64,000 nt of DNA from Nocardioides jensenii JCM 1364 = NBRC 14755 (GTDB lineage: Bacteria; Actinomycetota; Actinomycetes; Propionibacteriales; Nocardioidaceae): the NCBI RefSeq assembly GCF_001552535.1, contig NZ_BCRJ01000028.1, forward strand, positions 1 to 64,000, in the 5' to 3' direction. The notes under the pieces were generated by a model. The model ran no database searches. It was not told where the DNA came from and saw only the letters and a program-made list of their open reading frames with translations. The first letter of the stretch is position 1. Every line of letters begins with the position of its first letter. Shown piece by piece: positions 1 to 64,000 of this stretch. The position numbers and the translations under genes are program-made.

Positions 1-2
1 CG

Positions 3-746
3 CCCGAGCCGGAGCCCGCCGGTGATCCGGCGGGCCCGCCGATGCTCCCGATTCCCGGTCGTCACGCAGCGCGCACGGCGACGCGCCCGTGGCTGGATCT
101 CTCCGCGTTCCGCGGGCGGGTGGCATTGACCGCGGGGCAGGTGGCGGCGCTGGCCGTGCTGGTTGCCGTGGGTCTGGCCGTGACCGCGTGGTGGGTGATC
201 CGTGACGACGCAGGGGCACCCGTCGCGGCACCGGAGGGCGGACCGGCGCTGGCCACCCCCGTGGCCGACGGTGCTCCGTCGTCCGTGGCGTCGACCGGGG
301 GCTCGGCCGCGTCGGCCAGTGAACTGGTCGTCGACGTCACCGGCAAGGTGCGCCACCCCGGAATCGTCGTTCTGCCCCCTGGATCGCGCGTCGTCGACGC
401 CCTGAAGGCGGCCGGTGGGGTGCGACCGGGGGCCGACCTGGCTGGGCTCAACCAGGCCCGTCTGATCACCGACGGCGAGCAGATCGTGGTGGGTGTCCCG
501 GCGCCACCCGGTGTCGCCGCGTCCAGTGCGCCGTCGCCCGGCGCGACCTCGGGGGCGACGGTGAACCTGAACTCCGCAACCACCACCGAGCTCGAGGAGC
601 TGCCCGGCGTCGGCCCGGTCACGGCCGAGGCGATCGTGGCCTGGCGTGACACGAACGGTGGTTTCCGCAGCGTCGACCAGCTCCTGGAGGTCGACGGCAT
701 CGGTGAGAAGACCCTGGCCGAGCTGGCACCGCACGTCACCCTGTGA
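3..746 (+). CDS. comEA: ComEA-type helix-hairpin-helix DNA-binding protein (5' end probably outside window)
   Basis: Membrane-anchored double-stranded DNA receptor of the competence-type uptake system. Reading from the first internal ATG (position 42), a hydrophobic segment around residues 30-50 (AALAVLVAVGLAVTAWW) follows a basic cytoplasmic stretch. A SLBB-like region (VDVTGKVRHPGIVVLPPGSR) comes next, and a C-terminal pair of helix-hairpin-helix units contains LPGVGPVTAEAIVAWR and VDGIGEKTLAELAPH. The frame is open to the left edge of the window and upstream codons read as an acidic/proline linker, so the true start probably lies before base 1; I therefore list it as 5'-partial. It overlaps the ComEC start by a few bases, so the two are co-transcribed and probably translationally coupled. 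Confidence 0.9.
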   Translation, partial: PEPEPAGDPAGPPMLPIPGRHAARTATRPWLDLSAFRGRVALTAGQVAALAVLVAVGLAVTAWWVIRDDAGAPVAAPEGGPALATPVADGAPSSVASTGGSAASASELVVDVTGKVRHPGIVVLPPGSRVVDALKAAGGVRPGADLAGLNQARLITDGEQIVVGVPAPPGVAASSAPSPGATSGATVNLNSATTTELEELPGVGPVTAEAIVAWRDTNGGFRSVDQLLEVDGIGEKTLAELAPHVTL

Positions 747-3040
747 TGCACGTCGGTGACCTGCGTCGGCTCCTGGAGGTGCCGGAGGTGGCCGACCTGC
801 GGATGCCGGCCGCCGGGCTGGCTGCCTGGTTGGGTGGGATCGGCGGTCTGGTTGCGCCGGTGCCGGCGCTGATCGGGGCGGTCGCCGTGACGGCGGTGTC
901 ACTGCGGCTGGTCAGGCCGACCCTGCGACGAGCCGTCGTCGCGTGGCTCCTGATCGCCGTGGCGATCGGCGCCAGCGCGGCTCTTCGCGATCTCGCCGTC
1001 CGCTCCGGCCCGGCCGCGGCGCTCTCCGAGACCCGCACCGCGGTGACGGCCCGGGTGACGGTGATCTCCGATCCGAAGCCGGTTCAGGGTCAGTTCGCGA
1101 CCGCGATCATTATGCGGGCCTCGATCGCCGAGCTGACCGCCCACGGCACGACGTACGACGTGCACACGCCGGTGCTGCTGATCGCCGACCCGTCGTGGAA
1201 GGACGTCGAGCTGGGCAGCACGATGACGGTGCGCGCCAGGCTGGGCCCGGCCGACGGGCACGAGGTGGCCGCCGTGCTGACGCCGTTCGGTCCACCGGGC
1301 GAGGCCGAGTCGCCGTCCGTGCTGTGGCGCGGTTCGGCCGCGGTTCGTGCGTCGATCCGCGACTCGGTCGAGGGAGGCCCGGCTCCGGCTCGTGACCTGG
1401 TTCCTGCCCTGGTCGACGGCGACGACCAGGGCCTGCCCGAGCAGGTGGCCGAGGAGTTCCGGGCCTCGGGGCTGACCCACCTCCTGGCCGTCTCGGGCAC
1501 CAACCTGACGTTGGTGGTGGGCTTTCTGGTCGTGGTCGGCCGGTGGTGCGGTGTGCGCGGTCGATGGCAGTACGCGCTGGGAGCTGCCGGCATCGTCGGC
1601 TTCGTGCTGCTGGCCCGCACGGAGCCGAGCGTGGTCCGGGCCGCGGCGATGGGAACCGTCGCCCTGATCGGCATGGGGTCCAACGGCACCGGCCGGGGTG
1701 TCCGAGCGATCGGGGTGGCCGTCGTAGGCCTTCTCCTGCTGGATCCCTGGCTGGCCACCACCGTGGGTTTCGCGCTCTCGGTGCTGGCCACCACGGGGAT
1801 CCTGTTGCTTGCCCCGGTGTGGACGCGTGCGTTGTCGACCTGGATGCCGGAGTGGATGGCGCAGGCCATCGCCGTACCCACCGCTGCCCAGCTGGCCTGC
1901 ACACCGTTGGTGGCTGCGATCTCCAACCAGGTCAGCCTGGTGGCGGTGCTGGCCAACCTCGCTGCCGGGCCCCTGGTCGCGCCCGCGACCGTGGCCGGAC
2001 TTCTCGGGGGAGTGGTCGGCCTGCTCTGGCCGGCCGGGGGAGCCGTGACCGGGTGGCTGGCCTGCCAGTGCGCGCGCGGCATCATCGCCGTCGCCGACCG
2101 ATCGGCACGGCTTGCCCTGCCGGCGATCGACTGGGGTTCGGACTGGGTGTCGGTCGGGGTCCTCACCGTGCTGTGCGCGGGCCTCGCCGTGACCCTGGGA
2201 CGACTTTTGGCCAGGCGCTTGTCCGGACTGGCCTGCTGCGTGCTGATGGTGGCCGTCGTGGTGGTGCCGATGCCGAGCCCGGGGTGGCCGCCGGTCGGCT
2301 GGATCCTTGCCGTGTGCGACGTCGGGCAGGGCGACGGGCTGGCGCTCAACGCCGGCGGGGGACAGGCGGTGGTGGTCGACGTCGGGCCCGAGTCCGACGA
2401 CATGGATCACTGCCTGGACCGGCTCGGCGTCTCTGTCCTTCCCGTCGTGGTGCTGAGTCACTTCCACGCCGACCACGTGGACGGCTTCGCCTCCGCGGTC
2501 AGCGGGCGCAGGGTGGGTTCGGTGCTGACCAGTGCCCTCCCGGAGCCGCCCGAACGGGTGGCCGCTGTCAGCGCGGAGACGCAGGGCCGCTTCCGTACTC
2601 CGGCGTACGGCGAGGTCCTCCAGGTGGGGGAGGTCCGGATGCAGGTCATCGGCCCCGTCCCCGGGACACTGCTCGCCGGGGACCCCAACAACGCGTCGCT
2701 GGTGCTGCTCGCCGAGATCCGCGGGGTGCGGATCCTGCTCACCGGTGACGTGGAGCCCGACGGGCAGGCCCGGCTGGCGGCGGCCTACCCGGGTCTGCGG
2801 GTGGACGTGCTCAAGATCCCGCACCACGGCAGCCGTTACCAGGAGATGGATTTCCTGGTCGGGCTCGATCCGGCGATCGCGATCGCTTCGGTGGGCGCGG
2901 ACAACGGCTACGGGCACCCGGCGGCCTCGACGATGGAGCCGCTTCGCGACTCGGGCGCCCGGGTGCTGCGAACCGATCGCGACGGCGACGTCGTGGTGGT
3001 CCTGCGCGACCATCGACTCCGGGTCGCCACGCGAGGGTGA
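743..3040 (+). CDS. comEC: ComEC/Rec2-family DNA internalization channel
   Basis: Large polytopic protein expected to carry one DNA strand across the cytoplasmic membrane. The N-terminal third has two to three hydrophobic segments. The competence domain spans roughly residues 220-480 with the hallmark stretch LTHLLAVSGTNLTLVVGF. A C-terminal metallo-beta-lactamase-like domain carries LSHFHADHVDGF near residue 571 and KIPHHGSRYQEM near residue 690. At 765 residues it is a normal full-length ComEC. The start is either GTG 743 or the adjoining ATG 746; both overlap the end of comEA. It sits directly upstream of holA, the usual actinobacterial comEA-comEC-holA order. Whether this organism is naturally competent cannot be told from sequence. 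Confidence 0.93.
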   Translation: MMHVGDLRRLLEVPEVADLRMPAAGLAAWLGGIGGLVAPVPALIGAVAVTAVSLRLVRPTLRRAVVAWLLIAVAIGASAALRDLAVRSGPAAALSETRTAVTARVTVISDPKPVQGQFATAIIMRASIAELTAHGTTYDVHTPVLLIADPSWKDVELGSTMTVRARLGPADGHEVAAVLTPFGPPGEAESPSVLWRGSAAVRASIRDSVEGGPAPARDLVPALVDGDDQGLPEQVAEEFRASGLTHLLAVSGTNLTLVVGFLVVVGRWCGVRGRWQYALGAAGIVGFVLLARTEPSVVRAAAMGTVALIGMGSNGTGRGVRAIGVAVVGLLLLDPWLATTVGFALSVLATTGILLLAPVWTRALSTWMPEWMAQAIAVPTAAQLACTPLVAAISNQVSLVAVLANLAAGPLVAPATVAGLLGGVVGLLWPAGGAVTGWLACQCARGIIAVADRSARLALPAIDWGSDWVSVGVLTVLCAGLAVTLGRLLARRLSGLACCVLMVAVVVVPMPSPGWPPVGWILAVCDVGQGDGLALNAGGGQAVVVDVGPESDDMDHCLDRLGVSVLPVVVLSHFHADHVDGFASAVSGRRVGSVLTSALPEPPERVAAVSAETQGRFRTPAYGEVLQVGEVRMQVIGPVPGTLLAGDPNNASLVLLAEIRGVRILLTGDVEPDGQARLAAAYPGLRVDVLKIPHHGSRYQEMDFLVGLDPAIAIASVGADNGYGHPAASTMEPLRDSGARVLRTDRDGDVVVVLRDHRLRVATRG

Positions 3041-3102
3041 CCCGGGGTGAGGACCGTGCTGCGGGCGGGCCTGTCCTCGCGCTGTGGCAGGCTAGACGCA
3101 CC

Positions 3103-4095
3103 ATGGCAGAACCACGCGCAGCAGACGTCCTCGGCCGAGTCACGCTCGTGACCGGGAGTGAAGAGTTCCTCAACGAACGCACGGTCGTCGGCGTGCGTGC
3201 CGCGGTCCGCAAGCACGACGCCGAGGCGGAGTTCTCCGAGGCCCAGGGCAACGACCTGACCCTGGCCACCCTGGGAGAGCTGGCCGCACCATCCCTGTTC
3301 TCCACCACCCGATGCGTGGTGGTGCGTGGGCTGGAGAACCTTCCCGACGAGTCCGTGGCCGGCCTGCTCGACTACTGCTCCTCACCAGCCGAGGACATTG
3401 CGCTCGTGCTCGTCCATGGGGGAGGGCAGAAGGGCAGCGGCGTGCTGACCAAGCTGCGCAAGGTCGCGACCGTCACCGAGGTGAAGTCGGCGCCGGTGAA
3501 GGGCGCCGAGTTCACCCGCTTCGTCTCCTCCGAGGTCCGTGGTCACGGTGCCCGGCTCGATGACGAGGCCGCCGACTTCCTGGTCCAGGCCATCGGCCAG
3601 GATCTCCGCTCCCTGGCCGCTGCGGCGCACCAGCTGGTCAACGACTACCCCGGCCAGGCGCTGAGCGTCGACATGGTCAAGCGCTATTTCGGTGGGCGGG
3701 CCGAGGCCAAGTCGTTCGCCGTGGCCGACCACGCGTTCTTCGGTCGTCGGGCCCCGGCCCTCGAGGAGCTGCGCTGGGCGCTCGACGGCGGCACCGCCCC
3801 GGTGCTGATCACCTCGGCCTTCGCCGGCGGAGTCCGTGGGCTGGCCCGCTACGTCTCGGCGCCGCGAGGCATGCGCGAGGCCGACCTGGCCCGAGAGGTC
3901 GGCGTACCCCCGTGGAAGCTGCGCACGCTGCGCGACCAGTCGCGTGCCTGGTCACCCGACGGGTTGGGGTTGGCCATCCGTGCGATCGCCCAGGCCGACG
4001 CCGACATCAAGGGAGCCGCTCACGACGCGGCGTACACCCTCGAACGGCTGGTCCTGACGGTCGCCGGGCTCCGGGAGCAGCGCTCCACCCGCTGA
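3103..4095 (+). CDS. holA: DNA polymerase III subunit delta
   Basis: Clamp-loader delta subunit, which opens the beta sliding clamp during replication. The protein begins LGRVTLVTGSEEFLNERTV and shows the family's divergent AAA+-like fold: a first domain without an intact P-loop, a central lid region (AADFLVQAIGQDLRSLAAA near residue 165) and an all-helical C-terminus ending RLVLTVAGLREQRSTR. I chose ATG 3103 because the in-frame region back to GTG 3037 encodes an unconserved-looking 22-residue extension that overlaps the end of comEC. The resulting 330 residues fit the family. It follows comEC by about 60 bp and ends in a strong terminator shared with rpsT. Confidence 0.9.
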   Translation: MAEPRAADVLGRVTLVTGSEEFLNERTVVGVRAAVRKHDAEAEFSEAQGNDLTLATLGELAAPSLFSTTRCVVVRGLENLPDESVAGLLDYCSSPAEDIALVLVHGGGQKGSGVLTKLRKVATVTEVKSAPVKGAEFTRFVSSEVRGHGARLDDEAADFLVQAIGQDLRSLAAAAHQLVNDYPGQALSVDMVKRYFGGRAEAKSFAVADHAFFGRRAPALEELRWALDGGTAPVLITSAFAGGVRGLARYVSAPRGMREADLAREVGVPPWKLRTLRDQSRAWSPDGLGLAIRAIAQADADIKGAAHDAAYTLERLVLTVAGLREQRSTR

Positions 4096-4102
4096 CCGTC
4101 GC

Positions 4103-4154
4103 GACAAGCACGAAGGCGCCGCTCCCCGAGGGGAGCGACGCCTTCGTGCTTGTC
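4103..4154. terminator. Bidirectional intrinsic terminator between holA and rpsT
   Basis: A long, nearly perfect inverted repeat: gacaagcacgaaggcg on the left pairs with cgccttcgtgcttgtc on the right, with an inner GC-rich stem (cgctcccc / ggggagcg). It lies exactly between two convergent genes, so it can stop transcription from both sides. No long T-tract is present, as is usual in high-GC actinobacteria. Confidence 0.85.
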
Positions 4155-4163
4155 GGGGCTACG

Positions 4164-4424
4164 TCAGAGCGACGAGGCCTTCTTGCTGATCGAGGACTTG
4201 CGGTTGGCAGCCTGGTTCTTGTGGATGACGCCCTTGGAGGCCGCCTTGTCCAGCTTCTTGTTGGCGTCGGCGGCGGCGGCCAGAGCAGCGTCCTTGTCGC
4301 CGGTCTCGGCCAGCTCGCGGAACTTGCGCACCGCGGACTTCAGGCCGGTCTTGACCGACTTGTTGCGCTCGTGCGCCTGCTCGTTCTGGCGGTTGCGCTT
4401 GATCTGGGACTTGATGTTCGCCAC
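4164..4424 (-). CDS. rpsT: 30S ribosomal protein S20
   Basis: Small basic ribosomal protein that binds 16S rRNA in the 30S body. The 86-residue sequence starts [18 protein letters not shown] and continues with [16 protein letters not shown] and [18 protein letters not shown], the canonical S20 pattern of three Lys/Arg-rich helices. Length is typical. It is transcribed opposite to holA and lepA as a single gene with about 190 bp of upstream non-coding DNA for its own promoter. The position next to holA and lepA is conserved in many actinobacteria. Confidence 0.97.
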
Positions 4425-4614
4425 GTTTGCTGCGCTTTCACTTGGTTCGGACTGGATGGAGGTCTTGTGGCTGGGGTTAACCAGCTTGCTGGACTGGCGG
4501 GAATTCAGTCCGTGGCAGGTCAGCGAAGAGGGCGCCAGACATGCAAGCGGAAACTCTATCAGCGGTGACGAGACCCCCCAAATCCATCAGTGCCGGGCGA
4601 AGGGGCAGGCCTGC

Positions 4615-5559
4615 TCACCAGTCGCGGCGTTCCGCGAGCCACTCCCAGACCACCCTGCCCTGCCAGGCCTGGGCGTCCCGGAGATGGGGCGAGGTGGGCG
4701 GTGCCGGATCGTCGGCGGACTTGAGGAAGTGACCGGCCAACAGGGCCAGCCCGATGTCGATGTGCTCGGCCGGCACCTCGCGGGTGAGCGGGCGGGCCGC
4801 CAGCACCGATTCCACGTCGAGCCCGTCGCCGCGGGGACCGATCAGGGCGCAGAGCGTGTCGAACCAGGGCGCGGCGAGCACCGGCCAGTTCCAGTCGCAG
4901 ATCCAGAGCTGGTCCGCTCCCAGGAGCGTGTTGTCGTCGCGGATGTCGGTGTGCTGCACGACGTCGCCGACCAACACCTCACCGAATCGAGCGGCCAGGG
5001 CTGCCGCCTCGTCGACGTGGGCAAGGTCGGGGTGTCGTTCCCGGATGGTCTGCCAGTACGCCGGCAGGCCGGCCAGGTCCTCCTCGATCGGGTCGAGCCC
5101 CGCGTCGATCGGGGGCTGTGCCGCGGCGACCGACTCGAGGGCATCGAGCAGTCGGTCCAGATCGACGGCCCGCCAGGGGCGCTCGGGAAGCCGCGCGTCG
5201 ACGTACTCGAAGCCCAGCACCACCCAGTCATCGTCGTCGTGGGACCACAGCAGCCGTGGTGCGGGAACGAGGTCCTGGAGGGTGCGGAGCTTGCGCGCCT
5301 CCTCGCGGTAGGAGAGGGCGAACATCCGCTGGGCCTTCACCGATGCGGCCTTGACGAAATGCAGGGAGCCGTCGTCGCAGGTCAGGACGGAGGCGAACCC
5401 GGGCGTGAATCCACCACCCTGGGACTCCGCGGCCACCACGGGTGAACCGCACTCGGCTTCGACGCGCCGGCGGATGTGCGGGGGCAGGAACTGCCACTCG
5501 AGGCGGCGGGCGGTCCGGCCGCTCGGCGGCGGGTCGCTCCGTTGGTGGGAAGGCGTCAC
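4615..5559 (-). CDS. Phosphotransferase-family protein (APH/ChoK fold)
   Basis: A protein-kinase-like small-molecule phosphotransferase; the substrate is not predictable. The catalytic loop reads VQHTDIRDDNTLL near residue 200 (HxDxxxxN), and the metal-binding segment WICDWNWP follows about 20 residues later, as in APH-like enzymes. Upstream there is a lobe with LHFVKAASVKAQRM holding a plausible ATP-contacting lysine. At 314 residues it has the usual length. The start is GTG 5559, and other in-frame starts are possible. Monocistronic and divergent from lepA. It is not clearly similar to the second kinase at 7640-8560 beyond the shared fold. Resistance function should not be assumed. Confidence 0.75.
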   Translation of the reverse strand: MTPSHQRSDPPPSGRTARRLEWQFLPPHIRRRVEAECGSPVVAAESQGGGFTPGFASVLTCDDGSLHFVKAASVKAQRMFALSYREEARKLRTLQDLVPAPRLLWSHDDDDWVVLGFEYVDARLPERPWRAVDLDRLLDALESVAAAQPPIDAGLDPIEEDLAGLPAYWQTIRERHPDLAHVDEAAALAARFGEVLVGDVVQHTDIRDDNTLLGADQLWICDWNWPVLAAPWFDTLCALIGPRGDGLDVESVLAARPLTREVPAEHIDIGLALLAGHFLKSADDPAPPTSPHLRDAQAWQGRVVWEWLAERRDW

Positions 5560-5740
5560 GGGAGCACATCATGCCCGGCCGCCGGTTCCGCCCGGACACC
5601 CGATGCGCCTCGGGGCGTGGGTGACGTCTCGGAGGGCGCGCCTGTTCCGCCGGCTGTCGGTTCGGCTGTGGCCCCGTGGCATGGGACAATGACGGGCCGT
5701 ACGTCGTACTCCGCACCACAGCCCAGAGAGCAAGCCGCCG

Positions 5741-7615
<1,875 letters not shown>

Positions 7616-7639
7616 CTCCGCGCTTCTGGGCTGGTCGAC

Positions 7640-8560
7640 ATGAACCGCATCGAGGTCCCGGCCGGCCTGCTGGCTCAGGCCTCACGGGGTGAGGCGTGGG
7701 CCGGGTGGTTGGACCGCTTGCCGAGACTGGCCGCCGAGCTGCTCGACGAGTGGGAGCTGGTGGTCGACGACACGTCCCGGCACGGGTTCTGCTCCCTCGT
7801 GCTCCCGGTGCGCACCGCCTCCGGACGACCAGCGGTGCTCAAGGTGCACACCGACGTTGACGCGGAGGAGTCCGACCACGAGCACCTCGCGCTTCAGCAC
7901 TGGCACGGGCAGGGCGCGGTGCAGCTGCTCCGGGCCGACCCGCACCGCCGGGCGATGCTGCTGGAGCGTCTCCATCCCGAGGACCTCACCGGTCTGTGGG
8001 ACCTCGAGGCCTGCGAGATCGTGGCCGGGCTCTACGGGCGGATCCACGTCCCGGCGCCGCCGCCATTGCGCACGCTGTCGTCGTATGTCGAACGCTGGAA
8101 CGCCGACCTCGAGCAACTGCCACGCGAAGCACCACTACCGCGTCGCATGGTCGAACAGGCAGTCAGCCTGAGCACCGCATTGATCGCCGACGACGCGACC
8201 GACGGCACCATGATCCACGGAGATCTCCACTACGAGAACGTGCTGGCCGCTGATCGTGAACCCTGGTTGGTGATTGACCCCAAACCGGTCAGCGGAGATC
8301 CTCACTATGAGCTGGCGCCGATGCTGTGGAACCGCTTCGATGAGCTCGCCGGCGACGTTCGCGACGGCCTGCGACGGCGATTCCACACGCTGGTCGACGG
8401 CGCCGGACTCGACGAGGACCGGGCCCGAGACTGGGTCGTCGTACGCATGGTGCACAACGCGATGTGGACCGTGCATGACGCCGTCGGACGCGACCTCACC
8501 TCTGACGAGCGGACCTGGATGACCGTGTGCGTGACGATCGCGAAGGCAGTCCAGGAGTAG
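7640..8560 (+). CDS. Aminoglycoside/hydroxyurea phosphotransferase-like kinase
   Basis: Kinase-fold protein of the APH(6)/hydroxyurea-kinase type. The catalytic loop MIHGDLHYENVLAA lies near residue 192, followed by WLVIDPKPVSGDPHYELAPM with the Mg-binding aspartate. VLKVHTDVDAEESDHE in the N-lobe carries the likely ATP-contacting lysine. The combination DPKPVxGDPxYELAP is characteristic of streptomycin-6-kinase relatives. ATG 7640 lies 24 bp after lepA in the same direction, so read-through transcription is likely. Intrinsic kinases of this type are common in soil actinobacteria, and real streptomycin resistance is only a possibility. Confidence 0.8.
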   Translation: MNRIEVPAGLLAQASRGEAWAGWLDRLPRLAAELLDEWELVVDDTSRHGFCSLVLPVRTASGRPAVLKVHTDVDAEESDHEHLALQHWHGQGAVQLLRADPHRRAMLLERLHPEDLTGLWDLEACEIVAGLYGRIHVPAPPPLRTLSSYVERWNADLEQLPREAPLPRRMVEQAVSLSTALIADDATDGTMIHGDLHYENVLAADREPWLVIDPKPVSGDPHYELAPMLWNRFDELAGDVRDGLRRRFHTLVDGAGLDEDRARDWVVVRMVHNAMWTVHDAVGRDLTSDERTWMTVCVTIAKAVQE

Positions 8561-8895
8561 GCCGATGAACGCTGGCCACCGCTGGCGGCGCGCGAACCAA
8601 CCCTTCTTCCTCGCAGCAGGCTTCGGCGCCGTCGAGGCTTGGGCGGCCGGCATCAGGTCGAGCACCGGGATGCCCTCTCCGGTCAGGTCGGTGCCGGGCT
8701 GCAGCGTGCAGGACGCGCCGGCGACGTCCAGTGAGTCGCCCGCGACCAGGGGGCATCGCCTCGCCACCAGGTCGGCAATGCCGGCGGTGAGGTCGACGAC
8801 TCCGGAGATCGCGGACACCTCGGGAACTGTCCACGGCGGGATCGAACACGGAAATCGAACAGACTGAACGGGTCGGATCTGGAACGATCGCTCCC
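8561..8895. other. Gene-poor stretch between the kinase and the MOSC gene
   Basis: About 335 bp with no gene I can support. On the minus strand one frame gives a fairly protein-like segment from about 8818 leftward (VVDLTAGIADLVARRCPLV, then VLDLMPAAQAS and a basic KKGWFARRQR stretch). It has no convincing start or ribosome site, and it runs on into the 3' end of the kinase gene. It may be a decayed coding sequence. The promoter of the MOSC gene presumably lies near 8850-8890. Confidence 0.4.
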
Positions 8896-9558
8896 ATGCA
8901 CGCCTCGGTCCTCCATGTCAGCGTCGGCTTGCCACGTGACCAAGAGTGGGCGGGCAGTCTCAAACGGACGGCGATTGTCAAGCACACGGTCGAGGGCCCG
9001 GTCGCCGTACGCCGCCGGGGCCTGGACGGCGATCAGGTGGCGGACACGAGGAACCACGGCGGACCCGACATGGCGGTCTACGCGTTCGCCCGCGAGGACG
9101 TGGACCGGTGGCAGGAGCAACTCGGCGCCCCGATCCGCAACGGCCAGTTCGGTGAGAACCTCACCACCGAGGGCATCGACGTCAACGAGGCGCTCGTGGG
9201 AGAGCGCTGGCGGATCGGCTCGGTGCTCCTCGAGGTGACCAAGGTGCGCATCCCGTGCTCGGTGTTCAAGAACTGGATGCGCCTCAACGGCTACGACGAC
9301 ACCGCCTGGGTCAAGCGATTCGCGGCCGACGGTCGTCCGGGCCCCTACCTGCGGGTGCTCGAGGAGGGTGAGATCCGCGCCGGGGACCCGATCACGGTGG
9401 AACACCGGCCCGACCACGGCATCACGGTCTCGCAGATGTTCCGCGCCCTCACCACGGAGCGCGACCTGGCGCCCAGCCTGCTCGCGATCGATGGGTTGGC
9501 CGAGTCGGTGCGTGAGATGGTGGCCAGGTCGGTCGTCGGCAGTGCCGCCGACCGGTGA
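8896..9558 (+). CDS. MOSC domain-containing protein (YiiM-like)
   Basis: MOSC domains bind molybdenum cofactor or sulfur carriers via a conserved cysteine. YiiM-type members reduce N-hydroxylated compounds in E. coli. The protein shows the family pattern: RNHGGPDMAVYAFAREDVD near residue 52, NGQFGENLTTEGIDVNEALV near 80, and the proposed cofactor-binding cysteine in VRIPCSVFKNWM near residue 120. The C-terminal helical extension is YiiM-like. At 220 residues it is the expected size. Start ATG 8896 precedes a typical VLHVSVG beginning. It stands alone between two non-coding gaps and its substrate is unknown. Confidence 0.87.
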   Translation: MHASVLHVSVGLPRDQEWAGSLKRTAIVKHTVEGPVAVRRRGLDGDQVADTRNHGGPDMAVYAFAREDVDRWQEQLGAPIRNGQFGENLTTEGIDVNEALVGERWRIGSVLLEVTKVRIPCSVFKNWMRLNGYDDTAWVKRFAADGRPGPYLRVLEEGEIRAGDPITVEHRPDHGITVSQMFRALTTERDLAPSLLAIDGLAESVREMVARSVVGSAADR

Positions 9559-9685
9559 TGGGGTCTGCGCCCCATTCCTTGTCTGCTGTCCGAGATCGCG
9601 TGCACGACAGCCATGGGTGATCTAGGTTACTCGTACGTACACGGAGCATTCTGCGCTCCGGCGCCGCGAACATCCCAGGAGTGTC

Positions 9686-11506
9686 ATGCCGATCAACCAC
9701 GACGCATCTTTTCTCGAGTCCATGCCCCGGAACGTGGCGGTGCAGTTCCTCGATCGCGTCGAGAAGTCGTCGACCCGCGAGGCCTACCGGTTCCCTGTGG
9801 GCGACAAGTGGGAGTCGGTGACGTGGCAGGAGGTCGGCGACCGGGTCGCGAACCTCGCAGCCGGCCTGATGTCGCTGGGTGTCGAGCCGGAGCAGCGCGT
9901 CGGCATCGCCTCAGGCACCCGCTACGAATGGATTCTGGCCGATCTCGCGGTGATGCTTGCCGGTGCGGCCACGACCACGGTCTACCCATCGACCAACGCC
10001 GCCGACACGGCCTACATCCTCAGTGACTCCGGGTCCCGCGTCGTCTTCGCCGAGGACGACGCCCAGATCGCCAAGCTCGTCGAGCACCGGGCCGAGCTGC
10101 CCGACCTGTTCAAGGTGGTCACGTTCGACGGCAAGGCCGACGGAGACTGGGTGATCGGGGTCGACGAGCTCGCCGCGATAGGCGAAGAGTTCCTCGCCGC
10201 CAACCCCGACGCCGTCGTCGAGCACGCCGAGGCGATCGAGCCCGACCAGCTGGCGACCCTGATCTACACCTCCGGCACGACCGGCCGCCCCAAGGGTGTG
10301 CGGCTGCGTCACCGGGCCTGGGTCTACGAGGGCGAGGCGATCGCGTCGCAGAAGATCCTCGACGAGAACGACTTGCAGTTCCTGTGGCTGCCGATGGCCC
10401 ACTCGTTCGGCAAGGTACTTCTCTCCACCCAGCTGGCCTGTGGCTTCCCGACCGCGGTCGACGGCAGGGTGGACAAGATCATCGACAACCTCGCGATCGT
10501 GAAGCCCACCTTCATGGGGGCCGCACCGCGGATCTTCGAGAAGGCCTACTCCCGCATCGTGACGATGCAGGCGGCCGAGGGCGGCGCCAAGGAGAAGCTC
10601 TTCAAGAAGGCCTTCGCCGTCGGCCTCCAGGTCGACCAGCTCAAGCGTGAGGGAAAGTCGATCCCGCTCACCCTGAAGCTGCAGCACGGGCTCTTCGACA
10701 AGCTGGTCTTCAGCAAGGTGCGGGCGCGCTTCGGTGGCCGGGTGCGGTTCTTCATCTCCGGCTCGGCGGCGCTCAACCGTGAGGTTGCCGAGTGGTTCAA
10801 CGCAGCCGGCATCACCGTGCTCGAGGGCTACGGGATGACCGAGAACGCCGCCGGTGCCACCGTCAACCACCCGGACCAGAACAAGTTCGGTTCCGTGGGT
10901 GCGCCCTTCCCGGGGAGCGAGGTCAAGATCGCCGAGGACGGCGAGGTGATGCTCCGCGGCCCCCACGTGATGGAGGGCTACCACAACCTGCCCGAGGCCA
11001 CCGCCGAGGCGCTCACCGAGGACGGTTGGCTGCACACCGGTGACATCGGCGAGCTCGACTCCGACGGCTTCCTCAAGATCACCGACCGCAAGAAGGACCT
11101 CTTCAAGACCTCGGGCGGCAAATACATCGCCCCGTCCATGATCGAGTCCCAGTTCAAGGCGATCTGCCCCTACGCCAGCCAGTTCCTGGTGCTGGGCAAT
11201 GAGCGCAACTTCGTCTCCGCGCTGGTCACCCTCGACCCCGATCAGATGACCGACTGGGCGGCCCAGAACGGCATGGAAGGGGCGTCGTACGCCGACATCG
11301 TCGGATCGCCCGAGGCCAACGAGATGGTCAGCGGATACATCGACGAGCTCAACGGGCGGTTGAACCGCTGGGAGACGATCAAGAAGTTCAAGATCCTCGA
11401 CCACGACCTGAGCGTGGAGTCCGGCGAGCTCACTCCGTCGATGAAGGTGAAGCGCAAGGTCGTCGAGGAGAACCAGAAGCAGGTCATCAACGCCTTCTAC
11501 GGCTGA
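9686..11506 (+). CDS. Long-chain fatty acid-CoA ligase (AMP-dependent, FadD15-like)
   Basis: Activates fatty acids to acyl-CoA through an acyl-adenylate. The adenylate-forming signature LIYTSGTTGRPKGVRLRH lies near residue 190, the A5 motif EGYGMTENAAG near 385 and the A7/A8 region WLHTGDIGELDSDGFLKITD near 450, followed by a catalytic-lysine C-terminal domain. The 606-residue length and the motif LKITDRKKDLFKTSGGKYI are typical of the long-chain (AcsM/FadD15) group with a lid region. ATG 9686 is preceded by aggagtgtc, a good ribosome-binding site. Single gene upstream of hemW; it probably serves lipid degradation or remodelling. Confidence 0.92.
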   Translation: MPINHDASFLESMPRNVAVQFLDRVEKSSTREAYRFPVGDKWESVTWQEVGDRVANLAAGLMSLGVEPEQRVGIASGTRYEWILADLAVMLAGAATTTVYPSTNAADTAYILSDSGSRVVFAEDDAQIAKLVEHRAELPDLFKVVTFDGKADGDWVIGVDELAAIGEEFLAANPDAVVEHAEAIEPDQLATLIYTSGTTGRPKGVRLRHRAWVYEGEAIASQKILDENDLQFLWLPMAHSFGKVLLSTQLACGFPTAVDGRVDKIIDNLAIVKPTFMGAAPRIFEKAYSRIVTMQAAEGGAKEKLFKKAFAVGLQVDQLKREGKSIPLTLKLQHGLFDKLVFSKVRARFGGRVRFFISGSAALNREVAEWFNAAGITVLEGYGMTENAAGATVNHPDQNKFGSVGAPFPGSEVKIAEDGEVMLRGPHVMEGYHNLPEATAEALTEDGWLHTGDIGELDSDGFLKITDRKKDLFKTSGGKYIAPSMIESQFKAICPYASQFLVLGNERNFVSALVTLDPDQMTDWAAQNGMEGASYADIVGSPEANEMVSGYIDELNGRLNRWETIKKFKILDHDLSVESGELTPSMKVKRKVVEENQKQVINAFYG

Positions 11507-11621
11507 GCCTCGCCGGGCCGCGACACGGGGCGCCCGGTGCGGCGCCACAGGCAGGCCGCACCGGCGCCGGGGCGTGATGCTCGATGTCCCGGTCTGCCCG
11601 GCCCGGTGATTGGATGGGTGG

Positions 11622-12839
11622 GTGCCCTCAGCCCTCCCGCCCGGTGAACCGGCCCCCGCCGACGGCCGGCTCCCGGAAACGGCGCTCGCCGGGGCCGGCG
11701 ATCGACCGTTCGGCCTCTACGTCCACGTGCCGTTCTGCACCGCGCGGTGCGGCTACTGCGACTTCAACACCTACACGGCGACCGAACTCGGCGAAGGCGT
11801 CACGCGGGCGTCGTACGCCGAGACGGCGATCGCGGAGATCCGTCAGGCGCGACGCGTGCTCGGGGAGGTGGACCGGCGCGTCGACACGGTCTTCTTCGGT
11901 GGCGGCACGCCGACGCTGCTGCCGCCGGCCGACCTGACCGCGATCGTTGCGGCGATCTCCGCCGAGTTCGGCCTGGCCGCCGACGTCGAGGTGACCACCG
12001 AGGCGAACCCGGACAGTGTGGCGCTGTGGGACCTGGAGGCCCTGCGCAACGGCGGCTTCAACCGCCTCTCCTTCGGCATGCAGTCAGCGGTGCCTCACGT
12101 GCTGAAGACCCTCGACCGCACCCACGATCCGCTGCGGGTTCCGGCGGTCGTCGACTGGGCCAGGCAGGCCGGCTTCGATCAGGTGAGCCTGGACCTGATC
12201 TACGGAACGCCGGGGGAGTCCGCCGGTGACTGGCAGTCCTCCCTCGACGCTGCGCTCGCCTGCTCGCCGGACCACGTGTCGGCGTACGCCTTGATCGTGG
12301 AGGAGGGCACCGCGCTGGCCAGGCAGGTGCGCCGGGGCGAGGTGCCGATGACCGATGACGACGACCTGGCCGACAAGTACCTGGCCGCTGACGAGGCCAT
12401 GACCGCTGCCGGGCTGGGGTGGTACGAGGTGTCGAACTGGTCGACCGGTGGGGCCGCGCGGTGCCGGCACAACCTGTTCTACTGGCAGGGCGCCGACTGG
12501 TGGGGTGTGGGCCCGGGGGCGCACTCCCACGTGGGCGGGGTGCGCTGGTGGAACGTCAAGCACCCGGCGGCCTACGCCCAGCGCATCAACGCCGGCCTCA
12601 GCCCGGCGCACGCGCGGGAGGTGCTCGACGCGGAGACCCGTCGGGTGGAACGCGTGCTGCTCGAGATCCGGATCCGGGAGGGCCTGCCACTCGACCTGCT
12701 CGACGACCCGGCCCGGGACCGGCTGCCGGACCTCGTCGCGCGCGGGCTGATCGAGCCGGGAGCGGTGACCGACGGTCGCCTGGTGCTGACCCGCGACGGC
12801 CGGCTGCTCGCCGACGGGATCGTGCGCGACCTCATCTGA
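11622..12839 (+). CDS. hemW: Radical SAM haem chaperone HemW (formerly oxygen-independent coproporphyrinogen III oxidase-like)
   Basis: Radical-SAM protein that binds haem and is thought to deliver it to client proteins. The 4Fe-4S/SAM motif is HVPFCTARCGYCDFN (residues about 34-48, CxxxCxxC), followed by FFGGGTPTLLP and the glycine-rich FNRLSFGMQS segment. The HemW rather than HemN identity is suggested by the lack of the long N-terminal extension of HemN. The start was set at GTG 11622, because MPSALPPGEPAPADG matches the usual family beginning. TTG 11610 would add four residues. Convergent with the DUF3097 gene. Confidence 0.93.
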   Translation: MPSALPPGEPAPADGRLPETALAGAGDRPFGLYVHVPFCTARCGYCDFNTYTATELGEGVTRASYAETAIAEIRQARRVLGEVDRRVDTVFFGGGTPTLLPPADLTAIVAAISAEFGLAADVEVTTEANPDSVALWDLEALRNGGFNRLSFGMQSAVPHVLKTLDRTHDPLRVPAVVDWARQAGFDQVSLDLIYGTPGESAGDWQSSLDAALACSPDHVSAYALIVEEGTALARQVRRGEVPMTDDDDLADKYLAADEAMTAAGLGWYEVSNWSTGGAARCRHNLFYWQGADWWGVGPGAHSHVGGVRWWNVKHPAAYAQRINAGLSPAHAREVLDAETRRVERVLLEIRIREGLPLDLLDDPARDRLPDLVARGLIEPGAVTDGRLVLTRDGRLLADGIVRDLI

Positions 12840-12866
12840 CCGGTCGGCGGCGCCGGGGGCACGCGA

Positions 12867-12902
12867 GAATCAACAACTCGACGCGCGAAACCCAACAACC
12901 CG
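12867..12902 (+). repeat. 36-bp paired intergenic repeat, copy A
   Basis: Two related 14-mers at a 22-bp period: gaatcaacaactcg (12867-12880) and aacccaacaacccg (12889-12902), separated by the 8-bp spacer acgcgcga. The same architecture recurs at 14658-14693 and, inverted, at 50042-50077. This copy sits between the convergent hemW and DUF3097 genes. Confidence 0.75.
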
Positions 12903-12904
12903 TG

Positions 12905-13765
12905 TCAGGGGGCGGTGACGAAGTCGATCAGCTCCTCGACCCGGCCGAGCAAGGCAGGGTCGAGATCCTGGAAGCCACGCACGCCACCGAGGATGTGCTG
13001 CCAAGCGCGGGCGATGTCGGTCTGGTTGCGGTGCGGCCAGCCGAGCTGCTGGCACACGCCGTACTTCCACTCGATGTTCCGGGGCACCTCGGGCCACTGC
13101 TTGATGCCCAGTCGTTCGGGCTTGACGGCGGCCCAGATGTCGATGAACGGGTGGCCCACGATCAGCACGTGCTTGCCGACCGGCGATTTCGCGATCGACT
13201 GGGCGATCCGGCTCTCCTTGGAGCCGCGGACGAGGTGGTCGACGAGTACGCCGACCCGCCGGTCCGGGCCCGGTTTGAAGTCGCGCAGGTGCTCGGAGAG
13301 GTCATCGACACCGCCGAGGAACTCCACGACGACGCCCTCGATGCGCAGGTCGTCGCCCCAGACCTTCTCGACCAGCTCGGCATCGTGGCGGCCCTCGACG
13401 AAGATGCGACTGGCCCGGGCCACCCGCGCCTTCGCGCCGTGGACGGCGATCGACCCGCTGGCAGTGCGCGTCGGCCTGGCGGGTGTCTTCAACCGGGTCG
13501 GCCGGGTCAGGATCACCGGTTTGCCCTCGAGCAGGAACCCCGGGCCGAGCGGGAACGTGCGTCGTCGGTTGCGTCGGTCCTCGAGGGTGACGGTGTCGAT
13601 GTCACGGTCGACGGCGACGATCTCGCCACACCAGTCGGTGGTGACCTCTTCGACCACGAGTCCGTTGTCAGCCTCCACCTCGGTGGCCCGGCCGTTCTTG
13701 GGCGCGCGCCAGTCGGTGTTGAGGACGTCGGATCCGTAGCGGTCGTTGGGCGGAGTCACCCGCAC
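12905..13765 (-). CDS. DUF3097 family protein
   Basis: Conserved actinobacterial protein of unknown function. It begins MRVTPPNDRYGSDVLN and contains the family-typical VVEEVTTDWCGEIVAVDRD, a segment suggestive of a small beta-barrel, then FVEGRHDAELVEKVWGDDLR near residue 125. The latter resembles a Toprim-like segment (EGRHD), as does the later VLIVGHPFIDIWAAVKP. At 286 residues it is full length. Toprim-like character is my inference, based on the acidic EGRxD element and the downstream xGHPFxD region; no enzymatic role is established. Convergent with hemW and about 15 bp upstream of the metallo-hydrolase gene on the same strand. Confidence 0.85.
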   Translation of the reverse strand: MRVTPPNDRYGSDVLNTDWRAPKNGRATEVEADNGLVVEEVTTDWCGEIVAVDRDIDTVTLEDRRNRRRTFPLGPGFLLEGKPVILTRPTRLKTPARPTRTASGSIAVHGAKARVARASRIFVEGRHDAELVEKVWGDDLRIEGVVVEFLGGVDDLSEHLRDFKPGPDRRVGVLVDHLVRGSKESRIAQSIAKSPVGKHVLIVGHPFIDIWAAVKPERLGIKQWPEVPRNIEWKYGVCQQLGWPHRNQTDIARAWQHILGGVRGFQDLDPALLGRVEELIDFVTAP

Positions 13766-13778
13766 AACGCTAGACCGA

Positions 13779-14600
13779 TCAGATCAGTGGGAGCCGCTTC
13801 GACGCGCGGGGGAGTTGCTCGTAGCCACGGGTCACCGCGTGCTCCAGGACGGCGTGTGGCCAGGGCCACTCGCCCTCGTCGAGCGCCCGAGCGGCCGGAA
13901 CTCCGCGACCGGCGAGGTCGCGGATGGTCTCGGCGACGATGCCGATGTCGCCGCGCTGCTGGTAGACGAAGTCACGGTCGACGACGGCACCGTGCCCGGG
14001 CACCACCACGGTGGTGTCGGTGATCAGTGAGATGGCCAGGTCGAGTGAGGTCGGCCACTCCATCGGCCAGCAGTCGGCGCCGTACGCCGGGGGAGCGGAC
14101 TCCTCGACCAGGTCGCCGAGGAGTACGACGTCCGCGTCCGGCACGCGCACCACGATGTCGCCGGCGGTGTGGCCGCGCCCGGGGTGGAGCAGCTCGACCT
14201 GGCGATCGCCCAGATCGATCACCCGCGCGGACGAGAAGGTGTCGGTGGGCACGACGACGGGGGAGGCGTCGACCTCCTCCGCCCGGTCACCGTCGTGGCC
14301 CGGTCGGTCGTCGCGAAGGCGCTCGAGGGCGGCCGCGGTCTCCTCGTGGGCATGGATCGGGAGGCCGTCGAAGAGCGAGTTGCCCAGGACGTGGTCGACG
14401 TGGTCGTGCGTGTTGACCACGGCGATCACCTCACCCAGGCGGCGTACGGCGTCCAGTGTGCCGCGCATCTCGCGGGTGGAGGCCAACGTGTCCACGACCA
14501 CCAGCCCCGTGGTGCCGCCGATCACCGTCACGTTGACGTCGAACCACTCGTGGCGTGCGACCCACACACGATCCGAGATCTCGACCAGGGGAGTTGCCAT
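13779..14600 (-). CDS. MBL-fold metallo-hydrolase
   Basis: Metallo-beta-lactamase-fold hydrolase with a probable dinuclear zinc site. Metal ligands are visible as NTHDHVDHVLGN near residue 85 (HxHxDH-type), HPGRGHTAGDIVV near 160, the aspartate in VLLGDLVEESAPP, and VVPGHGAVVD near 215. Length 273 is ordinary. The substrate cannot be assigned; glyoxalase-II-like or quinoprotein-relay/SoxH-like roles are both possible. It lies just before the DUF3097 gene on the minus strand (14-bp gap), so the two may form an operon. The copy B repeat element lies immediately upstream of its start. Confidence 0.85.
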   Translation of the reverse strand: MATPLVEISDRVWVARHEWFDVNVTVIGGTTGLVVVDTLASTREMRGTLDAVRRLGEVIAVVNTHDHVDHVLGNSLFDGLPIHAHEETAAALERLRDDRPGHDGDRAEEVDASPVVVPTDTFSSARVIDLGDRQVELLHPGRGHTAGDIVVRVPDADVVLLGDLVEESAPPAYGADCWPMEWPTSLDLAISLITDTTVVVPGHGAVVDRDFVYQQRGDIGIVAETIRDLAGRGVPAARALDEGEWPWPHAVLEHAVTRGYEQLPRASKRLPLI

Positions 14601-14657
14601 CGGGCCAGACTAGGACGTGGCCCGCGCGCGCCGTACGGCCGTGCCCCGGCACCGCCA

Positions 14658-14693
14658 GAATCAACGAGTGGACGAACGAAACTCAACGACTCG
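14658..14693 (+). repeat. 36-bp paired intergenic repeat, copy B
   Basis: Units gaatcaacgagtgg (14658-14671) and aactcaacgactcg (14680-14693) with spacer acgaacga, matching the 14+8+14 layout of copies A and C. It lies between the end of the DUF2470 gene and the start of the metallo-hydrolase gene on the minus strand, so here it is not purely a convergent-gene feature. Confidence 0.75.
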
Positions 14694-14697
14694 TGGG

Positions 14698-15399
14698 TCA
14701 GCAGAGGCCGGTGTGCAGGTGGGCGCTGAGCAGTCCGGCCAGCTCCTCGGGAGTGCGGGCGGCGTGCGAGAACGTGATCACGCGCCGGTGCGCCCCCGAC
14801 CAGTCGACCCAGTGCAGCTCCACTCCCGTCGAGGTCAGGCGTGACAGCGTGACTCCGGCGAGGTCTCCCGGGGGTGTTCCGGTGGCCAGGGCCACGGACC
14901 GGATCAACTCGTCCTGGTGACACTCGTTGGCGTGCTTCACGCAGCTGTGGAGGTAGCCGCGGTTGAGCAGGTGCGACGGATGTCGGAAGTGTGAGGTGGG
15001 CACGGGGATGTGACGTTCGGTCCGGTTCCCACCGGTGAGCACGAGCGAGACCATGCCGATGTCGAGGGAGATCACGCGCACGACGTCCTCGTGCGCGCAC
15101 TCGCCCTGCACACGCAGCGTGCCCGCGAGCACCACGTGCGAGCGCACGTCGTCGTGCTCGTCGAGCTGGCTGGTGACGCGCACCAGCGCGCTCCGGTTCT
15201 GGCTGGCGGCTCGGTCGACGGTGCTGCCCGGGGGCGCGAAGAACGTCGGGGTTCCGGCGTCGTCGCGCAGGGAGACGCCCTCATCGAGCGTGTGCTCGGC
15301 GCCTTCGACGACCAGACTCACGCCCTGGGGACTGGAGAGGATGCTGCGGGCACGGGCGGCCAGTGCGGCGGGGTCGGGCGACGGGCTGGGTGTGGTCAT
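14698..15399 (-). CDS. DUF2470 domain protein, HugZ-like (iron-regulated)
   Basis: Putative haem-iron utilization protein. The N-terminal half resembles a split-barrel flavin/haem-binding region ([32 protein letters not shown]). The C-terminal half matches DUF2470 as found in HugZ-type proteins: [19 protein letters not shown] followed by [19 protein letters not shown] and [13 protein letters not shown]. Length 233 fits the family. A near-perfect DtxR/IdeR iron box overlaps its promoter (15418-15436), so expression should rise under iron starvation. Haem degradation or binding is inferred from family and regulation, not proven by residues. The gene is divergent from hrcA. Confidence 0.75.
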
Positions 15400-15417
15400 G
15401 AGCTCCTCCTCGATAAC

Positions 15418-15436
15418 ATAGGTGAGCCTAACCTAA
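15418..15436. promoter_or_regulatory. DtxR/IdeR-type iron box
   Basis: The 19-mer ataggtgagcctaacctaa matches the consensus TTAGGTTAGSCTAACCTAA at 17 of 19 positions by my count. It lies 18-37 bp upstream of the minus-strand DUF2470 gene, a position expected for repression by an iron-loaded DtxR/IdeR protein. Confidence 0.82.
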
Positions 15437-15498
15437 TGACATGTTCCTGGCCAGGTCATGTCCTGCGCTTGGGAGAACCCGCCCGGTGCCGAGTAGCA

Positions 15499-15525
15499 TT
15501 GGCACTCGGAAAGTCGGAGTGCCAG
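15499..15525. promoter_or_regulatory. CIRCE operator for HrcA
   Basis: Inverted repeat tggcactc - 9 bp - gagtgcca (15500-15507 and 15517-15524). This is the CIRCE architecture (consensus TTAGCACTC-N9-GAGTGCTAA) with the exact nine-base spacer. It lies 20-45 bp upstream of hrcA, indicating autoregulation of hrcA-dnaJ. Confidence 0.88.
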
Positions 15526-15543
15526 CAACCAGGAGGGGTGACC

Positions 15544-16566
15544 ATGGTCGAGGACCGTCGTCTTGCCGTCCTGCGGGCGATCGTGGAGGACTACGTCTCG
15601 ACCGAGGAGCCCGTCGGCTCCCGGGCGCTGGTGGAGCGGCACCAGCTCGGGGTCTCGCCGGCCACGGTGCGCAACGACATGGCCGCGCTCGAGGAGGAGG
15701 GCTTCATCGCCCAGCCGCACACCAGTGCCGGCCGGGTGCCCACTGACAAGGGCTACCGGCTCTTCGTCGACAAGCTGACCACGGTCAAACCGATGAGTGC
15801 CGCCGAGCAGCGGGCCATCTCCTCGTTCCTCGAGGGCGCCGTCGACCTGGACGACGTGGTGCAGCGCAGCGTCCGGCTGCTCGCCCAGCTGACCCGACAG
15901 GTCGCCGTCGTCCAGTACCCGACGCTGAGCCGCAGCACCGTGCGTCACGTCGAGATCGTCGCGCTCGCCGCGAACCGCCTCCTGCTGGTGCTGATCCTCA
16001 GCACCGGTCGGGTCGAGCAACGCGTGGTCGAGCTCGCCGGTGAGCTCGCCGACGACGACCTCGCCCAACTGCGCACCCGCGTCAACCGGGCCACCATCGG
16101 CGAGGTGATCTCCGACGCCGCGTTGGCCCTCGACGACGTCGTCGACCAGCTGCCGCGCGAGGCTCGCCCGGTGGCGACTGCGGTCGTCGCGGCCCTGGTC
16201 GAGGCGATGTCCGACCACCGTTCCGATGAGCGGGTCGCCGTCGGCGGCACGTCGAACCTGGCCCGTTTCGGCGATGGTTTCGAGAGCACGGTCCGCCCGA
16301 TCCTCGAGGCCCTCGAGGAACACGTCGTGCTCCTCAAGCTGCTCGGTGAGGCGGGCTCCGGTGGCGCGGTGACCGTGCGCATCGGCCACGAGGGGCCCTA
16401 CCAGCAGCTGGCCACCACCAGCGTCATCGCGACCGGCTACGGCCCGGAGGACCAGGCGCTGGCCTCCCTCGGCATCGTCGGCCCGACCCGCATGGACTAT
16501 CCCGCGACCATGGCGACCGTGCGAGCCGTCGCCCGCTACGTGTCGCGGATCCTCAACGAAGCGTGA
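15544..16566 (+). CDS. hrcA: Heat-inducible transcription repressor HrcA
   Basis: Repressor of class I heat-shock genes; binds CIRCE and is assisted by GroEL. The N-terminal winged helix contains [20 protein letters not shown] and [20 protein letters not shown] (residues about 20-60), followed by [17 protein letters not shown], the family hallmark. The remainder is the GAF-like dimerization domain. Start ATG 15544 lies 9 bp after aggagg and downstream of a CIRCE element. At 340 residues it is typical. dnaJ follows 31 bp later, forming the standard actinobacterial hrcA-dnaJ unit. Confidence 0.96.
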
Positions 16567-16597
16567 TCCACCCGAACCCCACGAACCAGAAGGACTC

Positions 16598-17773
16598 ATG
16601 AGTCAGGACCTGTACGAACTCCTCGGTGTGCCTCGCGACGCAGACGCGGACGCGATCAAGAAGGCGTACCGCAAGCTGGCCCGCCAGTTGCACCCGGACG
16701 TGAACCCGGACCCCGAGACCCAGGAGCGGTTCAAGGAGGTCTCGCTGGCCTACGAGGTGCTCAGCGACCCGCAGAAGCGTGCGGCCTACGACCGCGGGGG
16801 CGACCCCTTCGGTGGCGGCATGGGCGCCGGTGGCTTCGGCCAGGGCCAGGGATTCTCGTTCACCGACATCATGGACGCCTTCTTCGGTGGTCAGGGCCAG
16901 GCCGGCTCCGGTGGGCGCGGGCCCCGCGCCCGGGTCCGTCGTGGCCAGGACGCCCTGATCCGCTTGGAGATCGAACTCGCCGAGGCCGCCTTCGGGGTGA
17001 CCCGCGAGATCAAGGTCGACACCGCCGTCCAGTGCGAGGCCTGCCACGGCGACGGTGCTGCCCCGGGCAGCACGCCATTCCCGTGCGAGACCTGTCGTGG
17101 CGCCGGCGAGGTGGCCCATGTGCAGCGCTCTTTCCTGGGTGAGATCCGCACGCTGCGTCCCTGCGCCGCCTGTCGTGGGTTCGGGACGATCATCCCCGAC
17201 CCGTGCCGGGAGTGCTCCGGCGACGGCCGGATCCGCTCGCGCCGCAGCCTGACCGTGAAGATCCCCGCCGGCGTCGACGTCGGCACCCGCGTCCAGCTCA
17301 GTGGGCAGGGCGAGGTCGGCCCCGGGGGCGGCCCGGCCGGTGACCTGTTCGTCGAGATCCACGTGGCCCCGCACAAGACCTTCACCCGTCACGGCAACGA
17401 CCTGCACTGCACGGTCTCGGTGCCGATGACCGCCGCGGCCATGGGCGCGTCCCTGACCCTGCCCACCCTCGAGGCGGACGTGGCCGGCGAGGACTCCGAG
17501 CTCGAGACGAGCTTCCCGTTGGAGATCAAGGCGGGCACCCAGTCCGGCACCGACCACGTGCTCCGGGCGCGCGGGGTTCCCGGTCTGCGCAACGTCGGCC
17601 GCGGCGACCTGGTGGTCACCGTTCTGGTCGACACCCCGACCCGCCTCGACGCCCGCCAGGAGGAGCTGCTCCGCGAGCTGGCCGCCCTGCGGGGCGAGGA
17701 GTCTCCCGACGGCAGCGTCCAGGCCGCGCACAAGGGTGTCTTCGGTCGGCTGCGCGACGCGTTCAACCACTGA
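16598..17773 (+). CDS. dnaJ: Molecular chaperone DnaJ (DnaJ2 type)
   Basis: Hsp40 co-chaperone stimulating DnaK ATPase. The J-domain (residues about 1-70) has the HPD tripeptide at 32-34. A Gly/Phe-rich linker ([18 protein letters not shown]) follows. Four zinc-binding CxxCxGxG-type repeats are present: [24 protein letters not shown] and CRECSGDG, the third having FG. A C-terminal substrate-binding region completes the protein. At 391 residues it is full length. It belongs to the hrcA operon, whereas the dnaK-linked DnaJ would normally be elsewhere. It overlaps rsmE by one base. Confidence 0.95.
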
Positions 17774-18513
17774 TGTCGCTGCCCGTCCACCTCGTGCCCT
17801 CCCTCGACGGGGTGGCCTCCGGTGACGTGGTCGAGATCTCGGGCGACGAGGCCCACCACGCGGTCGCCGTACGTCGACTGCGGGTCGGTGAGGCGGTCGT
17901 GCTCACCGACGGCGCCGGTATGTCGGCGACCGGCACCGTGACGAGCACCGGCAAGCGGGTCTTCACCGTCGAGACGGCCGAGCCCACCCATGAGCCACGG
18001 CCGACGCCGTCGGTGACCGTGGTCCAGGCGCTGCCCAAGGGCGAGCGCGGCGAGCTGGCGGTCGAGGTGCTCACCGAGATCGGCGTGGACCTCATCGTGC
18101 CGTGGGCCGCGTCCCGGTCGGTGGCGGTGTGGCGCGGCGATCGGATCGCCAAGTCGCACGCCAAGTGGGCGGCCACCGCACGTGAGGCGGCCAAGCAGTC
18201 GCGGCGGGCCTGGTTCCCGACGGTGGCGCCACTGGCGAGCACCGACGAGGTGGTGGGGCTCCTCGACGGTGCCGACGTGGCCGTCGTCCTGCACGAGGCC
18301 GCCACGCTGCCCTTGTCGGCGATTTCTGTGGACCACAGTGACACCATGGTGGTGGTCGTCGGCCCGGAGGGCGGAATCAGTGCCGAAGAGCTGGCCGGCT
18401 TCCTGGCCGCCGGAGTGCAACCGGTGCGGATGGGACGTGAGGTGTTGCGCACGTCCACAGCGGGCGTGGCTGCGGTGGCTGCACTGCTGTCCCGGTCGAC
18501 GCGATGGGCATGA
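17773..18513 (+). CDS. rsmE: 16S rRNA (uracil(1498)-N(3))-methyltransferase RsmE
   Basis: SPOUT-class methyltransferase that modifies U1498 in the decoding region of 16S rRNA. Family features are ISGDEAHHAVAVRRLRVGE near residue 22, QALPKGERGELAVEVLTEIG near residue 85, the knot/SAM region VVVVGPEGGISAEELAGF near 195 and MGREVLRTSTAGVAAVAALL near 220. Length 246 is typical. The ATG overlaps the dnaJ stop, so it is the third gene of the hrcA-dnaJ-rsmE operon, a common arrangement in both Firmicutes and actinobacteria. Confidence 0.95.
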   Translation: MSLPVHLVPSLDGVASGDVVEISGDEAHHAVAVRRLRVGEAVVLTDGAGMSATGTVTSTGKRVFTVETAEPTHEPRPTPSVTVVQALPKGERGELAVEVLTEIGVDLIVPWAASRSVAVWRGDRIAKSHAKWAATAREAAKQSRRAWFPTVAPLASTDEVVGLLDGADVAVVLHEAATLPLSAISVDHSDTMVVVVGPEGGISAEELAGFLAAGVQPVRMGREVLRTSTAGVAAVAALLSRSTRWA

Positions 18514-18588
18514 TGCGGGTGTTTCGACGGGGTTGACCTCGGGGAGAACCCCGATGTGACGTGGCACTGAATTGGCGATGCTGGAGGC

Positions 18589-19881
18589 ATGACTGCGATG
18601 AGGCGACAGCTTCAAGGAATGGTGCGCAAGACGCTGCTACGGCTGATGCCGGCCCAGACCATTGACCTGTCCCGACTCGACAAGGTGCCCGACTCACTGG
18701 GCTGGCCGCTCAAGCGCGACGGCTTCGACCCTGTGCCGCGGCTCGCCGAGACCCGTGGCGAGCACCCGGTGCACCACCTGACCTCGCTGCTGGGCATGAA
18801 CGTGTGGCTGGTGACCGGCCTCGAAGAGGGGCGGGAGGTGCTGATGGAGCCCCGCGCCTACAGCACCGACATCCGGCCGTACGTCGGCCAACGAGGTGCC
18901 GCCGACGGTGACATCGGGGGGCTCGGCTTCACCGATCCCCCTGACCACACCCGGCTGCGCAAGCTGATCACCCCCGAGTTCACGATGCACCGGCTCGAAC
19001 GCATCCGCCCCATGGTCAACCGCATCGTGGAGCAGCAACTCGACGAGGTCGCTGCCAAGGCGTCGGGGAGCGAGGTCGTCGACCTCATTCCCACGTTCGC
19101 CTTCCCGGTGCCGTTCCTGGTGATCTGCGAGCTGCTCGGCCTCCCCGACCACGACCGTGAGGTCTTCCGCCACCTTGGCAGCGCCCGCTTCGACGTGACC
19201 GAAGGTGGCTACGGCAGCCTGGGCGCCATCTCCGACTCGCGTGAGTTCCTCAAGGACGCCACCCGCCGCCAGCGCAGCGACCCCGGCCCCGGACTCATAG
19301 GTCAGATCCTGCGTGAGCACGGCGACGAGATCAACGACTACGATCTGGCCGGCCTGGCCGACGGCGTCTTCACCGGCGGCATGGAGACCAGTGCCGGCAT
19401 GCTCGCGATGGGCACCGCCGTGCTGCTGGGTGACCGCCACACCTGGAACCGTCTGCGCGACGACGACAGCTCGGTCGACCCGGTCGTCGAAGAGTTGCTG
19501 CGCTACCTCTCGGTCGTGCAGGTTGCGTTCCCTCGGTTCGCCAAGGAGGACCGCACCGTGGGTGGACGACAGGTGCACAAGGGCGACGTGGTCCTGGTCT
19601 CGGTGCCCGGGGTCAACCGCGACCCGGTGTTCGGTGAGGCCCCCGACACCTTCGACCCCGAGCGTCCAGCCCACGGGCACCTGGCGTTCGGACACGGACT
19701 CCACCGCTGCATCGGGTCCGAGCTGGCCCGCATGGAGCTGCGCACCGCGTTCCCCGCACTGGTGCGGCGGTTCCCGCAGATGCGGCTGGCCGAAGGCGAC
19801 CTCGGGTTCCGGCAGAGCTCGCTGGTCTACGGCGTCGACCGGGTTCCGGTGGTGCCGGGGCCGGAGTCAGCCGCCCAGTAG
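18589..19881 (+). CDS. Cytochrome P450
   Basis: Haem-thiolate monooxygenase. The haem-binding loop is FGHGLHRCIGSELARMEL near residue 366, with Cys as axial ligand. The ExxR motif of helix K is not obvious and may lie in VVEELLRYLSVVQVAFPRFA (EELLR near residue 304). The oxygen-binding helix I segment reads GVFTGGMETSAGMLAM near residue 262, with glutamate where many P450s have an acidic-Thr pair. FTDPPDHTRLRKLITPEFT is the helix C region. Length 430 is normal. It resembles CYP105/107-like soluble bacterial P450s. No ferredoxin or reductase gene is adjacent, so redox partners come from elsewhere. ATG 18589 has a strong ggagg ribosome site. Confidence 0.93.
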   Translation: MTAMRRQLQGMVRKTLLRLMPAQTIDLSRLDKVPDSLGWPLKRDGFDPVPRLAETRGEHPVHHLTSLLGMNVWLVTGLEEGREVLMEPRAYSTDIRPYVGQRGAADGDIGGLGFTDPPDHTRLRKLITPEFTMHRLERIRPMVNRIVEQQLDEVAAKASGSEVVDLIPTFAFPVPFLVICELLGLPDHDREVFRHLGSARFDVTEGGYGSLGAISDSREFLKDATRRQRSDPGPGLIGQILREHGDEINDYDLAGLADGVFTGGMETSAGMLAMGTAVLLGDRHTWNRLRDDDSSVDPVVEELLRYLSVVQVAFPRFAKEDRTVGGRQVHKGDVVLVSVPGVNRDPVFGEAPDTFDPERPAHGHLAFGHGLHRCIGSELARMELRTAFPALVRRFPQMRLAEGDLGFRQSSLVYGVDRVPVVPGPESAAQ

Positions 19882-19888
19882 GCGCCTC

Positions 19889-20944
19889 CTACGACCTTCC
19901 GGCAATGCCGACCAGCCGCTCGACGCGTGCGGTCTCGGCGTCAAGCTCACCCTGCTCGGCGCGGGTGAGATCGCGGAACAGCTCGAACTCGAGTGCGTCG
20001 TCGACGACGCGCCACAGGCCCTCGAGCATGCCGTCCACAAAGACCGTGTGGGCCGCGCCACCGTTGAGGCCCATCCAGCGCTGGCGATTCTCGCCGGTGG
20101 TCACGCGATCGCGGGCGGCGTGGGAGAGCCAGAGGTTGTCGTACTGCCCGAGGAGGCGCACCGGCGCCGGGTGGTGCCCGGCGACGATCGGTGCGTCGGC
20201 CACGTCGTACAACCGCCGCCCGGTCGGATCGGCGTGCTCGACCAGGTCATCCATGCCGGCGATGACCGGGCCGAGGCGGGTGACGCCGGACCAGGCGGTC
20301 ATGTCGGCCGCGGTGGCCGGGCCGAAGGCGCGCAGGTAGCGGCGGACCCGTGCAGGGACATCGGGGTCGACCAGGGGTCGTCCGAGCCAGCGGTCGACGT
20401 ACTGGTAGACCACCCCGCCGGCCCGCCTCCAGCAGCCGCGCGGAGGCAGCTGCGCCAGCGGCAGGTTCACCCTGGCCAGGTTGGTCAACGCCGTGGGCGG
20501 CGCGTCCCGGAAGACTTCGGCGAGGCGGAGGCCCAGCTCCTTGCCGGACAGCGGCCCCGTGGCGAGGAGCCCGCTGACCGCGTCGTTGAAGGTGGCCGTG
20601 TCGAGGTGAGTCGCCTCCTTCACGCTCTGGCTGGAGGCCCGCTCCCGGTCCTGTCGGGGCTGGGTCCACTGCCGCAGGGACAACGCATCCTCAGCCACCA
20701 GCAGGTGCACGGTGCCTCGCATGGTGAGCAGTCGGACCAGGCTCTTGTCGATCAGCCCTGTCGACACGTGCTCGGGGTCGAACCCGTCGATCCGTGCCGC
20801 GAGGGAGAGGTACGGCGGGAGATTCGCCTGTGCCTGCAGGCCGATCAGGTGCTGGACCATCGGCGACACCGCACTCGTCGTACGCTCGAGCAGGTGTTGG
20901 CGAGCCAGCAGGGTGCGGTTGAGGTCGCGCGCGGTGAGCTGCAC
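19889..20944 (-). CDS. Winged helix DNA-binding domain protein (HTH_42 family)
   Basis: Member of the large actinobacterial family annotated as winged-helix DNA-binding (related to E. coli YcaQ). It starts LTARDLNRTLLARQHLLER, followed by the family-typical MVQHLIGLQAQANLPPYLSL and RGTVHLLVAEDAL. Later segments include YLRAFGPATAADMTAWSG near residue 200, RLLGQYDNLWLSHAARDRV near 268 and HTVFVDGMLEGLW near 308. YcaQ is an interstrand-crosslink DNA glycosylase, and related proteins may have repair activity; the role here is uncertain. 351 residues, full length, single gene convergent with the P450. Confidence 0.85.
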   Translation of the reverse strand: MQLTARDLNRTLLARQHLLERTTSAVSPMVQHLIGLQAQANLPPYLSLAARIDGFDPEHVSTGLIDKSLVRLLTMRGTVHLLVAEDALSLRQWTQPRQDRERASSQSVKEATHLDTATFNDAVSGLLATGPLSGKELGLRLAEVFRDAPPTALTNLARVNLPLAQLPPRGCWRRAGGVVYQYVDRWLGRPLVDPDVPARVRRYLRAFGPATAADMTAWSGVTRLGPVIAGMDDLVEHADPTGRRLYDVADAPIVAGHHPAPVRLLGQYDNLWLSHAARDRVTTGENRQRWMGLNGGAAHTVFVDGMLEGLWRVVDDALEFELFRDLTRAEQGELDAETARVERLVGIAGRS

Positions 20945-20977
20945 GACCCCAACCTAGTGGTCACGACCCGAAGCGAG

Positions 20978-21919
20978 TCACGTGATGACGACGGTCCTGG
21001 TGTCCTCGTCGGGTCCGCTGCCCTCGGTGCCACCCGTCGGGTCGTCGTTGTAGAGGCGCAGCACGTAGTCGCCCGCCGGCAGGCCGGAGGCGTCGACCTT
21101 CACCTTCCACGGGAACAGCCGGTTCGCGGCCCAGCCCCTCGCCGTGCCGAAGCCCTTCTTGACGACCTTGCCGTCCTTGAGCAGCTGCCAGCCGACCCAG
21201 GACTCGAAGCCGTTGTTGGCGCCGCTCGCGGTGAAGGTCGACGTGACGCTCTCGCCCTCGGCGGGCGAGGTGATGCTCATCAGGTTGAGCGTCTGGAGGG
21301 GAGCCTTGCGCTTGATCGGTGTCGCTGTGGGGATGCCCAGGACCGTGTCGGCCGGTCCGCCATCCACCAGGAACTGGACCGGAGCACGAGCCCCCGCGCC
21401 CTCCTGCATCGTCCAGACCACCTGCTGCACGGCGAGCTCGGCCTCGCGTGCGGACAGGTCGTCGGGCCGCTCGGACAGCGAGTCGTCGGACAGCTCCACC
21501 TGGAGGACGCCGTCCTTGCCGACGCCGTCGAAGCTGGCTGACTTCAGTGACCCCTCCGGCCAGAGCGTGCGGTAGTCGGGGTCCTGCGGAGTTGTCATCA
21601 GCGCGGCGAGCTCGTCGCCGAAGCCGTGGTCAGGCTCGCCGTGCGTGCTCTGCTCGGCGAACAGGACCGGACCGCGACCCGAGTCGCCGACGTACCAGGT
21701 GGTGTGGGTGGTGTCCTCGGAATCCGCGGGGGTGGTCTCGGGTGCCTCGCTCGGCGTCGTGCTGCCGTCCGGCGTCGGTGAGCTGCTCTCGGTGGCCTGC
21801 GACGGGTCGCCGGCGGACGTGTCGGACGGGTCGGACTCGTCACCGCAGGCCACGAGCGGGACCACGAGTGCGGCGACGAATGCGGCCGTCAGGATGCGTC
21901 GGGGTCGGTGAACGGTCAT
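20978..21919 (-). CDS. GerMN/Gmad2-domain lipoprotein
   Basis: Exported lipoprotein with a cleavable signal ending in the lipobox LVAC (MTVHRPRRILTAAFVAALVV then PLVACG). A low-complexity Ser/Thr/Asp linker follows, then a GerMN-type domain (residues about 75-205, with DDLSAREAELAVQQVVWTM and VDGGPADTVLGIPTA) and a Gmad2 Ig-like domain (SITSPAEGESVTSTFTASG to the end). These domains were first defined in spore-germination proteins but are widespread in non-sporulating actinobacteria. ATG 21919 was chosen over further upstream codons because it has an aggagg site and starts the signal peptide. Last gene of a sigma-factor operon; it is paralogous to the gene upstream. Confidence 0.82.
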   Translation of the reverse strand: MTVHRPRRILTAAFVAALVVPLVACGDESDPSDTSAGDPSQATESSSPTPDGSTTPSEAPETTPADSEDTTHTTWYVGDSGRGPVLFAEQSTHGEPDHGFGDELAALMTTPQDPDYRTLWPEGSLKSASFDGVGKDGVLQVELSDDSLSERPDDLSAREAELAVQQVVWTMQEGAGARAPVQFLVDGGPADTVLGIPTATPIKRKAPLQTLNLMSITSPAEGESVTSTFTASGANNGFESWVGWQLLKDGKVVKKGFGTARGWAANRLFPWKVKVDASGLPAGDYVLRLYNDDPTGGTEGSGPDEDTRTVVIT

Positions 21920-21945
21920 GGGGAACCTCCTGAGATCGGTTTGAA

Positions 21946-23043
21946 TCACTTGACGACGATCGTGCGGGTGTCGACGGACGGACCACTGCCCTCCGCACCG
22001 CCGGTGGGGTCGTCGGTGGAAGCCTTGAACACGTAGGTGCCCGGCGCCAGCTTCGACACGTCGATCGCGGCCTGCCAGGGGTAGAGCCTGTCGTAGGCGC
22101 CCTCGGCCATGGTGGAGCCCTCGAGCACGACCTCCTCATCCTTGAGCACCTGCCAGGGCACGGTGGCCTCGAAGCTGTTCGCCACGCCGGTGGCGGTGAA
22201 GACCCCCGACACCTCGACGCCCTCGCGGGGCGCGGTGATGCTCACCTGGGACAGCGTGTCCTGCCAGTCGGCATTGGCCAGTGGCTCGGCCGCGGGGACA
22301 CCGAGCACGGTGTCGACGTGTGAGCCGTCGACCAGCAGCTGCACGGGCTTGCGGCCGTCACCGGCGGCGGCCTGTGCCGTGTAGATCACCTGCTGGACGG
22401 CGATCTCGGCCTCATCGGCGGTCATTCCTTCCGGGCGGTCGCGCAGGTCGGTCGCGCCCTGGGACAGGTCGACGAGGATCACGTCGCCGTCGTACGTCGC
22501 ACCGCCGACCGCGGTGCCCTCGGGCCACGAGGTGCGGTAGTCGGGGTCCATGGGATTGCCGAAGACCGCCTCGTTGACAGAGAGCGCAACCTTGTCGCCG
22601 AGAGCGGCGACAGGGCCGTCCCCAGTGGGCACGCGCATCGTGTGGAACTCGCGGAACAGCCGGGCGCCGCTCGGACCGTCGCCGACGTAGTAGACCGGAA
22701 GCGCTGACTCCTGGGAGTCCGGCTGGTCGGTCTCGGACTCGGTCGGGTCATCGGTGGCGTCGGGGTCGTTGAACTGGCTGACGGACGGGGTGGCGGCGGG
22801 GTCGTCGGCGGGGTCGTCGGCGGAGTCGTCGTTGCCGAGGTTGCCGGCGAACGCCACAGCAGTGAGGGTGGCGGCGGTCGCGACGACGGCGGCACCGGCC
22901 CCGTAGATCCACGGACGGCGTGAGCTCATGGCGGTCACCTTCGTCTTGTCACGGATGCGTTCCAGCGCGTCGGACGGCTCGACGTCGGAGACGGCGTCGG
23001 CGAGCAGCTCCCGGAGCGGGTCGTTGTTCTCGGGGCGGTTCAT
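21946..23043 (-). CDS. Membrane-anchored GerMN/Gmad2 protein with anti-sigma-like N-terminus
   Basis: Three parts are visible. A short acidic cytoplasmic N-terminus (MNRPENNDPLRELLADAVSD, then VEPSDALERIRDKTKV) is of the type found in partners of SigE-like sigma factors. One transmembrane segment follows around residues 45-68 (GAGAAVVATAATLTAVAFAG). The outer part holds a GerMN domain (EGMTADEAEIAVQQVIYTA; DGSHVDTVLGVPAAEPL) and a Gmad2 domain (SITAPREGVEVSGVFTATG). The start overlaps the sigma-factor stop (ATGA), so it is translationally coupled and is the most likely sigma regulator. The second GerMN/Gmad2 gene follows 26 bp downstream. Its function in a cell-envelope signal is inferred. 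Confidence 0.78.
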   Translation of the reverse strand: MNRPENNDPLRELLADAVSDVEPSDALERIRDKTKVTAMSSRRPWIYGAGAAVVATAATLTAVAFAGNLGNDDSADDPADDPAATPSVSQFNDPDATDDPTESETDQPDSQESALPVYYVGDGPSGARLFREFHTMRVPTGDGPVAALGDKVALSVNEAVFGNPMDPDYRTSWPEGTAVGGATYDGDVILVDLSQGATDLRDRPEGMTADEAEIAVQQVIYTAQAAAGDGRKPVQLLVDGSHVDTVLGVPAAEPLANADWQDTLSQVSITAPREGVEVSGVFTATGVANSFEATVPWQVLKDEEVVLEGSTMAEGAYDRLYPWQAAIDVSKLAPGTYVFKASTDDPTGGAEGSGPSVDTRTIVVK

Positions 23044-23576
23044 GACGGGTCCTCCAGGAGTTCTCCGAGGTTCCGGCGCATGGCCTCGGCGCCACGTGAG
23101 GCGTGGCTCTTCACGGCTCCTCGGCTGATGCCGAGGGTGTCCGCAATCTGTGCCTCGCTGAGATCGAGGTAGTAGCGCAGCGCGAGCACCTCGCGCTGGC
23201 GTCGGGGGAGAGCGGCCAGGGCGTCGAGCACCGTGTCGCGCCGGGCCCGGTCGAGCACGGCCTTGTCGGCCCCGGGGGTGGTGACCTCGGCCCGTTCCTG
23301 CTCGACGCGGGCGTGGCGGTCGACGACCTGCCGGTGCCGCAGCACCGACCGGGAGCGGTTCACCACCGCCTGACGCAGATAGGCCAATGCCTTGTCGGGC
23401 TCGCGCAGCTTGTGCCAGCGGCCGTGCATGGCCACGAACGCGTCCTGCACGACCTCCTCGGCGGTGCCCGTGTCGCGCACCAGCAGCACGGAGAGACGCA
23501 CCAGGGCCCGCCAGTGGGCGGCGTACAGCTGCTCGACGGCGGCGTCGGCGCTGACGGCGCGGGAGGACGCCGTCAT
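23040..23576 (-). CDS. SigE-family ECF RNA polymerase sigma factor
   Basis: Extracytoplasmic-function sigma factor. Region 2 reads YAAHWRALVRLSVLLVRDTG and AEEVVQDAFVAMHGRW. Region 4 reads LPRRQREVLALRYYLDLSEA and QIADTLGISRGAVKSHASRG. It ends right at its membrane partner with an overlap. Of several in-frame starts (23630, 23612, 23600, 23576) I chose ATG 23576, because a GGAG lies the right distance before it and the protein still contains all of region 2. The resulting 178 residues fit SigE-like factors. It heads the operon with the two GerMN/Gmad2 genes and is divergent from the HIT gene. Confidence 0.88.
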   Translation of the reverse strand: MTASSRAVSADAAVEQLYAAHWRALVRLSVLLVRDTGTAEEVVQDAFVAMHGRWHKLREPDKALAYLRQAVVNRSRSVLRHRQVVDRHARVEQERAEVTTPGADKAVLDRARRDTVLDALAALPRRQREVLALRYYLDLSEAQIADTLGISRGAVKSHASRGAEAMRRNLGELLEDPS

Positions 23577-23699
23577 CGGCTCCACCGCAGAACTCGCCAT
23601 CGCATGGGTCATCACGCTAGTGGCACGCATGGCCGGGGCGATCGGTTTACACGCCGGCCGGCCTTCTTTGCTTCGCAGCGGCGCCCTATCGTGGTGCCC

Positions 23700-24056
23700 A
23701 TGAGTGCACCCGTTCCCCCTGACGACTGCATCTTCTGCAAGATCGTGGCCGGTGACCTGCCGGCCGAGATCGTGCACGCCACCGACGAGTCGGTGGCCTT
23801 CCGTGACCTGAGTCCGCAGGCGCCGACGCATTTCCTGGTCGTCCCGCGCAGCCACTACGAGAACGCCGCAGCGCTGGCCGACCACGAGCCGGCCGCGCTC
23901 GCGGAGATGTTCACCACGGCGCGCGAGGTCTGCGAGAAGGAGGGCCTGGAGGGATACCGCGCCGTGTTCAACACCGGCGCCGCGGCCCAACAGACGGTGT
24001 TCCACGCCCACCTTCACGTGCTCGGCGGCCGTGAGCTGACCTGGCCGCCCGGCTGA
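23700..24056 (+). CDS. HIT-family nucleotide phosphohydrolase (HinT-like)
   Basis: Histidine-triad protein that hydrolyses nucleoside phosphoramidates or related nucleotides. N-terminal CIFCKIVAGDLPAEIVHA and the C-terminal catalytic triad HAHLHVLGGRELTWPPG (HxHxH) are diagnostic of the HinT branch. 118 residues is standard. ATG 23700 fits directly to the conserved MSAPVPPDDCIFC start. It begins the conserved HIT-phoH-ybeY-CNNM run, separated from phoH by about 110 bp that probably contains a promoter. Confidence 0.94.
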   Translation: MSAPVPPDDCIFCKIVAGDLPAEIVHATDESVAFRDLSPQAPTHFLVVPRSHYENAAALADHEPAALAEMFTTAREVCEKEGLEGYRAVFNTGAAAQQTVFHAHLHVLGGRELTWPPG

Positions 24057-24164
24057 GCTCGGATGAACCTCGAGTCGCTCCCGGCCCGGAGATCGGCCTC
24101 CTCCACGGTCGCGCCGCAAACTCGGTGTGACCGGGTCACCGGGGCGCCGTAGCATGGAGGTCTC

Positions 24165-25181
24165 ATGACAGACACCCAGCACGAGTCCGGCTCCCGTGGC
24201 CCGACCACCAAGCACACCGTCGTCGTGCCCGCGAGCATCAACATGGTCAACCTGCTCGGGCCCAACGACGAGCACCTCTCCCTGATCGAGCACGCCTTCG
24301 ACGCCGACGTCCACGTGCGCGGCAACCAGGTGACGCTGCAGGGCCCTCCCGCCGAGATCGCGCTTGTCGAGCGCCTCCTCGAAGAGCTGGTCACGATCAT
24401 CCGCACAGGTCAGGGCATCACCGACGAGACCGTCGAGCGGGTGGTGAGCATGCTCCGGGCCGAAACCACCGAGCGGCCGGCCGACGTGCTCTCGCTCAAC
24501 ATCCTCTCCAACCGCGGGCGCACGATCCGCCCCAAGACGCTGAACCAGAAGCGCTACGTCGACTCCATCGACAAGCACACGATCACCTTCGGCATCGGCC
24601 CGGCCGGCACCGGCAAGACCTACCTGGCCGTGGCCAAGGCGGTGCAGGCGCTGCAGTCCAAGCAGGTCAACCGCATCATCCTCAGCCGGCCCGCGGTCGA
24701 GGCGGGGGAGAAGCTCGGTTTCCTGCCCGGCACGCTGACCGAGAAGATCGACCCCTACCTGCGTCCGTTGTACGACGCCCTGCACGACATGCTCGACCCC
24801 GAGACGATCCCGAAGCTGCTGGCCGCCGGCACCATCGAGGTGGCCCCGCTGGCGTTCCTGCGTGGGCGCTCGCTCAACGACTCCTTCATCATCCTCGACG
24901 AGGCGCAGAACACCACGCCCGAGCAGATGAAGATGTTCCTGACCCGGCTCGGCTTCGGCTCCAAGATCGTGGTCACCGGTGACGTCACCCAGGTCGACCT
25001 GCCCTCGGGCATGAAGTCGGGCCTGCGCATCGTCGAGGGCATCCTCGACGAGGTCGAGGACATCTCGTTCAACCGGCTGACCGCCCACGACGTCGTCCGC
25101 CACCGTCTGGTCGGCCGCATCGTCGCGGCCTACGAGACCCACGACTCACGCGAAGACGCGCGGAAGGACCACAACCGGTGA
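24165..25181 (+). CDS. phoH: PhoH-family ATPase (YbeZ-like)
   Basis: P-loop ATPase/RNA helicase-like protein thought to act with YbeY in rRNA maturation. A KH-like N-terminal region ([19 protein letters not shown]) precedes the ATPase core. Walker A is [20 protein letters not shown] near residue 145, then [20 protein letters not shown]. Walker B is [20 protein letters not shown] near 243, followed by [16 protein letters not shown]. The 338 residues are typical. The stop overlaps the ybeY start by four bases, so the two are translated together. Confidence 0.95.
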
Positions 25182-25627
25182 CCATCGAGGTCCTCAACGA
25201 GTCGGGCCACGAGCTCGACGTCCACCAGCTCGCCACGTTGAGCCGGTTCGTGATGGACCAGCTGCGCGTGCACCCGCAGGCCGAGCTGTGCATCAAGGCC
25301 GTCGACGAGGCGACCATCGCCGAGCTGAACGAACGCTGGATGGCGAAGCAGGGCCCCACCGACGTGCTGGCCTTCCCGATGGACGAGCTGCGCCCCGGCC
25401 TGGTCAACGAGGAACCTGAAGAGGGGGTTCTCGGCGACCTGGTGCTGTGCCCCGACATCGCGGCAGCACAGGGTGAGACGGCCGGTCACGGGAAGGACGC
25501 CGAGATCGAGCTGCTCACCGTGCACGGCATCCTCCACCTGCTCGGCTACGACCACGCCGAGCCTGAGGAGCACCAGGAGATGTTCGGTCTCCAGGACCAG
25601 CTCCTCGCCCAGTGGCGTTCGCAATGA
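25178..25627 (+). CDS. ybeY: Endoribonuclease YbeY (rRNA maturation factor)
   Basis: Zinc-dependent single-strand endoribonuclease for 16S rRNA 3' processing and ribosome quality control. The metal site HGILHLLGYDHAEPEEHQEM (H-x3-H-x5-H) lies near residues 112-131. PTDVLAFPMDELRPG is the second signature. At 149 residues it is complete. GTG 25178 overlaps the phoH stop and the gene ends in an ATGA overlap with the next gene, so phoH-ybeY-CNNM is tightly coupled. Confidence 0.96.
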   Translation: MTIEVLNESGHELDVHQLATLSRFVMDQLRVHPQAELCIKAVDEATIAELNERWMAKQGPTDVLAFPMDELRPGLVNEEPEEGVLGDLVLCPDIAAAQGETAGHGKDAEIELLTVHGILHLLGYDHAEPEEHQEMFGLQDQLLAQWRSQ

Positions 25628-26940
25628 CCAGTGGCGATCTCTGGCTGCTGGGATCAGCAGCCGTCCTCGTTCTTCTCGCCGGGGTCCTCTCGGCCGCCGA
25701 CGCCGCCCTGTCGAGCTTCTCCCGCGCTCGCGCCGAGGAGATCGCGGCCGAGGGCAAGGCCGGCGCCACCCGGGTACTGGCGATCCTGGACGACGCGCCG
25801 CGCTACCTGAACACCACGCTGCTCCTCCGCATCCTCTGCGAGGTGGCCGCCATCGTGCTGGTCACCCGGCTGGTCAGCAGCAACGTCGATGGCTGGTGGC
25901 CCACGCTCCTGCTCTCCATCGGCAGCATGCTCGTGGTCTCGTTCGTGGCGATCGGGGTCGCGCCGCGCACCCTGGGTCGCCAGCACGCCATCACCGTGGC
26001 GTTGCTGTGCGCCGCGCCGATCCAGTGGGTGACCCGCATCCTCGGCCCGATCCCGCAGCTGCTGATCATGGTCGGCAACGCGCTGACCCCCGGCAAGGGC
26101 TTCAGTGACGGGCCGTTCTCGAGTGAGACCGAGCTGCGTGAGCTGGTCGACATGGCCGAGGCCTCGAGCGTCATCGAGGACGGTGAGCGCAAGATGATCC
26201 ACTCGGTCTTCGAGCTGGGCGACACGACCGTGCGTGAGGTGATGGTGCCGCGCAACGACGTGCTCTACGTCGACCGGCACAAGAACCTGCGTCAGACGAT
26301 GTCGCTGTTCCTGCGCAGCGGCTACTCCCGGATGCCGGTGGTGGGCGAGAACCTCGACGACATCATCGGCTTCGCCTACCTCAAGGACGTCAGCAAGCGG
26401 GTCTTCGACAACGCCGACGCCGAGACCACCGAACGCATCGACCAGCACCTGCGGCCCGTGCACTGGGTGCCCGACAGCAAGCCGGCCGACGACGTCCTCT
26501 CCGAGATGCAGGCGCGTCGCCAGCACATCGCCGTGGTCGTCGACGAGTACGGCGGCACGGCCGGCATCGTCACCATCGAGGACGTCCTCGAGGAGATCGT
26601 CGGTGAGATCACCGACGAGTACGACGAGGGCGAGATCGCGATTGAGGTGCTCGAGGACGGCTCGACCCGGGTGTCCTCGCGTTACCCGATCGACGACCTC
26701 GACGAGCTGTTCCCCGGCCACGTCTTCGCCGACGACGACGTGGACTCGGTCGGCGGGCTGCTGGCCAAGGAGCTCGGGAGAGTGCCGATCCCCGGCTCGA
26801 CCGTCGAGGTGCACGGGCTCCGCTTCGAGGCCGAGGCGTCCACCGGTCGGCGCAACCGCATCGGCACGGTGCTGATCAGCCGGGTCGATGCGAGCGTGAG
26901 TAGGTCCGGTGACACCGACTACGCTGAGCCGCATGCCTGA
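25624..26940 (+). CDS. CNNM/CorC-family membrane protein (DUF21 + CBS pair + transporter-associated domain)
   Basis: Integral membrane protein of the hemolysin C/CorC class, related to CNNM Mg/cobalt transport proteins. The DUF21 region has about three to four membrane helices in residues 5-130. A linker [20 protein letters not shown] leads into tandem CBS domains (about 200-330: [32 protein letters not shown]). A C-terminal CorC_HlyC domain contains the [17 protein letters not shown] segment. ATG 25624 overlaps the ybeY stop (ATGA) and gives 438 residues; GTG 25612 is less likely. The gene is fixed in this operon in actinobacteria. Export of divalent cations is the family inference. Confidence 0.9.
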
Positions 26941-27238
26941 TCTCGCCCCCGAGGACGCCAAGCTCGTCACCCTCGCCCGCGCCACCCGCGCCCGCACCCG
27001 GGCCGCCGAAGGCGCTGCCGTGCGTGACAACGACGGCCGCACCTATGCCGCCGGGTCGGTCGACCTGCCCTCGCTGAAGCTCTCCGCGATCCAGGTCTGT
27101 GTGGCGATGGCCTTCTCCTCCGGATCGACAGGCCTGGAGGCCGTCGTACGCATGAGTGACGCGACCACGCTGGCAGTCGCCGACCGCGCGGTCCTCGACG
27201 ACTTCGCGGGCCACGAGGTCCCCGTCCACCTGATATGA
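26933..27238 (+). CDS. Cytidine deaminase-like protein lacking zinc ligands
   Basis: Small protein with the cytidine-deaminase fold: KLVTLARATRARTRAAEGAA is the N-terminal helix, GRTYAAGSVDLPSLKLSAIQ is the strand and helix that normally ends in the catalytic C/H-A-E motif. Here the position of C/HAE reads AIQ and the second zinc motif PCxxC is absent, so catalytic activity is not expected. Length 101 is shorter than active enzymes (about 130). ATG 26933 overlaps the preceding stop by eight bases. Such degenerate proteins normally sit immediately upstream of era; in this window era lies 6.9 kb away. Confidence 0.72.
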   Translation: MPDLAPEDAKLVTLARATRARTRAAEGAAVRDNDGRTYAAGSVDLPSLKLSAIQVCVAMAFSSGSTGLEAVVRMSDATTLAVADRAVLDDFAGHEVPVHLI

Positions 27239-27390
27239 GGCGGGTGACGCAGCCCACATGAGATCACTCCACCGGATGGCTACTTCGCTGCCTGAGTAGG
27301 TGCTTGGAAGGACCTCGGCATCCCTATGGTCGAAGGTTCATGCCCAGACCGCGATGCGGATGGGCGTTGCTCTGAAAATTGGAGAATGCC

Positions 27391-28206
27391 ATGCAAACGG
27401 TGCCAGTGGACCATCCACTCAACCTGACCACTCAGGACGTGCTGACCTTTGGGAGTTGGGGGCTGACGGTCGTCGTCCTCGTCGCTGCGATCCAGATGGG
27501 GCGTCGAGAGGGCGGCACCCCCTTCTACGCGCTGATGGTGTTGGCCGCAGGAGTCGGCGCCTTCGCGGAGCCGATCTACGACGTGATGATGGACCTGCAC
27601 TTCTACTCCACCGAGGGGATGTTCACGCACTTCACAGCGTTCGGCGTGGCCCAGCCGATCTGGACGCACAGTGGCTACATCGTGCTCTACGGGAGCGCCG
27701 CCATCATGATCGCGCGACTTCTTGCCCGCGGTGAGCTGACCCGCAACCGCCTCTTCGCCTTTGCCGGCGTCGAGGTGATCATGTCGTGCATCTTCGAGGT
27801 CTACGGCACCAGCCAGGACGGATACGCATACTGGGGGCCGCACGTGTTCCGGCTCTTCGAGTACCCGGTGATCGCAGGAGTGCTCGAGGCTGCACAGGTG
27901 GTCGCCTTCGCGATGGCTGCAGCGGTTCTGCGCAAGCAGGCGACACAGACCTGGCACCTGTTGGGACTCTTCGCGATCTTCCCGGGCACCTTCTTCCTGG
28001 TGAACTGCGGCGCAGGTTGGCCGACGATCGTGGCGCTTCACCTTGAGGACACGTCGCGGACGGCGGTCGTGATCGGCACGCTGCTGAGCATGTGCCTGGC
28101 CGCGGTGATCGTGCGTCTTGCCGCTGCGATGATTCCGCATGCGACGCTCGTCCAGGCCGCGCCGGTCCGTCCCGAGGAGGCGGAGGTCGACACCAAGGTC
28201 GGCTGA
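27391..28206 (+). CDS. Polytopic membrane protein of unknown function
   Basis: I do not recognise this family with certainty. The 271-residue protein shows about seven hydrophobic segments (starting near residues 20, 45, 85, 120, 160, 190 and 225). The loops are rich in aromatic and acidic residues (EPIYDVMMDLHFYSTEGMFT; FEVYGTSQDGYAYWGPHVFR), and the basic cytoplasmic tail ends AEVDTKVG. The His/Asp/Glu-rich loops resemble the membrane-embedded AveC-like family, but this is a weak impression. The start is ATG 27391, with ggag six bases upstream. It is followed by a strong hairpin, so it is probably monocistronic, and it opens the block inserted before era. Confidence 0.6.
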   Translation: MQTVPVDHPLNLTTQDVLTFGSWGLTVVVLVAAIQMGRREGGTPFYALMVLAAGVGAFAEPIYDVMMDLHFYSTEGMFTHFTAFGVAQPIWTHSGYIVLYGSAAIMIARLLARGELTRNRLFAFAGVEVIMSCIFEVYGTSQDGYAYWGPHVFRLFEYPVIAGVLEAAQVVAFAMAAAVLRKQATQTWHLLGLFAIFPGTFFLVNCGAGWPTIVALHLEDTSRTAVVIGTLLSMCLAAVIVRLAAAMIPHATLVQAAPVRPEEAEVDTKVG

Positions 28207-28214
28207 TCACACCG

Positions 28215-28267
28215 GATAGTCCCTGACGTTCGGCACCCTGCCAAGGAGCCGAACGTCAGGGACTATC
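28215..28267. terminator. Perfect 19-bp hairpin terminator
   Basis: gatagtccctgacgttcgg (28215-28233) pairs perfectly with ccgaacgtcagggactatc (28249-28267) around a 15-base loop, nine bases after the stop of the membrane protein gene. A third partial copy of the arm (aacgtcagg) occurs at about 28284-28292, close to the next gene's promoter. Confidence 0.75.
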
Positions 28268-28347
28268 GGCCGCTGGCCACGGAAACGTCAGGAGTGTCCA
28301 GGGAAATCCATTGGTGGGTGCAACCAGCGAGGCGCTAACGTGTCCTC

Positions 28348-29742
28348 GTGACCATCGTGCGTGGGTGGGACGACCACCGGGCTGCCGTCAAGACCCTGCT
28401 TGCGTCGTACGCCGAGATACCGGCGGGATCGCCCGTGCGCCTGGCCAAGAAGACCTCCAACCTGTTCCGCCCCCGCTCGGCGACGAGCGCGAAGGGGCTC
28501 GACGTCTCCGGTCTGGACGGCGTCATCGCGATCGACGCCGGCAACCGCACCGCCGACGTGCAGGGCATGTGCACCTACGAGCACCTGGTCGAGGCGACAC
28601 TGCCGCACGGGCTCATCCCCCTGGTGGTGCCACAGCTGCGCACCATCACCCTCGGTGGCGCGGTCACCGGCCTGGGCATCGAGTCGACCAGCTTCCGCAA
28701 CGGTCTGCCCCACGAGTCCGTCCTCGAGATGGACATCCTGACCGGTGCCGGTGAGGTGGTCATGGCCCGTCCGGCACGTGCCGACGACCCCGGCGAGCAC
28801 GCCGACCTGTTCGCGTCGTTCCCCAACTCCTACGGCTCCCTGGGCTACGCCACCCGACTGCGGATCGAGTTGGAGCCCGTCTCGCAACTGGTCCGGCTGC
28901 GCCACGTCCGATTCGATGACGCGGCCCAGATGGGCAAGGCGATCGAGACCGTCGTCGAGTCGGGCGAGTGGGAGGGCGAGCGTGTCGACGGACTCGACGG
29001 CGTCGCCTTCGAACCCGGCGAGCTCTATCTGACCCTGGCCCGCTGGAGCGAGACCTCGGCCGGCGCACCCTCCGACTACACCGGCGCCGACATCTACTAC
29101 CGCTCGATCCAACAGCGCACGACCGACGTCCTGTCGATGCACGACTACCTGTGGCGCTGGGACACCGACTGGTTCTGGTGCTCGGGCGCCTTCGGACTGC
29201 ACAACCCGCGCATCCGACGCCTGTGGCCGCGGCGCTGGCGGCGCTCCGACGTCTACCACAAGCTGGTCGGGCTCGACCGTCGCCTCGGCATCGTCGACCG
29301 CCTCGACCGCCGGGCCGGCCGCCCCCAGCGCGAGCGGGTCATCCAGGACGTCGAGGTGCCGGTCGACCGGTTGCCCGACTTCCTCGACTGGTTCGACGAG
29401 GCCGTCGGCATGCGGCCGGTGTGGCTGTGCCCGCTGCGGTTGCGCGGTGCCGGCGCCTGCTGGCCGTCGTACCCGCTCGAGCCCGGCACGACGTACGTGA
29501 ACGCGGGATTCTGGGGCACCGTCCATGTCGGTGACCAGGCCGGGGAGGCGCCGATGAACCGCGCCATCGAGGCCCGCGTGCACGAGCTCGGCGGCCACAA
29601 GTCGCTCTACTCCGAGGCGTTCTACGACCGCGCGACCTTCGACCGGCTCTACGACGGCGCCAATCTGGCCACCGTGAAACAGCGTTACGACCCCGACGAC
29701 CGACTCACCTCTCTCTACGACAAGGCGGTGCAACGCCAGTGA
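28348..29742 (+). CDS. FAD-linked oxidoreductase, TmsA/BfaA-like (10-methylene fatty acid reductase candidate)
   Basis: FAD-binding type-4 (VAO/PCMH) protein. The PCMH-type region is visible as VSGLDGVIAIDAGNRTADVQ, QLRTITLGGAVTGLGIESTS and NGLPHESVLEMDILTGAGEV in residues about 50-140. A C-terminal cap domain follows (LAWLC-like RPVWLCPLRL region). It overlaps by four bases with a cyclopropane-synthase-type methyltransferase. In actinobacteria this exact pair makes 10-methylstearic (tuberculostearic) acid: the methyltransferase forms 10-methylene stearoyl lipid and the FAD enzyme reduces it. Assignment to TmsA/BfaA is from this pairing plus fold; a generic Delta24-sterol-reductase-like label is the alternative. 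GTG 28348 start. Confidence 0.78.
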   Translation: MTIVRGWDDHRAAVKTLLASYAEIPAGSPVRLAKKTSNLFRPRSATSAKGLDVSGLDGVIAIDAGNRTADVQGMCTYEHLVEATLPHGLIPLVVPQLRTITLGGAVTGLGIESTSFRNGLPHESVLEMDILTGAGEVVMARPARADDPGEHADLFASFPNSYGSLGYATRLRIELEPVSQLVRLRHVRFDDAAQMGKAIETVVESGEWEGERVDGLDGVAFEPGELYLTLARWSETSAGAPSDYTGADIYYRSIQQRTTDVLSMHDYLWRWDTDWFWCSGAFGLHNPRIRRLWPRRWRRSDVYHKLVGLDRRLGIVDRLDRRAGRPQRERVIQDVEVPVDRLPDFLDWFDEAVGMRPVWLCPLRLRGAGACWPSYPLEPGTTYVNAGFWGTVHVGDQAGEAPMNRAIEARVHELGGHKSLYSEAFYDRATFDRLYDGANLATVKQRYDPDDRLTSLYDKAVQRQ

Positions 29743-31022
29743 GCATGACCGACACGATCACCATCGGCCAGGCCATCGATTCGCTTCTCCACGACGGATC
29801 GCCCGTGCGGTTCAGTGCGTACGACGGCAGCGTCGCCGGGCCTCCCGACGCGCAGATCGAGCTCCACCTCAAGAACGAGCGCGGGCTCTCCTACATCATG
29901 ACCGCGCCCGGTGACCTGGGCATGGCCCGCGCCTACGTGATGGGCGACCTCGAGCTGCGAGGGGTGCATCCGGGGGACCCCTACGATGCGATGGCGCTGT
30001 TGGTCAACCACCTCAAGTTCCGTCGACCCACGGTCAGTGAGGCGCTGCGGCTGGTGCGGGGTCTGGGCATCGACAAGCTCAGGCCGCCGCCGACCCCGCC
30101 CCAGGAGCACCTGCCGCGCTGGCGGCGTGCGTTCGAGGGCCTGCGCCACTCGATGAACCGTGATGCCGAGGTGATCAAGCACCACTACGACGTCTCGAAC
30201 CGGTTCTACGAGCTGGTGCTCGGTCCGTCGATGACCTACACGTGCGCCCTCTTCGAGACGCCGGAGGCAAGCCTCGAGGTCGCCCAGGCCGCGAAGTACG
30301 ACCTGATCTGCCGCAAGCTCAACCTCCAACCCGGGCAGCGACTGCTCGACGTCGGCTGCGGCTGGGGCGGCATGGTCCGCCACGCGGCACGGGAGTACGG
30401 CGTCAAGGCACTGGGCGTGACGCTCTCGCTCGAGCAGGCGCAGTGGGCCAAGGAAGCGATCGACCGTGAGGGGCTCGGCGACCTGGCCGAGGTGCGGCAC
30501 CTCGACTATCGCGAAGTCATGGAGACCGGGTTCGACGCGGTCAGCTCGATCGGCCTCACCGAGCACATCGGAGTGAGGAACTACCCGTCGTACTTCTCCT
30601 TCCTGCGCGAGAAGCTGCGTCCAGGGGGCCGGCTGCTCAACCACAGCATCACCCGCCCGCACAACCGGCCCACCGAGACGGGGGCGTTCATCGACCGCTA
30701 CGTCTTCCCCGACGGCGAGCTGACCGGGTCGGGCACGATCGTGGCCGCCGCCCAGGACGCCGGGCTCGAGGTGCAGCACACCGAGAACATCCGCGAGCAC
30801 TACGCGATGACCCTGGCTGGATGGTGCCGCAACCTTGAGGCCAACTGGGACGAGTGCGTGGCCGAGGTCGGCGAGGGCACGGCCCGGGTCTGGGGCATCT
30901 ACATGGCCGGGTCACGCATCGGGTTCGAGCGCGACGAGATCGAGCTGCATCACGTGTTGGCCACACGCAACGACGAGCGAGGCGTCAGCGGCTTCCCGCT
31001 GCGCCCCGACTGGACCGCCTGA
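29739..31022 (+). CDS. Cyclopropane-fatty-acid-synthase-family methyltransferase, TmsB/BfaB-like
   Basis: SAM-dependent methyltransferase acting on the double bond of phospholipid-bound oleate. An N-terminal lipid-binding region (YIMTAPGDLGMARAYVMGDL) precedes the catalytic domain. HHYDVSNRFYELVLGPSMTY near residue 147 and CALFETPEASLEVAQAAKYD near 170 are CFA-synthase hallmarks. The SAM loop is LLDVGCGWGGMVRHAA near 203. FDAVSSIGLTEHIG carries the bicarbonate-site region and the C-terminus has YAMTLAGWCRNLEANWD. 427 residues. It overlaps the TmsA-like gene upstream by four bases and ends in a hairpin shared with the convergent HAD gene. Confidence 0.85.
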   Translation: MSMTDTITIGQAIDSLLHDGSPVRFSAYDGSVAGPPDAQIELHLKNERGLSYIMTAPGDLGMARAYVMGDLELRGVHPGDPYDAMALLVNHLKFRRPTVSEALRLVRGLGIDKLRPPPTPPQEHLPRWRRAFEGLRHSMNRDAEVIKHHYDVSNRFYELVLGPSMTYTCALFETPEASLEVAQAAKYDLICRKLNLQPGQRLLDVGCGWGGMVRHAAREYGVKALGVTLSLEQAQWAKEAIDREGLGDLAEVRHLDYREVMETGFDAVSSIGLTEHIGVRNYPSYFSFLREKLRPGGRLLNHSITRPHNRPTETGAFIDRYVFPDGELTGSGTIVAAAQDAGLEVQHTENIREHYAMTLAGWCRNLEANWDECVAEVGEGTARVWGIYMAGSRIGFERDEIELHHVLATRNDERGVSGFPLRPDWTA

Positions 31023-31037
31023 GCCATCGCCCCTCAC

Positions 31038-31073
31038 ATCGCCTGGCCGTCCCCGTGCGGACGGTCAGGCGAT
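31038..31073. terminator. Bidirectional terminator between TmsB-like and HAD genes
   Basis: Inverted repeat atcgcctggccgtcc (31038-31052) and ggacggtcaggcgat (31059-31073) with one mismatched position and a six-base loop. It includes the stop codon of the HAD gene, and serves convergent transcripts. Confidence 0.75.
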
Positions 31074-31835
31074 CTCGGCCTGGGGCCACCGGTTCGACAC
31101 CGCGTCCAGCAGGGCGTCCTCGACTGCGCGCGGGCAGGCAACGACCCGGCGTACGTGCGCCTCACGATCCAGTGAGGGCAGCCCGTCGCCGACCACCACG
31201 GCCCGGCGGGCGGCCCGCAGCATCGCGAGGTCGTTGAGGTCGTTGCCCACTGCGAGGTCGGCCGCGCCGGACGACGAGAGACCGGCCACTGCCACCGACT
31301 TGTCGACGCCCGCCGCGATGACGTCCAGGTCCCCGGTTGCGTGGGGGAGGGCCACGACCCCGGACAGGCCGTCGGCGGCAGCGGCCCCGGCCCGTGCGTC
31401 GTCGATGCTGACCTTGAGCACACCCTCCAGCTGCACTGCCTCCCCGTTCCGCAGAACCCGCCGGTGACGGCCGCCGAACCACGGCAGCGCCCGCGGGTCA
31501 CGGGACACGAAGTGGTCGCCGTACTCCGCGCACCAACCGGCTCCGGCGCGGTCCAACCGGTCGAGCAGGGCGCCGACGCTGCCACTCGGCAGGGCATGGA
31601 TCGTGGCCGGCAGCCCGCCCGGCGGCAGGTGAAGCGCTCCGTTGCAGCAGACCAGGTCGATGCGCTGGGCCAGCCGCCCGAACCACTCCCGCAGGCAGCG
31701 AGGTGAGCGGGCGGTGGCCAGCACCAGCCGGACGTCGGTCCGCTCGGCGAATGTCTCCAGCACGTCGACCAGTCGGTCGTCGGGGCGCCTCCCGTCGAAG
31801 GTCAGGGTGCCGTCGAGGTCGCAGGCGATCATCAT
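31065..31835 (-). CDS. HAD-superfamily phosphatase (Cof/SPP-like)
   Basis: Haloacid dehalogenase-fold phosphatase. Motif I is IACDLDGTLTFDGR at residues 3-16, motif II the region VRLVLATARSPRCL near 36, and the late motifs appear as DLAVGNDLNDLAMLRAAR near 210 (GNxxND), typical of the Cof-type C2-cap family. The middle region forms the C2B cap. 256 residues. The substrate is unknown; sugar phosphates or sucrose-phosphate-like substrates are usual. Its start overlaps the MFS transporter stop by four bases, so the two are co-transcribed, which hints at a joint function. Confidence 0.85.
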   Translation of the reverse strand: MMIACDLDGTLTFDGRRPDDRLVDVLETFAERTDVRLVLATARSPRCLREWFGRLAQRIDLVCCNGALHLPPGGLPATIHALPSGSVGALLDRLDRAGAGWCAEYGDHFVSRDPRALPWFGGRHRRVLRNGEAVQLEGVLKVSIDDARAGAAAADGLSGVVALPHATGDLDVIAAGVDKSVAVAGLSSSGAADLAVGNDLNDLAMLRAARRAVVVGDGLPSLDREAHVRRVVACPRAVEDALLDAVSNRWPQAEIA

Positions 31836-33211
31836 GCGAGGGCTCCTTCGGAGGCCCGGGTGCGTGCCGCAGCCGCGGCGGCCAGCCCGCCGCCGACGAT
31901 GAGAGCGGCGGCGACCAGCAGCCCCGGCGCAGCGGCGTCGCCGCGATCACGCGGAACGAGGTCGAGGGCGGTCACGACCGCGAGGCCGAGCGCCCCGCCC
32001 ACGTTCTGTGCGGTGGTCAGCAACCCTGCCGTGGTGCCGCGCAGCGCTTCGGGGGTGGCGTCGACGGCCGCGATGGAGGCCGCCGGAAAGCTCAGCGCCA
32101 TGCCGACGCCGATGAGCGCCATCGCGATCAGGGTGCGCGCCTGCGGTGGGCCCACGGTGATCGTGGCCAGCAGCACCAGGCTCGACACGATCAGGAGCAT
32201 CCCGGCGGCCAGGGTTCGTCCCGGCCCGTGACGACCCACGGCGGCGGCGCCGGCCCGGGAGGCAGCCGAGAAGGCCAGGGGCTGGGGCAGGATCAGCAGA
32301 CCGACCTCGTAGGCGTCCATCCCGTCACCCGTCTGCAGCTCCAGACTCAACACGAACATCGACGAGAGCACTCCGGCGAAGACAGCGGCCAGGCCGAGTC
32401 CGGCCCCGAGGACGCGAGGGCGTCCGAAGGTGCTGCGTGGGATGCCGCCCACCCCGCCCCGGCGCACGAGCGCGGCGACCAGGCCGGCGAGCACGATCGC
32501 ACCGGCACCGAGAACGGCCACCGACAGGCTGCCCACACCGCTGACCAGGCTGAGCGCGAGGGCCAGGGCCAGGGTCAGCAGGAGCGCGCCGGGCAGGTCG
32601 AGGCGGCCACTGCGCTGGGCCACCGAGGTCGGGATGCGCCACGTGGCGGCGACGACCAGCATCACGATCGGCACCAGCACGAGGAAGCTCGAGCGCCAGC
32701 CCAGCGCCGTGACCATGGCCCCGGGGACCACCAGGCCGGTGGAGAACCCGACCGCGCCCATCGCACCGTACGTCGTCACTGCCCGGTTGCGGGCGGCGCC
32801 GACGGGTAGGCCGGTGGTGATCAGGGCAAGAGCGGCCGGCGCGCTCAGCGCGGCACCGGCACCCTGGGCGAAGCGCCCCAGGACCAGGAACGGGGCGGCC
32901 GGCGCCATGGCGCAGGCCAGACTGCCGAGACCGAACAGGACGACTCCGGTCTGGAACAGGGTCCGTCGGTTGCTCCGGTCCACCAGCTGGCCGGCCAGGG
33001 GGAGCAGGCCGGCGTACGAGATCAGGAAGACGCCGGCGATCAGCTGGAGCTCCACCGGGCCGGGCGCGAAGTCCTTCTCCACGGCGGCGATCTGCACGTT
33101 GATGCTCGAGGAGCTCATGCCCTCGAGGAAGAGCGCGAGGCAGACGATCACGGTGCGGGCACGGACGAGGGCGGGCGGATGCGAGGCAGCAGAATCGGTG
33201 AGCAGTGGCAT
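31832..33211 (-). CDS. MFS transporter, DHA2-like multidrug efflux family
   Basis: Proton-coupled major facilitator with roughly 14 hydrophobic segments over 459 residues. The motif A-type loop LPLAGQLVDRSNRRTLFQTG lies near residue 73, and motif C-like GRFAQGAGAALSAPAALAL near 113. The 14-helix length and a second half beginning after RSGRLDLPGALLLTLALALA suggest the EmrB/QacA (DHA2) group. The exported compound is unknown. First gene of a two-gene unit with the HAD phosphatase and divergent from the siderophore-interacting protein gene; shared export of a siderophore or other metabolite is speculative. Confidence 0.85.
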   Translation of the reverse strand: MPLLTDSAASHPPALVRARTVIVCLALFLEGMSSSSINVQIAAVEKDFAPGPVELQLIAGVFLISYAGLLPLAGQLVDRSNRRTLFQTGVVLFGLGSLACAMAPAAPFLVLGRFAQGAGAALSAPAALALITTGLPVGAARNRAVTTYGAMGAVGFSTGLVVPGAMVTALGWRSSFLVLVPIVMLVVAATWRIPTSVAQRSGRLDLPGALLLTLALALALSLVSGVGSLSVAVLGAGAIVLAGLVAALVRRGGVGGIPRSTFGRPRVLGAGLGLAAVFAGVLSSMFVLSLELQTGDGMDAYEVGLLILPQPLAFSAASRAGAAAVGRHGPGRTLAAGMLLIVSSLVLLATITVGPPQARTLIAMALIGVGMALSFPAASIAAVDATPEALRGTTAGLLTTAQNVGGALGLAVVTALDLVPRDRGDAAAPGLLVAAALIVGGGLAAAAAARTRASEGALA

Positions 33212-33321
33212 CCCAGCACAGTGGCGGGCCGGCCTTGCATCCGCCTTTCATCGCGCTGTCATCGCAGGTTCTCGAGGCGCTGGATGCGCGTGCTGCGCTG
33301 GCAGGCGTCTAACCTTGCCGG

Positions 33322-34098
33322 GTGAGCACCCGAGCAGAGCAGTACGCCGCGCAGGTGCTGCGGCGTGAGGAGATCTCGTCGCACCTGGTGCGGCTGACCC
33401 TCGGTGGCGCCGGGCTCACCGGCTTCACCTCGACCGGGATCAGCGACGAGTGGGTCGGCCTGGTGGTGCCCGGCCAGTTCCAGTCCCGCTACTACACGGT
33501 GCGTTCGTGGGACGGCGCCGAGCTGGTGCTCGACATCGTGGTCCACGACATCGGCCTGGTCACCGAGTGGGCGATGCGGGACTGCGTCGGCGACGTGGTC
33601 ACGATCACCGAGCCCAAGGGCTCGTTCGCGATGCCGTCGGACGCCGGCTGGCTGCTGCTGGTCGGCGACCTCACCGCGTTGCCGGCGATGGCGCGCATCG
33701 CCGGTGAGGTGCGCGACGTGCCCGTGCGCATGTGGGCCGAGGTGCCCGGTGACCAGCCCGACTACCTCCCCGAGGGCTGCGACGTGACCTGGCTGGAGCA
33801 GCCCGGCGACGGCCAGAGCGCACTCGCCGAGGTGGTCGAAGGCATCGAGTGGCCCGAGGGGCAGGGCTACTTCTGGATGGCCGGGGAGTCCGCGCAGATG
33901 CGAGCGATCCGCAAGCACCTCATGCGCGAACGCAGGCTCCCCTCGACGGCGTACGACGTGATGGGCTACTGGCGCGGCGTGGCGAAGCGGCAACCGCGTG
34001 CCGTCGACCCCGGGCCGATCTACCGGGCCGGCAAGGCGGCGGGCAAGAGCGATGAAGAGATCTGGGCCGACTACGACGCAGCACGGGAGAATCAGTGA
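33322..34098 (+). CDS. Siderophore-interacting protein (flavin-dependent ferric reductase, ViuB/YqjH-like)
   Basis: Reduces ferric siderophores to release iron. The N-terminal FAD-binding barrel contains the flavin motif RYYTVRSWDGAELVLDIVVH (RxYTxR) near residue 56, and the NAD(P)H-binding SIP domain has MPSDAGWLLLVGDLTALPAM near 108. The C-terminus FWMAGESAQMRAIRKHLMRE and YDVMGYWRGV are characteristic. 258 residues. The stop overlaps the era start by four bases, so this gene has been placed directly into the era transcription unit. No clear full iron box was found upstream, only a half-site-like ctaacctt at 33309-33316. Confidence 0.9.
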   Translation: MSTRAEQYAAQVLRREEISSHLVRLTLGGAGLTGFTSTGISDEWVGLVVPGQFQSRYYTVRSWDGAELVLDIVVHDIGLVTEWAMRDCVGDVVTITEPKGSFAMPSDAGWLLLVGDLTALPAMARIAGEVRDVPVRMWAEVPGDQPDYLPEGCDVTWLEQPGDGQSALAEVVEGIEWPEGQGYFWMAGESAQMRAIRKHLMRERRLPSTAYDVMGYWRGVAKRQPRAVDPGPIYRAGKAAGKSDEEIWADYDAARENQ

Positions 34099-35096
34099 AC
34101 GAGCACGGCAGATCTGAGTCAGACAAGGACTTCGACGTCAGCGGGGTGGCCCCGGCGGGACCGTTGCACGGTGAGCGGGCCGACGGGTTCAAGAGCGGGT
34201 TCGTCTCCTTCGTGGGTCGGCCCAACGCCGGCAAGTCCACGCTGACCAACGCCCTGGTCGGCTCGAAGGTCGTGATCACCTCCTCCAAGCCGCAGACCAC
34301 ACGCACCGTCGTCCGCGGCATCGTGCACCGCGACGACGCGCAGCTGATCCTGGTCGACACCCCCGGCCTGCACCGGCCCCGCACCCTGCTCGGGGAGCGC
34401 CTCAACGACCTGGTGAAGACCACGTGGGCCGAGGTCGACGTGGTCGCGGTCTGCTTCCCGGCCAACGAGAAGATCGGCCCCGGCGACACGTTCATCGTCA
34501 AGGAGCTGTCGAAGGTCCGGCGCACCGTGAAGGTCGCGATCGCGACCAAGACCGACCTGGCCACCCCGGAGCAGATCGGCGAGCACCTGCTCGCCATCCA
34601 GGCACTCGGCGCGGAGACCGGCACCGAGTGGGCCGAGATCGTGCCGGTGTCGGCGAAGAGCGGTGACCAGGTGCAGCTGCTGGCCGACGTTCTGACCGGC
34701 ATGCTGCCGGAGGGTCCGCCTCTCTACCCGGACGGCGAGCTCTCCGACGCCCCCGAGGAGGCGATCGTCGCCGAGCTGATCCGTGAGGCCGCCCTCGAGG
34801 GTGTGCGTGACGAGCTGCCCCACTCGATCGCGGTCGTCGTCGAGGAGATGGGCCTGCGCGAGGACCGCCCAGAGGACAAGCCGCTGCTCGAGATCCACGC
34901 ATGGCTCTACGTCGAGCGCGACTCGCAGAAGGGCATCGTGATCGGCCACAAGGGGTCGCGGCTCAAGCAGGTCGGCACCGACGCCCGCATGCAGATCCAG
35001 GCGATGCTCGGCACGCCGGTGCACCTCGACCTGCGGGTCAAGGTGGCCAAGGAGTGGCAGCGCGACCCGCGCCAGCTGCGCAAGCTCGGCTTCTGA
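34095..35096 (+). CDS. era: GTPase Era
   Basis: Essential GTPase that binds the 3' end of 16S rRNA and helps 30S assembly. G1 is GRPNAGKSTLTNALVG (near residue 41), G3 DTPGLHRP, G4 TKTDL near 152. The C-terminal KH domain has IVIGHKGSRLKQVGTDARMQ near 278, ending in DPRQLRKLGF. 333 residues, including an extra polar N-terminal 35 residues before the GTPase core. GTG 34095 overlaps the siderophore-interacting protein gene. Normally era follows the cytidine deaminase-like gene; here it is separated from it by about 6.9 kb. Confidence 0.95.
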   Translation: MNEHGRSESDKDFDVSGVAPAGPLHGERADGFKSGFVSFVGRPNAGKSTLTNALVGSKVVITSSKPQTTRTVVRGIVHRDDAQLILVDTPGLHRPRTLLGERLNDLVKTTWAEVDVVAVCFPANEKIGPGDTFIVKELSKVRRTVKVAIATKTDLATPEQIGEHLLAIQALGAETGTEWAEIVPVSAKSGDQVQLLADVLTGMLPEGPPLYPDGELSDAPEEAIVAELIREAALEGVRDELPHSIAVVVEEMGLREDRPEDKPLLEIHAWLYVERDSQKGIVIGHKGSRLKQVGTDARMQIQAMLGTPVHLDLRVKVAKEWQRDPRQLRKLGF

Positions 35097-35111
35097 CTCG
35101 CCCGGTCGCGG

Positions 35112-35945
35112 TCAGGCCTCGGGTCTCCAGCAGAAGCCGTAGTGCTGGCCGGCCGCCCACTGCTTCCTCTCCGGCCACTCATAGCCCCAGGTGAACGTGA
35201 GTGGGTCCTCGGCCAGGTCACGGACGGTGTCCTCGCAGATCGACTGACCAGCTTTCTGCGCGGCCTCGACGCCGGGGTAGGCGCCACCCTTCCCGGGTCG
35301 TACGTCGACCGTGCCCACCGCGCGCCACGTGTGCGGACGGGCGCACGACACGCGTCGGAAGTCCTTGTTGCCGGGCTTGGCGGTGCCGCACATGCCGTAG
35401 GTGTCACGCCCCTCCTCGGTGGCGAGGACACCCTTCATCGCTCCGCTCAGCAGCTGCAGCCTCTGCGGGGCGGCGATCGCGATCACCTCGCAGCGGTACC
35501 AGTCCTGACCGGCGTCGGACTGCTCGACCGTCGGGCTGAACCAGACCGCGGAGAGCATGCTCAGACGGAGGTCCTCCGCCGAGCCGCCGACGAAGTCGGA
35601 CAGTGCCTGGGGGCACGATCGCGCGACCTGCTGTTGAACCCGGTCGGAGTCGACGGTGAGCAGGTGGCCGTCGACGACCGTGTTGAGGTCGCCGACCAAG
35701 AAGGTCAGCGCGGTGTGCTTGGCCTGGCACGACACGGGCTTCACGTCATTGGTCGGCGCCACGGCGGCCTCGTAGGAGAGCGCGTAGCAGCCGCCGGGCT
35801 TGGGACGAGGCGCGGGCTTCGCCGGTTCGGGTGCGCCGGTGCTCTGGCTGGGGGTCGGCTCGGGGGCGGCGGACTTGTCCCCGTCGTCGGAGCATCCCGC
35901 CAGCAGGCCGAGGGCGAGCAACAGGGCGATCAGGCTGCGCGTCAT
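35112..35945 (-). CDS. Septum-formation-domain lipoprotein, paralog 1
   Basis: Secreted lipoprotein: MTRSLIALLLALGLLAGCSD gives a signal peptide with lipobox LAGC, followed by a Ser/Pro/Ala-rich linker and a Septum_form-type domain. That domain holds paired cysteine motifs (GGCYALSYEA; PVSCQAKHTALTFLV; MCGTAKPG; VSCARPHTWRAVGTV; CEDTVRDL). The C-x-n-H pattern repeats twice, consistent with a duplicated domain stabilised by disulfides. 277 residues from ATG 35945. That start overlaps the stop of the upstream paralog (ATGA), so the two form an operon. The role of the domain is unproven; a link to septation rests on the family name. Confidence 0.78.
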   Translation of the reverse strand: MTRSLIALLLALGLLAGCSDDGDKSAAPEPTPSQSTGAPEPAKPAPRPKPGGCYALSYEAAVAPTNDVKPVSCQAKHTALTFLVGDLNTVVDGHLLTVDSDRVQQQVARSCPQALSDFVGGSAEDLRLSMLSAVWFSPTVEQSDAGQDWYRCEVIAIAAPQRLQLLSGAMKGVLATEEGRDTYGMCGTAKPGNKDFRRVSCARPHTWRAVGTVDVRPGKGGAYPGVEAAQKAGQSICEDTVRDLAEDPLTFTWGYEWPERKQWAAGQHYGFCWRPEA

Positions 35946-36748
35946 CGGGAGGTCCTCGCCCAGCAGATGGAACGTCGGTTGCCGGCCTGCCACTCCGCCT
36001 CGTGGAACCACGTGTAGGCGTAGTCGTAGTCAACCGGGTAGTTCATCCAGGCGCCGACGGAGTCGGAGCAGAAGTCACGGGACTTGACCTCCACGAGCCG
36101 GTCGCCCGGGTAGGGGTCGGTGTCGGTGCCGACCTTGATCGTGGTGACCGCCCGCCAGGTGTGCTTCTCCGAGCAGGGCACCTTGACGTCACCGACCACG
36201 CTGGGCCCCTCGGCGCAGACCATCCACTTGTCGTCGGGCCGACCCTTCAGCAGACCCTTGGCAGTCGTGGGCAGGTCGACGTACGACTTGGACTGCTCGC
36301 CCCCGCCGACCATGTCACAGCGGTACCAGCGGGCGCCGTTCTCCCAGGCCTTCTCCGAGGGGCGGAACCAGGCCCAGCTCACCACGCTGCGCATCACCAG
36401 GGACTCGTCGGCGCCGAGGAAGCGCTGGAACGTCGTCGAGCAGCGCTCGTAGGCGAAAATGGCGAGACCCTCGTCGTCGTGCTCGACATCGGAGAACTTC
36501 GCCGGCAGCGGCCCCACGGCGTAGGTCTCGGCGGTGTGGTCCTCGGTGCAGTCCACGGTCTTCGTGGCGTTGCTCGGCTTCGCGACGTCGTCGGGGGTGA
36601 GGTCACGACACGCGCCCAGCACGGGAGCCTCGACGGCGTCCACCTGGTCGGGGTCGACCCGGTCGTCGCCGTCGTCCTTGCCGCAGGCCACCAGCAGCAG
36701 GGCACAGGGCAGGGCGACGGCCAGCAACAGGCGTCGTACAGGGGGCAC
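35942..36748 (-). CDS. Septum-formation-domain lipoprotein, paralog 2
   Basis: Second copy in tandem: signal peptide with lipobox (LAVALPCALLLVACGKDD), then LGACRDLTPDDVAK, VDCTEDHTAETYAVG, RWYRCDMVGG, MVCAEGPSVVG, VPCSEKHTWRAVTTI and FCSDSVGAW. This is the same C...C-x3-H-T spacing as the neighbour. The C-terminal YAYTWFHEAEWQAGNRRSIC also aligns with YEWPERKQWAAGQHYGFC of paralog 1. 268 residues from GTG 36748. It precedes paralog 1 with a four-base overlap and lies 13 bp after the flavodoxin-like gene on the same strand, so all three could share a transcript. Confidence 0.78.
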   Translation of the reverse strand: MPPVRRLLLAVALPCALLLVACGKDDGDDRVDPDQVDAVEAPVLGACRDLTPDDVAKPSNATKTVDCTEDHTAETYAVGPLPAKFSDVEHDDEGLAIFAYERCSTTFQRFLGADESLVMRSVVSWAWFRPSEKAWENGARWYRCDMVGGGEQSKSYVDLPTTAKGLLKGRPDDKWMVCAEGPSVVGDVKVPCSEKHTWRAVTTIKVGTDTDPYPGDRLVEVKSRDFCSDSVGAWMNYPVDYDYAYTWFHEAEWQAGNRRSICWARTSR

Positions 36749-36760
36749 GTGGTCCGATCC

Positions 36761-37255
36761 TCAGGTGGTCAGCAGTGCCGCGATCGTACCGCCCAGCTCG
36801 TAGGCGGCCTCGGTCTCCGCCTCGCCGACGTCGCCGAGCACCTCGAGGACGTCGTACCCCTGGCGCCACCCGAGGGCGCCGACGATCGACTGGACCGAGC
36901 GGACCGCCCCGGTGGTGTCGTAGCGGCCGTGGACGTAGAGGCCGTAGGGGCGTTTCACGGTGGGGCCGGCCCCGGAGTCGTCGGCCGCCCCGGTCGGGTC
37001 CAGGGCGCCGCCGACCTGCAGGAACGTGGAGTCGAAGAAGTGCTTGAGCGCCCCGGACATGTAGCCGAAGTTGGCGCTGGTGCCGAGCAGGTAGCCGTCC
37101 GCGGCCAGCACGTCGTCGGCAGTCGCCTCCAACGCAGGTCGTACGACGACCTCGACGCCCTCGATCTCGTCATCGGAGGCGCCCGCGACGACCGCCTCGG
37201 TGAGTGTCTGCAGCGAGCGCGTGGGGGAGTGATGGACAACCAGCAGCCGGGCCAT
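36761..37255 (-). CDS. Flavodoxin-fold NAD(P)H-dependent reductase
   Basis: Flavodoxin/NADPH-dependent FMN reductase-like protein. The first strand and FMN phosphate loop read LLVVHHSPTRSLQTLTEAVV (residues about 4-23). LLGTSANFGYMSGALKHFFD near residue 56 is the WrbA-type flavin-binding segment (G-T-x-x-N-F-G-Y-M-S-G). KRPYGLYVHGRYDT follows. ATG 37255 gives 164 residues; further upstream in-frame codons run into the leuA leader region and were rejected. It is transcribed away from leuA. The physiological electron acceptor is unknown. Confidence 0.8.
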   Translation of the reverse strand: MARLLVVHHSPTRSLQTLTEAVVAGASDDEIEGVEVVVRPALEATADDVLAADGYLLGTSANFGYMSGALKHFFDSTFLQVGGALDPTGAADDSGAGPTVKRPYGLYVHGRYDTTGAVRSVQSIVGALGWRQGYDVLEVLGDVGEAETEAAYELGGTIAALLTT

Positions 37256-37304
37256 GAGACCCACCCTGTCACGGCGCCGAGGCTGCGCTAAAGTGGTTGT
37301 CGTC

Positions 37305-37349
37305 ATGAAGATGCGCAGCCTCCTCCTTCGCTGCCGCAACGAGGCCTGA
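37305..37349 (+). CDS. leuL: leuA leader peptide (14 residues, three consecutive Leu codons)
   Basis: Short open frame atg aag atg cgc agc ctc ctc ctt cgc tgc cgc aac gag gcc tga encodes [14 protein letters not shown]. The run of three leucine codons just before a hairpin, 81 bp upstream of leuA, is what is expected of a leucine-sensing leader peptide. Ribosome stalling at the Leu codons would change the fold of the downstream RNA. It has no strong ribosome-binding site, so a leaderless or near-leaderless mRNA is possible (taaagt at 37289-37294 could serve as a -10). Confidence 0.75.
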
Positions 37350-37392
37350 AAGCCGGCCCCCTCGTTGCGGAGGCTCTGCTGCCCGTTCGGGC
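37316..37392 (+). promoter_or_regulatory. Putative leucine attenuator of leuA
   Basis: Mutually exclusive pairings are visible. The stem ccgcaacgagg (37334-37344) with cctcgttgcgg (37360-37370) is 11 bp and perfect and overlaps the end of the leader peptide. Alternatively agcctcc (37317-37323, the Leu codons) can pair with ggaggct (37369-37375). A small hairpin gcccg-tt-cgggc follows (37381-37392). No T-tract is seen, so control could act on translation or by Rho rather than classic intrinsic termination. Confidence 0.6.
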
Positions 37393-37429
37393 TGCTGACC
37401 GGCACACCACTCCGAGCAGCGAGGAAACC

Positions 37430-39199
37430 ATGACCAACCTGAGCAACACCGGCAACCAGCAGGCCACCAGCGGCATGCCGTTCGGCCGGTACACCGCCTT
37501 CGAACCGGTCGACGTGCCCGACCGCACCTGGCCGACGAAGAAGATCACCAGGGCCCCGCGTTGGCTCTCCACCGACCTGCGTGACGGCAACCAGGCCCTG
37601 ATCGACCCGATGACCCCGCCCCGCAAGCTGAGCATGTTCGAGCTGCTGGTGAAGATGGGCTACAAGGAGATCGAGGTCGGTTTCCCCAGCGCCAGCCAGA
37701 CCGACTTCGACTTCGTGCGTCAGCTGATCGAGGGAGACCGCATCCCCGACGACGTCCAGATCTCGGTGCTGACCCAGGCCCGCGAGGACCTCATCGAGCG
37801 CACCGTCCAGTCACTGGTCGGCTCCGACCGGGCCACCATCCACCTCTACAACGCCACCGCGCCGCTGTTCCAGCGCGTGGTCTTCGGGGTCACTCCCGAC
37901 GAGTGCCGCAACATCGCGGTCCGTGGCACCGAGATGGTGATGAAGTACGCCGAGGAGCTGCTCGGCGGCATCGTCGGCAGCCAGGACTTCGGCTACCAGT
38001 ACAGCCCCGAGATCTTCACCCAGACCGACACCGACTTCGCGCTCTCGGTGTGCGAGTCGGTCTCCGACGTGTGGCAGCCCGAGGCGGGTCGCGAGATCAT
38101 CCTCAACCTGCCGGCCACCGTCGAGATGTCGACGCCCAACACCTACGCCGACCAGATCGAGCACTTCGGTCGCGGCCTGACCCGGCGCGAGCACAGCGCG
38201 ATCAGCCTGCACCCGCACAACGACCGTGGCACCGCGGTCGCGGCCACCGAGCTGGCCCTGATGGCCGGCGCCGACCGCGTCGAGGGCTGTCTGTTCGGCC
38301 ACGGCGAGCGCACCGGCAACGTCGACCTGGTGACCCTGGGCATGAACCTGTTCAGCCAGGGCATCGACCCGCAGATCGACTTCAGCGACATCGACGAGGT
38401 GCGCCGCACCGTCGAGTACTGCACCAACCTGCCGGTGCACCCGCGCCACCCCTACGCCGGCGACCTCGTCTACACCGCCTTCTCCGGCTCCCACCAGGAC
38501 GCCATCAAGAAGGGCCTGGAGGATCTCGACAAGCAGGCCGCCGAGAGGGGCGTCCCCGTGGGCGAGCTTCCCTGGGAGGCGCCCTACCTGCCGATCGACC
38601 CGAAGGACGTCGGTCGCAGCTACGAGGCGGTGATCCGGGTCAACAGCCAGTCCGGCAAGGGCGGCGTGGCCTACATCCTCAAGGCCGAGCACAAGCTGGA
38701 GCTGCCGCGTCGTGCGCAGATCGAGTTCAGCCGGGTGGTGCAGCAGCGCACCGACTCCGACGGCGGCGAGATGACGCCCGAGGCGATCTGGGAGGTCTTC
38801 CGCAGCGAGTACCTCGACCGCGAGTCCCCGCTGAAGCTGAACTCGGTGCACACCTCCTCGGCGGCCGGCGAGAAGGACCAGCTCTCGGTGAACGTGTACG
38901 TCGACGGCGAGCTGCGGGCGCTGACCGCGTCGGGCAACGGGCCGATCAACGCGTTCACCAACGCGCTCAACGACCTGGTCGAGACCGAGCAGGCCGCCGG
39001 CAACGCGTCGTACGACGACCGCGGCGACGTGCGGGTGCTCGACTACCACGAGCACGCGCTCTCGGCGGGTGGCGACGCGATCGCCGCGGCCTACGTCGAG
39101 TGTGCGGTGGGCGACCAGATCCTGTGGGGTGTCGGCCTCGACGCCAACATCGTCACCGCCTCGCTCAAGGCCGTCGTCTCGGCGGTCAACCGCGCCTGA
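37430..39199 (+). CDS. leuA: 2-isopropylmalate synthase
   Basis: First committed enzyme of leucine biosynthesis: condenses acetyl-CoA with 2-ketoisovalerate. The HMGL-type TIM barrel begins [20 protein letters not shown] near residue 47. Metal-binding [20 protein letters not shown] lies near residue 260. The C-terminal regulatory LeuA dimer domain (about 440-589) supplies leucine feedback inhibition. It is of the actinobacterial long type (589 residues; [20 protein letters not shown] at the N-terminus). Start ATG 37430 is preceded by gcgaggaaacc. Expression is likely controlled by the leader peptide and stem-loops upstream. Convergent with the GNAT gene. Confidence 0.96.
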
Positions 39200-39206
39200 G
39201 CGAGGC

Positions 39207-39677
39207 TCAGTCGGGCAGCACCATCAGGTCGACCAGCAGGTCGGACCCCTCCCTGAGGGGTTCGACCTCGCCGGTGGGCACGAAGCCGTAGCGCTCGTAG
39301 GTCGTGCGCGCGGCCACGTTTCCCCGGGTCACGTCGAGCCTGACCCGGAGTCCCTCGGCACGGGCCTGCCCGACCACGTCGTCGAGCACCAGCCGGGCCA
39401 GGCCCCGGCGTCGGAACTCGGGGGCCGTCCACATCGCCACGATCTGGGCGACCCGGTCCTCGACGCGGAAGGCTCCGCCCAGAGCCGCTGGCGTGCCGTC
39501 GACGAAGACCACCACGGGCATGCTCTCCATCCGCATCAGCCAGTCGTCCTCGGTGAATGCCTGTTCCCGGGCGAAGGTGGATCCGAACGCGTCGGGGGAG
39601 TCGGCGAGGGAGCGCAATCGGATCTCGCGCCACACGGGCCACTCCTCGGGGGCCAGTCGACGCGTCTCGGTGCTCAC
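39207..39677 (-). CDS. GNAT-family N-acetyltransferase
   Basis: Acetyl-CoA-dependent acetyltransferase. The core acetyl-CoA-binding motif A reads IVAMWTAPEFRRRGLARLVL (residues about 85-105, R/Q-x-x-G-x-A), preceded by strand segments VVVFVDGTPAALGGAFRV and followed by RLDVTRGNVAARTTYERYGF, the usual motif B. 156 residues. The substrate is not predictable from sequence. Overlaps the start of the ion-transporter-like gene by four bases (transcribed after it on the minus strand). Confidence 0.85.
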   Translation of the reverse strand: MSTETRRLAPEEWPVWREIRLRSLADSPDAFGSTFAREQAFTEDDWLMRMESMPVVVFVDGTPAALGGAFRVEDRVAQIVAMWTAPEFRRRGLARLVLDDVVGQARAEGLRVRLDVTRGNVAARTTYERYGFVPTGEVEPLREGSDLLVDLMVLPD

Positions 39678-40468
39678 GACATCGCTCCTGCCTTCTCGGC
39701 GTCGTACTTGTTGCGAACAGCCTCGCGCATCTGGTCGATGTTCTCGCGCAGGGCATCGGAGATCAGCTCATCGGTGCGAGGGTCGTTGAGCACCGAGAAG
39801 ATCAGCCGGAAGACCGTGTCGCTGACCAGGCGGACGACGTCGTCGTGGAACGGCAGGAACTTGAGCCGGCCCATCTGCTGGTCCTTCTTGATCAGCTCGA
39901 CGATCATCATGTCGAGCTCGGCCCGGTTCTCGTCGAGCGCGCGGGCGATGTTGGTGGTGTAGTTGCCGGTCTGGAGCACCGCGGTGACCTCGTCCATCAC
40001 CGCGATCGTCACCGGCCTCTTGATCACCTCGACGATGGAGTCCGTGCCCTGCTTGACGATCGCGGCGGTGACCCGGTCGCCGAAGGCTCGGTCGGCGGCG
40101 CGACCGAGTCGGGCCAGCACGATGAAGATCCGCAGCAGCCGGAACGACCGGAACGCCGGGTTCGAGACCGGGATCATCCCCAGCACCTCGTACCAGTACT
40201 TCACCGGGAACCTCCAGCCCTCGCCGGAGCGGCGCCAGCGCCACACGAACTCGATCGCGAAGAGGGCACAGATCGCGTAGTCGGCGCGAATCACCCAGCG
40301 TTCGGTCGGGCCCGAGACGTCCCAGAACGTGATCCATGACAGCAGCACCACCGAGATGATCGCGATGACCAGCATGGTCCAGTCCGCGTAGCCGACCGGC
40401 GGCTTCGAGGGGTAGTTCGCGAGCGGGGACGTGTCGCCGGGTCTCGTCTGCCGGGTGTTCGCTGACAT
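39674..40468 (-). CDS. Ion-transporter-family protein with voltage-sensor-like domain but no pore
   Basis: Four membrane segments form what looks like an S1-S4 voltage sensor: S1 TMLVIAIISVVLLSWITF (about 31-48), S2 IRADYAICALFAIEFVWRW with acidic residues (about 60-80), S3 region YWYEVLGMIPVS, and an arginine-patterned S4 FRSFRLLRIFIVLARLGRAA (about 107-126) with Arg at three-residue spacing. After S4 there is no S5-filter-S6 unit; instead a soluble, helical C-terminal domain of some 130 residues follows (EVIKRPVTIAVMDEVTAVLQ; LDENRAELDMMIVELIKKDQ). 264 residues. Annotation pipelines call this an ion transporter. A stand-alone proton channel (Hv-like) or an enzyme-less voltage sensor are alternatives. 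Confidence 0.72.
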   Translation of the reverse strand: MSANTRQTRPGDTSPLANYPSKPPVGYADWTMLVIAIISVVLLSWITFWDVSGPTERWVIRADYAICALFAIEFVWRWRRSGEGWRFPVKYWYEVLGMIPVSNPAFRSFRLLRIFIVLARLGRAADRAFGDRVTAAIVKQGTDSIVEVIKRPVTIAVMDEVTAVLQTGNYTTNIARALDENRAELDMMIVELIKKDQQMGRLKFLPFHDDVVRLVSDTVFRLIFSVLNDPRTDELISDALRENIDQMREAVRNKYDAEKAGAMS

Positions 40469-40510
40469 GCGGCCAACACTGTCAGGTCGGCCCCGGATAG
40501 GGTCGGCGCC

Positions 40511-41044
40511 ATGCGTACCGCTCGGAGCATCACCTCGGTCCTCGCCGTCACGGCTGCCCTGCTCGCCACCGCCGGCTGCGGTGACTCGGACGACTCGGAC
40601 GACTCGTCCGGCGCCACGTCCGACTCCGGCGCCGCCGTGTGCACCGCCGACGACATCGATGTCAGCGGCGCCTTCGGGGACAAGCCGGTGGTGACACTGC
40701 CCGAGGACTGCACGCCGCCCACGACCGTGGTGACCAAGGACCTCAGCGCCGGCTCAGGCCCCGCCGCGGAGGCAGGTGGCACGGTGGTGACCGACTACCT
40801 GCTCGTCACCTGGTCGGACCAGCAGGTCCTCGACAACTCCTACGACCGTGGCCAGCCGTTCCCGGTGACCCCGCTGGGCGAGGCGCCGGTCATCGACGGC
40901 TGGAACGAGGGGCTGATCGGCATCCAGAAGGGCGCCCGCCGACTGATCATCATCCCGCCGGAGAAGGGATACGGAGAGGGCGGTCAGGGCATCAAGCCGA
41001 ACGAGACCCTGGTCTTCGTCGTGGACGCGGTCGACGTCAGCTGA
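40511..41044 (+). CDS. FKBP-type peptidyl-prolyl isomerase lipoprotein
   Basis: Extracytoplasmic proline isomerase. Lipoprotein signal peptide with lipobox ATAGC (SVLAVTAALLATAGCGD), then an acidic Asp/Ser linker (SDDSDDSSGATSDSGAA), then the FKBP core: VVTDYLLVTWSDQQVLDNSY, PFPVTPLGEAPVIDGWNEGL and GARRLIIIPPEKGYGEGGQG, ending in VFVVDAVDVS. 177 residues. ATG 40511 is the natural start. Divergent from the ion-transporter-like gene. The outer-face location suggests assistance in folding of exported proteins. Confidence 0.9.
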   Translation: MRTARSITSVLAVTAALLATAGCGDSDDSDDSSGATSDSGAAVCTADDIDVSGAFGDKPVVTLPEDCTPPTTVVTKDLSAGSGPAAEAGGTVVTDYLLVTWSDQQVLDNSYDRGQPFPVTPLGEAPVIDGWNEGLIGIQKGARRLIIIPPEKGYGEGGQGIKPNETLVFVVDAVDVS

Positions 41045-41080
41045 CCGCTCCGGGGCCGCACGGGAGCTAGATTGCCGACC

Positions 41081-41938
41081 ATGCCGCGCTCTTCGCTCGT
41101 CTCCGAACGCATCGGGCAGTTCTTCCTCGAGGAGGACCGTCTCGAGTACACCGAGTACGGCTCGGGTGAGCGCTGGGTCGTGCTGGTCCACGGCCAGCTG
41201 ATGCCGCGTCGCATGTGCCAGCCGTTGGCCCGCGCCCTGGCTGCCGAAGGCATGCACGTGGTCGCCATCGACCTGCTCGGGCACGGCCGCTCCGACCGAC
41301 CGGCCGACCCGCTGGTCTACTCGATGACCGCGTTCGCGGAGCAGGTGGTCGCGCTGCTCGATCACCTCGGGGCCGAGCAGGCCGTCATCGGCGGTACGTC
41401 GTTGGGTGCGAACGTGTCGCTCGAGGTCGCCGCGATCGCCCCCGAACGGGTGCGCGGGCTCCTGGTCGAGATGCCGGTGCTCGACAACGCCCTCGAGGTC
41501 GGCCTCGTCGTCTTCGGACCGATGATGTTGGGCGCCCGGTTCCTGCCGATCACGGTGAAGACCCTGCGCGCCCTGACCCGTCCGATCCCGCGAGGACTCG
41601 TCCCCTTCTGGGCCGGGGTCCTGCTCGACACCTGCGACCAGCAGCCGGCCGCGATGGCGGCGGTGTTGCACGGCATCGTCTTCGGGCGGATCGCCCCACC
41701 GGCCAAGGTACGGCGCGCGATCGACGTACCCACCCTGGTGGTCGGTCACCCTGCCGACCCGATCCACCCGGCGGCGGACGCGGCGATGCTGGCCGAGGAG
41801 ATCCCCGGGGCACGGTTCGTGCAGGCCCGGAGCATCGTCGAGTGGCGGTTGCGGCCCGAGCGTCTCGACGACGAGGCCGCCCGCTTCGTCCGGGAGTGCT
41901 GGGAGACACGCGCCGCCAGCGGGCTCCGCGGCCTCTGA
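41081..41938 (+). CDS. Alpha/beta hydrolase
   Basis: Serine hydrolase of the alpha/beta fold. The oxyanion region is VLVHGQLMPRRM near residue 34, the nucleophile elbow GGTSLGANVSLEVAAIAPER near 104 (G-T-S-L-G). The catalytic acid and histidine lie in TLVVGHPADPIHPAADAAML near 220, but the final histidine near RFVQARSIVEWRL is not obvious, and the His in PIHPAA may fill the role. 285 residues from ATG 41081. It ends 17 bp before recO. The substrate is unknown; esterase or haloperoxidase-like function is possible. Confidence 0.82.
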   Translation: MPRSSLVSERIGQFFLEEDRLEYTEYGSGERWVVLVHGQLMPRRMCQPLARALAAEGMHVVAIDLLGHGRSDRPADPLVYSMTAFAEQVVALLDHLGAEQAVIGGTSLGANVSLEVAAIAPERVRGLLVEMPVLDNALEVGLVVFGPMMLGARFLPITVKTLRALTRPIPRGLVPFWAGVLLDTCDQQPAAMAAVLHGIVFGRIAPPAKVRRAIDVPTLVVGHPADPIHPAADAAMLAEEIPGARFVQARSIVEWRLRPERLDDEAARFVRECWETRAASGLRGL

Positions 41939-41955
41939 CCCGGCACAATGGACCC

Positions 41956-42684
41956 GTGCCCCTCTATCGCGCCGAAGCCGTCGTGCTGCGCACCCACAAG
42001 CTGGGTGAGGCCGATCGCATCATCACGCTGCTGACCCGCAACCACGGGCTGGTGCGCGCGGTCGCCAAGGGCGTACGACGGACGTCGTCGCGGTGGGGGT
42101 CGCGGCTCGAGCCGTTCACCCACGTCGATCTGCAGTTGGCCGAGGGGCGCAACCTCGACACCATCACCCAGGCCGAGACCCTCGACCCCTTCTCGGGCCA
42201 GTTGGGCGCCGACTACGAGCGCTACACCGCCGGCACGGCGATGCTCGAGACCGCCGAACGCCTGATCATGGAGGAGCGGCAGCCCTCGCTGCAGCAGTTC
42301 CTGCTGCTCGTCGGCGGTCTGCGCGCGCTGACCTCACCGGAGCGTCGTCCGGGGCAGGTGCTCGACTCCTACTTCCTGCGATCACTGTCGGTGGCCGGCT
42401 ACGCGCCGTCGTTCGACTCCTGTGCCCGCTGTGACACCCCCGGGCCGCACCGCTGGTTCAACCCGGCGGCCGGCGGCATCCTGTGCAGCGCCTGCCGGCT
42501 CCCGGGCTCGGCGAACCCGTCGTCCGAGACGGTCGCGGTCCTGGGCGGTCTGCTGGCCGGCGACTGGCCGTTGATCGACGCTTCCGAGCCGCGACACCTC
42601 AAGGAGGCCAGCGGGTTGGTGGCGGCGTACCTGCACTGGCACCTGGAGCGACGGCTGCGTTCGCTGGAGTACGTCGAACGCTGA
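41956..42684 (+). CDS. recO: DNA repair protein RecO
   Basis: Recombination mediator that works with RecR to load RecA on gapped DNA. The OB-fold N-terminus begins PLYRAEAVVLRTHKLGEADR and IITLLTRNHGLVRAVAKGVR. The helical C-terminal domain includes a zinc site formed by CARCDTPG (near residue 157) and CSACRLPG (near 178). At 242 residues it is typical. GTG 41956 is the start matching the conserved beginning. It precedes uppS with a MarR gene inserted in the opposite direction between them; recO and uppS are adjacent in most actinobacteria. Confidence 0.95.
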   Translation: MPLYRAEAVVLRTHKLGEADRIITLLTRNHGLVRAVAKGVRRTSSRWGSRLEPFTHVDLQLAEGRNLDTITQAETLDPFSGQLGADYERYTAGTAMLETAERLIMEERQPSLQQFLLLVGGLRALTSPERRPGQVLDSYFLRSLSVAGYAPSFDSCARCDTPGPHRWFNPAAGGILCSACRLPGSANPSSETVAVLGGLLAGDWPLIDASEPRHLKEASGLVAAYLHWHLERRLRSLEYVER

Positions 42685-42732
42685 GCCGGGCGCCGGTCGC
42701 CGGGCGCGGGGCTGTTCGGGCCGGACACTGGC

Positions 42733-43188
42733 CTACTCGTGCGGAGTGCCCTTCTCGATCCAGTGGTCGACGGTGTCGTTGAAGCGTCGCAGCGAGCTGA
42801 GGAGGTTGTCGCGTTCGGCCGGGGTCCACGAGGACAACAACAGGTCGAGCATGCTGCGCCGGTGGTCGCGGGCCTCGGTCAGCGAGACCCGGCCCAGCTC
42901 GGTCAGGGTGAGCAGCGACGCTCGCCGGTCGGACTCGTCCACGGTCTTCTCGGCGAGGCCGAGACGGACCACGGTCTGCACCTGTCGGGTGATCGTCGAC
43001 GGGTCGAGTCGGAAGGCCTGCGCGATGGCGCCGAGCCGTTGCGGTCCCTCGTCGTCGAGCAGACAGAGGATGCCGTAGCTGGAACGCTCCAGCTCGACGT
43101 CCCCGGAAGCCGTCCGGACATGGATCGCCTGGGTGCGTCGGAGCAGGGTGAACAGCTGCTGCTCGATGAGATCGTTCTGTGACTCCAC
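42733..43188 (-). CDS. MarR-family transcriptional regulator
   Basis: Winged-helix repressor. QNDLIEQQLFTLLRRTQAIH is the dimerization helix. The DNA-binding part reads PQRLGAIAQAFRLDPSTITR (recognition helix near residue 68) followed by the wing SDRRASLLTLTELGRVSLTE (D-R-R-A near 92), the MarR signature. 151 residues from GTG 43188. It is divergent from uppS (45 bp apart) and convergent with recO. No obvious target gene is adjacent apart from uppS itself, so the inducing ligand is unknown. Confidence 0.88.
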   Translation of the reverse strand: MESQNDLIEQQLFTLLRRTQAIHVRTASGDVELERSSYGILCLLDDEGPQRLGAIAQAFRLDPSTITRQVQTVVRLGLAEKTVDESDRRASLLTLTELGRVSLTEARDHRRSMLDLLLSSWTPAERDNLLSSLRRFNDTVDHWIEKGTPHE

Positions 43189-43232
43189 GGCTGAAGCATA
43201 GGACTCCCTGCCCGACCCCCTAGTGTTGTCCC

Positions 43233-44009
43233 GTGAATCGAGTGCCCCGTCGTCCCACGCCCCACCCGTCCGGGGCCACCCCGCCGCCGATCCCGAGGGA
43301 GCTCGTGCCACGCCATGTGGCCGTCGTGATGGACGGCAACGGGCGTTGGGCCAAGGAGCGTGGCCTGCCCCGAACGAAGGGCCACGAGGCGGGCGAGTCC
43401 TCCCTGTTCGACGTGGTCGAGGGAGCGATCGAGATCGGCGTGAAGGCGATCTCGGCGTACGCCTTCTCCACCGAGAACTGGAGCCGGTCACCCGAAGAGG
43501 TCAGGTTCTTGATGGGCTTCAACCGCGACGTGATCCGGCGGCGGCGCGACGAGATGCACGAGCTCGGCGTCCGCGTGAAGTGGGCCGGCAGGGCCCCGCG
43601 GCTCTGGAAGTCGGTGATCAAGGAGCTGCAGATCGCCGAGGAGCTCACCAAGGACAACAAGGTCTGCACGCTGACCATGTGCGTCAACTACGGCGGGCGT
43701 GCCGAGGTGGCCGACGCCGCCCGGTCGATCGCCGAGGCCGTGGCGGCGGGCCGCCTCGACCCGAAGAAGGTCGACGAGAAGACGTTCGCCAAGCACCTCT
43801 ACGTGCCCGACCTCGCCGACGCGGACCTGGTCTGGCGTACGTCGGGGGAGCAGCGACTCTCGAACTTCATGCTCTGGCAGGCGGCGTACTCGGAGTTCGT
43901 GTTCACCGACGTGCTGTGGCCCGACGTCGACCGTCGAGACCTGTGGCAGGCCGTCGACACCTATGCGCGCCGGGACCGCCGCTACGGCGGCGCACTGCCC
44001 AACGCCTGA
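43233..44009 (+). CDS. uppS: Isoprenyl transferase (cis-prenyl diphosphate synthase, UppS-like)
   Basis: Makes the polyprenyl phosphate carrier of cell-wall synthesis by adding isopentenyl units in cis. Conserved regions: [20 protein letters not shown] near residue 28 (catalytic Asp), [20 protein letters not shown] near 71, and the C-terminal [20 protein letters not shown] near 206 with [14 protein letters not shown]. 258 residues. GTG 43233 start. In actinobacteria with several paralogs this one next to recO is often the decaprenyl diphosphate synthase; the chain length cannot be read from sequence. Confidence 0.94.
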
Positions 44010-44031
44010 TCAGGTCGGCCCGGTTCCACGC

Positions 44032-44463
44032 TCAGGAGCAGCTGGCGCAGGTGCCGAAGATCTCCAGGGTGTGGCTGATGTCGGCGTAGCCGTGCTCGGC
44101 GGCGATCGCCTTGGTCCAGCGCTCGACGGTCGGTCCCTCGACCTCCACCGTCGCGCCGCACGACCGGCAGACGAGGTGGTGGTGGTGCGAGTCCGAGCAG
44201 TGTCGGTAGGCGGCCTCGCCGTCCTCGGTGCGGAGGACGTCGACCTCGCCGCTGTCCGCGAGCATCTGCAGGGTGCGGTAGACCGTGGCCAGGCCGACCT
44301 TCTCGCCCGACGCGTCGAGCAGCGAGTGGATCTCCTGCGCACTGCGGAAGTCGTTGAAGGTCGAGAGCACGTTGGCGACGGCCAGACGCTGCTTGGTCGG
44401 CCGTGCCATGGCCGCTGGGGCCCGGCCGGTGCTCGACTCGGTGGTGGGGTCAGTGTTCGTCAT
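44032..44463 (-). CDS. zur: Fur-family zinc uptake regulator Zur
   Basis: Metal-sensing repressor. The winged helix includes RPTKQRLAVANVLSTFNDFR and GLATVYRTLQMLADSGEVDV (recognition helix near residue 60). Metal ligands are seen in HCSDSHHHHLVCRSCGATVE near residue 88 and the C-terminal EIFGTCASCS, the structural CxxC pairs. 143 residues from ATG 44463, a start that overlaps the end of znuB. Being the last gene of the zinc ABC operon, with Zur-type palindromes in front of znuA, argues for Zur rather than Fur and for autoregulation. Confidence 0.9.
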   Translation of the reverse strand: MTNTDPTTESSTGRAPAAMARPTKQRLAVANVLSTFNDFRSAQEIHSLLDASGEKVGLATVYRTLQMLADSGEVDVLRTEDGEAAYRHCSDSHHHHLVCRSCGATVEVEGPTVERWTKAIAAEHGYADISHTLEIFGTCASCS

Positions 44464-45436
44464 AGTGCACTCCGTGGGGGGCGTGGCGGTGACCGTCATG
44501 GACGTAGTCGACGTGGTCGCCGTGCGGGACGGCGGGGTGCCCGCAGTTCTCACCGTGCTCGTGGGGGTGTTCCTCGATCTCGTCGTGCGCCAACGGCTCG
44601 ATCTCGTCGAACGGCAGCTGTTGCCGGCGGCGCCGGCGCAGCCACATGCCGACCGGCCAGGTCAGCACGAACCCGGCCAGGGCCAGCAGCACGATGGTCG
44701 GGCCGGGTGCCACGTCGAGGGCCAGCGCCGACACCATCAACCCACCGAACGAGGCGCTCACGCCGATGGCCATCGCCGCCAGCAACGTCGTGCGGAAGCT
44801 GCGGGTCAGCTGTTGGGCCGCCGCGACCGGGACGATCATCAGCGCCGAGACCAGCAGCAGCCCGACCGTGCGCATCGCCACCGTCACCGTGACCGCGGCC
44901 AGCACGGCGACGAGGACGTTGTAGGCCCGGATGTTCAGGCCGGCGACCTGGGCGAACTCCTGGTCCTGGGCGACCGCGAACAGCTGGGGGGCGAGGCCGA
45001 CGCCGAGCAGGATCACCGTGGCGCTGAGCGCCATCGTGACCCACACGTCATCGGGCGAGATCGTGGTGATCGAGCCGAAGAGGAACTCCTGCAGGCGGGC
45101 GGCGCTCTGCCCGGCCAGGCCGGTGATCAGCACACCGCCGGCGATGCCGCCGTAGAAGAGCAGGGCCAGGGCGACGTCGCCGTTGGCGTGTCCCTGCTCG
45201 CGGATCACCTCGATCAGCACGGCGCCGAGGATCGCGACCACGACCGCCGTCCAGGTCGGGGAGGTGTTGGTGAGGAGCCCGAGGGCGACACCGGTGACCG
45301 CGACGTGGCCGATGCCGTCCCCCATCAGGGCCAGGCGCCGTTGCACCAGGTAGGTGCCGACGACGGGCGCGGCCAGACCGGTGAAGACCGCGGCGATCAT
45401 CGCGCGGATCATGAAGTCGAGGGCGAGAATGTCCAT
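44450..45436 (-). CDS. znuB: Zinc ABC transporter permease with His-rich C-terminus
   Basis: ABC-3-type permease with about eight to nine membrane helices. TYLVQRRLALMGDGIGHVAV near residue 29 and AVTVTVAMRTVGLLLVSALM near 197 are typical. After the last helix a tail of some 60 residues is rich in His, Glu and Asp (EIEEHPHEHGENCGHPAVPH; HDGHRHAPHGVHYDEH), likely facing the cytoplasm and able to bind zinc. 328 residues. ATG 45436 overlaps the znuC stop. Belongs to the znuA-znuC-znuB-zur operon. Confidence 0.92.
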   Translation of the reverse strand: MDILALDFMIRAMIAAVFTGLAAPVVGTYLVQRRLALMGDGIGHVAVTGVALGLLTNTSPTWTAVVVAILGAVLIEVIREQGHANGDVALALLFYGGIAGGVLITGLAGQSAARLQEFLFGSITTISPDDVWVTMALSATVILLGVGLAPQLFAVAQDQEFAQVAGLNIRAYNVLVAVLAAVTVTVAMRTVGLLLVSALMIVPVAAAQQLTRSFRTTLLAAMAIGVSASFGGLMVSALALDVAPGPTIVLLALAGFVLTWPVGMWLRRRRRQQLPFDEIEPLAHDEIEEHPHEHGENCGHPAVPHGDHVDYVHDGHRHAPHGVHYDEH

Positions 45437-46263
45437 CAGCGGCCCTCCCCGTCGGAGGTGCGGTCGAGCGGTGAGGCGACGTGCGGCGCGTGGTCGCGGC
45501 TGGCCGGCGCCGGATGGTGATGATGGTTGTGGCTCGCGCCGAACAGGGGGCCGTGCACCTCGTGGTCGGCCAGGGGAGGGCCGTCGTAGGCGATGCGGCC
45601 GTCACGCATGACGATCGCCCGGTCGACCAGGGGCGCCATCGGGCCCAGTTCGTGGGCCACGAGTACGACGGTCGCACCGCGATCCTTGAGCGTGGCGAGG
45701 GCCTGCGCCAGTGCCTGCTGGTTGGGCAGGTCGACGCCGGCAGTGGGCTCGTCGAGGAAGAACAGCTCGGGGTCGCCGGCCAGTGCGCGGGCGATCAGCA
45801 CCCGTTGCTGCTGCCCTCCGGAGAGCGTGGTGATGCCGTCGCGGCTGCGGTCGGCCAGGCCCACCACGTCGAGCGCGTCCATGATCGCCTGGCGGTCCTT
45901 GCGCATCAGCGGTCGCAGGAGACGACGTCGGGTCAGCCGGCCGGAGGAGACGACCTCCCAGACCGAGACCGGGACACCGCCGCCGGCCGTGGAGCGCTGC
46001 GGGACGAAGCCGATGCGGTGCCAGTCGTCGAAGTCGGCGAGATCGGAGCCGAAGATCCGCACGGTGCCGCCGACAGGCTTGCGCAGGCCGGTCATGGTGC
46101 GGACCAGGGTCGACTTTCCGGAGCCGTTGGCACCCATCAGGGCCACGAACTCGCCGCGTTCGATGCGCACGTCGATGTGGCGCAGGATCGGTCGCCCGGA
46201 AATGGCGACGGAACCGTTCTCGACCTCGAGAACGGTTCGATCGCCTGGGGTCTCGTTCAGCAC
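45436..46263 (-). CDS. znuC: Zinc ABC transporter ATP-binding protein
   Basis: ATPase of the zinc importer. Walker A LMGANGSGKSTLVRTMTG near residue 38, signature LSGGQQQRVLIARALAG near 143, Walker B ELFFLDEPTAGVD near 163, and the switch His in VVLVAHELGPM. The C-terminus carries a histidine cluster (GASHNHHHHPAPASRDHAPH), unusual for the ATPase subunit but matching the His-rich tails of its partners. 275 residues from GTG 46263, which overlaps the znuA stop by seven bases. Confidence 0.93.
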   Translation of the reverse strand: MLNETPGDRTVLEVENGSVAISGRPILRHIDVRIERGEFVALMGANGSGKSTLVRTMTGLRKPVGGTVRIFGSDLADFDDWHRIGFVPQRSTAGGGVPVSVWEVVSSGRLTRRRLLRPLMRKDRQAIMDALDVVGLADRSRDGITTLSGGQQQRVLIARALAGDPELFFLDEPTAGVDLPNQQALAQALATLKDRGATVVLVAHELGPMAPLVDRAIVMRDGRIAYDGPPLADHEVHGPLFGASHNHHHHPAPASRDHAPHVASPLDRTSDGEGR

Positions 46264-47225
46264 CCGTTGGCCTTCTTCAGGGCAGTCAGGTTGTTCTTCA
46301 TGAGTGAAAGGTAGTTCTCGTTCTTCGTCAGGTCACTCAGGCCCTCGATCGGGTCGAGCACGGCGGCCTCGACGCCGACGTCCGCGGCGAGCGCTTCGGC
46401 GGCCTTCTTGCTGCCCAGTGCCTCGGAGAACACCGTGGTCAGGCCGTCGGCACGGACGAGTCGCTCGAGGCGGGCGCGGTCACCCGGGGTCGGCTCGGCG
46501 CCGGGTGAGAGCCCGGTGATGGCCTCGAAGTGCAGTCCGTAGCGCGACAGGTAGCCGAACGCCTCGTGGTTGACCACCACGGTGTCGCGTTCGCAGCTGG
46601 ACAACCCGCTGGCGTACGCCTTGTCCAGGGCCTCGAGCTCGGCGCGGAAGTCGGCGGCGTTGGCGGTGAACTCGTCCTTGTGGTCGGGGTCGATGCCGCT
46701 GAGCTTGTCGGCGATCGCGTCGGCCAGGTCGGCCATCAGCAGCGGGTCCAGCCAGAAGTGGGGGTCGTTCTCGCCTTGCTCGTGGTCGTGACCTTCGTGC
46801 TCGTCGGCGTGCTCGTCTTCGGCGTGCTCGTCTCCTTCGTGCTGGTCCGCGTCGTCCTCGCCGTTCTGGTGCAGGTCGATCACCTCGGCTGCGTCGAGGG
46901 TCTCGCCCTCGGCGTTCTGCTCGACGGCCTCGTCGACGGCGGGCTGGAACCCGGTCTCGAAGATGACCAGTCCGGCCTGGGCGACGTCGCCGGTCTGACG
47001 CACGCTCAGCTCGACGTCGTGCGGCTCGCGGCCGGCCTGGACCAGATTCTCGACCTCGAAGTGGTCGCCCGCCACGCGCTCGGCGGCGTACGCCAGCGGG
47101 TAGAAGGCCGCGGAGACCTTCTGCTCGTCGACGTCCCCCTCGCCCGAGAGAGCTCCGCATCCGGCAAGGAAGAGGGAGGCGCTGAGGGCGAGGGGTACGG
47201 CGAAGCGTGTGACGGGCAAGTTCAT
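46257..47225 (-). CDS. znuA: Zinc ABC transporter substrate-binding lipoprotein
   Basis: Cluster A-I (ZnuA-like) metal-binding lipoprotein. The signal peptide has lipobox FLAGC (ALSASLFLAGCGALSG). Zinc-ligand histidines are visible at EPHDVELSVRQ near residue 62, in NDPHFWLDPLLMADLADAIA near 145 and in VVVNHEAFGYLSRYGLHFEA near 208. Between the first two is a long acidic/His-rich loop (HEGDEHAEDEHADEHEGHDH) diagnostic of zinc-specific members. 322 residues from ATG 47225. The Zur palindrome overlaps the start region. First gene of the operon. Confidence 0.93.
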   Translation of the reverse strand: MNLPVTRFAVPLALSASLFLAGCGALSGEGDVDEQKVSAAFYPLAYAAERVAGDHFEVENLVQAGREPHDVELSVRQTGDVAQAGLVIFETGFQPAVDEAVEQNAEGETLDAAEVIDLHQNGEDDADQHEGDEHAEDEHADEHEGHDHEQGENDPHFWLDPLLMADLADAIADKLSGIDPDHKDEFTANAADFRAELEALDKAYASGLSSCERDTVVVNHEAFGYLSRYGLHFEAITGLSPGAEPTPGDRARLERLVRADGLTTVFSEALGSKKAAEALAADVGVEAAVLDPIEGLSDLTKNENYLSLMKNNLTALKKANGC

Positions 47226-47239
47226 GAGAACGATTCTCA
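47225..47239. promoter_or_regulatory. Zur-box-like palindrome 1
   Basis: tgagaacgattctca, a 15-mer whose arms tgagaa / ttctca are exact reverse complements, matching the actinobacterial Zur core TGAxAAxxxTTxTCA. It touches the znuA start codon, so bound Zur would block transcription. Confidence 0.75.
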
Positions 47240-47245
47240 GCAAGA

Positions 47246-47260
47246 TGAGAACCGTTGTCA
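47246..47260. promoter_or_regulatory. Zur-box-like palindrome 2
   Basis: tgagaaccgttgtca, a weaker copy of the same 15-mer placed 21 bp upstream of palindrome 1, i.e. two helical turns away. Tandem sites at that spacing suggest cooperative binding of Zur dimers. Confidence 0.6.
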
Positions 47261-47369
47261 AATCCGTATGTCGCGACCGGTGTCAGTCGTGCGGTCGTGG
47301 TGATGTTTCGCCCGTGACAGAACGCGTGTGGAGCGACCGTGACCCCGCGTTGCATGGGAGATTGGGGGT

Positions 47370-47687
47370 GTGTTGGTGGTGAACAGGTTCCGGGTGCCCG
47401 AGCCCGACCAGACGTCGTTTCGCGCGAAGGTCGAGCAGGCGCACGCGCTGCTGGCGGCGTGTGCCGGGTACGTCGACGGGACGGTCGGTCGCAACGTCGA
47501 CGAGCCGGACCTCTGGGTGCTCACCACGAGGTGGATCCATGTCGGCGCCTACCGTCGCGCGCTGTCGTCGTACGACGTGAAGCTGGGCGCCTGGGAGCTC
47601 CTGGGTGCTGCTCTCGACGAGCCGAGCGCCTACGAGATCGTCGAGCCCGGGGAGCAGACCAACCAGGCGATGGCGCGCGAGACCTGA
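47370..47687 (+). CDS. Antibiotic-biosynthesis-monooxygenase (ABM)-domain protein
   Basis: Small ferredoxin-like alpha+beta barrel protein. MLVVNRFRVPEPDQTSFRAK starts the first strand and helix, HALLAACAGYVDGTVGRNVD covers the second, and DLWVLTTRWIHVGAYRRALS is the third strand and helix; this is the ABM layout. Members include haem-degrading enzymes and small quinol monooxygenases. No catalytic residues specific to either group are evident. 105 residues from GTG 47370. Single gene between znuA (divergent) and glyS. Confidence 0.72.
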   Translation: MLVVNRFRVPEPDQTSFRAKVEQAHALLAACAGYVDGTVGRNVDEPDLWVLTTRWIHVGAYRRALSSYDVKLGAWELLGAALDEPSAYEIVEPGEQTNQAMARET

Positions 47688-47734
47688 GCAGACCAGCCGG
47701 CCCACCGGCCGAGTCAACCTCTGAGGGGCGCCCC

Positions 47735-47824
47735 GCGCAGCTGCGCCGCAAACTCGAGGCGGACCCGTCGAAGCCGCGTCACATCCTGACCAGCGCAGGG
47801 ATCGGCTACCTGCTCGAACCCTGA
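47735..47824 (+). pseudogene. 3' remnant of an OmpR/KdpE-type response regulator
   Basis: The frame ending at 47824 reads AQLRRKLEADPSKPRHILTS followed by AGIGYLLEP and a stop. This matches the end of the winged-helix DNA-binding domain of OmpR-class regulators, where LRRKLE-x-DP-x-x-P-R-x-I-x-T-x-x-G-x-GY-x-x-x-P is near invariant. Nothing upstream in frame looks like the rest of such a protein, so about 29 C-terminal codons survive in the gap before glyS. Confidence 0.75.
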
Positions 47825-47905
47825 GCCGGAACGCGCACGACAGGGTCGTTAGGCTTGATCCTTCCAGACCGACAGCCAGTCGGCCGACCTTCCCCAGGAG
47901 CTCCC

Positions 47906-49318
47906 GTGGCCAAGCCGCCCCCCTCGCCCGTCGACAACGTCGTCTCCCTCGCCAAGCGTCGAGGCTTCGTCTACCCGTGCGGTGAGATCTACGGCGGCAC
48001 CCGCTCCGCGTGGGACTACGGCCCCCTCGGTGTCGAGCTCAAGGAGAACATCAAGCGCCAGTGGTGGAAGGCGATGGTTCAGGGCCGCGAGGACGTCGTC
48101 GGCCTCGACTCCAGCATCCTCCTGCCGCGCGAGACGTGGGTGGCCTCCGGCCATGTCGACACGTTCAACGACCCGCTGACCGAGTGCCAGTCGTGCCACA
48201 AGCGGTTCCGCGCCGACCACCTGCAGGAGGCGTACTTCGAGAAGAATGCATCGAAGAAGCCCGAGCTCACGTCGCCCGATGACGTCGACCTCAAGGACGT
48301 CGCCTGCGCCAACTGCGGCACCCGTGGCGCGTGGACCGAGCCGCGCGAGTTCTCCGGCATGCTCAAGACCCATGTCGGCGTCCTCGAGGACGAGTCCGGC
48401 ATGCTCTACCTGCGCCCCGAGACCGCCCAGGGCATCTTCCTCAACTTCGCCAACGTGGTGACCAGCTCGCGTCGCAAGCCGCCGTTCGGCATCGCCCAGA
48501 TCGGCAAGAGCTTCCGCAACGAGATCACGCCGGGCAACTTCATCTTCCGCACCCGTGAGTTCGAGCAGATGGAGATGGAGTTCTTCGTCAAGCCCGGCGA
48601 GGACGACGAGTGGCACAAGTACTGGATCGAGGAGCGCACCCGGTGGTACGTCGACCTCGGCATCAACCCCGACAACCTGCGCCACTTCGAGCACCCCCTG
48701 GAGAAGCTGAGCCACTACTCCAAGGGCACCACCGACATCGAGTACCGCTTCCGCTTCGCCGGCTCCGAGTGGGGTGAGCTCGAAGGCATCGCGAACCGCA
48801 CCGACTTCGACCTGACCACGCACTCCAAGCACTCGGGTCAGGACCTCTCCTACTTCGACCAGGCCAACAACGAGCGCTACACGCCCTACGTCATCGAGCC
48901 GGCGGCCGGTCTGAGTCGCAGCCTGATGACGTTCCTGGTCGACGCCTACTCCGAGGACGAGGCGCCCAACACCAAGGGCGGCGTCGACAAGCGCACGGTG
49001 CTGCGCCTCGACCCGCGCCTGGCCCCGGTCAAGGTCGCGGTGCTGCCGCTGAGCCGCAACGCCGACCTGTCGCCGAAGGCGAAGGCACTGTCCGCCGAGC
49101 TGCGTCGCAACTGGAACGTCGAGTTCGACGACTCCGGCGCGATCGGCCGCCGCTACCGCCGGCAGGACGAGATCGGTACCCCCTACTGCGTGACCGTCGA
49201 CTTCGAGACGCTCGACGACAACGCCGTCACGGTGCGCGAACGTGACTCGATGTCGCAGGAGCGGATCAGCCTCGACGGCATCTCGTCGTACTTCGCGGAG
49301 CGTTTGCTCGGTTCGTGA
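47906..49318 (+). CDS. glyS: Glycyl-tRNA synthetase (alpha2 type)
   Basis: Class II aminoacyl-tRNA synthetase charging tRNA-Gly. The N-terminal [20 protein letters not shown] and [20 protein letters not shown] are family signatures. Motif 2 is the segment around [20 protein letters not shown] near residue 208, and motif 3 lies in [20 protein letters not shown] near 330 (G-x-S-R). [12 protein letters not shown] and CANCGTRG form a zinc-binding insertion. 470 residues. GTG 47906, five bases after aggag, is chosen over further upstream codons. Confidence 0.96.
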
Positions 49319-49366
49319 CCTGCGTTTCGGCGTCCGACGACTGCGCCGTCGGTGCACAATGACGCC

Positions 49367-50020
49367 ATGAATTCTGCTGTCGTTCGCCTTGCCTCGTTGT
49401 CCCTGGTCGCCGTCGTAGCCCTCGCGGGCTGTGGGGGCGGGGACGACGACGGCAAGGACAAGAAGGACTCCCAGGGGGAGTCCTCCCAGACCACCGACGG
49501 CTCGAGCGCGCCCGAGGATGACGGTCTGACCGAGCCCGGGTCGAGTCTGGAGCTCGGTGACCCGGCCCGGTTCGAGTGGCAGGCCACCGCGAAGGTGAGC
49601 GGCGAGGCCGAGGTCACGGTGACCCGCATCGACAAGGCCGCGATCAAGGCGTTCAGCGGGTTCAAGCTGAGCGACGAGATGAAGAAGGCGACGCCCTACT
49701 ACGTGCACCTGAAGGTGACCAACACCGGCACCACCAACCTCGGTGGCTTCGAGCCGCCGGTCTTCCTCGACAACGGCTCCTCGATCCTCTACCCGGCAGC
49801 GCACATCAGCGGCTTCGCCCCGTGCGCCGACCGGCTGCTGCCGAAGAAGTTCGGCCCCAAGGCCAAGCCCGCCGCCCTCTGCATGGTGTTCCTGGCCCCC
49901 GCCAAGACGAAGCTGCGAACGGTCGCGCTGCGCCCCGACGAGTCCCAGGAGCAGATCGACTGGACCGGCAAGCTCACCAAGCCGGGCACCGCGAAGAAGA
50001 AGCCCAGGAAGAAGCCCTGA
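49367..50020 (+). CDS. Lipoprotein of unknown function
   Basis: Signal peptide with lipobox ALAGC (MNSAVVRLASLSLVAVVALA then GCGGGDDDG), an acidic Ser/Lys/Asp linker, and a globular domain from about residue 55. The domain has beta-rich repeats: FEWQATAKVSGEAEVTVTRI, KATPYYVHLKVTNTGTTNLG, GFEPPVFLDNGSSILYPAAH, and a Cys pair (FAPCADRLLP; PAALCMVFLAPAKT). The Ig-like pattern with YYVHLKVTNTG resembles the DUF4352 or telomeric-repeat-binding-like immunoglobulin folds of secreted proteins. It ends with a basic KKKPRKKP tail. 217 residues. Not assigned further. Confidence 0.7.
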   Translation: MNSAVVRLASLSLVAVVALAGCGGGDDDGKDKKDSQGESSQTTDGSSAPEDDGLTEPGSSLELGDPARFEWQATAKVSGEAEVTVTRIDKAAIKAFSGFKLSDEMKKATPYYVHLKVTNTGTTNLGGFEPPVFLDNGSSILYPAAHISGFAPCADRLLPKKFGPKAKPAALCMVFLAPAKTKLRTVALRPDESQEQIDWTGKLTKPGTAKKKPRKKP

Positions 50021-50041
50021 CGTCCTGGAACCTGCCCCCCG

Positions 50042-50077
50042 CGAGTTGTTGATTCCTGACGCTCGAGTTGTTGATTC
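50042..50077 (-). repeat. 36-bp paired intergenic repeat, copy C (inverted orientation)
   Basis: Both 14-mers are identical here: cgagttgttgattc at 50042-50055 and again at 50064-50077, with the 8-bp spacer ctgacgct. On the minus strand this reads gaatcaacaactcg twice, matching copies A and B. It sits between the lipoprotein gene and dus. Confidence 0.78.
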
Positions 50078-50129
50078 TCGACGGCCGTGGGGCGGCTGAA
50101 TTCCCGCCGAACGCCCCTCCCGGGCCACA

Positions 50130-51317
50130 ATGGTTGCCATGACGACCACGCCGACCCGCCTCCCCGGCAGCCTTCCCGGTGCCCTGCACCTGGGTGGGCT
50201 GACCGTCGAGACGCCCGTCGTGCTGGCCCCGATGGCAGGCATCACCAACGCCGCCTACCGCCGGCTGTGCCTGGAGCAGATGCAGGCCGTAGGCGCCGAC
50301 GGCGTCTTCGTCTGCGAGATGATCACCTCGCGCGGGCTGGTCGAGGGTGACGCGATGACCCGGTCGATGCTGGTCTTCGACGAGCTCGAGACACGCCGCA
50401 GCGTGCAGCTCTACGGCACCGACCCGATCCACGTCGGCAAGGCCGCCGAGATCCTCTGCGCCGAGTACGGCGTGGCTCACATCGACCTGAACTTCGGCTG
50501 CCCGGTGCCCAAGGTCACCCGCAAGGGTGGCGGGGGAGCCCTGCCCTGGAAGCGCGGACTGCTCGGGGCGATCCTCGAGAACGCTGTGCGCGCCGCGGCG
50601 CCGTACGACGTCCCGGTGACGATGAAGACCCGCAAGGGCATTGACGATGACCACCTGACCTACCTCGACGCCGGTCGCATCGCGCAGGAGGCCGGGTGCG
50701 CGGCGATCGCCCTGCACGGGCGCACCGTCGAACAGGCCTACTCGGGCACCGCCGACTGGGCGTCGATCGCCGAGCTGGTCGACCACGTCGACATCCCCGT
50801 GCTCGGCAACGGTGACATCTGGGAGGCCACCGACGCGCTGCGCATGGTCGAGGAGACCGGTGTCGCCGGTGTCGTCGTCGGCCGGGGCTGTCTCGGTCGG
50901 CCCTGGCTGTTCCGCGACCTGGCCGCGGCCTTCCGCGGGGAGCGGATCGCCACCCTGCCCAGGTTGGGCGAGGTGGCCGCGATGATGCGTCGACACGCCG
51001 AGCTGCTCAGTCTGCACATGGGGGAGGAGCGCGGTTGCAAGGAGTTCCGCAAGCACGTCTCGTGGTACCTCAAGGGCTTCCCCGTCGGCGGTGCGTTGCG
51101 TCACTCGTTGGCCCTCATCGACAGTCTCGCCACTCTCGACGTCCTGCTCAGTGAGCTGGACCCCGACGCGGTCTTCCCGGTCGCCGAGCTGGGTGCGCCG
51201 CGCGGGCGTCAGGGCACCCCGCGCAAGCGCGTCGTGCTGCCCGACGGCTGGCTCGACGACGCCGACGGACGTGACTGGCTGATGGCTGAGGACGTGTCCG
51301 CCGCATCGGGCGGGTGA
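50130..51317 (+). CDS. dusB: tRNA-dihydrouridine synthase (DusB-like)
   Basis: FMN-dependent reductase making dihydrouridine in the tRNA D-loop. VVLAPMAGITNAAYRRLCLE near residue 28 binds FMN. IDLNFGCPVPKVTRKGGGGA near 118 holds the catalytic cysteine. CAAIALHGRTVEQAYSGTAD and IPVLGNGDIWEATDALRMVE complete the barrel. The C-terminal helical domain follows. 395 residues from ATG 50130; ATG 50139 (MTTTPTRLPG) is equally possible. Co-directional with glyS and the exported protein downstream. Confidence 0.93.
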   Translation: MVAMTTTPTRLPGSLPGALHLGGLTVETPVVLAPMAGITNAAYRRLCLEQMQAVGADGVFVCEMITSRGLVEGDAMTRSMLVFDELETRRSVQLYGTDPIHVGKAAEILCAEYGVAHIDLNFGCPVPKVTRKGGGGALPWKRGLLGAILENAVRAAAPYDVPVTMKTRKGIDDDHLTYLDAGRIAQEAGCAAIALHGRTVEQAYSGTADWASIAELVDHVDIPVLGNGDIWEATDALRMVEETGVAGVVVGRGCLGRPWLFRDLAAAFRGERIATLPRLGEVAAMMRRHAELLSLHMGEERGCKEFRKHVSWYLKGFPVGGALRHSLALIDSLATLDVLLSELDPDAVFPVAELGAPRGRQGTPRKRVVLPDGWLDDADGRDWLMAEDVSAASGG

Positions 51318-51445
51318 TCGGGAACACCCGGTGAATTCCGGACCCAAATGGGACATTTCCATCTGGTTCATGTTTCACTCGATCCTCGTGCCCGATCGAG
51401 AACCGGTTCGGGGACAGCCCCCTGTCAGCTATCGCAAAGGATCAG
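51310..51445 (+). promoter_or_regulatory. Candidate c-di-AMP (ydaO-yuaA-type) riboswitch
   Basis: The leader before the hydrolase-like gene contains gggaacacccggtgaattcc (51320-51339), resembling the conserved GGGAACC...GGGGUGAAUC core. It ends with ctgtcagctatcgc (51422-51435), resembling the CAGCUAACCUCGU 3' element. Actinobacterial ydaO riboswitches usually precede cell-wall hydrolase genes, as here. The match is partial and by eye. Confidence 0.4.
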
Positions 51446-51449
51446 CGCT

Positions 51450-52316
51450 GTGGCAAATCATGGCCACAAGCGGGACACCAATGCCCGCCGCAAGCCCCGC
51501 CTGGTGATCATCGCAGGATCGATCTCCACGCTCGCCACCCTCGCCGTCGTCGGTGTCGGAGTCCTCGGATCCGACCCCGAGGTGCAGAAGGTGGTCAGCG
51601 CCAACCAGGCCTCCATCGGCAACAGCACCGCTGACCGGAAGACCGAGTCCTCCCGCTCCAGTGCTCGAGGAGCCGATCTCGACCTCGACACGCTGCGCAG
51701 CTCGGCGACGTACTCCCGCAACGCGGACCGCCTGGCCACCAAGCGCGCGGTCACCAAGGCCCACGACAATCTGTGGACCACCGAGGAGCTCAACCTCTGG
51801 GACTCGGCCACCGACCAGGCTGCCCAGGTCGGCACGATCGAGGCCGGCAAGAAGGTCCTGGTCACCGGTCGTGAGCAGAACGGCCGCTCCGAGATCGTGC
51901 TCGGCGGCGCATCGCGCTGGGTGACAGCGGAGTACCTCGACGACGAGAAGCCGGTCGAGGGCATCGGCGGCGACTGCACCAACGGCACCTCGGTGCCCAG
52001 CGGCGTGAGCCCCAACATCGTCAAGGTTCACCAGGCCGTCTGTGCCGCGTTCCCCGAGATCACCACCTACGGCACGTTCCGTGGCGACGGTGAGCACTCG
52101 CAGGGTCTCGCGGTCGACATCATGGTCAGCGGCGACCGCGGCTGGGAGGTCGCGGAGTTCGTCCGCGCCAACTTCTCCGACCTGGGCGTGAACTACATCA
52201 TCTACTCCCAGCAGATCTGGTCCGTGGACCGCTCCGGCGAGGGCTGGCGTGGGATGGAGGACCGTGGCTCGACCACGGCCAACCACTACGACCACGTGCA
52301 CGTCACGACGTACTGA
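51450..52316 (+). CDS. Exported SH3-like / peptidoglycan-hydrolase-like protein
   Basis: Predicted secreted or membrane-anchored protein. A basic N-terminus (NHGHKRDTNARRKPRLVIIA) is followed by a hydrophobic segment (GSISTLATLAVVGVGVLG), then a disordered linker. A bacterial SH3-like domain follows (residues about 95-170: LWTTEELNLWDSATDQAAQV; RWVTAEYLDDEK). The C-terminal domain has GEHSQGLAVDIMVSGDRGWE, YIIYSQQIWSVDRSGEGWRG and NHYDHVHVTTY. The H-S-x-G-x-A-x-D...H-x-D-H-V-H pattern is that of D-Ala-D-Ala carboxypeptidase-like (M15) metallopeptidase folds. 288 residues from GTG 51450. Likely cell-wall remodelling. Confidence 0.78.
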   Translation: MANHGHKRDTNARRKPRLVIIAGSISTLATLAVVGVGVLGSDPEVQKVVSANQASIGNSTADRKTESSRSSARGADLDLDTLRSSATYSRNADRLATKRAVTKAHDNLWTTEELNLWDSATDQAAQVGTIEAGKKVLVTGREQNGRSEIVLGGASRWVTAEYLDDEKPVEGIGGDCTNGTSVPSGVSPNIVKVHQAVCAAFPEITTYGTFRGDGEHSQGLAVDIMVSGDRGWEVAEFVRANFSDLGVNYIIYSQQIWSVDRSGEGWRGMEDRGSTTANHYDHVHVTTY

Positions 52317-52774
52317 TCACGTCGGAAGTTGCATCTGACGCAGAACTCTTACGCTGGATGTATTCGTGCGGTGACGTGAAGGCCATCCGGTCGGAGGCGG
52401 CTGCCAGTTCGCGTCAGGACCAGTAGGCGTTGTGCCTCATCAAGTTGAGCGGCTGATCCCAGCGCTCGGAACCGACGTCAGATCTGCCTCGCGCAAGACT
52501 CCGAACGACCATGTCCGCGCTGGTCGTACCTGATCAGCGCGCCTCATTCGCCAGGGGCGTGAGAACGCCATGCAGACTCGTCGAGTCGATCCCTGGGCCA
52601 CCGTGGACTCCGACAACGGCCCGCCTCTAGATAGCGACCGAATGAGATGCGAAACGTGGTCCCGAGGATCCCGGGCCTCTCGCACACACTGTGTGCCGGT
52701 GGGCCTTCCGCCATGGAACTCCGTCAGTTCGAACATCCGACTCGCCGGTATTCTCGCGGCAACCACGCCGACGG
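52317..52774. other. Gene-free stretch left of the sigma-factor pair
   Basis: About 460 bp without a gene I can support; short open frames on either strand lack protein-like composition. Composition is visibly less GC-biased than the neighbouring core genes. It contains the left copy of the 19-bp direct repeat (52725-52743). Confidence 0.5.
52725..52743 (+). repeat. 19-bp direct repeat, left copy
   Basis: cagttcgaacatccgactc, identical to 54015-54033. It lies 31 bp beyond the 3' end of the sigma-factor gene, so the two copies bracket the sigma/partner gene pair. Confidence 0.7.
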
Positions 52775-53278
52775 TCAGATGGAGCTGGCTTCGACCAGGG
52801 CTGCGCGGAGCGATTCCTTCGCCGTTGCGTATCTGCTGCGCGCGGTGGAGGGGTTCAGTCCGAGGATCTCCGCGGCTTCGACGATGGTGAATCCTTCCCA
52901 GTGGATGAGCATGACGAGTTCGCGTTGAGCGCCGTGAAGTCGCAATACGGCATCCCGAACCGCATGGGCGTCACCCAGTTCGGACACTGGTGTTGATACG
53001 GCGAGGTGGTCTCGGAGCCGGTCGGCCAGCGCCAACCGGCGCTGCCAAGTTCGACGGTGGTTGGACAGGGTGTTGGCTGCGATCACGAACAGCCACATGC
53101 GCTGCCGCTCCACATCGGCTGGCAACCTTTCCACCCGTCGCCAAGCGGTCACCATCGTCTCCCCCAGCAGGTCTGCCGCTTCTTCCCTGTCGGTGAGACG
53201 ACGTTCGAAATAGGCCAACAGGTCGGGGGACGTCTCACGGAATGCCGCACGAATCGCCGCCCGGTCGGCCGCGCTCAT
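52775..53278 (-). CDS. RNA polymerase ECF-type sigma factor
   Basis: Sigma-70-family factor of 167 residues. Region 2: SPDLLAYFERRLTDREEAAD and LLGETMVTAWRRVERLPADV. Region 4: RLHGAQRELVMLIHWEGFTI and VEAAEILGLNPSTARSRYAT. It differs from the SigE-like factor at 23 kb. ATG 53278 overlaps the stop of the gene upstream (ATGA). The order is unusual: the putative membrane regulator comes first and the sigma factor second. Flanked by exact 19-bp direct repeats and set in a less GC-rich stretch, the pair may be acquired DNA. Confidence 0.85.
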   Translation of the reverse strand: MSAADRAAIRAAFRETSPDLLAYFERRLTDREEAADLLGETMVTAWRRVERLPADVERQRMWLFVIAANTLSNHRRTWQRRLALADRLRDHLAVSTPVSELGDAHAVRDAVLRLHGAQRELVMLIHWEGFTIVEAAEILGLNPSTARSRYATAKESLRAALVEASSI

Positions 53279-53877
53279 TTCCAGCCGCCGTCGCACGAGA
53301 TCGCCGCGGACACGCTGACCGCCTCTGCAGGAAGGCCATGCTGGGCAAGATAGGCGCCCAGCCGCTTCTCCAGCTCTACTTGCACAGCGAACGTCTCGTA
53401 ATCTTCGACGGTTTGGGCAAGTCCGGCCTCTGAATCGGCCGTGACTCTGGCAGGAAGCCTTCTGACGGCCTCCTTCACGTCGATTGTGGAGAAATCGAAG
53501 TCCCGGAGGAACGTGCCTGCGGCGGCGACAGCCGCAGCGCGCGCGGCGTCGTCGACTGGGTGCTTCTGGTCTTCGATTCCCTTGGCTGCGTATTTCACCT
53601 CGCAAGAGGCACCCGTGGAGGTCGTTTGCGTGTTCTGAGCCGCCGGGTTGTCGAACCAGGGCAGCAGCCCCGTGGCGCTGGCAGTCGCGCCGCCTCCCAG
53701 CACTCCGATCGTCGCCAGGCCGCCGATGAGGATCCGCCGGCGAAAGCGGGACGGCACCGGCGCAGCAATCGCCTCAGCCTCCCTGATCAGGACCGCGAGC
53801 TCCCTCTCGAGTTCTGGCGTCCGCGGAGTGACTGACGGTGCCGATGCGTCAAGCTGGGCGTCAAACGAGGATGTCAT
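53275..53877 (-). CDS. Single-pass membrane protein, putative sigma-factor partner
   Basis: Unrecognised family. 200 residues: a cytoplasmic N-terminus (TPELERELAVLIREAEAIAA), a basic stop (PSRFRRR), one membrane segment (ILIGGLATIGVLGGGATASA, about residues 54-73), and an outer domain with Cys (GASCEVKYAAKG; SAAISCDGGWK) and a helical DFDFSTIDVKEAVRRLPARV region. The topology and coupling to the sigma gene fit an anti-sigma factor or a target of the sigma factor, but there is no zinc-binding HxxxCxxC motif. ATG 53877 starts the conserved-looking part. Confidence 0.68.
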   Translation of the reverse strand: MTSSFDAQLDASAPSVTPRTPELERELAVLIREAEAIAAPVPSRFRRRILIGGLATIGVLGGGATASATGLLPWFDNPAAQNTQTTSTGASCEVKYAAKGIEDQKHPVDDAARAAAVAAAGTFLRDFDFSTIDVKEAVRRLPARVTADSEAGLAQTVEDYETFAVQVELEKRLGAYLAQHGLPAEAVSVSAAISCDGGWK

Positions 53878-54014
53878 GTCGTCTCCTGAAGAACGAGGAT
53901 GATCCGTACACCCAGTACATGTATGCAAACGGCGCCAGCGTCCATTCGATGTGCGCACTACTCATTGGAGCATCTCCGCCACCCTGCCCGAGCAAGAAGC
54001 AAAGGCCATTCCGG

Positions 54015-54033
54015 CAGTTCGAACATCCGACTC
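54015..54033 (+). repeat. 19-bp direct repeat, right copy
   Basis: cagttcgaacatccgactc, identical to 52725-52743 and in the same orientation, 138 bp upstream of the sigma-partner gene start. Confidence 0.7.
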
Positions 54034-54072
54034 CGCCGAAATCGAAGAGTGTGGGCGCTGGCCCGATTCAGC

Positions 54073-54198
54073 TCAGTCCGTACGACGGATGGTGAGCAGC
54101 TCGCCGACGTCGCAGTTCAGCGCCTCGCAGATCGCGGTCAGCGTCGAGAAACGGATCGCCGTGGCGCGGTCGTTCTTCAGGATGGCGTCGACTGTGGA
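54073..54198 (-). pseudogene. Truncated XRE-family HTH regulator fragment
   Basis: The minus-strand frame ending at 54073 reads AILKNDRATAIRFSTLTAIC then EALNCDVGELLTIRRTD and a stop. This is the second half of a Cro/C1-type domain of the YozG/HTH_26 kind (recognition helix onward). The N-terminal helices are missing: the frame opens only 40-odd codons, with no start codon, because dgt begins right there. Together with the direct repeat it marks a rearrangement junction. Confidence 0.7.
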
Positions 54199-54222
54199 CA
54201 GTAGCCACTACTCTCGGGCCTG

Positions 54223-55464
54223 ATGAGGACCAACGAGTACGACGACCGCGACCGAGAGCGCATCGTCCCGGAGCCCCCGAAGCGCGTCGACGCCCCCGTG
54301 CGCACCCCGTTCGAGCGCGACCGGGCCCGGGTCGTCCACGCGGCGGCCTCCCGGAGGTTGGCCGCCAAGACCCAGGTCGTCGGTCCGCAGAGCGACGACT
54401 TCGTCCGCAACCGGCTGACCCACTCGCTGGAGGTCGCGCAGATCGCCCGTGACCTGGCCCGCGCCCTGGGCTGTCACCCCGACATCACCGAGACCGCCGC
54501 CCTGGCCCACGACCTGGGCCACCCGCCGTTCGGTCACAACGGCGAGCAGGTGCTCGACGCACTCAGCGAGCCGTGCGGCGGGTTCGAGGGCAACGCCCAG
54601 ACCCTGCGCCTGCTCAGCCGACTCGAGGCCAAGACGTTCGACGCCGACGGTCACTCCGTGGGCCTCAACCTCACCCGCGCGACCCTCGACGCCTGCACGA
54701 AATACCCCTGGCCACGCGAGATCCCGGGCACCAAGTTCGGCGCCTACGCCGACGACCTGCCGGTCTTCACCTGGATGCGTGACGGTCGCACCGATCACCG
54801 CACGTGCGTCGAGGCCCAGGTGATGGACCTCGCCGACGACGTGGCCTACTCCGTGCACGACGTCGAGGACGGCATCGTCGCCGACCGCATCGACCTGACC
54901 GGGCTGACCGACCCCGGGTTGCGACGCGAGGTGTGGCAGACCACCCGCGACTGGTACCTCCCCGACGCCACCGACGACGCCTTCGAGGAGGCGCTGGCCC
55001 GGATGCAGACGCAGGGCAGCTGGCAGCGGTCGTCGTACGACGGGTCGCGGCGGTCGCTGGCCGCCCTGAAGAACCTCACCAGCGACCTGATCGGCCGGTT
55101 CTGCGGCAGCGTGCAGGCCGCGATGGTGGCCACCTACGGCAGCGACTCGTTCGTGCGCTACCGCGCCGACCTGGTGATTCCCGACGAGACGCTCCTCGAG
55201 ATCACCGTGCTCAAGGGCGTCGCCGCTCACCTCGTGATGCGCACCGACGAGCGACGGGAGGTGATGACCCGCCAGCGCGAGCTGCTCGCCGAGCTGGTCG
55301 CGGGCCTGGTCGACCGGCCCGATCGACTCGACGCCGCCTTCGCCAACGACCACGGCGACGCTATCGACGACGCCGCTCGCCTGCGGGTGGTCATCGACCA
55401 GGTCGCCTCGCTCACCGACGCCTCCGCGCACGCGTGGCACGAGCGTTTCGTGGGCACCGCCTGA
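54223..55464 (+). CDS. dgt: Deoxyguanosinetriphosphate triphosphohydrolase-like protein
   Basis: HD-domain dNTPase that splits dNTPs to nucleoside and tripolyphosphate. HD ligands: RNRLTHSLEVAQIARDLARA near residue 65 and AALAHDLGHPPFGHNGEQVL near 91 (HD), with a later DLADDVAYSVHDVEDG near 203 supplying the last Asp. R-R-L-A-A-K-T-Q-V near residue 45 is typical of the dGTPase family. 413 residues. ATG 54223. It precedes dnaG in the same direction, a standard actinobacterial pairing. Confidence 0.94.
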   Translation: MRTNEYDDRDRERIVPEPPKRVDAPVRTPFERDRARVVHAAASRRLAAKTQVVGPQSDDFVRNRLTHSLEVAQIARDLARALGCHPDITETAALAHDLGHPPFGHNGEQVLDALSEPCGGFEGNAQTLRLLSRLEAKTFDADGHSVGLNLTRATLDACTKYPWPREIPGTKFGAYADDLPVFTWMRDGRTDHRTCVEAQVMDLADDVAYSVHDVEDGIVADRIDLTGLTDPGLRREVWQTTRDWYLPDATDDAFEEALARMQTQGSWQRSSYDGSRRSLAALKNLTSDLIGRFCGSVQAAMVATYGSDSFVRYRADLVIPDETLLEITVLKGVAAHLVMRTDERREVMTRQRELLAELVAGLVDRPDRLDAAFANDHGDAIDDAARLRVVIDQVASLTDASAHAWHERFVGTA

Positions 55465-55551
55465 CCGATCCGCGCCCGTTCGTGCTTGCTTCTCCACAGC
55501 CCGTGGCCACCGGCACCCGGACGGCGCGGTCTGCGACGTAGACTCCGCGAC

Positions 55552-57462
55552 GTGGCAGGACGGATCAGGGACGACGACATCGCGGAGGTCCGCGAGAAGG
55601 CCCGCATCGACGAGGTCGTCTCCTCCTACGTCACGCTCCGCAACGCCGGCGGCGGCTCGATGAAGGGTCTGTGCCCCTTCCACGACGAGAAGTCCCCGTC
55701 GTTCCACGTCACCCCCGCGCGGGCGTTCTTCCACTGCTTCGGCTGTCAGGAAGGCGGCGACGTCTTCAGCTTCCTGATGAAGATCGACGGCATCACCTTC
55801 GCCGAGGCAGTCGAGCGGCTGGCGGACAAGTACGGCGTCCAACTGCGACGCGAGGAGGGCGGCGCGCCCACGCCACCCCGCGGCCCGCAGCGCAGCCGGC
55901 TGATCGATGCCCACAAGCAGGCGCAGGCCTACTACGCCGACCAGTTGGCGACTCCCGAGGCCTTGGCGGCACGACAGTTCCTCGACGGTCGCGGGTTCGA
56001 CCAGGACGCCGCGGCGACGTTCGGCGTCGGGTTCGCGCCCCGTGACGGTGAGGCGCTCTTCAAGCACCTGCGCCAGAAGGGCTTCAGCGAGGACGAAGTG
56101 GTCACCGCTGGCCTGATCGGGCGGGGACGCGGTCTCTACGACCGGTTCCGCGGGCGTCTGCTGTGGCCGATCCGCGACGCCTCGGGCGACGTGATCGGCT
56201 TCGGAGCCCGCCGCATCTTCGACGACGACCGCATCGAGGCGAAATACCTCAACACCCCCGAGTCGCCGATCTACAAGAAGTCCCAGGTGCTCTACGGCAT
56301 CGACCTGGCCCGCCGCGAGATCGCACGTTCCTCTCAGGCAGTGGTCGTCGAGGGCTACACCGATGTGATGGCCTGCCACCTGGCCGGCGTCGGCACCGCC
56401 GTGGCCACCTGCGGAACCGCGTTCGGCGACGACCACGCGCGGGTGCTGCGGCGCTTCCTGCACGACCACGAGGAGTTCCGCGGTGAGGTGATCTTCACCT
56501 TCGACGGGGACTCGGCCGGGCAGAAGGCGGCGCTGCGGGCCTTCGGCGGCGATCAGAACTTCGTGTCCCAGACCTATGTCGCGATCGAGCCCGACGGTCT
56601 CGACCCGTGCGACCTGCGGATCAAGAAGGGTGACGAGGCGGTCCGTGAGCTGGTCTCCGGACGGGTGCCGCTCTATCGCTTCGTGCTCAGCAACGTGCTC
56701 TCCCGCTATGACCTCGACCGGGCCGACGGACGGGTCGACGCGCTCCGCGAGGCCGCCGTCCTGGTCAGCAGCGTGCGCGACAAGTCCAAGGTCGACGCCT
56801 TCGCCCGTGAGATCGCCTCCTCGATCGGGGTCGACGTCGACGAGGCCCGCACCGAGGTACGCCGGGCCGCGAGCCGGCAGTCCCGTGCGCCGCGCCAGAC
56901 CCCCGGTGGCGCCCTTGGCCGGGCCTCCGGTGCCACTGCGCGTCCGCAGGAGCCGACCGCTCCCGAGCAGCCCGCGAAGCCGCCCCTGCCGCACCTGCGC
57001 GACCCACGCTTCGCGATCGAGCGCGAGACGCTCAAGCTGGTGCTGCACCACCCCGAGGTCGTCGTACGCGCGGCCCGCGACGTCGGCCCCGACGACTTCA
57101 CCCACCCGACCTACCGCGAGGTGTGGGCGGCGATCCGCGCGGGTGGCGGCCCCGAGAGCGCCAAGGCCGGCTGGGCCGCGGGACTGCGCGACCACGCCAC
57201 CGACCCGGCTGTCTCATCCGCGCTCACCGAGCTCAGCGTCGAGCCCCTGCTGTCGAAGAAGGAGCCCGACCTGGCCTACGTGCACGCCCACGTCTACCGT
57301 CTCCGCGAGCTGACCGCGCTGCGCGCGATCGCCGACGTCAAGAGCAAGCTGCAGCGCACCAACCCCGTTGACGACGCAGGCGGCTACAACGACATGTTCG
57401 GAGAGTTGATGAAGCTCGAGCAGCACCGCCGGGCCATGCGTGAGGCGGCGATGGGCACGTGA
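55552..57462 (+). CDS. dnaG: DNA primase
   Basis: Synthesises RNA primers at the replication fork. The zinc-binding domain has CPFHDEKSPSFHVTPARAFF (Cys41, His44) and HCFGCQEGGDVFSF (Cys62, Cys65). The RNA polymerase core includes VIGFGARRIF and LNTPESPIYKKSQVLYG near residues 220-245. The Toprim motif is VVVEGYTDVMACHLAG near 264, followed by FTFDGDSAGQKAALRAF near 315. The C-terminal helicase-binding domain is reached through a Pro/Ala linker. 636 residues from GTG 55552. The stop overlaps the next gene by four bases. Confidence 0.95.
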   Translation: MAGRIRDDDIAEVREKARIDEVVSSYVTLRNAGGGSMKGLCPFHDEKSPSFHVTPARAFFHCFGCQEGGDVFSFLMKIDGITFAEAVERLADKYGVQLRREEGGAPTPPRGPQRSRLIDAHKQAQAYYADQLATPEALAARQFLDGRGFDQDAAATFGVGFAPRDGEALFKHLRQKGFSEDEVVTAGLIGRGRGLYDRFRGRLLWPIRDASGDVIGFGARRIFDDDRIEAKYLNTPESPIYKKSQVLYGIDLARREIARSSQAVVVEGYTDVMACHLAGVGTAVATCGTAFGDDHARVLRRFLHDHEEFRGEVIFTFDGDSAGQKAALRAFGGDQNFVSQTYVAIEPDGLDPCDLRIKKGDEAVRELVSGRVPLYRFVLSNVLSRYDLDRADGRVDALREAAVLVSSVRDKSKVDAFAREIASSIGVDVDEARTEVRRAASRQSRAPRQTPGGALGRASGATARPQEPTAPEQPAKPPLPHLRDPRFAIERETLKLVLHHPEVVVRAARDVGPDDFTHPTYREVWAAIRAGGGPESAKAGWAAGLRDHATDPAVSSALTELSVEPLLSKKEPDLAYVHAHVYRLRELTALRAIADVKSKLQRTNPVDDAGGYNDMFGELMKLEQHRRAMREAAMGT

Positions 57463-57998
57463 GGCTCTTCGGTGCACCGCTGCCTGCGGAGGTCCTCGCT
57501 GTCGAGCTGGCGGCGGGGGAGAAGGCGTTGGCGGGCGCTGTCGGCAAGGCCGACGGGGCCGACGCTGACGCCGAGGGCAGCACGGGTGACGTGGTGCTGG
57601 TCGGCACCCGGGACGCGCTCCATGTCGGCAGTCGACGCATCCCGTGGGAGAGCGTCGAGAAGGCCGACTGGTCGCAGGAAGACTCACGACTGACCGTCAC
57701 CGAGGTCGGCAGCTGGGGCGAGGTCCGCCCGGTGCACACCGTTCTGCTCGAGGAGCCGGGGCGACTGCTCGAGCTGGTCCGTGAACGGGTCACCGCGAGC
57801 GTCGTACTCCAGCGGCACGTGCCGATCCGAGGCCGGCGCGGAGTGTTCGTGATCGCGCGTCGGGCGCCACGCGGTGACCAGCCGGTGCAGTGGGTCTACG
57901 AGTTCGAGGAGGGCGTCGATCCCGACGACCCCGAGGTGCGGAGACGGGCCGCGTTGGCCCTCGAAGCGGTGCGCGACGAGGTCGGTCTCGACCTGTGA
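57459..57998 (+). CDS. Conserved hypothetical protein downstream of dnaG
   Basis: 179-residue soluble protein, not recognised by motif. It opens MRLFGAPLPAEVLAVELAAG, continues with a PH-like beta-rich part (GTRDALHVGSRRIPWESVEK; DWSQEDSRLTVTEVGSWGEV) and ends with FVIARRAPRGDQPVQWVYEF and a helix. The W-E-S-V-x-x-A-x-W segment after short strands is reminiscent of bacterial PH-like domains. GTG 57459 overlaps the dnaG stop, so it is translationally coupled to the primase. Role unknown. Confidence 0.75.
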   Translation: MRLFGAPLPAEVLAVELAAGEKALAGAVGKADGADADAEGSTGDVVLVGTRDALHVGSRRIPWESVEKADWSQEDSRLTVTEVGSWGEVRPVHTVLLEEPGRLLELVRERVTASVVLQRHVPIRGRRGVFVIARRAPRGDQPVQWVYEFEEGVDPDDPEVRRRAALALEAVRDEVGLDL

Positions 57999-58067
57999 GG
58001 CACCCAACCTCGACCTGATTTCGCTCCACCGCAGCCTCCTTGCTATTCTTCCGGGGCTGCCTAGCGA

Positions 58068-58140
58068 TCCCCTGTAGCTCAACTGGCAGAGCATTCGGCT
58101 GTTAACCGGAGGGTTGTTGGTTCGAGTCCAACCGGGGGAG
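58068..58140 (+). tRNA. tRNA-Asn (anticodon GTT)
   Basis: Full cloverleaf: acceptor tcccctg / cgggggA with one wobble pair, D-arm tagctcaactggcagagca, anticodon arm ttcgg-ctgttaa-ccgga with GTT at 58101-58103, and T-arm gttgg-ttcgagt-ccaac. The discriminator base is G. A CCA end is not encoded (the following bases are ca). A tattct at 58044-58049 could be the -10 element. Its 3' end is adjacent to excisionase and integrase sequences, a classic integration target. Confidence 0.95.
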
Positions 58141-58146
58141 CAGAAG

Positions 58147-58184
58147 AACCCCGTCTGACCTGTGTGAACAGGTCAGACGGGGTT
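58147..58184 (+). terminator. Intrinsic terminator after tRNA-Asn
   Basis: Perfect 16-bp stem aaccccgtctgacctg (58147-58162) with caggtcagacggggtt (58169-58184) and a six-base loop, followed by cgttcgttt. It begins seven bases after the tRNA 3' end. Confidence 0.9.
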
Positions 58185-58293
58185 CGTTCGTTTCACGTGT
58201 TGACGGCCTTGTTCACACTTTTGGTCCACTTTTGGTGGCCGGGCCACCCCTCACACGCCGCATTCGTGGGTCTCGCACGCGTACCTCCCGGGC

Positions 58294-58653
58294 ATGGCTA
58301 CCAACGTTACCGAAGCGTCCATGCTCACCACCGACCCGGCCGACTACCGGCTGCTCACCTCCGACGAGGCGTCAGCGGTCCTTGCAGTCCCGGTCGCCAC
58401 CTTGCGCACGTGGCGATCCCGTCGCCGCGGCTACGGTCCGCCGGCGGTCCACCTCGGCGGCAACATCCGCTACCGCCCCCAGGACCTGTTGGTCTGGATC
58501 GATGCGCACACCGAGAACCTCGCCGGCGACCTACCGGACGAGATCGAAGCGCACCAACCCAGAACCAACCCGTCCCCTGAACATCCCCTGACGAGACAGT
58601 GGCGACCACGCCCTGAGCCTCGCCCCTCCGAGAGCAACCAGATCCGCGCCTGA
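58294..58653 (+). CDS. AlpA/excisionase-like helix-turn-helix protein
   Basis: Small DNA-binding protein typical of integrative elements. The MerR-like winged helix is YRLLTSDEASAVLAVPVATL and RTWRSRRRGYGPPAVHLGGN, followed by IRYRPQDLLVWIDAHTENLA, the standard pattern of actinophage and integrative-element excisionases. The tail is basic and proline-rich. 119 residues from ATG 58294 (ATG 58321 is possible). It lies between tRNA-Asn and an integrase fragment in the same direction, as in pSAM2-like elements. Confidence 0.82.
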   Translation: MATNVTEASMLTTDPADYRLLTSDEASAVLAVPVATLRTWRSRRRGYGPPAVHLGGNIRYRPQDLLVWIDAHTENLAGDLPDEIEAHQPRTNPSPEHPLTRQWRPRPEPRPSESNQIRA

Positions 58654-58705
58654 CGCGCCGACTGTGAAGTCGCCGCCGGGCGCTGGGCAGAATAGAGAAC
58701 TTCAG

Positions 58706-59270
58706 ATGTCCCGCGAACCACTCCAACCGGCTGAGATCGGCGAACGTATCGAACTTGAGACTGGGGGACCGGTCGATGCCCGTACGTTGGTCAAGGACGC
58801 GGTCGAGATCTACCTTGACCAGCGCATGGAGGATGCCCGCACCGGGATCGGCCGGGCCAGCACCCGGTCGATCAAGCAGTACGGTTCCCTGGCCCGCAAC
58901 TGGATCGTTCCGAATCTCGGTAATCTCCAGGTTCGCCATCTCACCTCGGGCCGCCTGGATCGCTACTTCCGTATCGAAGTGACACCTACCCGCTACTCGG
59001 ACGTTCGCAAAACCCTGCACGCGTTCGTGGAGTGGCTTGTTGTCCAAGGTGCCCTCACCCGAGACCCGCTGGCACCACTGCCGAGCTACCAACGCCGCAA
59101 CATCGGCCGGCGGTCCAAAGACCGCGAGATCACCGCGGCACACATCAGCGCCGTGCTCACCGCGATCGAACGAATGGATCGGGTCACGACCCTCAGGGCC
59201 GACACCATCGACTGTCTACCGCGATCTCGTGTTGTTCATCGTCGGCACCGCCTGTCGACCAGGAGAGGCC
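58706..59270 (+). pseudogene. Tyrosine recombinase (integrase) fragment, frameshifted and truncated
   Basis: ATG 58706 opens a core-binding-domain sequence: DAVEIYLDQRMEDARTGIGR, STRSIKQYGSLARNWIVPNL and HLTSGRLDRYF, the N-terminal half of a phage-type integrase. Near 59205-59217 the frame shifts; the catalytic start YRDLVLFIVGTACRPGEA (with the first catalytic Arg) continues in the +1 frame at 59217-59270 and then ends in non-integrase sequence. The C-terminal H-x-x-R and Tyr boxes are absent. The enzyme is therefore dead. Confidence 0.82.
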
Positions 59271-59377
59271 CCGCGCGGTCGGCCAGACCCCGCTGTACCA
59301 AGGAGAGCCGCCAGGCCAGTGCTGCCGCGTCACGCAGCCCCAGCACACAGGCCCTGTCCGAGGAACGGAGGCATCAG

Positions 59378-59984
59378 GTGAGCAGCGTCGACCGCCCTGC
59401 TGGACGAATCGTGGACGGGTACGCGCCCGTTGTCGCAGGGCTGGAGAACGACATCGACGAGGTCGAGGACAGCTTCTTCGGTGCGGCCCGCGTGGATTCT
59501 TCCTTGTCAGAGCGGACCTATTGGTTGCTCGCGCAAGTGATCGAGCTCCAGCGCGCGATCGGGCCGCTCCCCGGGATCCTTGAAGGCTTGTTGCGCGGCG
59601 CCGATCGGTATGGCACTGGCGACGAGGTGCAGAACCGACTGCGCAACGTGCTCGACCACACCATCCGGGCAACCGAGCGGGTCGACTCATGTCGGGCACT
59701 GCTCGGCAACGCCCTCACCGTCCACTCGACGCTGGTGTCGCTTGAGCAGAACGAGGCGATGCGTCGCATGTCCAGCGCGATCCTGGCGCAGGGGGGAGGT
59801 CAAGCGGATCTCTTCCTGGGCAGCGATCCTGTTAACCCCGACGCTTGTCGCCTCGATCTACGGGATGAACTTCGACCACATGCCTGAGCTGCGCTGGGCC
59901 TGGGGCTATCCGTTCGCCATGGTGCTGATGTTCGGCTTGGGTCTGGGGCTCTGGGGCGCCTTCAAGTTCAAGCACTGGCTTTGA
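59378..59984 (+). pseudogene. CorA-type Mg2+/divalent cation transporter, N-truncated and frameshifted
   Basis: The segment RIVDGYAPVVAGLENDIDEV then EDSFFGAARVDSS, YWLLAQVIELQRAIGPLPGI and RATERVDSCRALLGNALTVH is the long helix of CorA. After a frameshift at the G6 run 59791-59796 the +1 frame continues RISSWAAILLTPTLVASIYG-MNFDHMPELRWAWGYP with the signature GMN and the second membrane helix, ending in KFKHWL. The first ~130-150 residues (cytoplasmic alpha/beta domain) are missing and replaced by integrase remains. Removing one G would restore the frame across the shift but not the lost N-terminus. Confidence 0.82.
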
Positions 59985-60963
59985 TGGCGGTGGCCATGTG
60001 TGATCCCGTCCCTTCCCACGAGAACAGTGCCTGCGCGTTGGTAGCGACCAGGTCTCGCCATGGGCCGTGGATGTCGGAGCGCCAGTGCGCATCGAGGGCA
60101 TCGACCTGCAGGGCGACCACCGATGGCGGGGTCCAGCAGAAGTCACTGCCATAGAGCAGATGGTCGCTACCGGCGCGACCGATGAGCGTCTCCGCGTGAG
60201 TCGGAACCGGCATACCGGCCATGTCGAACCAGAGCCGACCCAGCGCATCGTCGAGCCCGTCCGCGTCGTCCGGACCGATGCCGAACGCTGCGAAGAGCTT
60301 GAGCCGGTCGATCATCAACGGCAGGAAGGCACCGCAGTGCGAGGCGATCACCCGCACGTTGGGATGCCGGGCGAGCGTGCCGTCGACCATCATGCCGACC
60401 ATCGACCGGGTGGTCTCGACCAGGAACTCCAGCATCGGCCGGGGCAGGACGAGCGCGGTCTGCTCATGGCCGGGCGGTGAGGTCGGGTGCACGAACAACA
60501 CCGCCCCACGTCGGTCGAGCTCCGCGAAGAACGGCTCGTAGGACGGGTCGCTGAGATACGTGCCGTGCGTGTTCGTCTCGACCACGATGCCTGCCGCACC
60601 GAGCTCGTCGAGGCCACGGGTCCCCTCGGCCAGTGATGCCTCGACGGCGGGCAGTGGCACCGACGCGAAGAACCGGAATCGGTCCGGCCACTGGGCGCAC
60701 ACCTCGGCGGCGAAGTCGTTGACCCGCCTGGCCAGTTGAACGGCGGCCGCGTCGTCGCCGAAGTGCACCCCGGGTGAGGAGATCGAGAGCACCGCCTGGT
60801 CGATCCCATGCTCGTCCATCAGCCGCAGGTGGTCCTCGGGAGTCCAACTGGGCCACCCCGGCATGCCGTCGGGCCGTTCGTGCCCGGCGCGGGTCGCCTC
60901 CTCGGCGTACCAGGGTGTGACGAAGTGTGCGTGCACGTCGACCAGTGGGGTTTCTTCGGTCAT
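59968..60963 (-). CDS. Amidohydrolase-2 family protein (ACMSD/gamma-resorcylate decarboxylase-like)
   Basis: Metal-dependent TIM-barrel enzyme. Metal-ligand motif LVDVHAHFVTPWYAEE near residue 8 (HxH), the middle histidine in FVHPTSPPG near 165, ASHCGAFLPLMIDRLKLFAA near 215 and the late Asp in LLYGSDFCWTPP near 278 match the ACMSD-type decarboxylase/hydrolase subfamily. 331 residues from ATG 60963, chosen because the region back to 61047 overlaps the ligase gene end. Part of the minus-strand cluster with an extradiol dioxygenase and a ligase, so a role in breakdown of an aromatic ring or its cleavage product is likely. Confidence 0.83.
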   Translation of the reverse strand: MTEETPLVDVHAHFVTPWYAEEATRAGHERPDGMPGWPSWTPEDHLRLMDEHGIDQAVLSISSPGVHFGDDAAAVQLARRVNDFAAEVCAQWPDRFRFFASVPLPAVEASLAEGTRGLDELGAAGIVVETNTHGTYLSDPSYEPFFAELDRRGAVLFVHPTSPPGHEQTALVLPRPMLEFLVETTRSMVGMMVDGTLARHPNVRVIASHCGAFLPLMIDRLKLFAAFGIGPDDADGLDDALGRLWFDMAGMPVPTHAETLIGRAGSDHLLYGSDFCWTPPSVVALQVDALDAHWRSDIHGPWRDLVATNAQALFSWEGTGSHMATAIKASA

Positions 60964-61016
60964 CTCTGGGGTCTCCTTGCTTCGTGTGTGTGGTCTCGAC
61001 GGCCGCTCGCTGGCGC

Positions 61017-62969
61017 TCAATGCTCGACCACCGAGGAGGCAGCCCACTGGCGGGCCAGGTCGGTGTAGCGGGCGAGCAGCTCGGGCCGGTCGACGGCACC
61101 GGCACTGACCACGTCGTCGGGTAGCGAGCCCTGCAGGATGCGCTTGAGTGGGATCTCGAGCTTCTTGCCGGTCTTGGTGTGCGGGATCGCCTCGACCACG
61201 TGCATCTCGTCGGGCACGTGGCGTGGCGAGCCCTGCGTGCGCAGCAGGTCACGCAGCCGCGCCAGGTCAGCTTCGTCGAGGCTGCGCCCGGGCGCCGGCA
61301 CCAGGAACATCGGCATCCGGTAGGAGCCGTCTGGCATCTCGACGCCGAGCACGAGGGCTTCGGCGACTGCCGGATCCTTCTCCACGATCTGGTAGAGGTC
61401 CGAGGACCCGATGCGCACGCCGTTGCGGTTCAGCGTCGAGTCCGACCGGCCATGCACGATGAAGGTGCCGTGGCCGGTGTGCGTGGCCCAGTCCCCCTGC
61501 CGCCACACGCCCGGGAAGGTGTCGAAGTAGGCGTCGTGCAGCCGCTCCCCGGTGGGGTCGTTCCAGAACCTCAAGGGCATCGACGGATAGGGAATGGTCA
61601 CCACGAGCTCGCCGACGGTGTCGCGAACCGGTCGACCGTCGGCGTCGTACGCCGCGGCCGCGACGCCCAGCAATGGGCCGGAGATCTCGCCGGCGCGCAC
61701 CGGCAGGTTGGGTGCTCCGCCGAGGAACGCGCTGACCACGTCGGTGCCACCGCACGCGGAGAAGACCGGTACGTCGGGCCCGACGTTGTCGCGGACCCAG
61801 TCGAAGAGCACCGCCGCGACCGGCGCACCCGTGACCGCGATCTGGGTCAGCGCGGAGAGGTCGTGCTCGTCCCGCGGCACCAGTCCGAGCGTCCGGGTGT
61901 GCTGCAGGTGACCCGGGCTGGTGCCGAACATGGTGACCCGTTCCCGCTCGACGATCTCCCAGAGGCGATCGCCGTCAGGGTGCGTGGGGCTGCCCTCGCA
62001 GACCACCGTGGTCGCACCCACTATCAGTGCCGAGACCACTACGTTCCAGAGCATCCAGTTGGTCGTGGTGTGCCACAGCATCGTGTCGCCGGGCCCCAGG
62101 TCATGCTGCAGGCCGAGCAGGCCGAGGTGTGCGGACACCACCCCGGCGTGCCCGTGCACGATGCCCTTCGGCACGCCGGTCGTGCCGGAGGAGAACAGCA
62201 CCCACAACGGGTGGTCCGCCGGCAGCTGCTCGGTCTCCAACTCCGCGCCGGCGGCGATCGCGTCGTGCCAAGGGATCACGTCCACGCCCGGCAAGTCGTC
62301 GATCGCCAGCCCGCAGCGTTCGACCGCGACGACGGTCCGGACGCCCAGCTCCTCGGCCAGCACGCCGACGACCTCACGCCGGTCGACGGCGGCACCGCCC
62401 CAGTCGTACGCCGCCACCGCCACCAGGACGGTCGGTTCGAGCTGGCGCAACCGGTCGGCCGCGGCCGAGGCGCCGTAGTCAGGCGCGCAGCCTGCCCACA
62501 CTGCGCCAGTCGAGGCACAGCCGAGGAACGCCACGATCGCCTCGATCGAGTTGGTCAGGTAGCCGACCACCCGATCGCCCCGTCGTACGCCGCGGGCGCG
62601 CAGCGTCCGTGTGAACCCGGCCACCTGGTCGGCGAGCTCGGACCAGTCCAGCTCCACACGGGTGCCGTCCTCAGCGATCGAGACCACCGCAGCGCCGGGA
62701 AGGTCGCGATGCCGCAGCACCTGGTCGACATAGTTCAACCTGGCTCCCTCGAACCAGCGGTGGTGCGGCATCGGGTGGTCGCTGAGGACCCGGTCGTAGG
62801 GAGTGGAGGCGCGTACGCCGAAGAACTCCCAGACCAGCTCCCAGAACTGCTCAGGCTCGGTGACCGACCAGTGGTGGAGCTGCCAGTAGTCCTCGGCCGA
62901 GACGCCGAAGCGGCTGGCCGCGGCTTCGGCGAACGCCTCGATGTTGGTGTCGGGTTGCTCGGGGTTCAT
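61017..62969 (-). CDS. Acetoacetate-CoA ligase-like acyl-CoA synthetase
   Basis: Adenylate-forming ligase. The acyl-CoA-synthetase N-terminal region (YWQLHHWSVTEPEQFWELVW; HHRWFEGARLNYVDQVLRHR) is that of acetoacetyl-CoA synthetases. The P-loop is VLFSSGTTGVPKGIVHGHAG near residue 258. Later motifs are VFSACGGTDVVSAFLGG near 405 and the hinge GTFIVHGRSDSTLNRNGVRI near 500. The C-terminal VEAIPHTKTGKKLEIPLKRI near 605 holds the catalytic Lys. 650 residues from ATG 62969. It lies six bases from the dioxygenase stop on the same strand. The substrate may be acetoacetate or a related beta-keto acid. Confidence 0.87.
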   Translation of the reverse strand: MNPEQPDTNIEAFAEAAASRFGVSAEDYWQLHHWSVTEPEQFWELVWEFFGVRASTPYDRVLSDHPMPHHRWFEGARLNYVDQVLRHRDLPGAAVVSIAEDGTRVELDWSELADQVAGFTRTLRARGVRRGDRVVGYLTNSIEAIVAFLGCASTGAVWAGCAPDYGASAAADRLRQLEPTVLVAVAAYDWGGAAVDRREVVGVLAEELGVRTVVAVERCGLAIDDLPGVDVIPWHDAIAAGAELETEQLPADHPLWVLFSSGTTGVPKGIVHGHAGVVSAHLGLLGLQHDLGPGDTMLWHTTTNWMLWNVVVSALIVGATTVVCEGSPTHPDGDRLWEIVERERVTMFGTSPGHLQHTRTLGLVPRDEHDLSALTQIAVTGAPVAAVLFDWVRDNVGPDVPVFSACGGTDVVSAFLGGAPNLPVRAGEISGPLLGVAAAAYDADGRPVRDTVGELVVTIPYPSMPLRFWNDPTGERLHDAYFDTFPGVWRQGDWATHTGHGTFIVHGRSDSTLNRNGVRIGSSDLYQIVEKDPAVAEALVLGVEMPDGSYRMPMFLVPAPGRSLDEADLARLRDLLRTQGSPRHVPDEMHVVEAIPHTKTGKKLEIPLKRILQGSLPDDVVSAGAVDRPELLARYTDLARQWAASSVVEH

Positions 62970-62974
62970 GACAG

Positions 62975-63889
62975 TCAGCTCGAGTGTGCACCGGTCATCA
63001 TGCCGGCAAGGTCCTCGGGCGCCAGGAACGACGGGGGCGGTGGCGGGCCCCAGTTGTAGAGACCCTTCGCACCCTCCCAGACCCCCGGCTCCCAGAGGGC
63101 GTCGTCGACGATGCAGTCGATGTCGGAGTAGTACTCCGAGAAGTTGCCGGCCGGGTCCTTGAGGTACCAGAAGAAGTTGGAGCCGACGTGGTGGCGGCCC
63201 AGGCCCCACACGTGACGGTCCGGGTCGTTCTCGAGCATCGCGGTGGCGCCGCGGCCGATCTCGTCAATGTCCTCGACCTGCCACGAGGTGTGGTGCAGGA
63301 AGTTCACCGGCGCCTGCTGCACCAGGACGTTGTGGTGGTCGGTCGAGCAGCGCATGAACGCGGCCAGGCCTGGGACACGGTCGCTGACCTTGAAGCCGAT
63401 GCCCTCGGTGAAGAACCGCTGGGTGGCCTCCTGGTCGGTGGAACCGATCACCACGTGCCCGAGCTTGCGCGGCTTGACCGGCCCTTCTCGGAGTACGCCG
63501 GGAGCGCGGCCCTCGCGCTCGATGCGACCCGGAAAGTTGTAGGGCGTGGGATCGGAGGCCTGCTCGATGTGCGGGCTGACCGAGACCGTGGCCCGGAAGC
63601 CGGCGATCGGCTCCTCGGTGACCAGGCTCGTTCCCTCCCGCTTGGTGGCGAGGTCGAGCTTGTCCAACTGGGTCGCGATGCGGTCCACGTCGTCCGGGTC
63701 GTCGACGCCGATCCCGATCTCGAGCAGTCGGCGTTGCGACGACGACGCGATGCGCAGCTGCTGGCCACCGTCGGCCGTGCTGAAGCTGCCGTCGCCATGG
63801 TGGGTGAGTCCGAACTCCTCGTAGTAGGTAACGGTCTCGTCGACGTTCGGCACCCCGATGGTGACGGAGGTGAGTCGGTGCAGTGACAT
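62975..63889 (-). CDS. Extradiol ring-cleavage dioxygenase (VOC / type I)
   Basis: Two-module vicinal-oxygen-chelate protein: the first module begins LTSVTIGVPNVDETVTYYEE, the second RKLGHVVIGSTDQEATQRFF near residue 140. Iron ligands of the 2-His-1-Glu type fit H in LGHVV, H in HHTSWQVEDIDEIG near 195, and E in NFSEYYSDIDCI near 250; GRHHVGSNFFWYLKDPAGN is the signature block. 304 residues. A catechol-type meta-cleavage reaction is expected; the exact substrate is unknown. Overlaps nothing upstream, and the FAH-like gene ends two bases before its start. Confidence 0.85.
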   Translation of the reverse strand: MSLHRLTSVTIGVPNVDETVTYYEEFGLTHHGDGSFSTADGGQQLRIASSSQRRLLEIGIGVDDPDDVDRIATQLDKLDLATKREGTSLVTEEPIAGFRATVSVSPHIEQASDPTPYNFPGRIEREGRAPGVLREGPVKPRKLGHVVIGSTDQEATQRFFTEGIGFKVSDRVPGLAAFMRCSTDHHNVLVQQAPVNFLHHTSWQVEDIDEIGRGATAMLENDPDRHVWGLGRHHVGSNFFWYLKDPAGNFSEYYSDIDCIVDDALWEPGVWEGAKGLYNWGPPPPPSFLAPEDLAGMMTGAHSS

Positions 63890-63890
63890 G

Positions 63891-64000
63891 TCAGGCCTCC
63901 CCTGAATCGTTGGTCGCCAAGTCGTCTGCGCTGACGGGAGTAGCGACGAAGCGCTGGCGCTGCTCGCCCAGGCCCTCGATCCAGCTGTGCAACTCCTCGC
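63891..64000 (-). CDS. C-terminal end of a probable fumarylacetoacetase-family hydrolase (partial)
   Basis: The last 35 codons visible read EELHSWIEGLGEQRQRFVAT, PVSADDLATNDSGEA and stop. The W-I-E-G-L-G-x-Q-R-Q-R segment resembles the conserved C-terminus (VEIEGLGRQRQ) of FAH-family hydrolases from meta-cleavage pathways. The gene continues beyond base 64000. It sits directly upstream of the dioxygenase on the same strand, consistent with a catabolic operon. Family assignment from so few residues is tentative. Confidence 0.45.
   Translation of the reverse strand, partial: EELHSWIEGLGEQRQRFVATPVSADDLATNDSGEA

What the first reader, a model, noticed from the sequence alone, without database searches (positions are those of the whole stretch)
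58068..59984. Collapsed integrative element at tRNA-Asn with an integrase/corA junction
tRNA-Asn is followed in the same direction by an AlpA-like excisionase gene, an integrase that has lost its C-terminal catalytic half and is frameshifted, and then the 3' two thirds of corA without its N-terminal domain. The simplest reading is that an element integrated at this tRNA and a large deletion then fused its integrase gene to a corA gene, removing everything between. The excisionase gene itself appears intact.
Basis: partly seen in the sequence, partly recalled or inferred. Interest (0 to 1): 0.65.

Follow-up and report, generated by a model that had tools for sequence, protein, structure and literature searches.

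The report
Decayed mobile-element end at tRNA-Asn
Beside an asparagine tRNA gene this actinobacterium keeps the rotting left end of a mobile DNA element, with an intact excision-helper gene, a broken integrase and scraps of two unrelated genes behind it, while a bacterium of another genus still has an intact integrase at the same site; this is ordinary decay, nicely preserved.

Summary
The observation largely holds: tRNA-Asn is followed in the same direction by an intact AlpA-like gene, a broken integrase and a 3' piece of corA. It is best read as the decayed left end of a tRNA-Asn integrative element. G860, another genus of the same family, has the same dnaG - hypothetical - tRNA-Asn - AlpA - integrase order with a full-length 413-aa integrase, and two further exact copies of the 35-bp tRNA 3' end, 292.9 and 318.7 kb downstream; conjugation genes lie in between. 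The single-deletion idea fails. The integrase has an inner deletion of about 140 nt, a frameshift, and ends near 59272. Then comes, antisense, a ~120-nt scrap of an FAD-dependent aromatic hydroxylase, and only then corA, itself frameshifted twice. No second tRNA end is on the 101-kb contig, and searches of the genome did not find the lost integrase or corA parts. A truncated relative of a G860 element gene survives about 9 kb downstream. The order tRNA - AlpA - int differs from 23 of 23 genus loci with a tRNA in reach but matches G860 and resembles ICEKp1.

The parts
58068..58141 (+). tRNA-Asn (GTT), target site; its last 35 bases (58107-58141) equal the repeated core in G860
   Evidence: ARAGORN; core copies
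58146..58185 (+). terminator-like hairpin behind the tRNA
   Evidence: fold and inverted repeat; also present at empty and occupied tRNAs, so not diagnostic
58216..58236 (+). tandem CACTTTTGGT repeat, possible arm-type recombinase site (inferred)
   Evidence: only such place in C28; same spacing behind two of three G860 cores; 0 single ACTTTTGGT in 779,553 background bases
58294..58653 (+). alpA-like excisionase (directionality factor) gene, intact
   Evidence: 70.6% identical to G860 AlpA
58706..59272 (+). integrase remnant: inner deletion after about 58728, frameshift near 59169, C-terminal half lost
59272..59392 (-). fragment of FAD-dependent aromatic hydroxylase, frame-broken
59393..59984 (+). 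3' part of a second-type corA gene, frameshifted near 59407 and 59792
59968..60966 (-). amidohydrolase gene of a catabolic cluster; its 3' end overlaps the corA remnant by 17 bases; cargo or neighbour not decided
   Evidence: Amidohydro_2 1.5e-25; stop codons

Best explanation
[quoted passage not shown] A tyrosine recombinase joined a 35-bp copy of the tRNA 3' end on the element to the chromosome, leaving the tRNA whole; AlpA was the directionality factor for leaving. AlpA and int lie in one direction behind the tRNA with a hairpin between, so they may have been read from the tRNA promoter with attenuation. In this lineage the integrase lost an inner piece and its frame, and its C-terminal half is gone together with the right att site; scraps of an aromatic hydroxylase (antisense) and of a second-type corA now follow. 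Shown: the anatomy, a full-length homologue at the same site in another genus, absence of a second core on this contig. Inferred: the roles of AlpA and int, conjugation, the order of events, the promoter, and whether corA and the catabolic genes were cargo or neighbours.
For: Same locus with full-length integrase in G860. Three exact 35-bp cores in direct repeat there, 292,905 and 25,806 bases apart, with 315 bp of shared sequence at 88.6% left of the second and third, and TraG/VirD4, TrwC relaxase, a weak TrbL and an NlpC/P60 protein inside. Left end of the window 90.3% identical to G860 over 176 nt from the tRNA start. Integrase dN/dS 0.083 over 144 codons, so constraint lasted until late. 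Relative of a G860 element gene, truncated and frame-broken, at contig 68187-69370. Patchy distribution: close integrase only in G860 and the own genome among 391 genomes of the order.
Against: No right att site or element right end found in C28; only short matches, the best 38 nt at 34256 outside the region. No conjugation gene was identified in C28 here, though not every C28 protein was scanned. The order tRNA - AlpA - int is opposite to 23 of 23 genus integrase loci with a tRNA in reach. Synonymous distances (int 0.89, AlpA 0.45, flanking gene 1.10) do not prove transfer. The G860 integrase matches no Pfam family at 0.001 and no solved structure at 0.1, and was not shown to be active.
Confidence: 0.85

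Rival explanations
1. One large deletion after integration fused the integrase gene directly to a chromosomal corA gene.
For: Both genes are truncated and lie in the same direction; the far end of the element is missing.
Against: About 120 nt of an antisense hydroxylase gene lie between them; int has an inner deletion and a frameshift, corA two frameshifts.
Confidence: 0.07
2. The mosaic or the frameshifts are errors of the 187-contig draft assembly.
For: Draft genome; one corA frameshift lies in a run of G.
Against: Three independent truncations and an inner deletion cannot come from base errors; the flanks continue on the same contig to the conserved carboxypeptidase and HrpB side.
Confidence: 0.05
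3. The open frame 58664-59887 is a working fused gene.
For: It is an uninterrupted frame of 407 codons.
Against: It crosses an antisense fragment, lacks the integrase catalytic half, and the CorA end is in another frame; no such fusion was reported in the searches made.
Confidence: 0.01

Closest known systems
   Same: Same site, same gene order and direction; 70.6% identical AlpA, 86.1% identical integrase over 144 codons; same hairpin and tandem repeat
   Different: Integrase full length; further 35-bp cores and conjugation genes present; no match to the corA piece within its 367-kb stretch at 1e-10
ICEKp1 of Klebsiella pneumoniae (PMC13023037; abstract and section 20 read)
   Same: Integrase gene behind tRNA-asn in the same direction, with stem-loops between
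   Different: Different phylum; int alone, 161 bp from the tRNA, without an excisionase gene before it; sequence relation not tested here
AlpA-integrase modules of genus relatives at tRNA-Pro, -Met, -Lys
   Same: AlpA gene followed by a tyrosine integrase next to a tRNA 3' end
   Different: Integrase about 22-33% identical in the matched part; convergent with the tRNA in 23 of 23 loci with a tRNA in reach, 29 examined
Actinomycete integrative and conjugative elements (AICEs; PMC3218068, passages read)
   Same: Tyrosine recombinase, directionality factor, insertion in tRNA 3' ends, tandem arrays known
   Different: AICEs move by an FtsK-like translocator (recalled); G860's element has TraG/VirD4 and TrwC proteins

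Membership tests
tRNA-targeting integrative element (tyrosine recombinase type) | Integrase gene of the tyrosine recombinase family beside the tRNA | tested here: met
   Remnant 81% identical to a full-length integrase at the same site, which matches phrog_1 integrase at 2e-31; the window copy itself is broken
tRNA-targeting integrative element (tyrosine recombinase type) | Direct repeat of the tRNA 3' end at both ends (attL, attR) | tested here: not met
   One 35-bp core in C28 up to 8 mismatches; met in G860 with three exact copies. The claim for the window is therefore a remnant, not a complete element
tRNA-targeting integrative element (tyrosine recombinase type) | Directionality factor gene | tested here: met
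   phrog_66 excisionase 6.7e-9; function not tested
Integrative and conjugative element (ICE) | Relaxase and coupling protein | tested here: inconclusive
   TraG/VirD4 and TrwC in the G860 element; none identified in C28, where only selected proteins were scanned
AICE | FtsK-like translocator and replication gene | not tested
   No search for these families was run; the feature is recalled
CorA transporter | N-terminal domain and membrane end in one frame | tested here: not met
   Pfam positions 1-117 missing, the rest in two frames

The most novel reading that the evidence does not exclude
A tRNA-Asn element family of actinobacteria reads its excisionase-integrase pair from the host tRNA promoter through an attenuating hairpin, the logic of ICEKp1 but with the directionality factor first, and can reach 293 kb; in the window only AlpA is kept, perhaps because it now does something for the host.
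Probability: 0.25. Interest if true: 0.5.

Novelty: new member of a known kind. Interest (0 to 1): 0.3.

Why it matters
It preserves a step in the death of an integrative element: the excisionase gene outlasts the integrase, the far end is gone, and scraps of other genes are pasted behind it. The full-length relative in another genus gives att sites, gene order and a testable layout (tRNA promoter, hairpin, alpA, int) for a tRNA-Asn element family that did not turn up in the listings of my two paper searches. For annotation it warns that a long open frame (58664-59887) can run through three unrelated gene scraps.

Tried and rejected
Terminator test: I expected a native terminator behind tRNA-Asn to show that nothing had inserted there. 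A hairpin is present in 30 of 30 tRNA-Asn loci folded, own locus included, but also in 29 of 29 distinct sequences behind occupied tRNA-Pro, -Met and -Lys genes, so it does not discriminate.

Orientation test: the convergent order in 23 of 23 genus integrase loci with a tRNA in reach (29 examined; some are near-identical to each other; my notes wrongly say 22) and in 20 of 20 AlpA loci with a tRNA (29 examined without the own one; largely the same places) first spoke against tRNA-Asn as target. G860 shows that this family has the same-direction order.

Close relatives elsewhere: none for the integrase in GTDB contigs, IMG/VR or plasmids; none for AlpA in GTDB contigs or phages and one distant match in plasmids. 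Integrase: 43 of 196 genus genomes at 1e-3, own one included, best other 30% identity and 1.9e-9; 1 of 396 phylum genomes at 1e-8, the own one; 6 of 391 order genomes at 1e-6, own one included, only G860 close.

G023 as source of the corA piece: it has a degraded corA of the same type about 7 kb from a degraded AlpA-int at tRNA-Pro; identities are 48% (AlpA) and 53% (corA), so this is only noted. Programmed frameshifting in corA, suggested by breaks at a similar place in both copies, was rejected because other relatives read through in one frame there and both copies have further breaks.

Dropped rows: the dnaG and corA-end rows and the row win_N were misframed and not used.

Full report
WHAT IS THERE. 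The window is bases 1-64000 of contig C28 (101,290 bases) in a 5.10-Mb draft of 187 contigs. tRNA-Asn(GTT), 58068-58141, is its only tRNA. Upstream are a dnaG primase gene (55486-57462) and a 179-aa gene without Pfam match (57459-57998). A 119-aa AlpA-like gene follows the tRNA at 58294-58653 (HTH_17 1.9e-7; excisionase family phrog_66 6.7e-9). The ORF 58664-59887 mixes a weak integrase signal with CorA, and the end of CorA is in another frame, 59580-59984.

THE FULL-LENGTH RELATIVE. Searching 391 genomes of the order with the integrase part gave one close match, G860, in another genus of the same family. Its locus has dnaG, a homologue of the 179-aa gene, tRNA-Asn, a 121-aa AlpA and a full-length integrase in one direction. 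The integrase, 413 aa from the corresponding start, matches the phage integrase family phrog_1 at 2e-31 over residues 20-403, although no Pfam family reached 0.001. Where five of seven aligned genus homologues have the first catalytic histidine it has arginine, as have L244 and L245, and the histidine of the LGH motif is asparagine; the arginines and the tyrosine are kept (the motif names are recalled).

LESIONS OF THE INTEGRASE. Against G860 the window gene begins at 58706, lacks about 140 nt after 58728, changes frame near 59169 and loses homology near 59272, just after the first arginine motif. The missing inner piece is near the N-terminus, in this class usually the arm-binding domain (recalled). 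dN/dS is 0.083 over 144 codons: the gene was under constraint for most of its separation from G860. AlpA gives 0.42 over 119 codons and 0.20 over 62 codons of its HTH part.

THE JUNCTION. The next 120 nt fit neither integrase nor CorA. On the minus strand they read DAAHLMPPFLGQGLCAG and, in another frame, LRDAAALAWRLSLVQRGLADRA. The 40-aa read-through scores 2.7e-9 with FAD_binding_3. It is 51-59% identical to hydroxylases in L071, L073, L074 and L075, loci fetched for their amidohydrolase genes, with a weaker match in L072, and 59278-59405 is 73.4% identical in DNA to a Streptomyces plasmid gene annotated as 3-(3-hydroxyphenyl)propionate hydroxylase. So the supposed int/corA fusion is int | antisense hydroxylase scrap | corA.

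CORA. Homology to intact corA starts at about 59393-59400, with frame changes near 59407 and 59792. The closest relative listed is G678, 62%. It is a second type: the genome's full-length CorA on C4 is 37% identical. This type was seen better than 1e-30 in 5 of 36 same-genus relatives (G008, G011, G014, G015, G023) and better than 1e-25 in 81 of 391 genomes of the order, own one included. Relatives also lie on large plasmids of Rhodococcus, Streptomyces and Corynebacterium. No further CorA piece was found in the genome with the Pfam model.

ATTACHMENT SITES. G860 holds three exact copies of the 35-bp tRNA 3' end in direct repeat, 292,905 and 25,806 bases apart. The 315 bp left of the second and third are 88.6% identical, the mark of a shared element right end. 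A second AlpA-int copy with the integrase split over two frames lies in the 25.8-kb unit. The tandem CACTTTTGG repeat follows the core in the window and two of three cores in G860, and occurs nowhere else in C28 or the 367-kb G860 stretch at up to 2 mismatches. In C28 the core occurs once up to 8 mismatches, and the G860 right ends give only short matches, the best 38 nt at 34256, outside the region. The lost int part was not found elsewhere at 1e-8; two other full-length integrases, both on C8, are 28-31% identical.

NEIGHBOURHOOD. Against the nearest relative by the flanking gene, G126 (86%), conserved sequence resumes near 85.4k, with a carboxypeptidase gene at 85317, an HrpB helicase gene at 86113 and tRNA-Met at 88986. 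From tRNA-Asn to HrpB is 28.0 kb here and about 1.8, 5.9, 7.4 and 9.5 kb in the four of 20 fetched relatives in which HrpB was found: a plastic zone. Between lie a catabolic cluster (amidohydrolase, AMP-binding synthetase, glyoxalase/dioxygenase, acyl-CoA dehydrogenase-like protein, PucR regulator), an IS481 transposase, and at 68187-69370 a relative of residues 557-992 of a 1003-aa LysM protein of the G860 element (46.8% over 293 and 53.9% over 102 residues in two frames). The amidohydrolase-synthetase pair also occurs in G074, synthetase 80% identical, in a locus where no corA match was found.

HOW IT WORKED. In tRNA-targeting elements the integrase joins element and tRNA 3' end, and excision usually needs a directionality factor (PMC3218068, passages read). 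The order tRNA - hairpin - alpA - int resembles ICEKp1, where int lies 161 bp behind tRNA-asn, is read from the tRNA promoter, and stem-loops attenuate it (PMC13023037, abstract and section 20 read). There the tRNA's own terminator is displaced by the insertion; here a hairpin sits directly behind the tRNA as in empty sites, which weakens the analogy or makes the hairpin the element's own. For the window this mechanism is inference. All 23 genus integrase loci with a tRNA in reach are convergent instead.

VERDICT. A decayed left end of a known kind of element, of a family whose full-length member was found in another genus.

Noticed in passing
G860:C1 925831-1244666 (loci L191-L193, L206-L221): Array at tRNA-Asn with three exact 35-bp cores, 292.9 and 25.8 kb apart; TrwC relaxase and TraG/VirD4 genes in the large part. 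Possibly a very large conjugative element.
   Followed up: partly
contig C28 68187-69370 (L122), minus strand: Truncated, frame-broken relative of a LysM protein gene of the G860 element.
   Followed up: partly
contig C28 72707-73717 (L122): IS481-type transposase gene inside the 27-kb variable stretch.
   Followed up: no
L120 (G023:C1 1648000-1667000): Degraded AlpA-int at tRNA-Pro and, about 7 kb on, a degraded corA of the same type as in the window.
   Followed up: partly
window 58216-58236: Tandem CACTTTTGGT repeat behind the tRNA, shared with two G860 cores; perhaps recombinase arm sites.
   Followed up: partly
L129-L175, downstream of occupied tRNA-Pro, -Met and -Lys: Occupied tRNAs in the genus also keep a strong terminator-like hairpin directly behind the tRNA (29 of 29 distinct sequences), as if elements carry it with their att site.
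   Followed up: no
G860 integrase (L191:14782-16023, minus): Arginine and asparagine in place of the two usual catalytic histidines; no Pfam match at 0.001.
   Followed up: no
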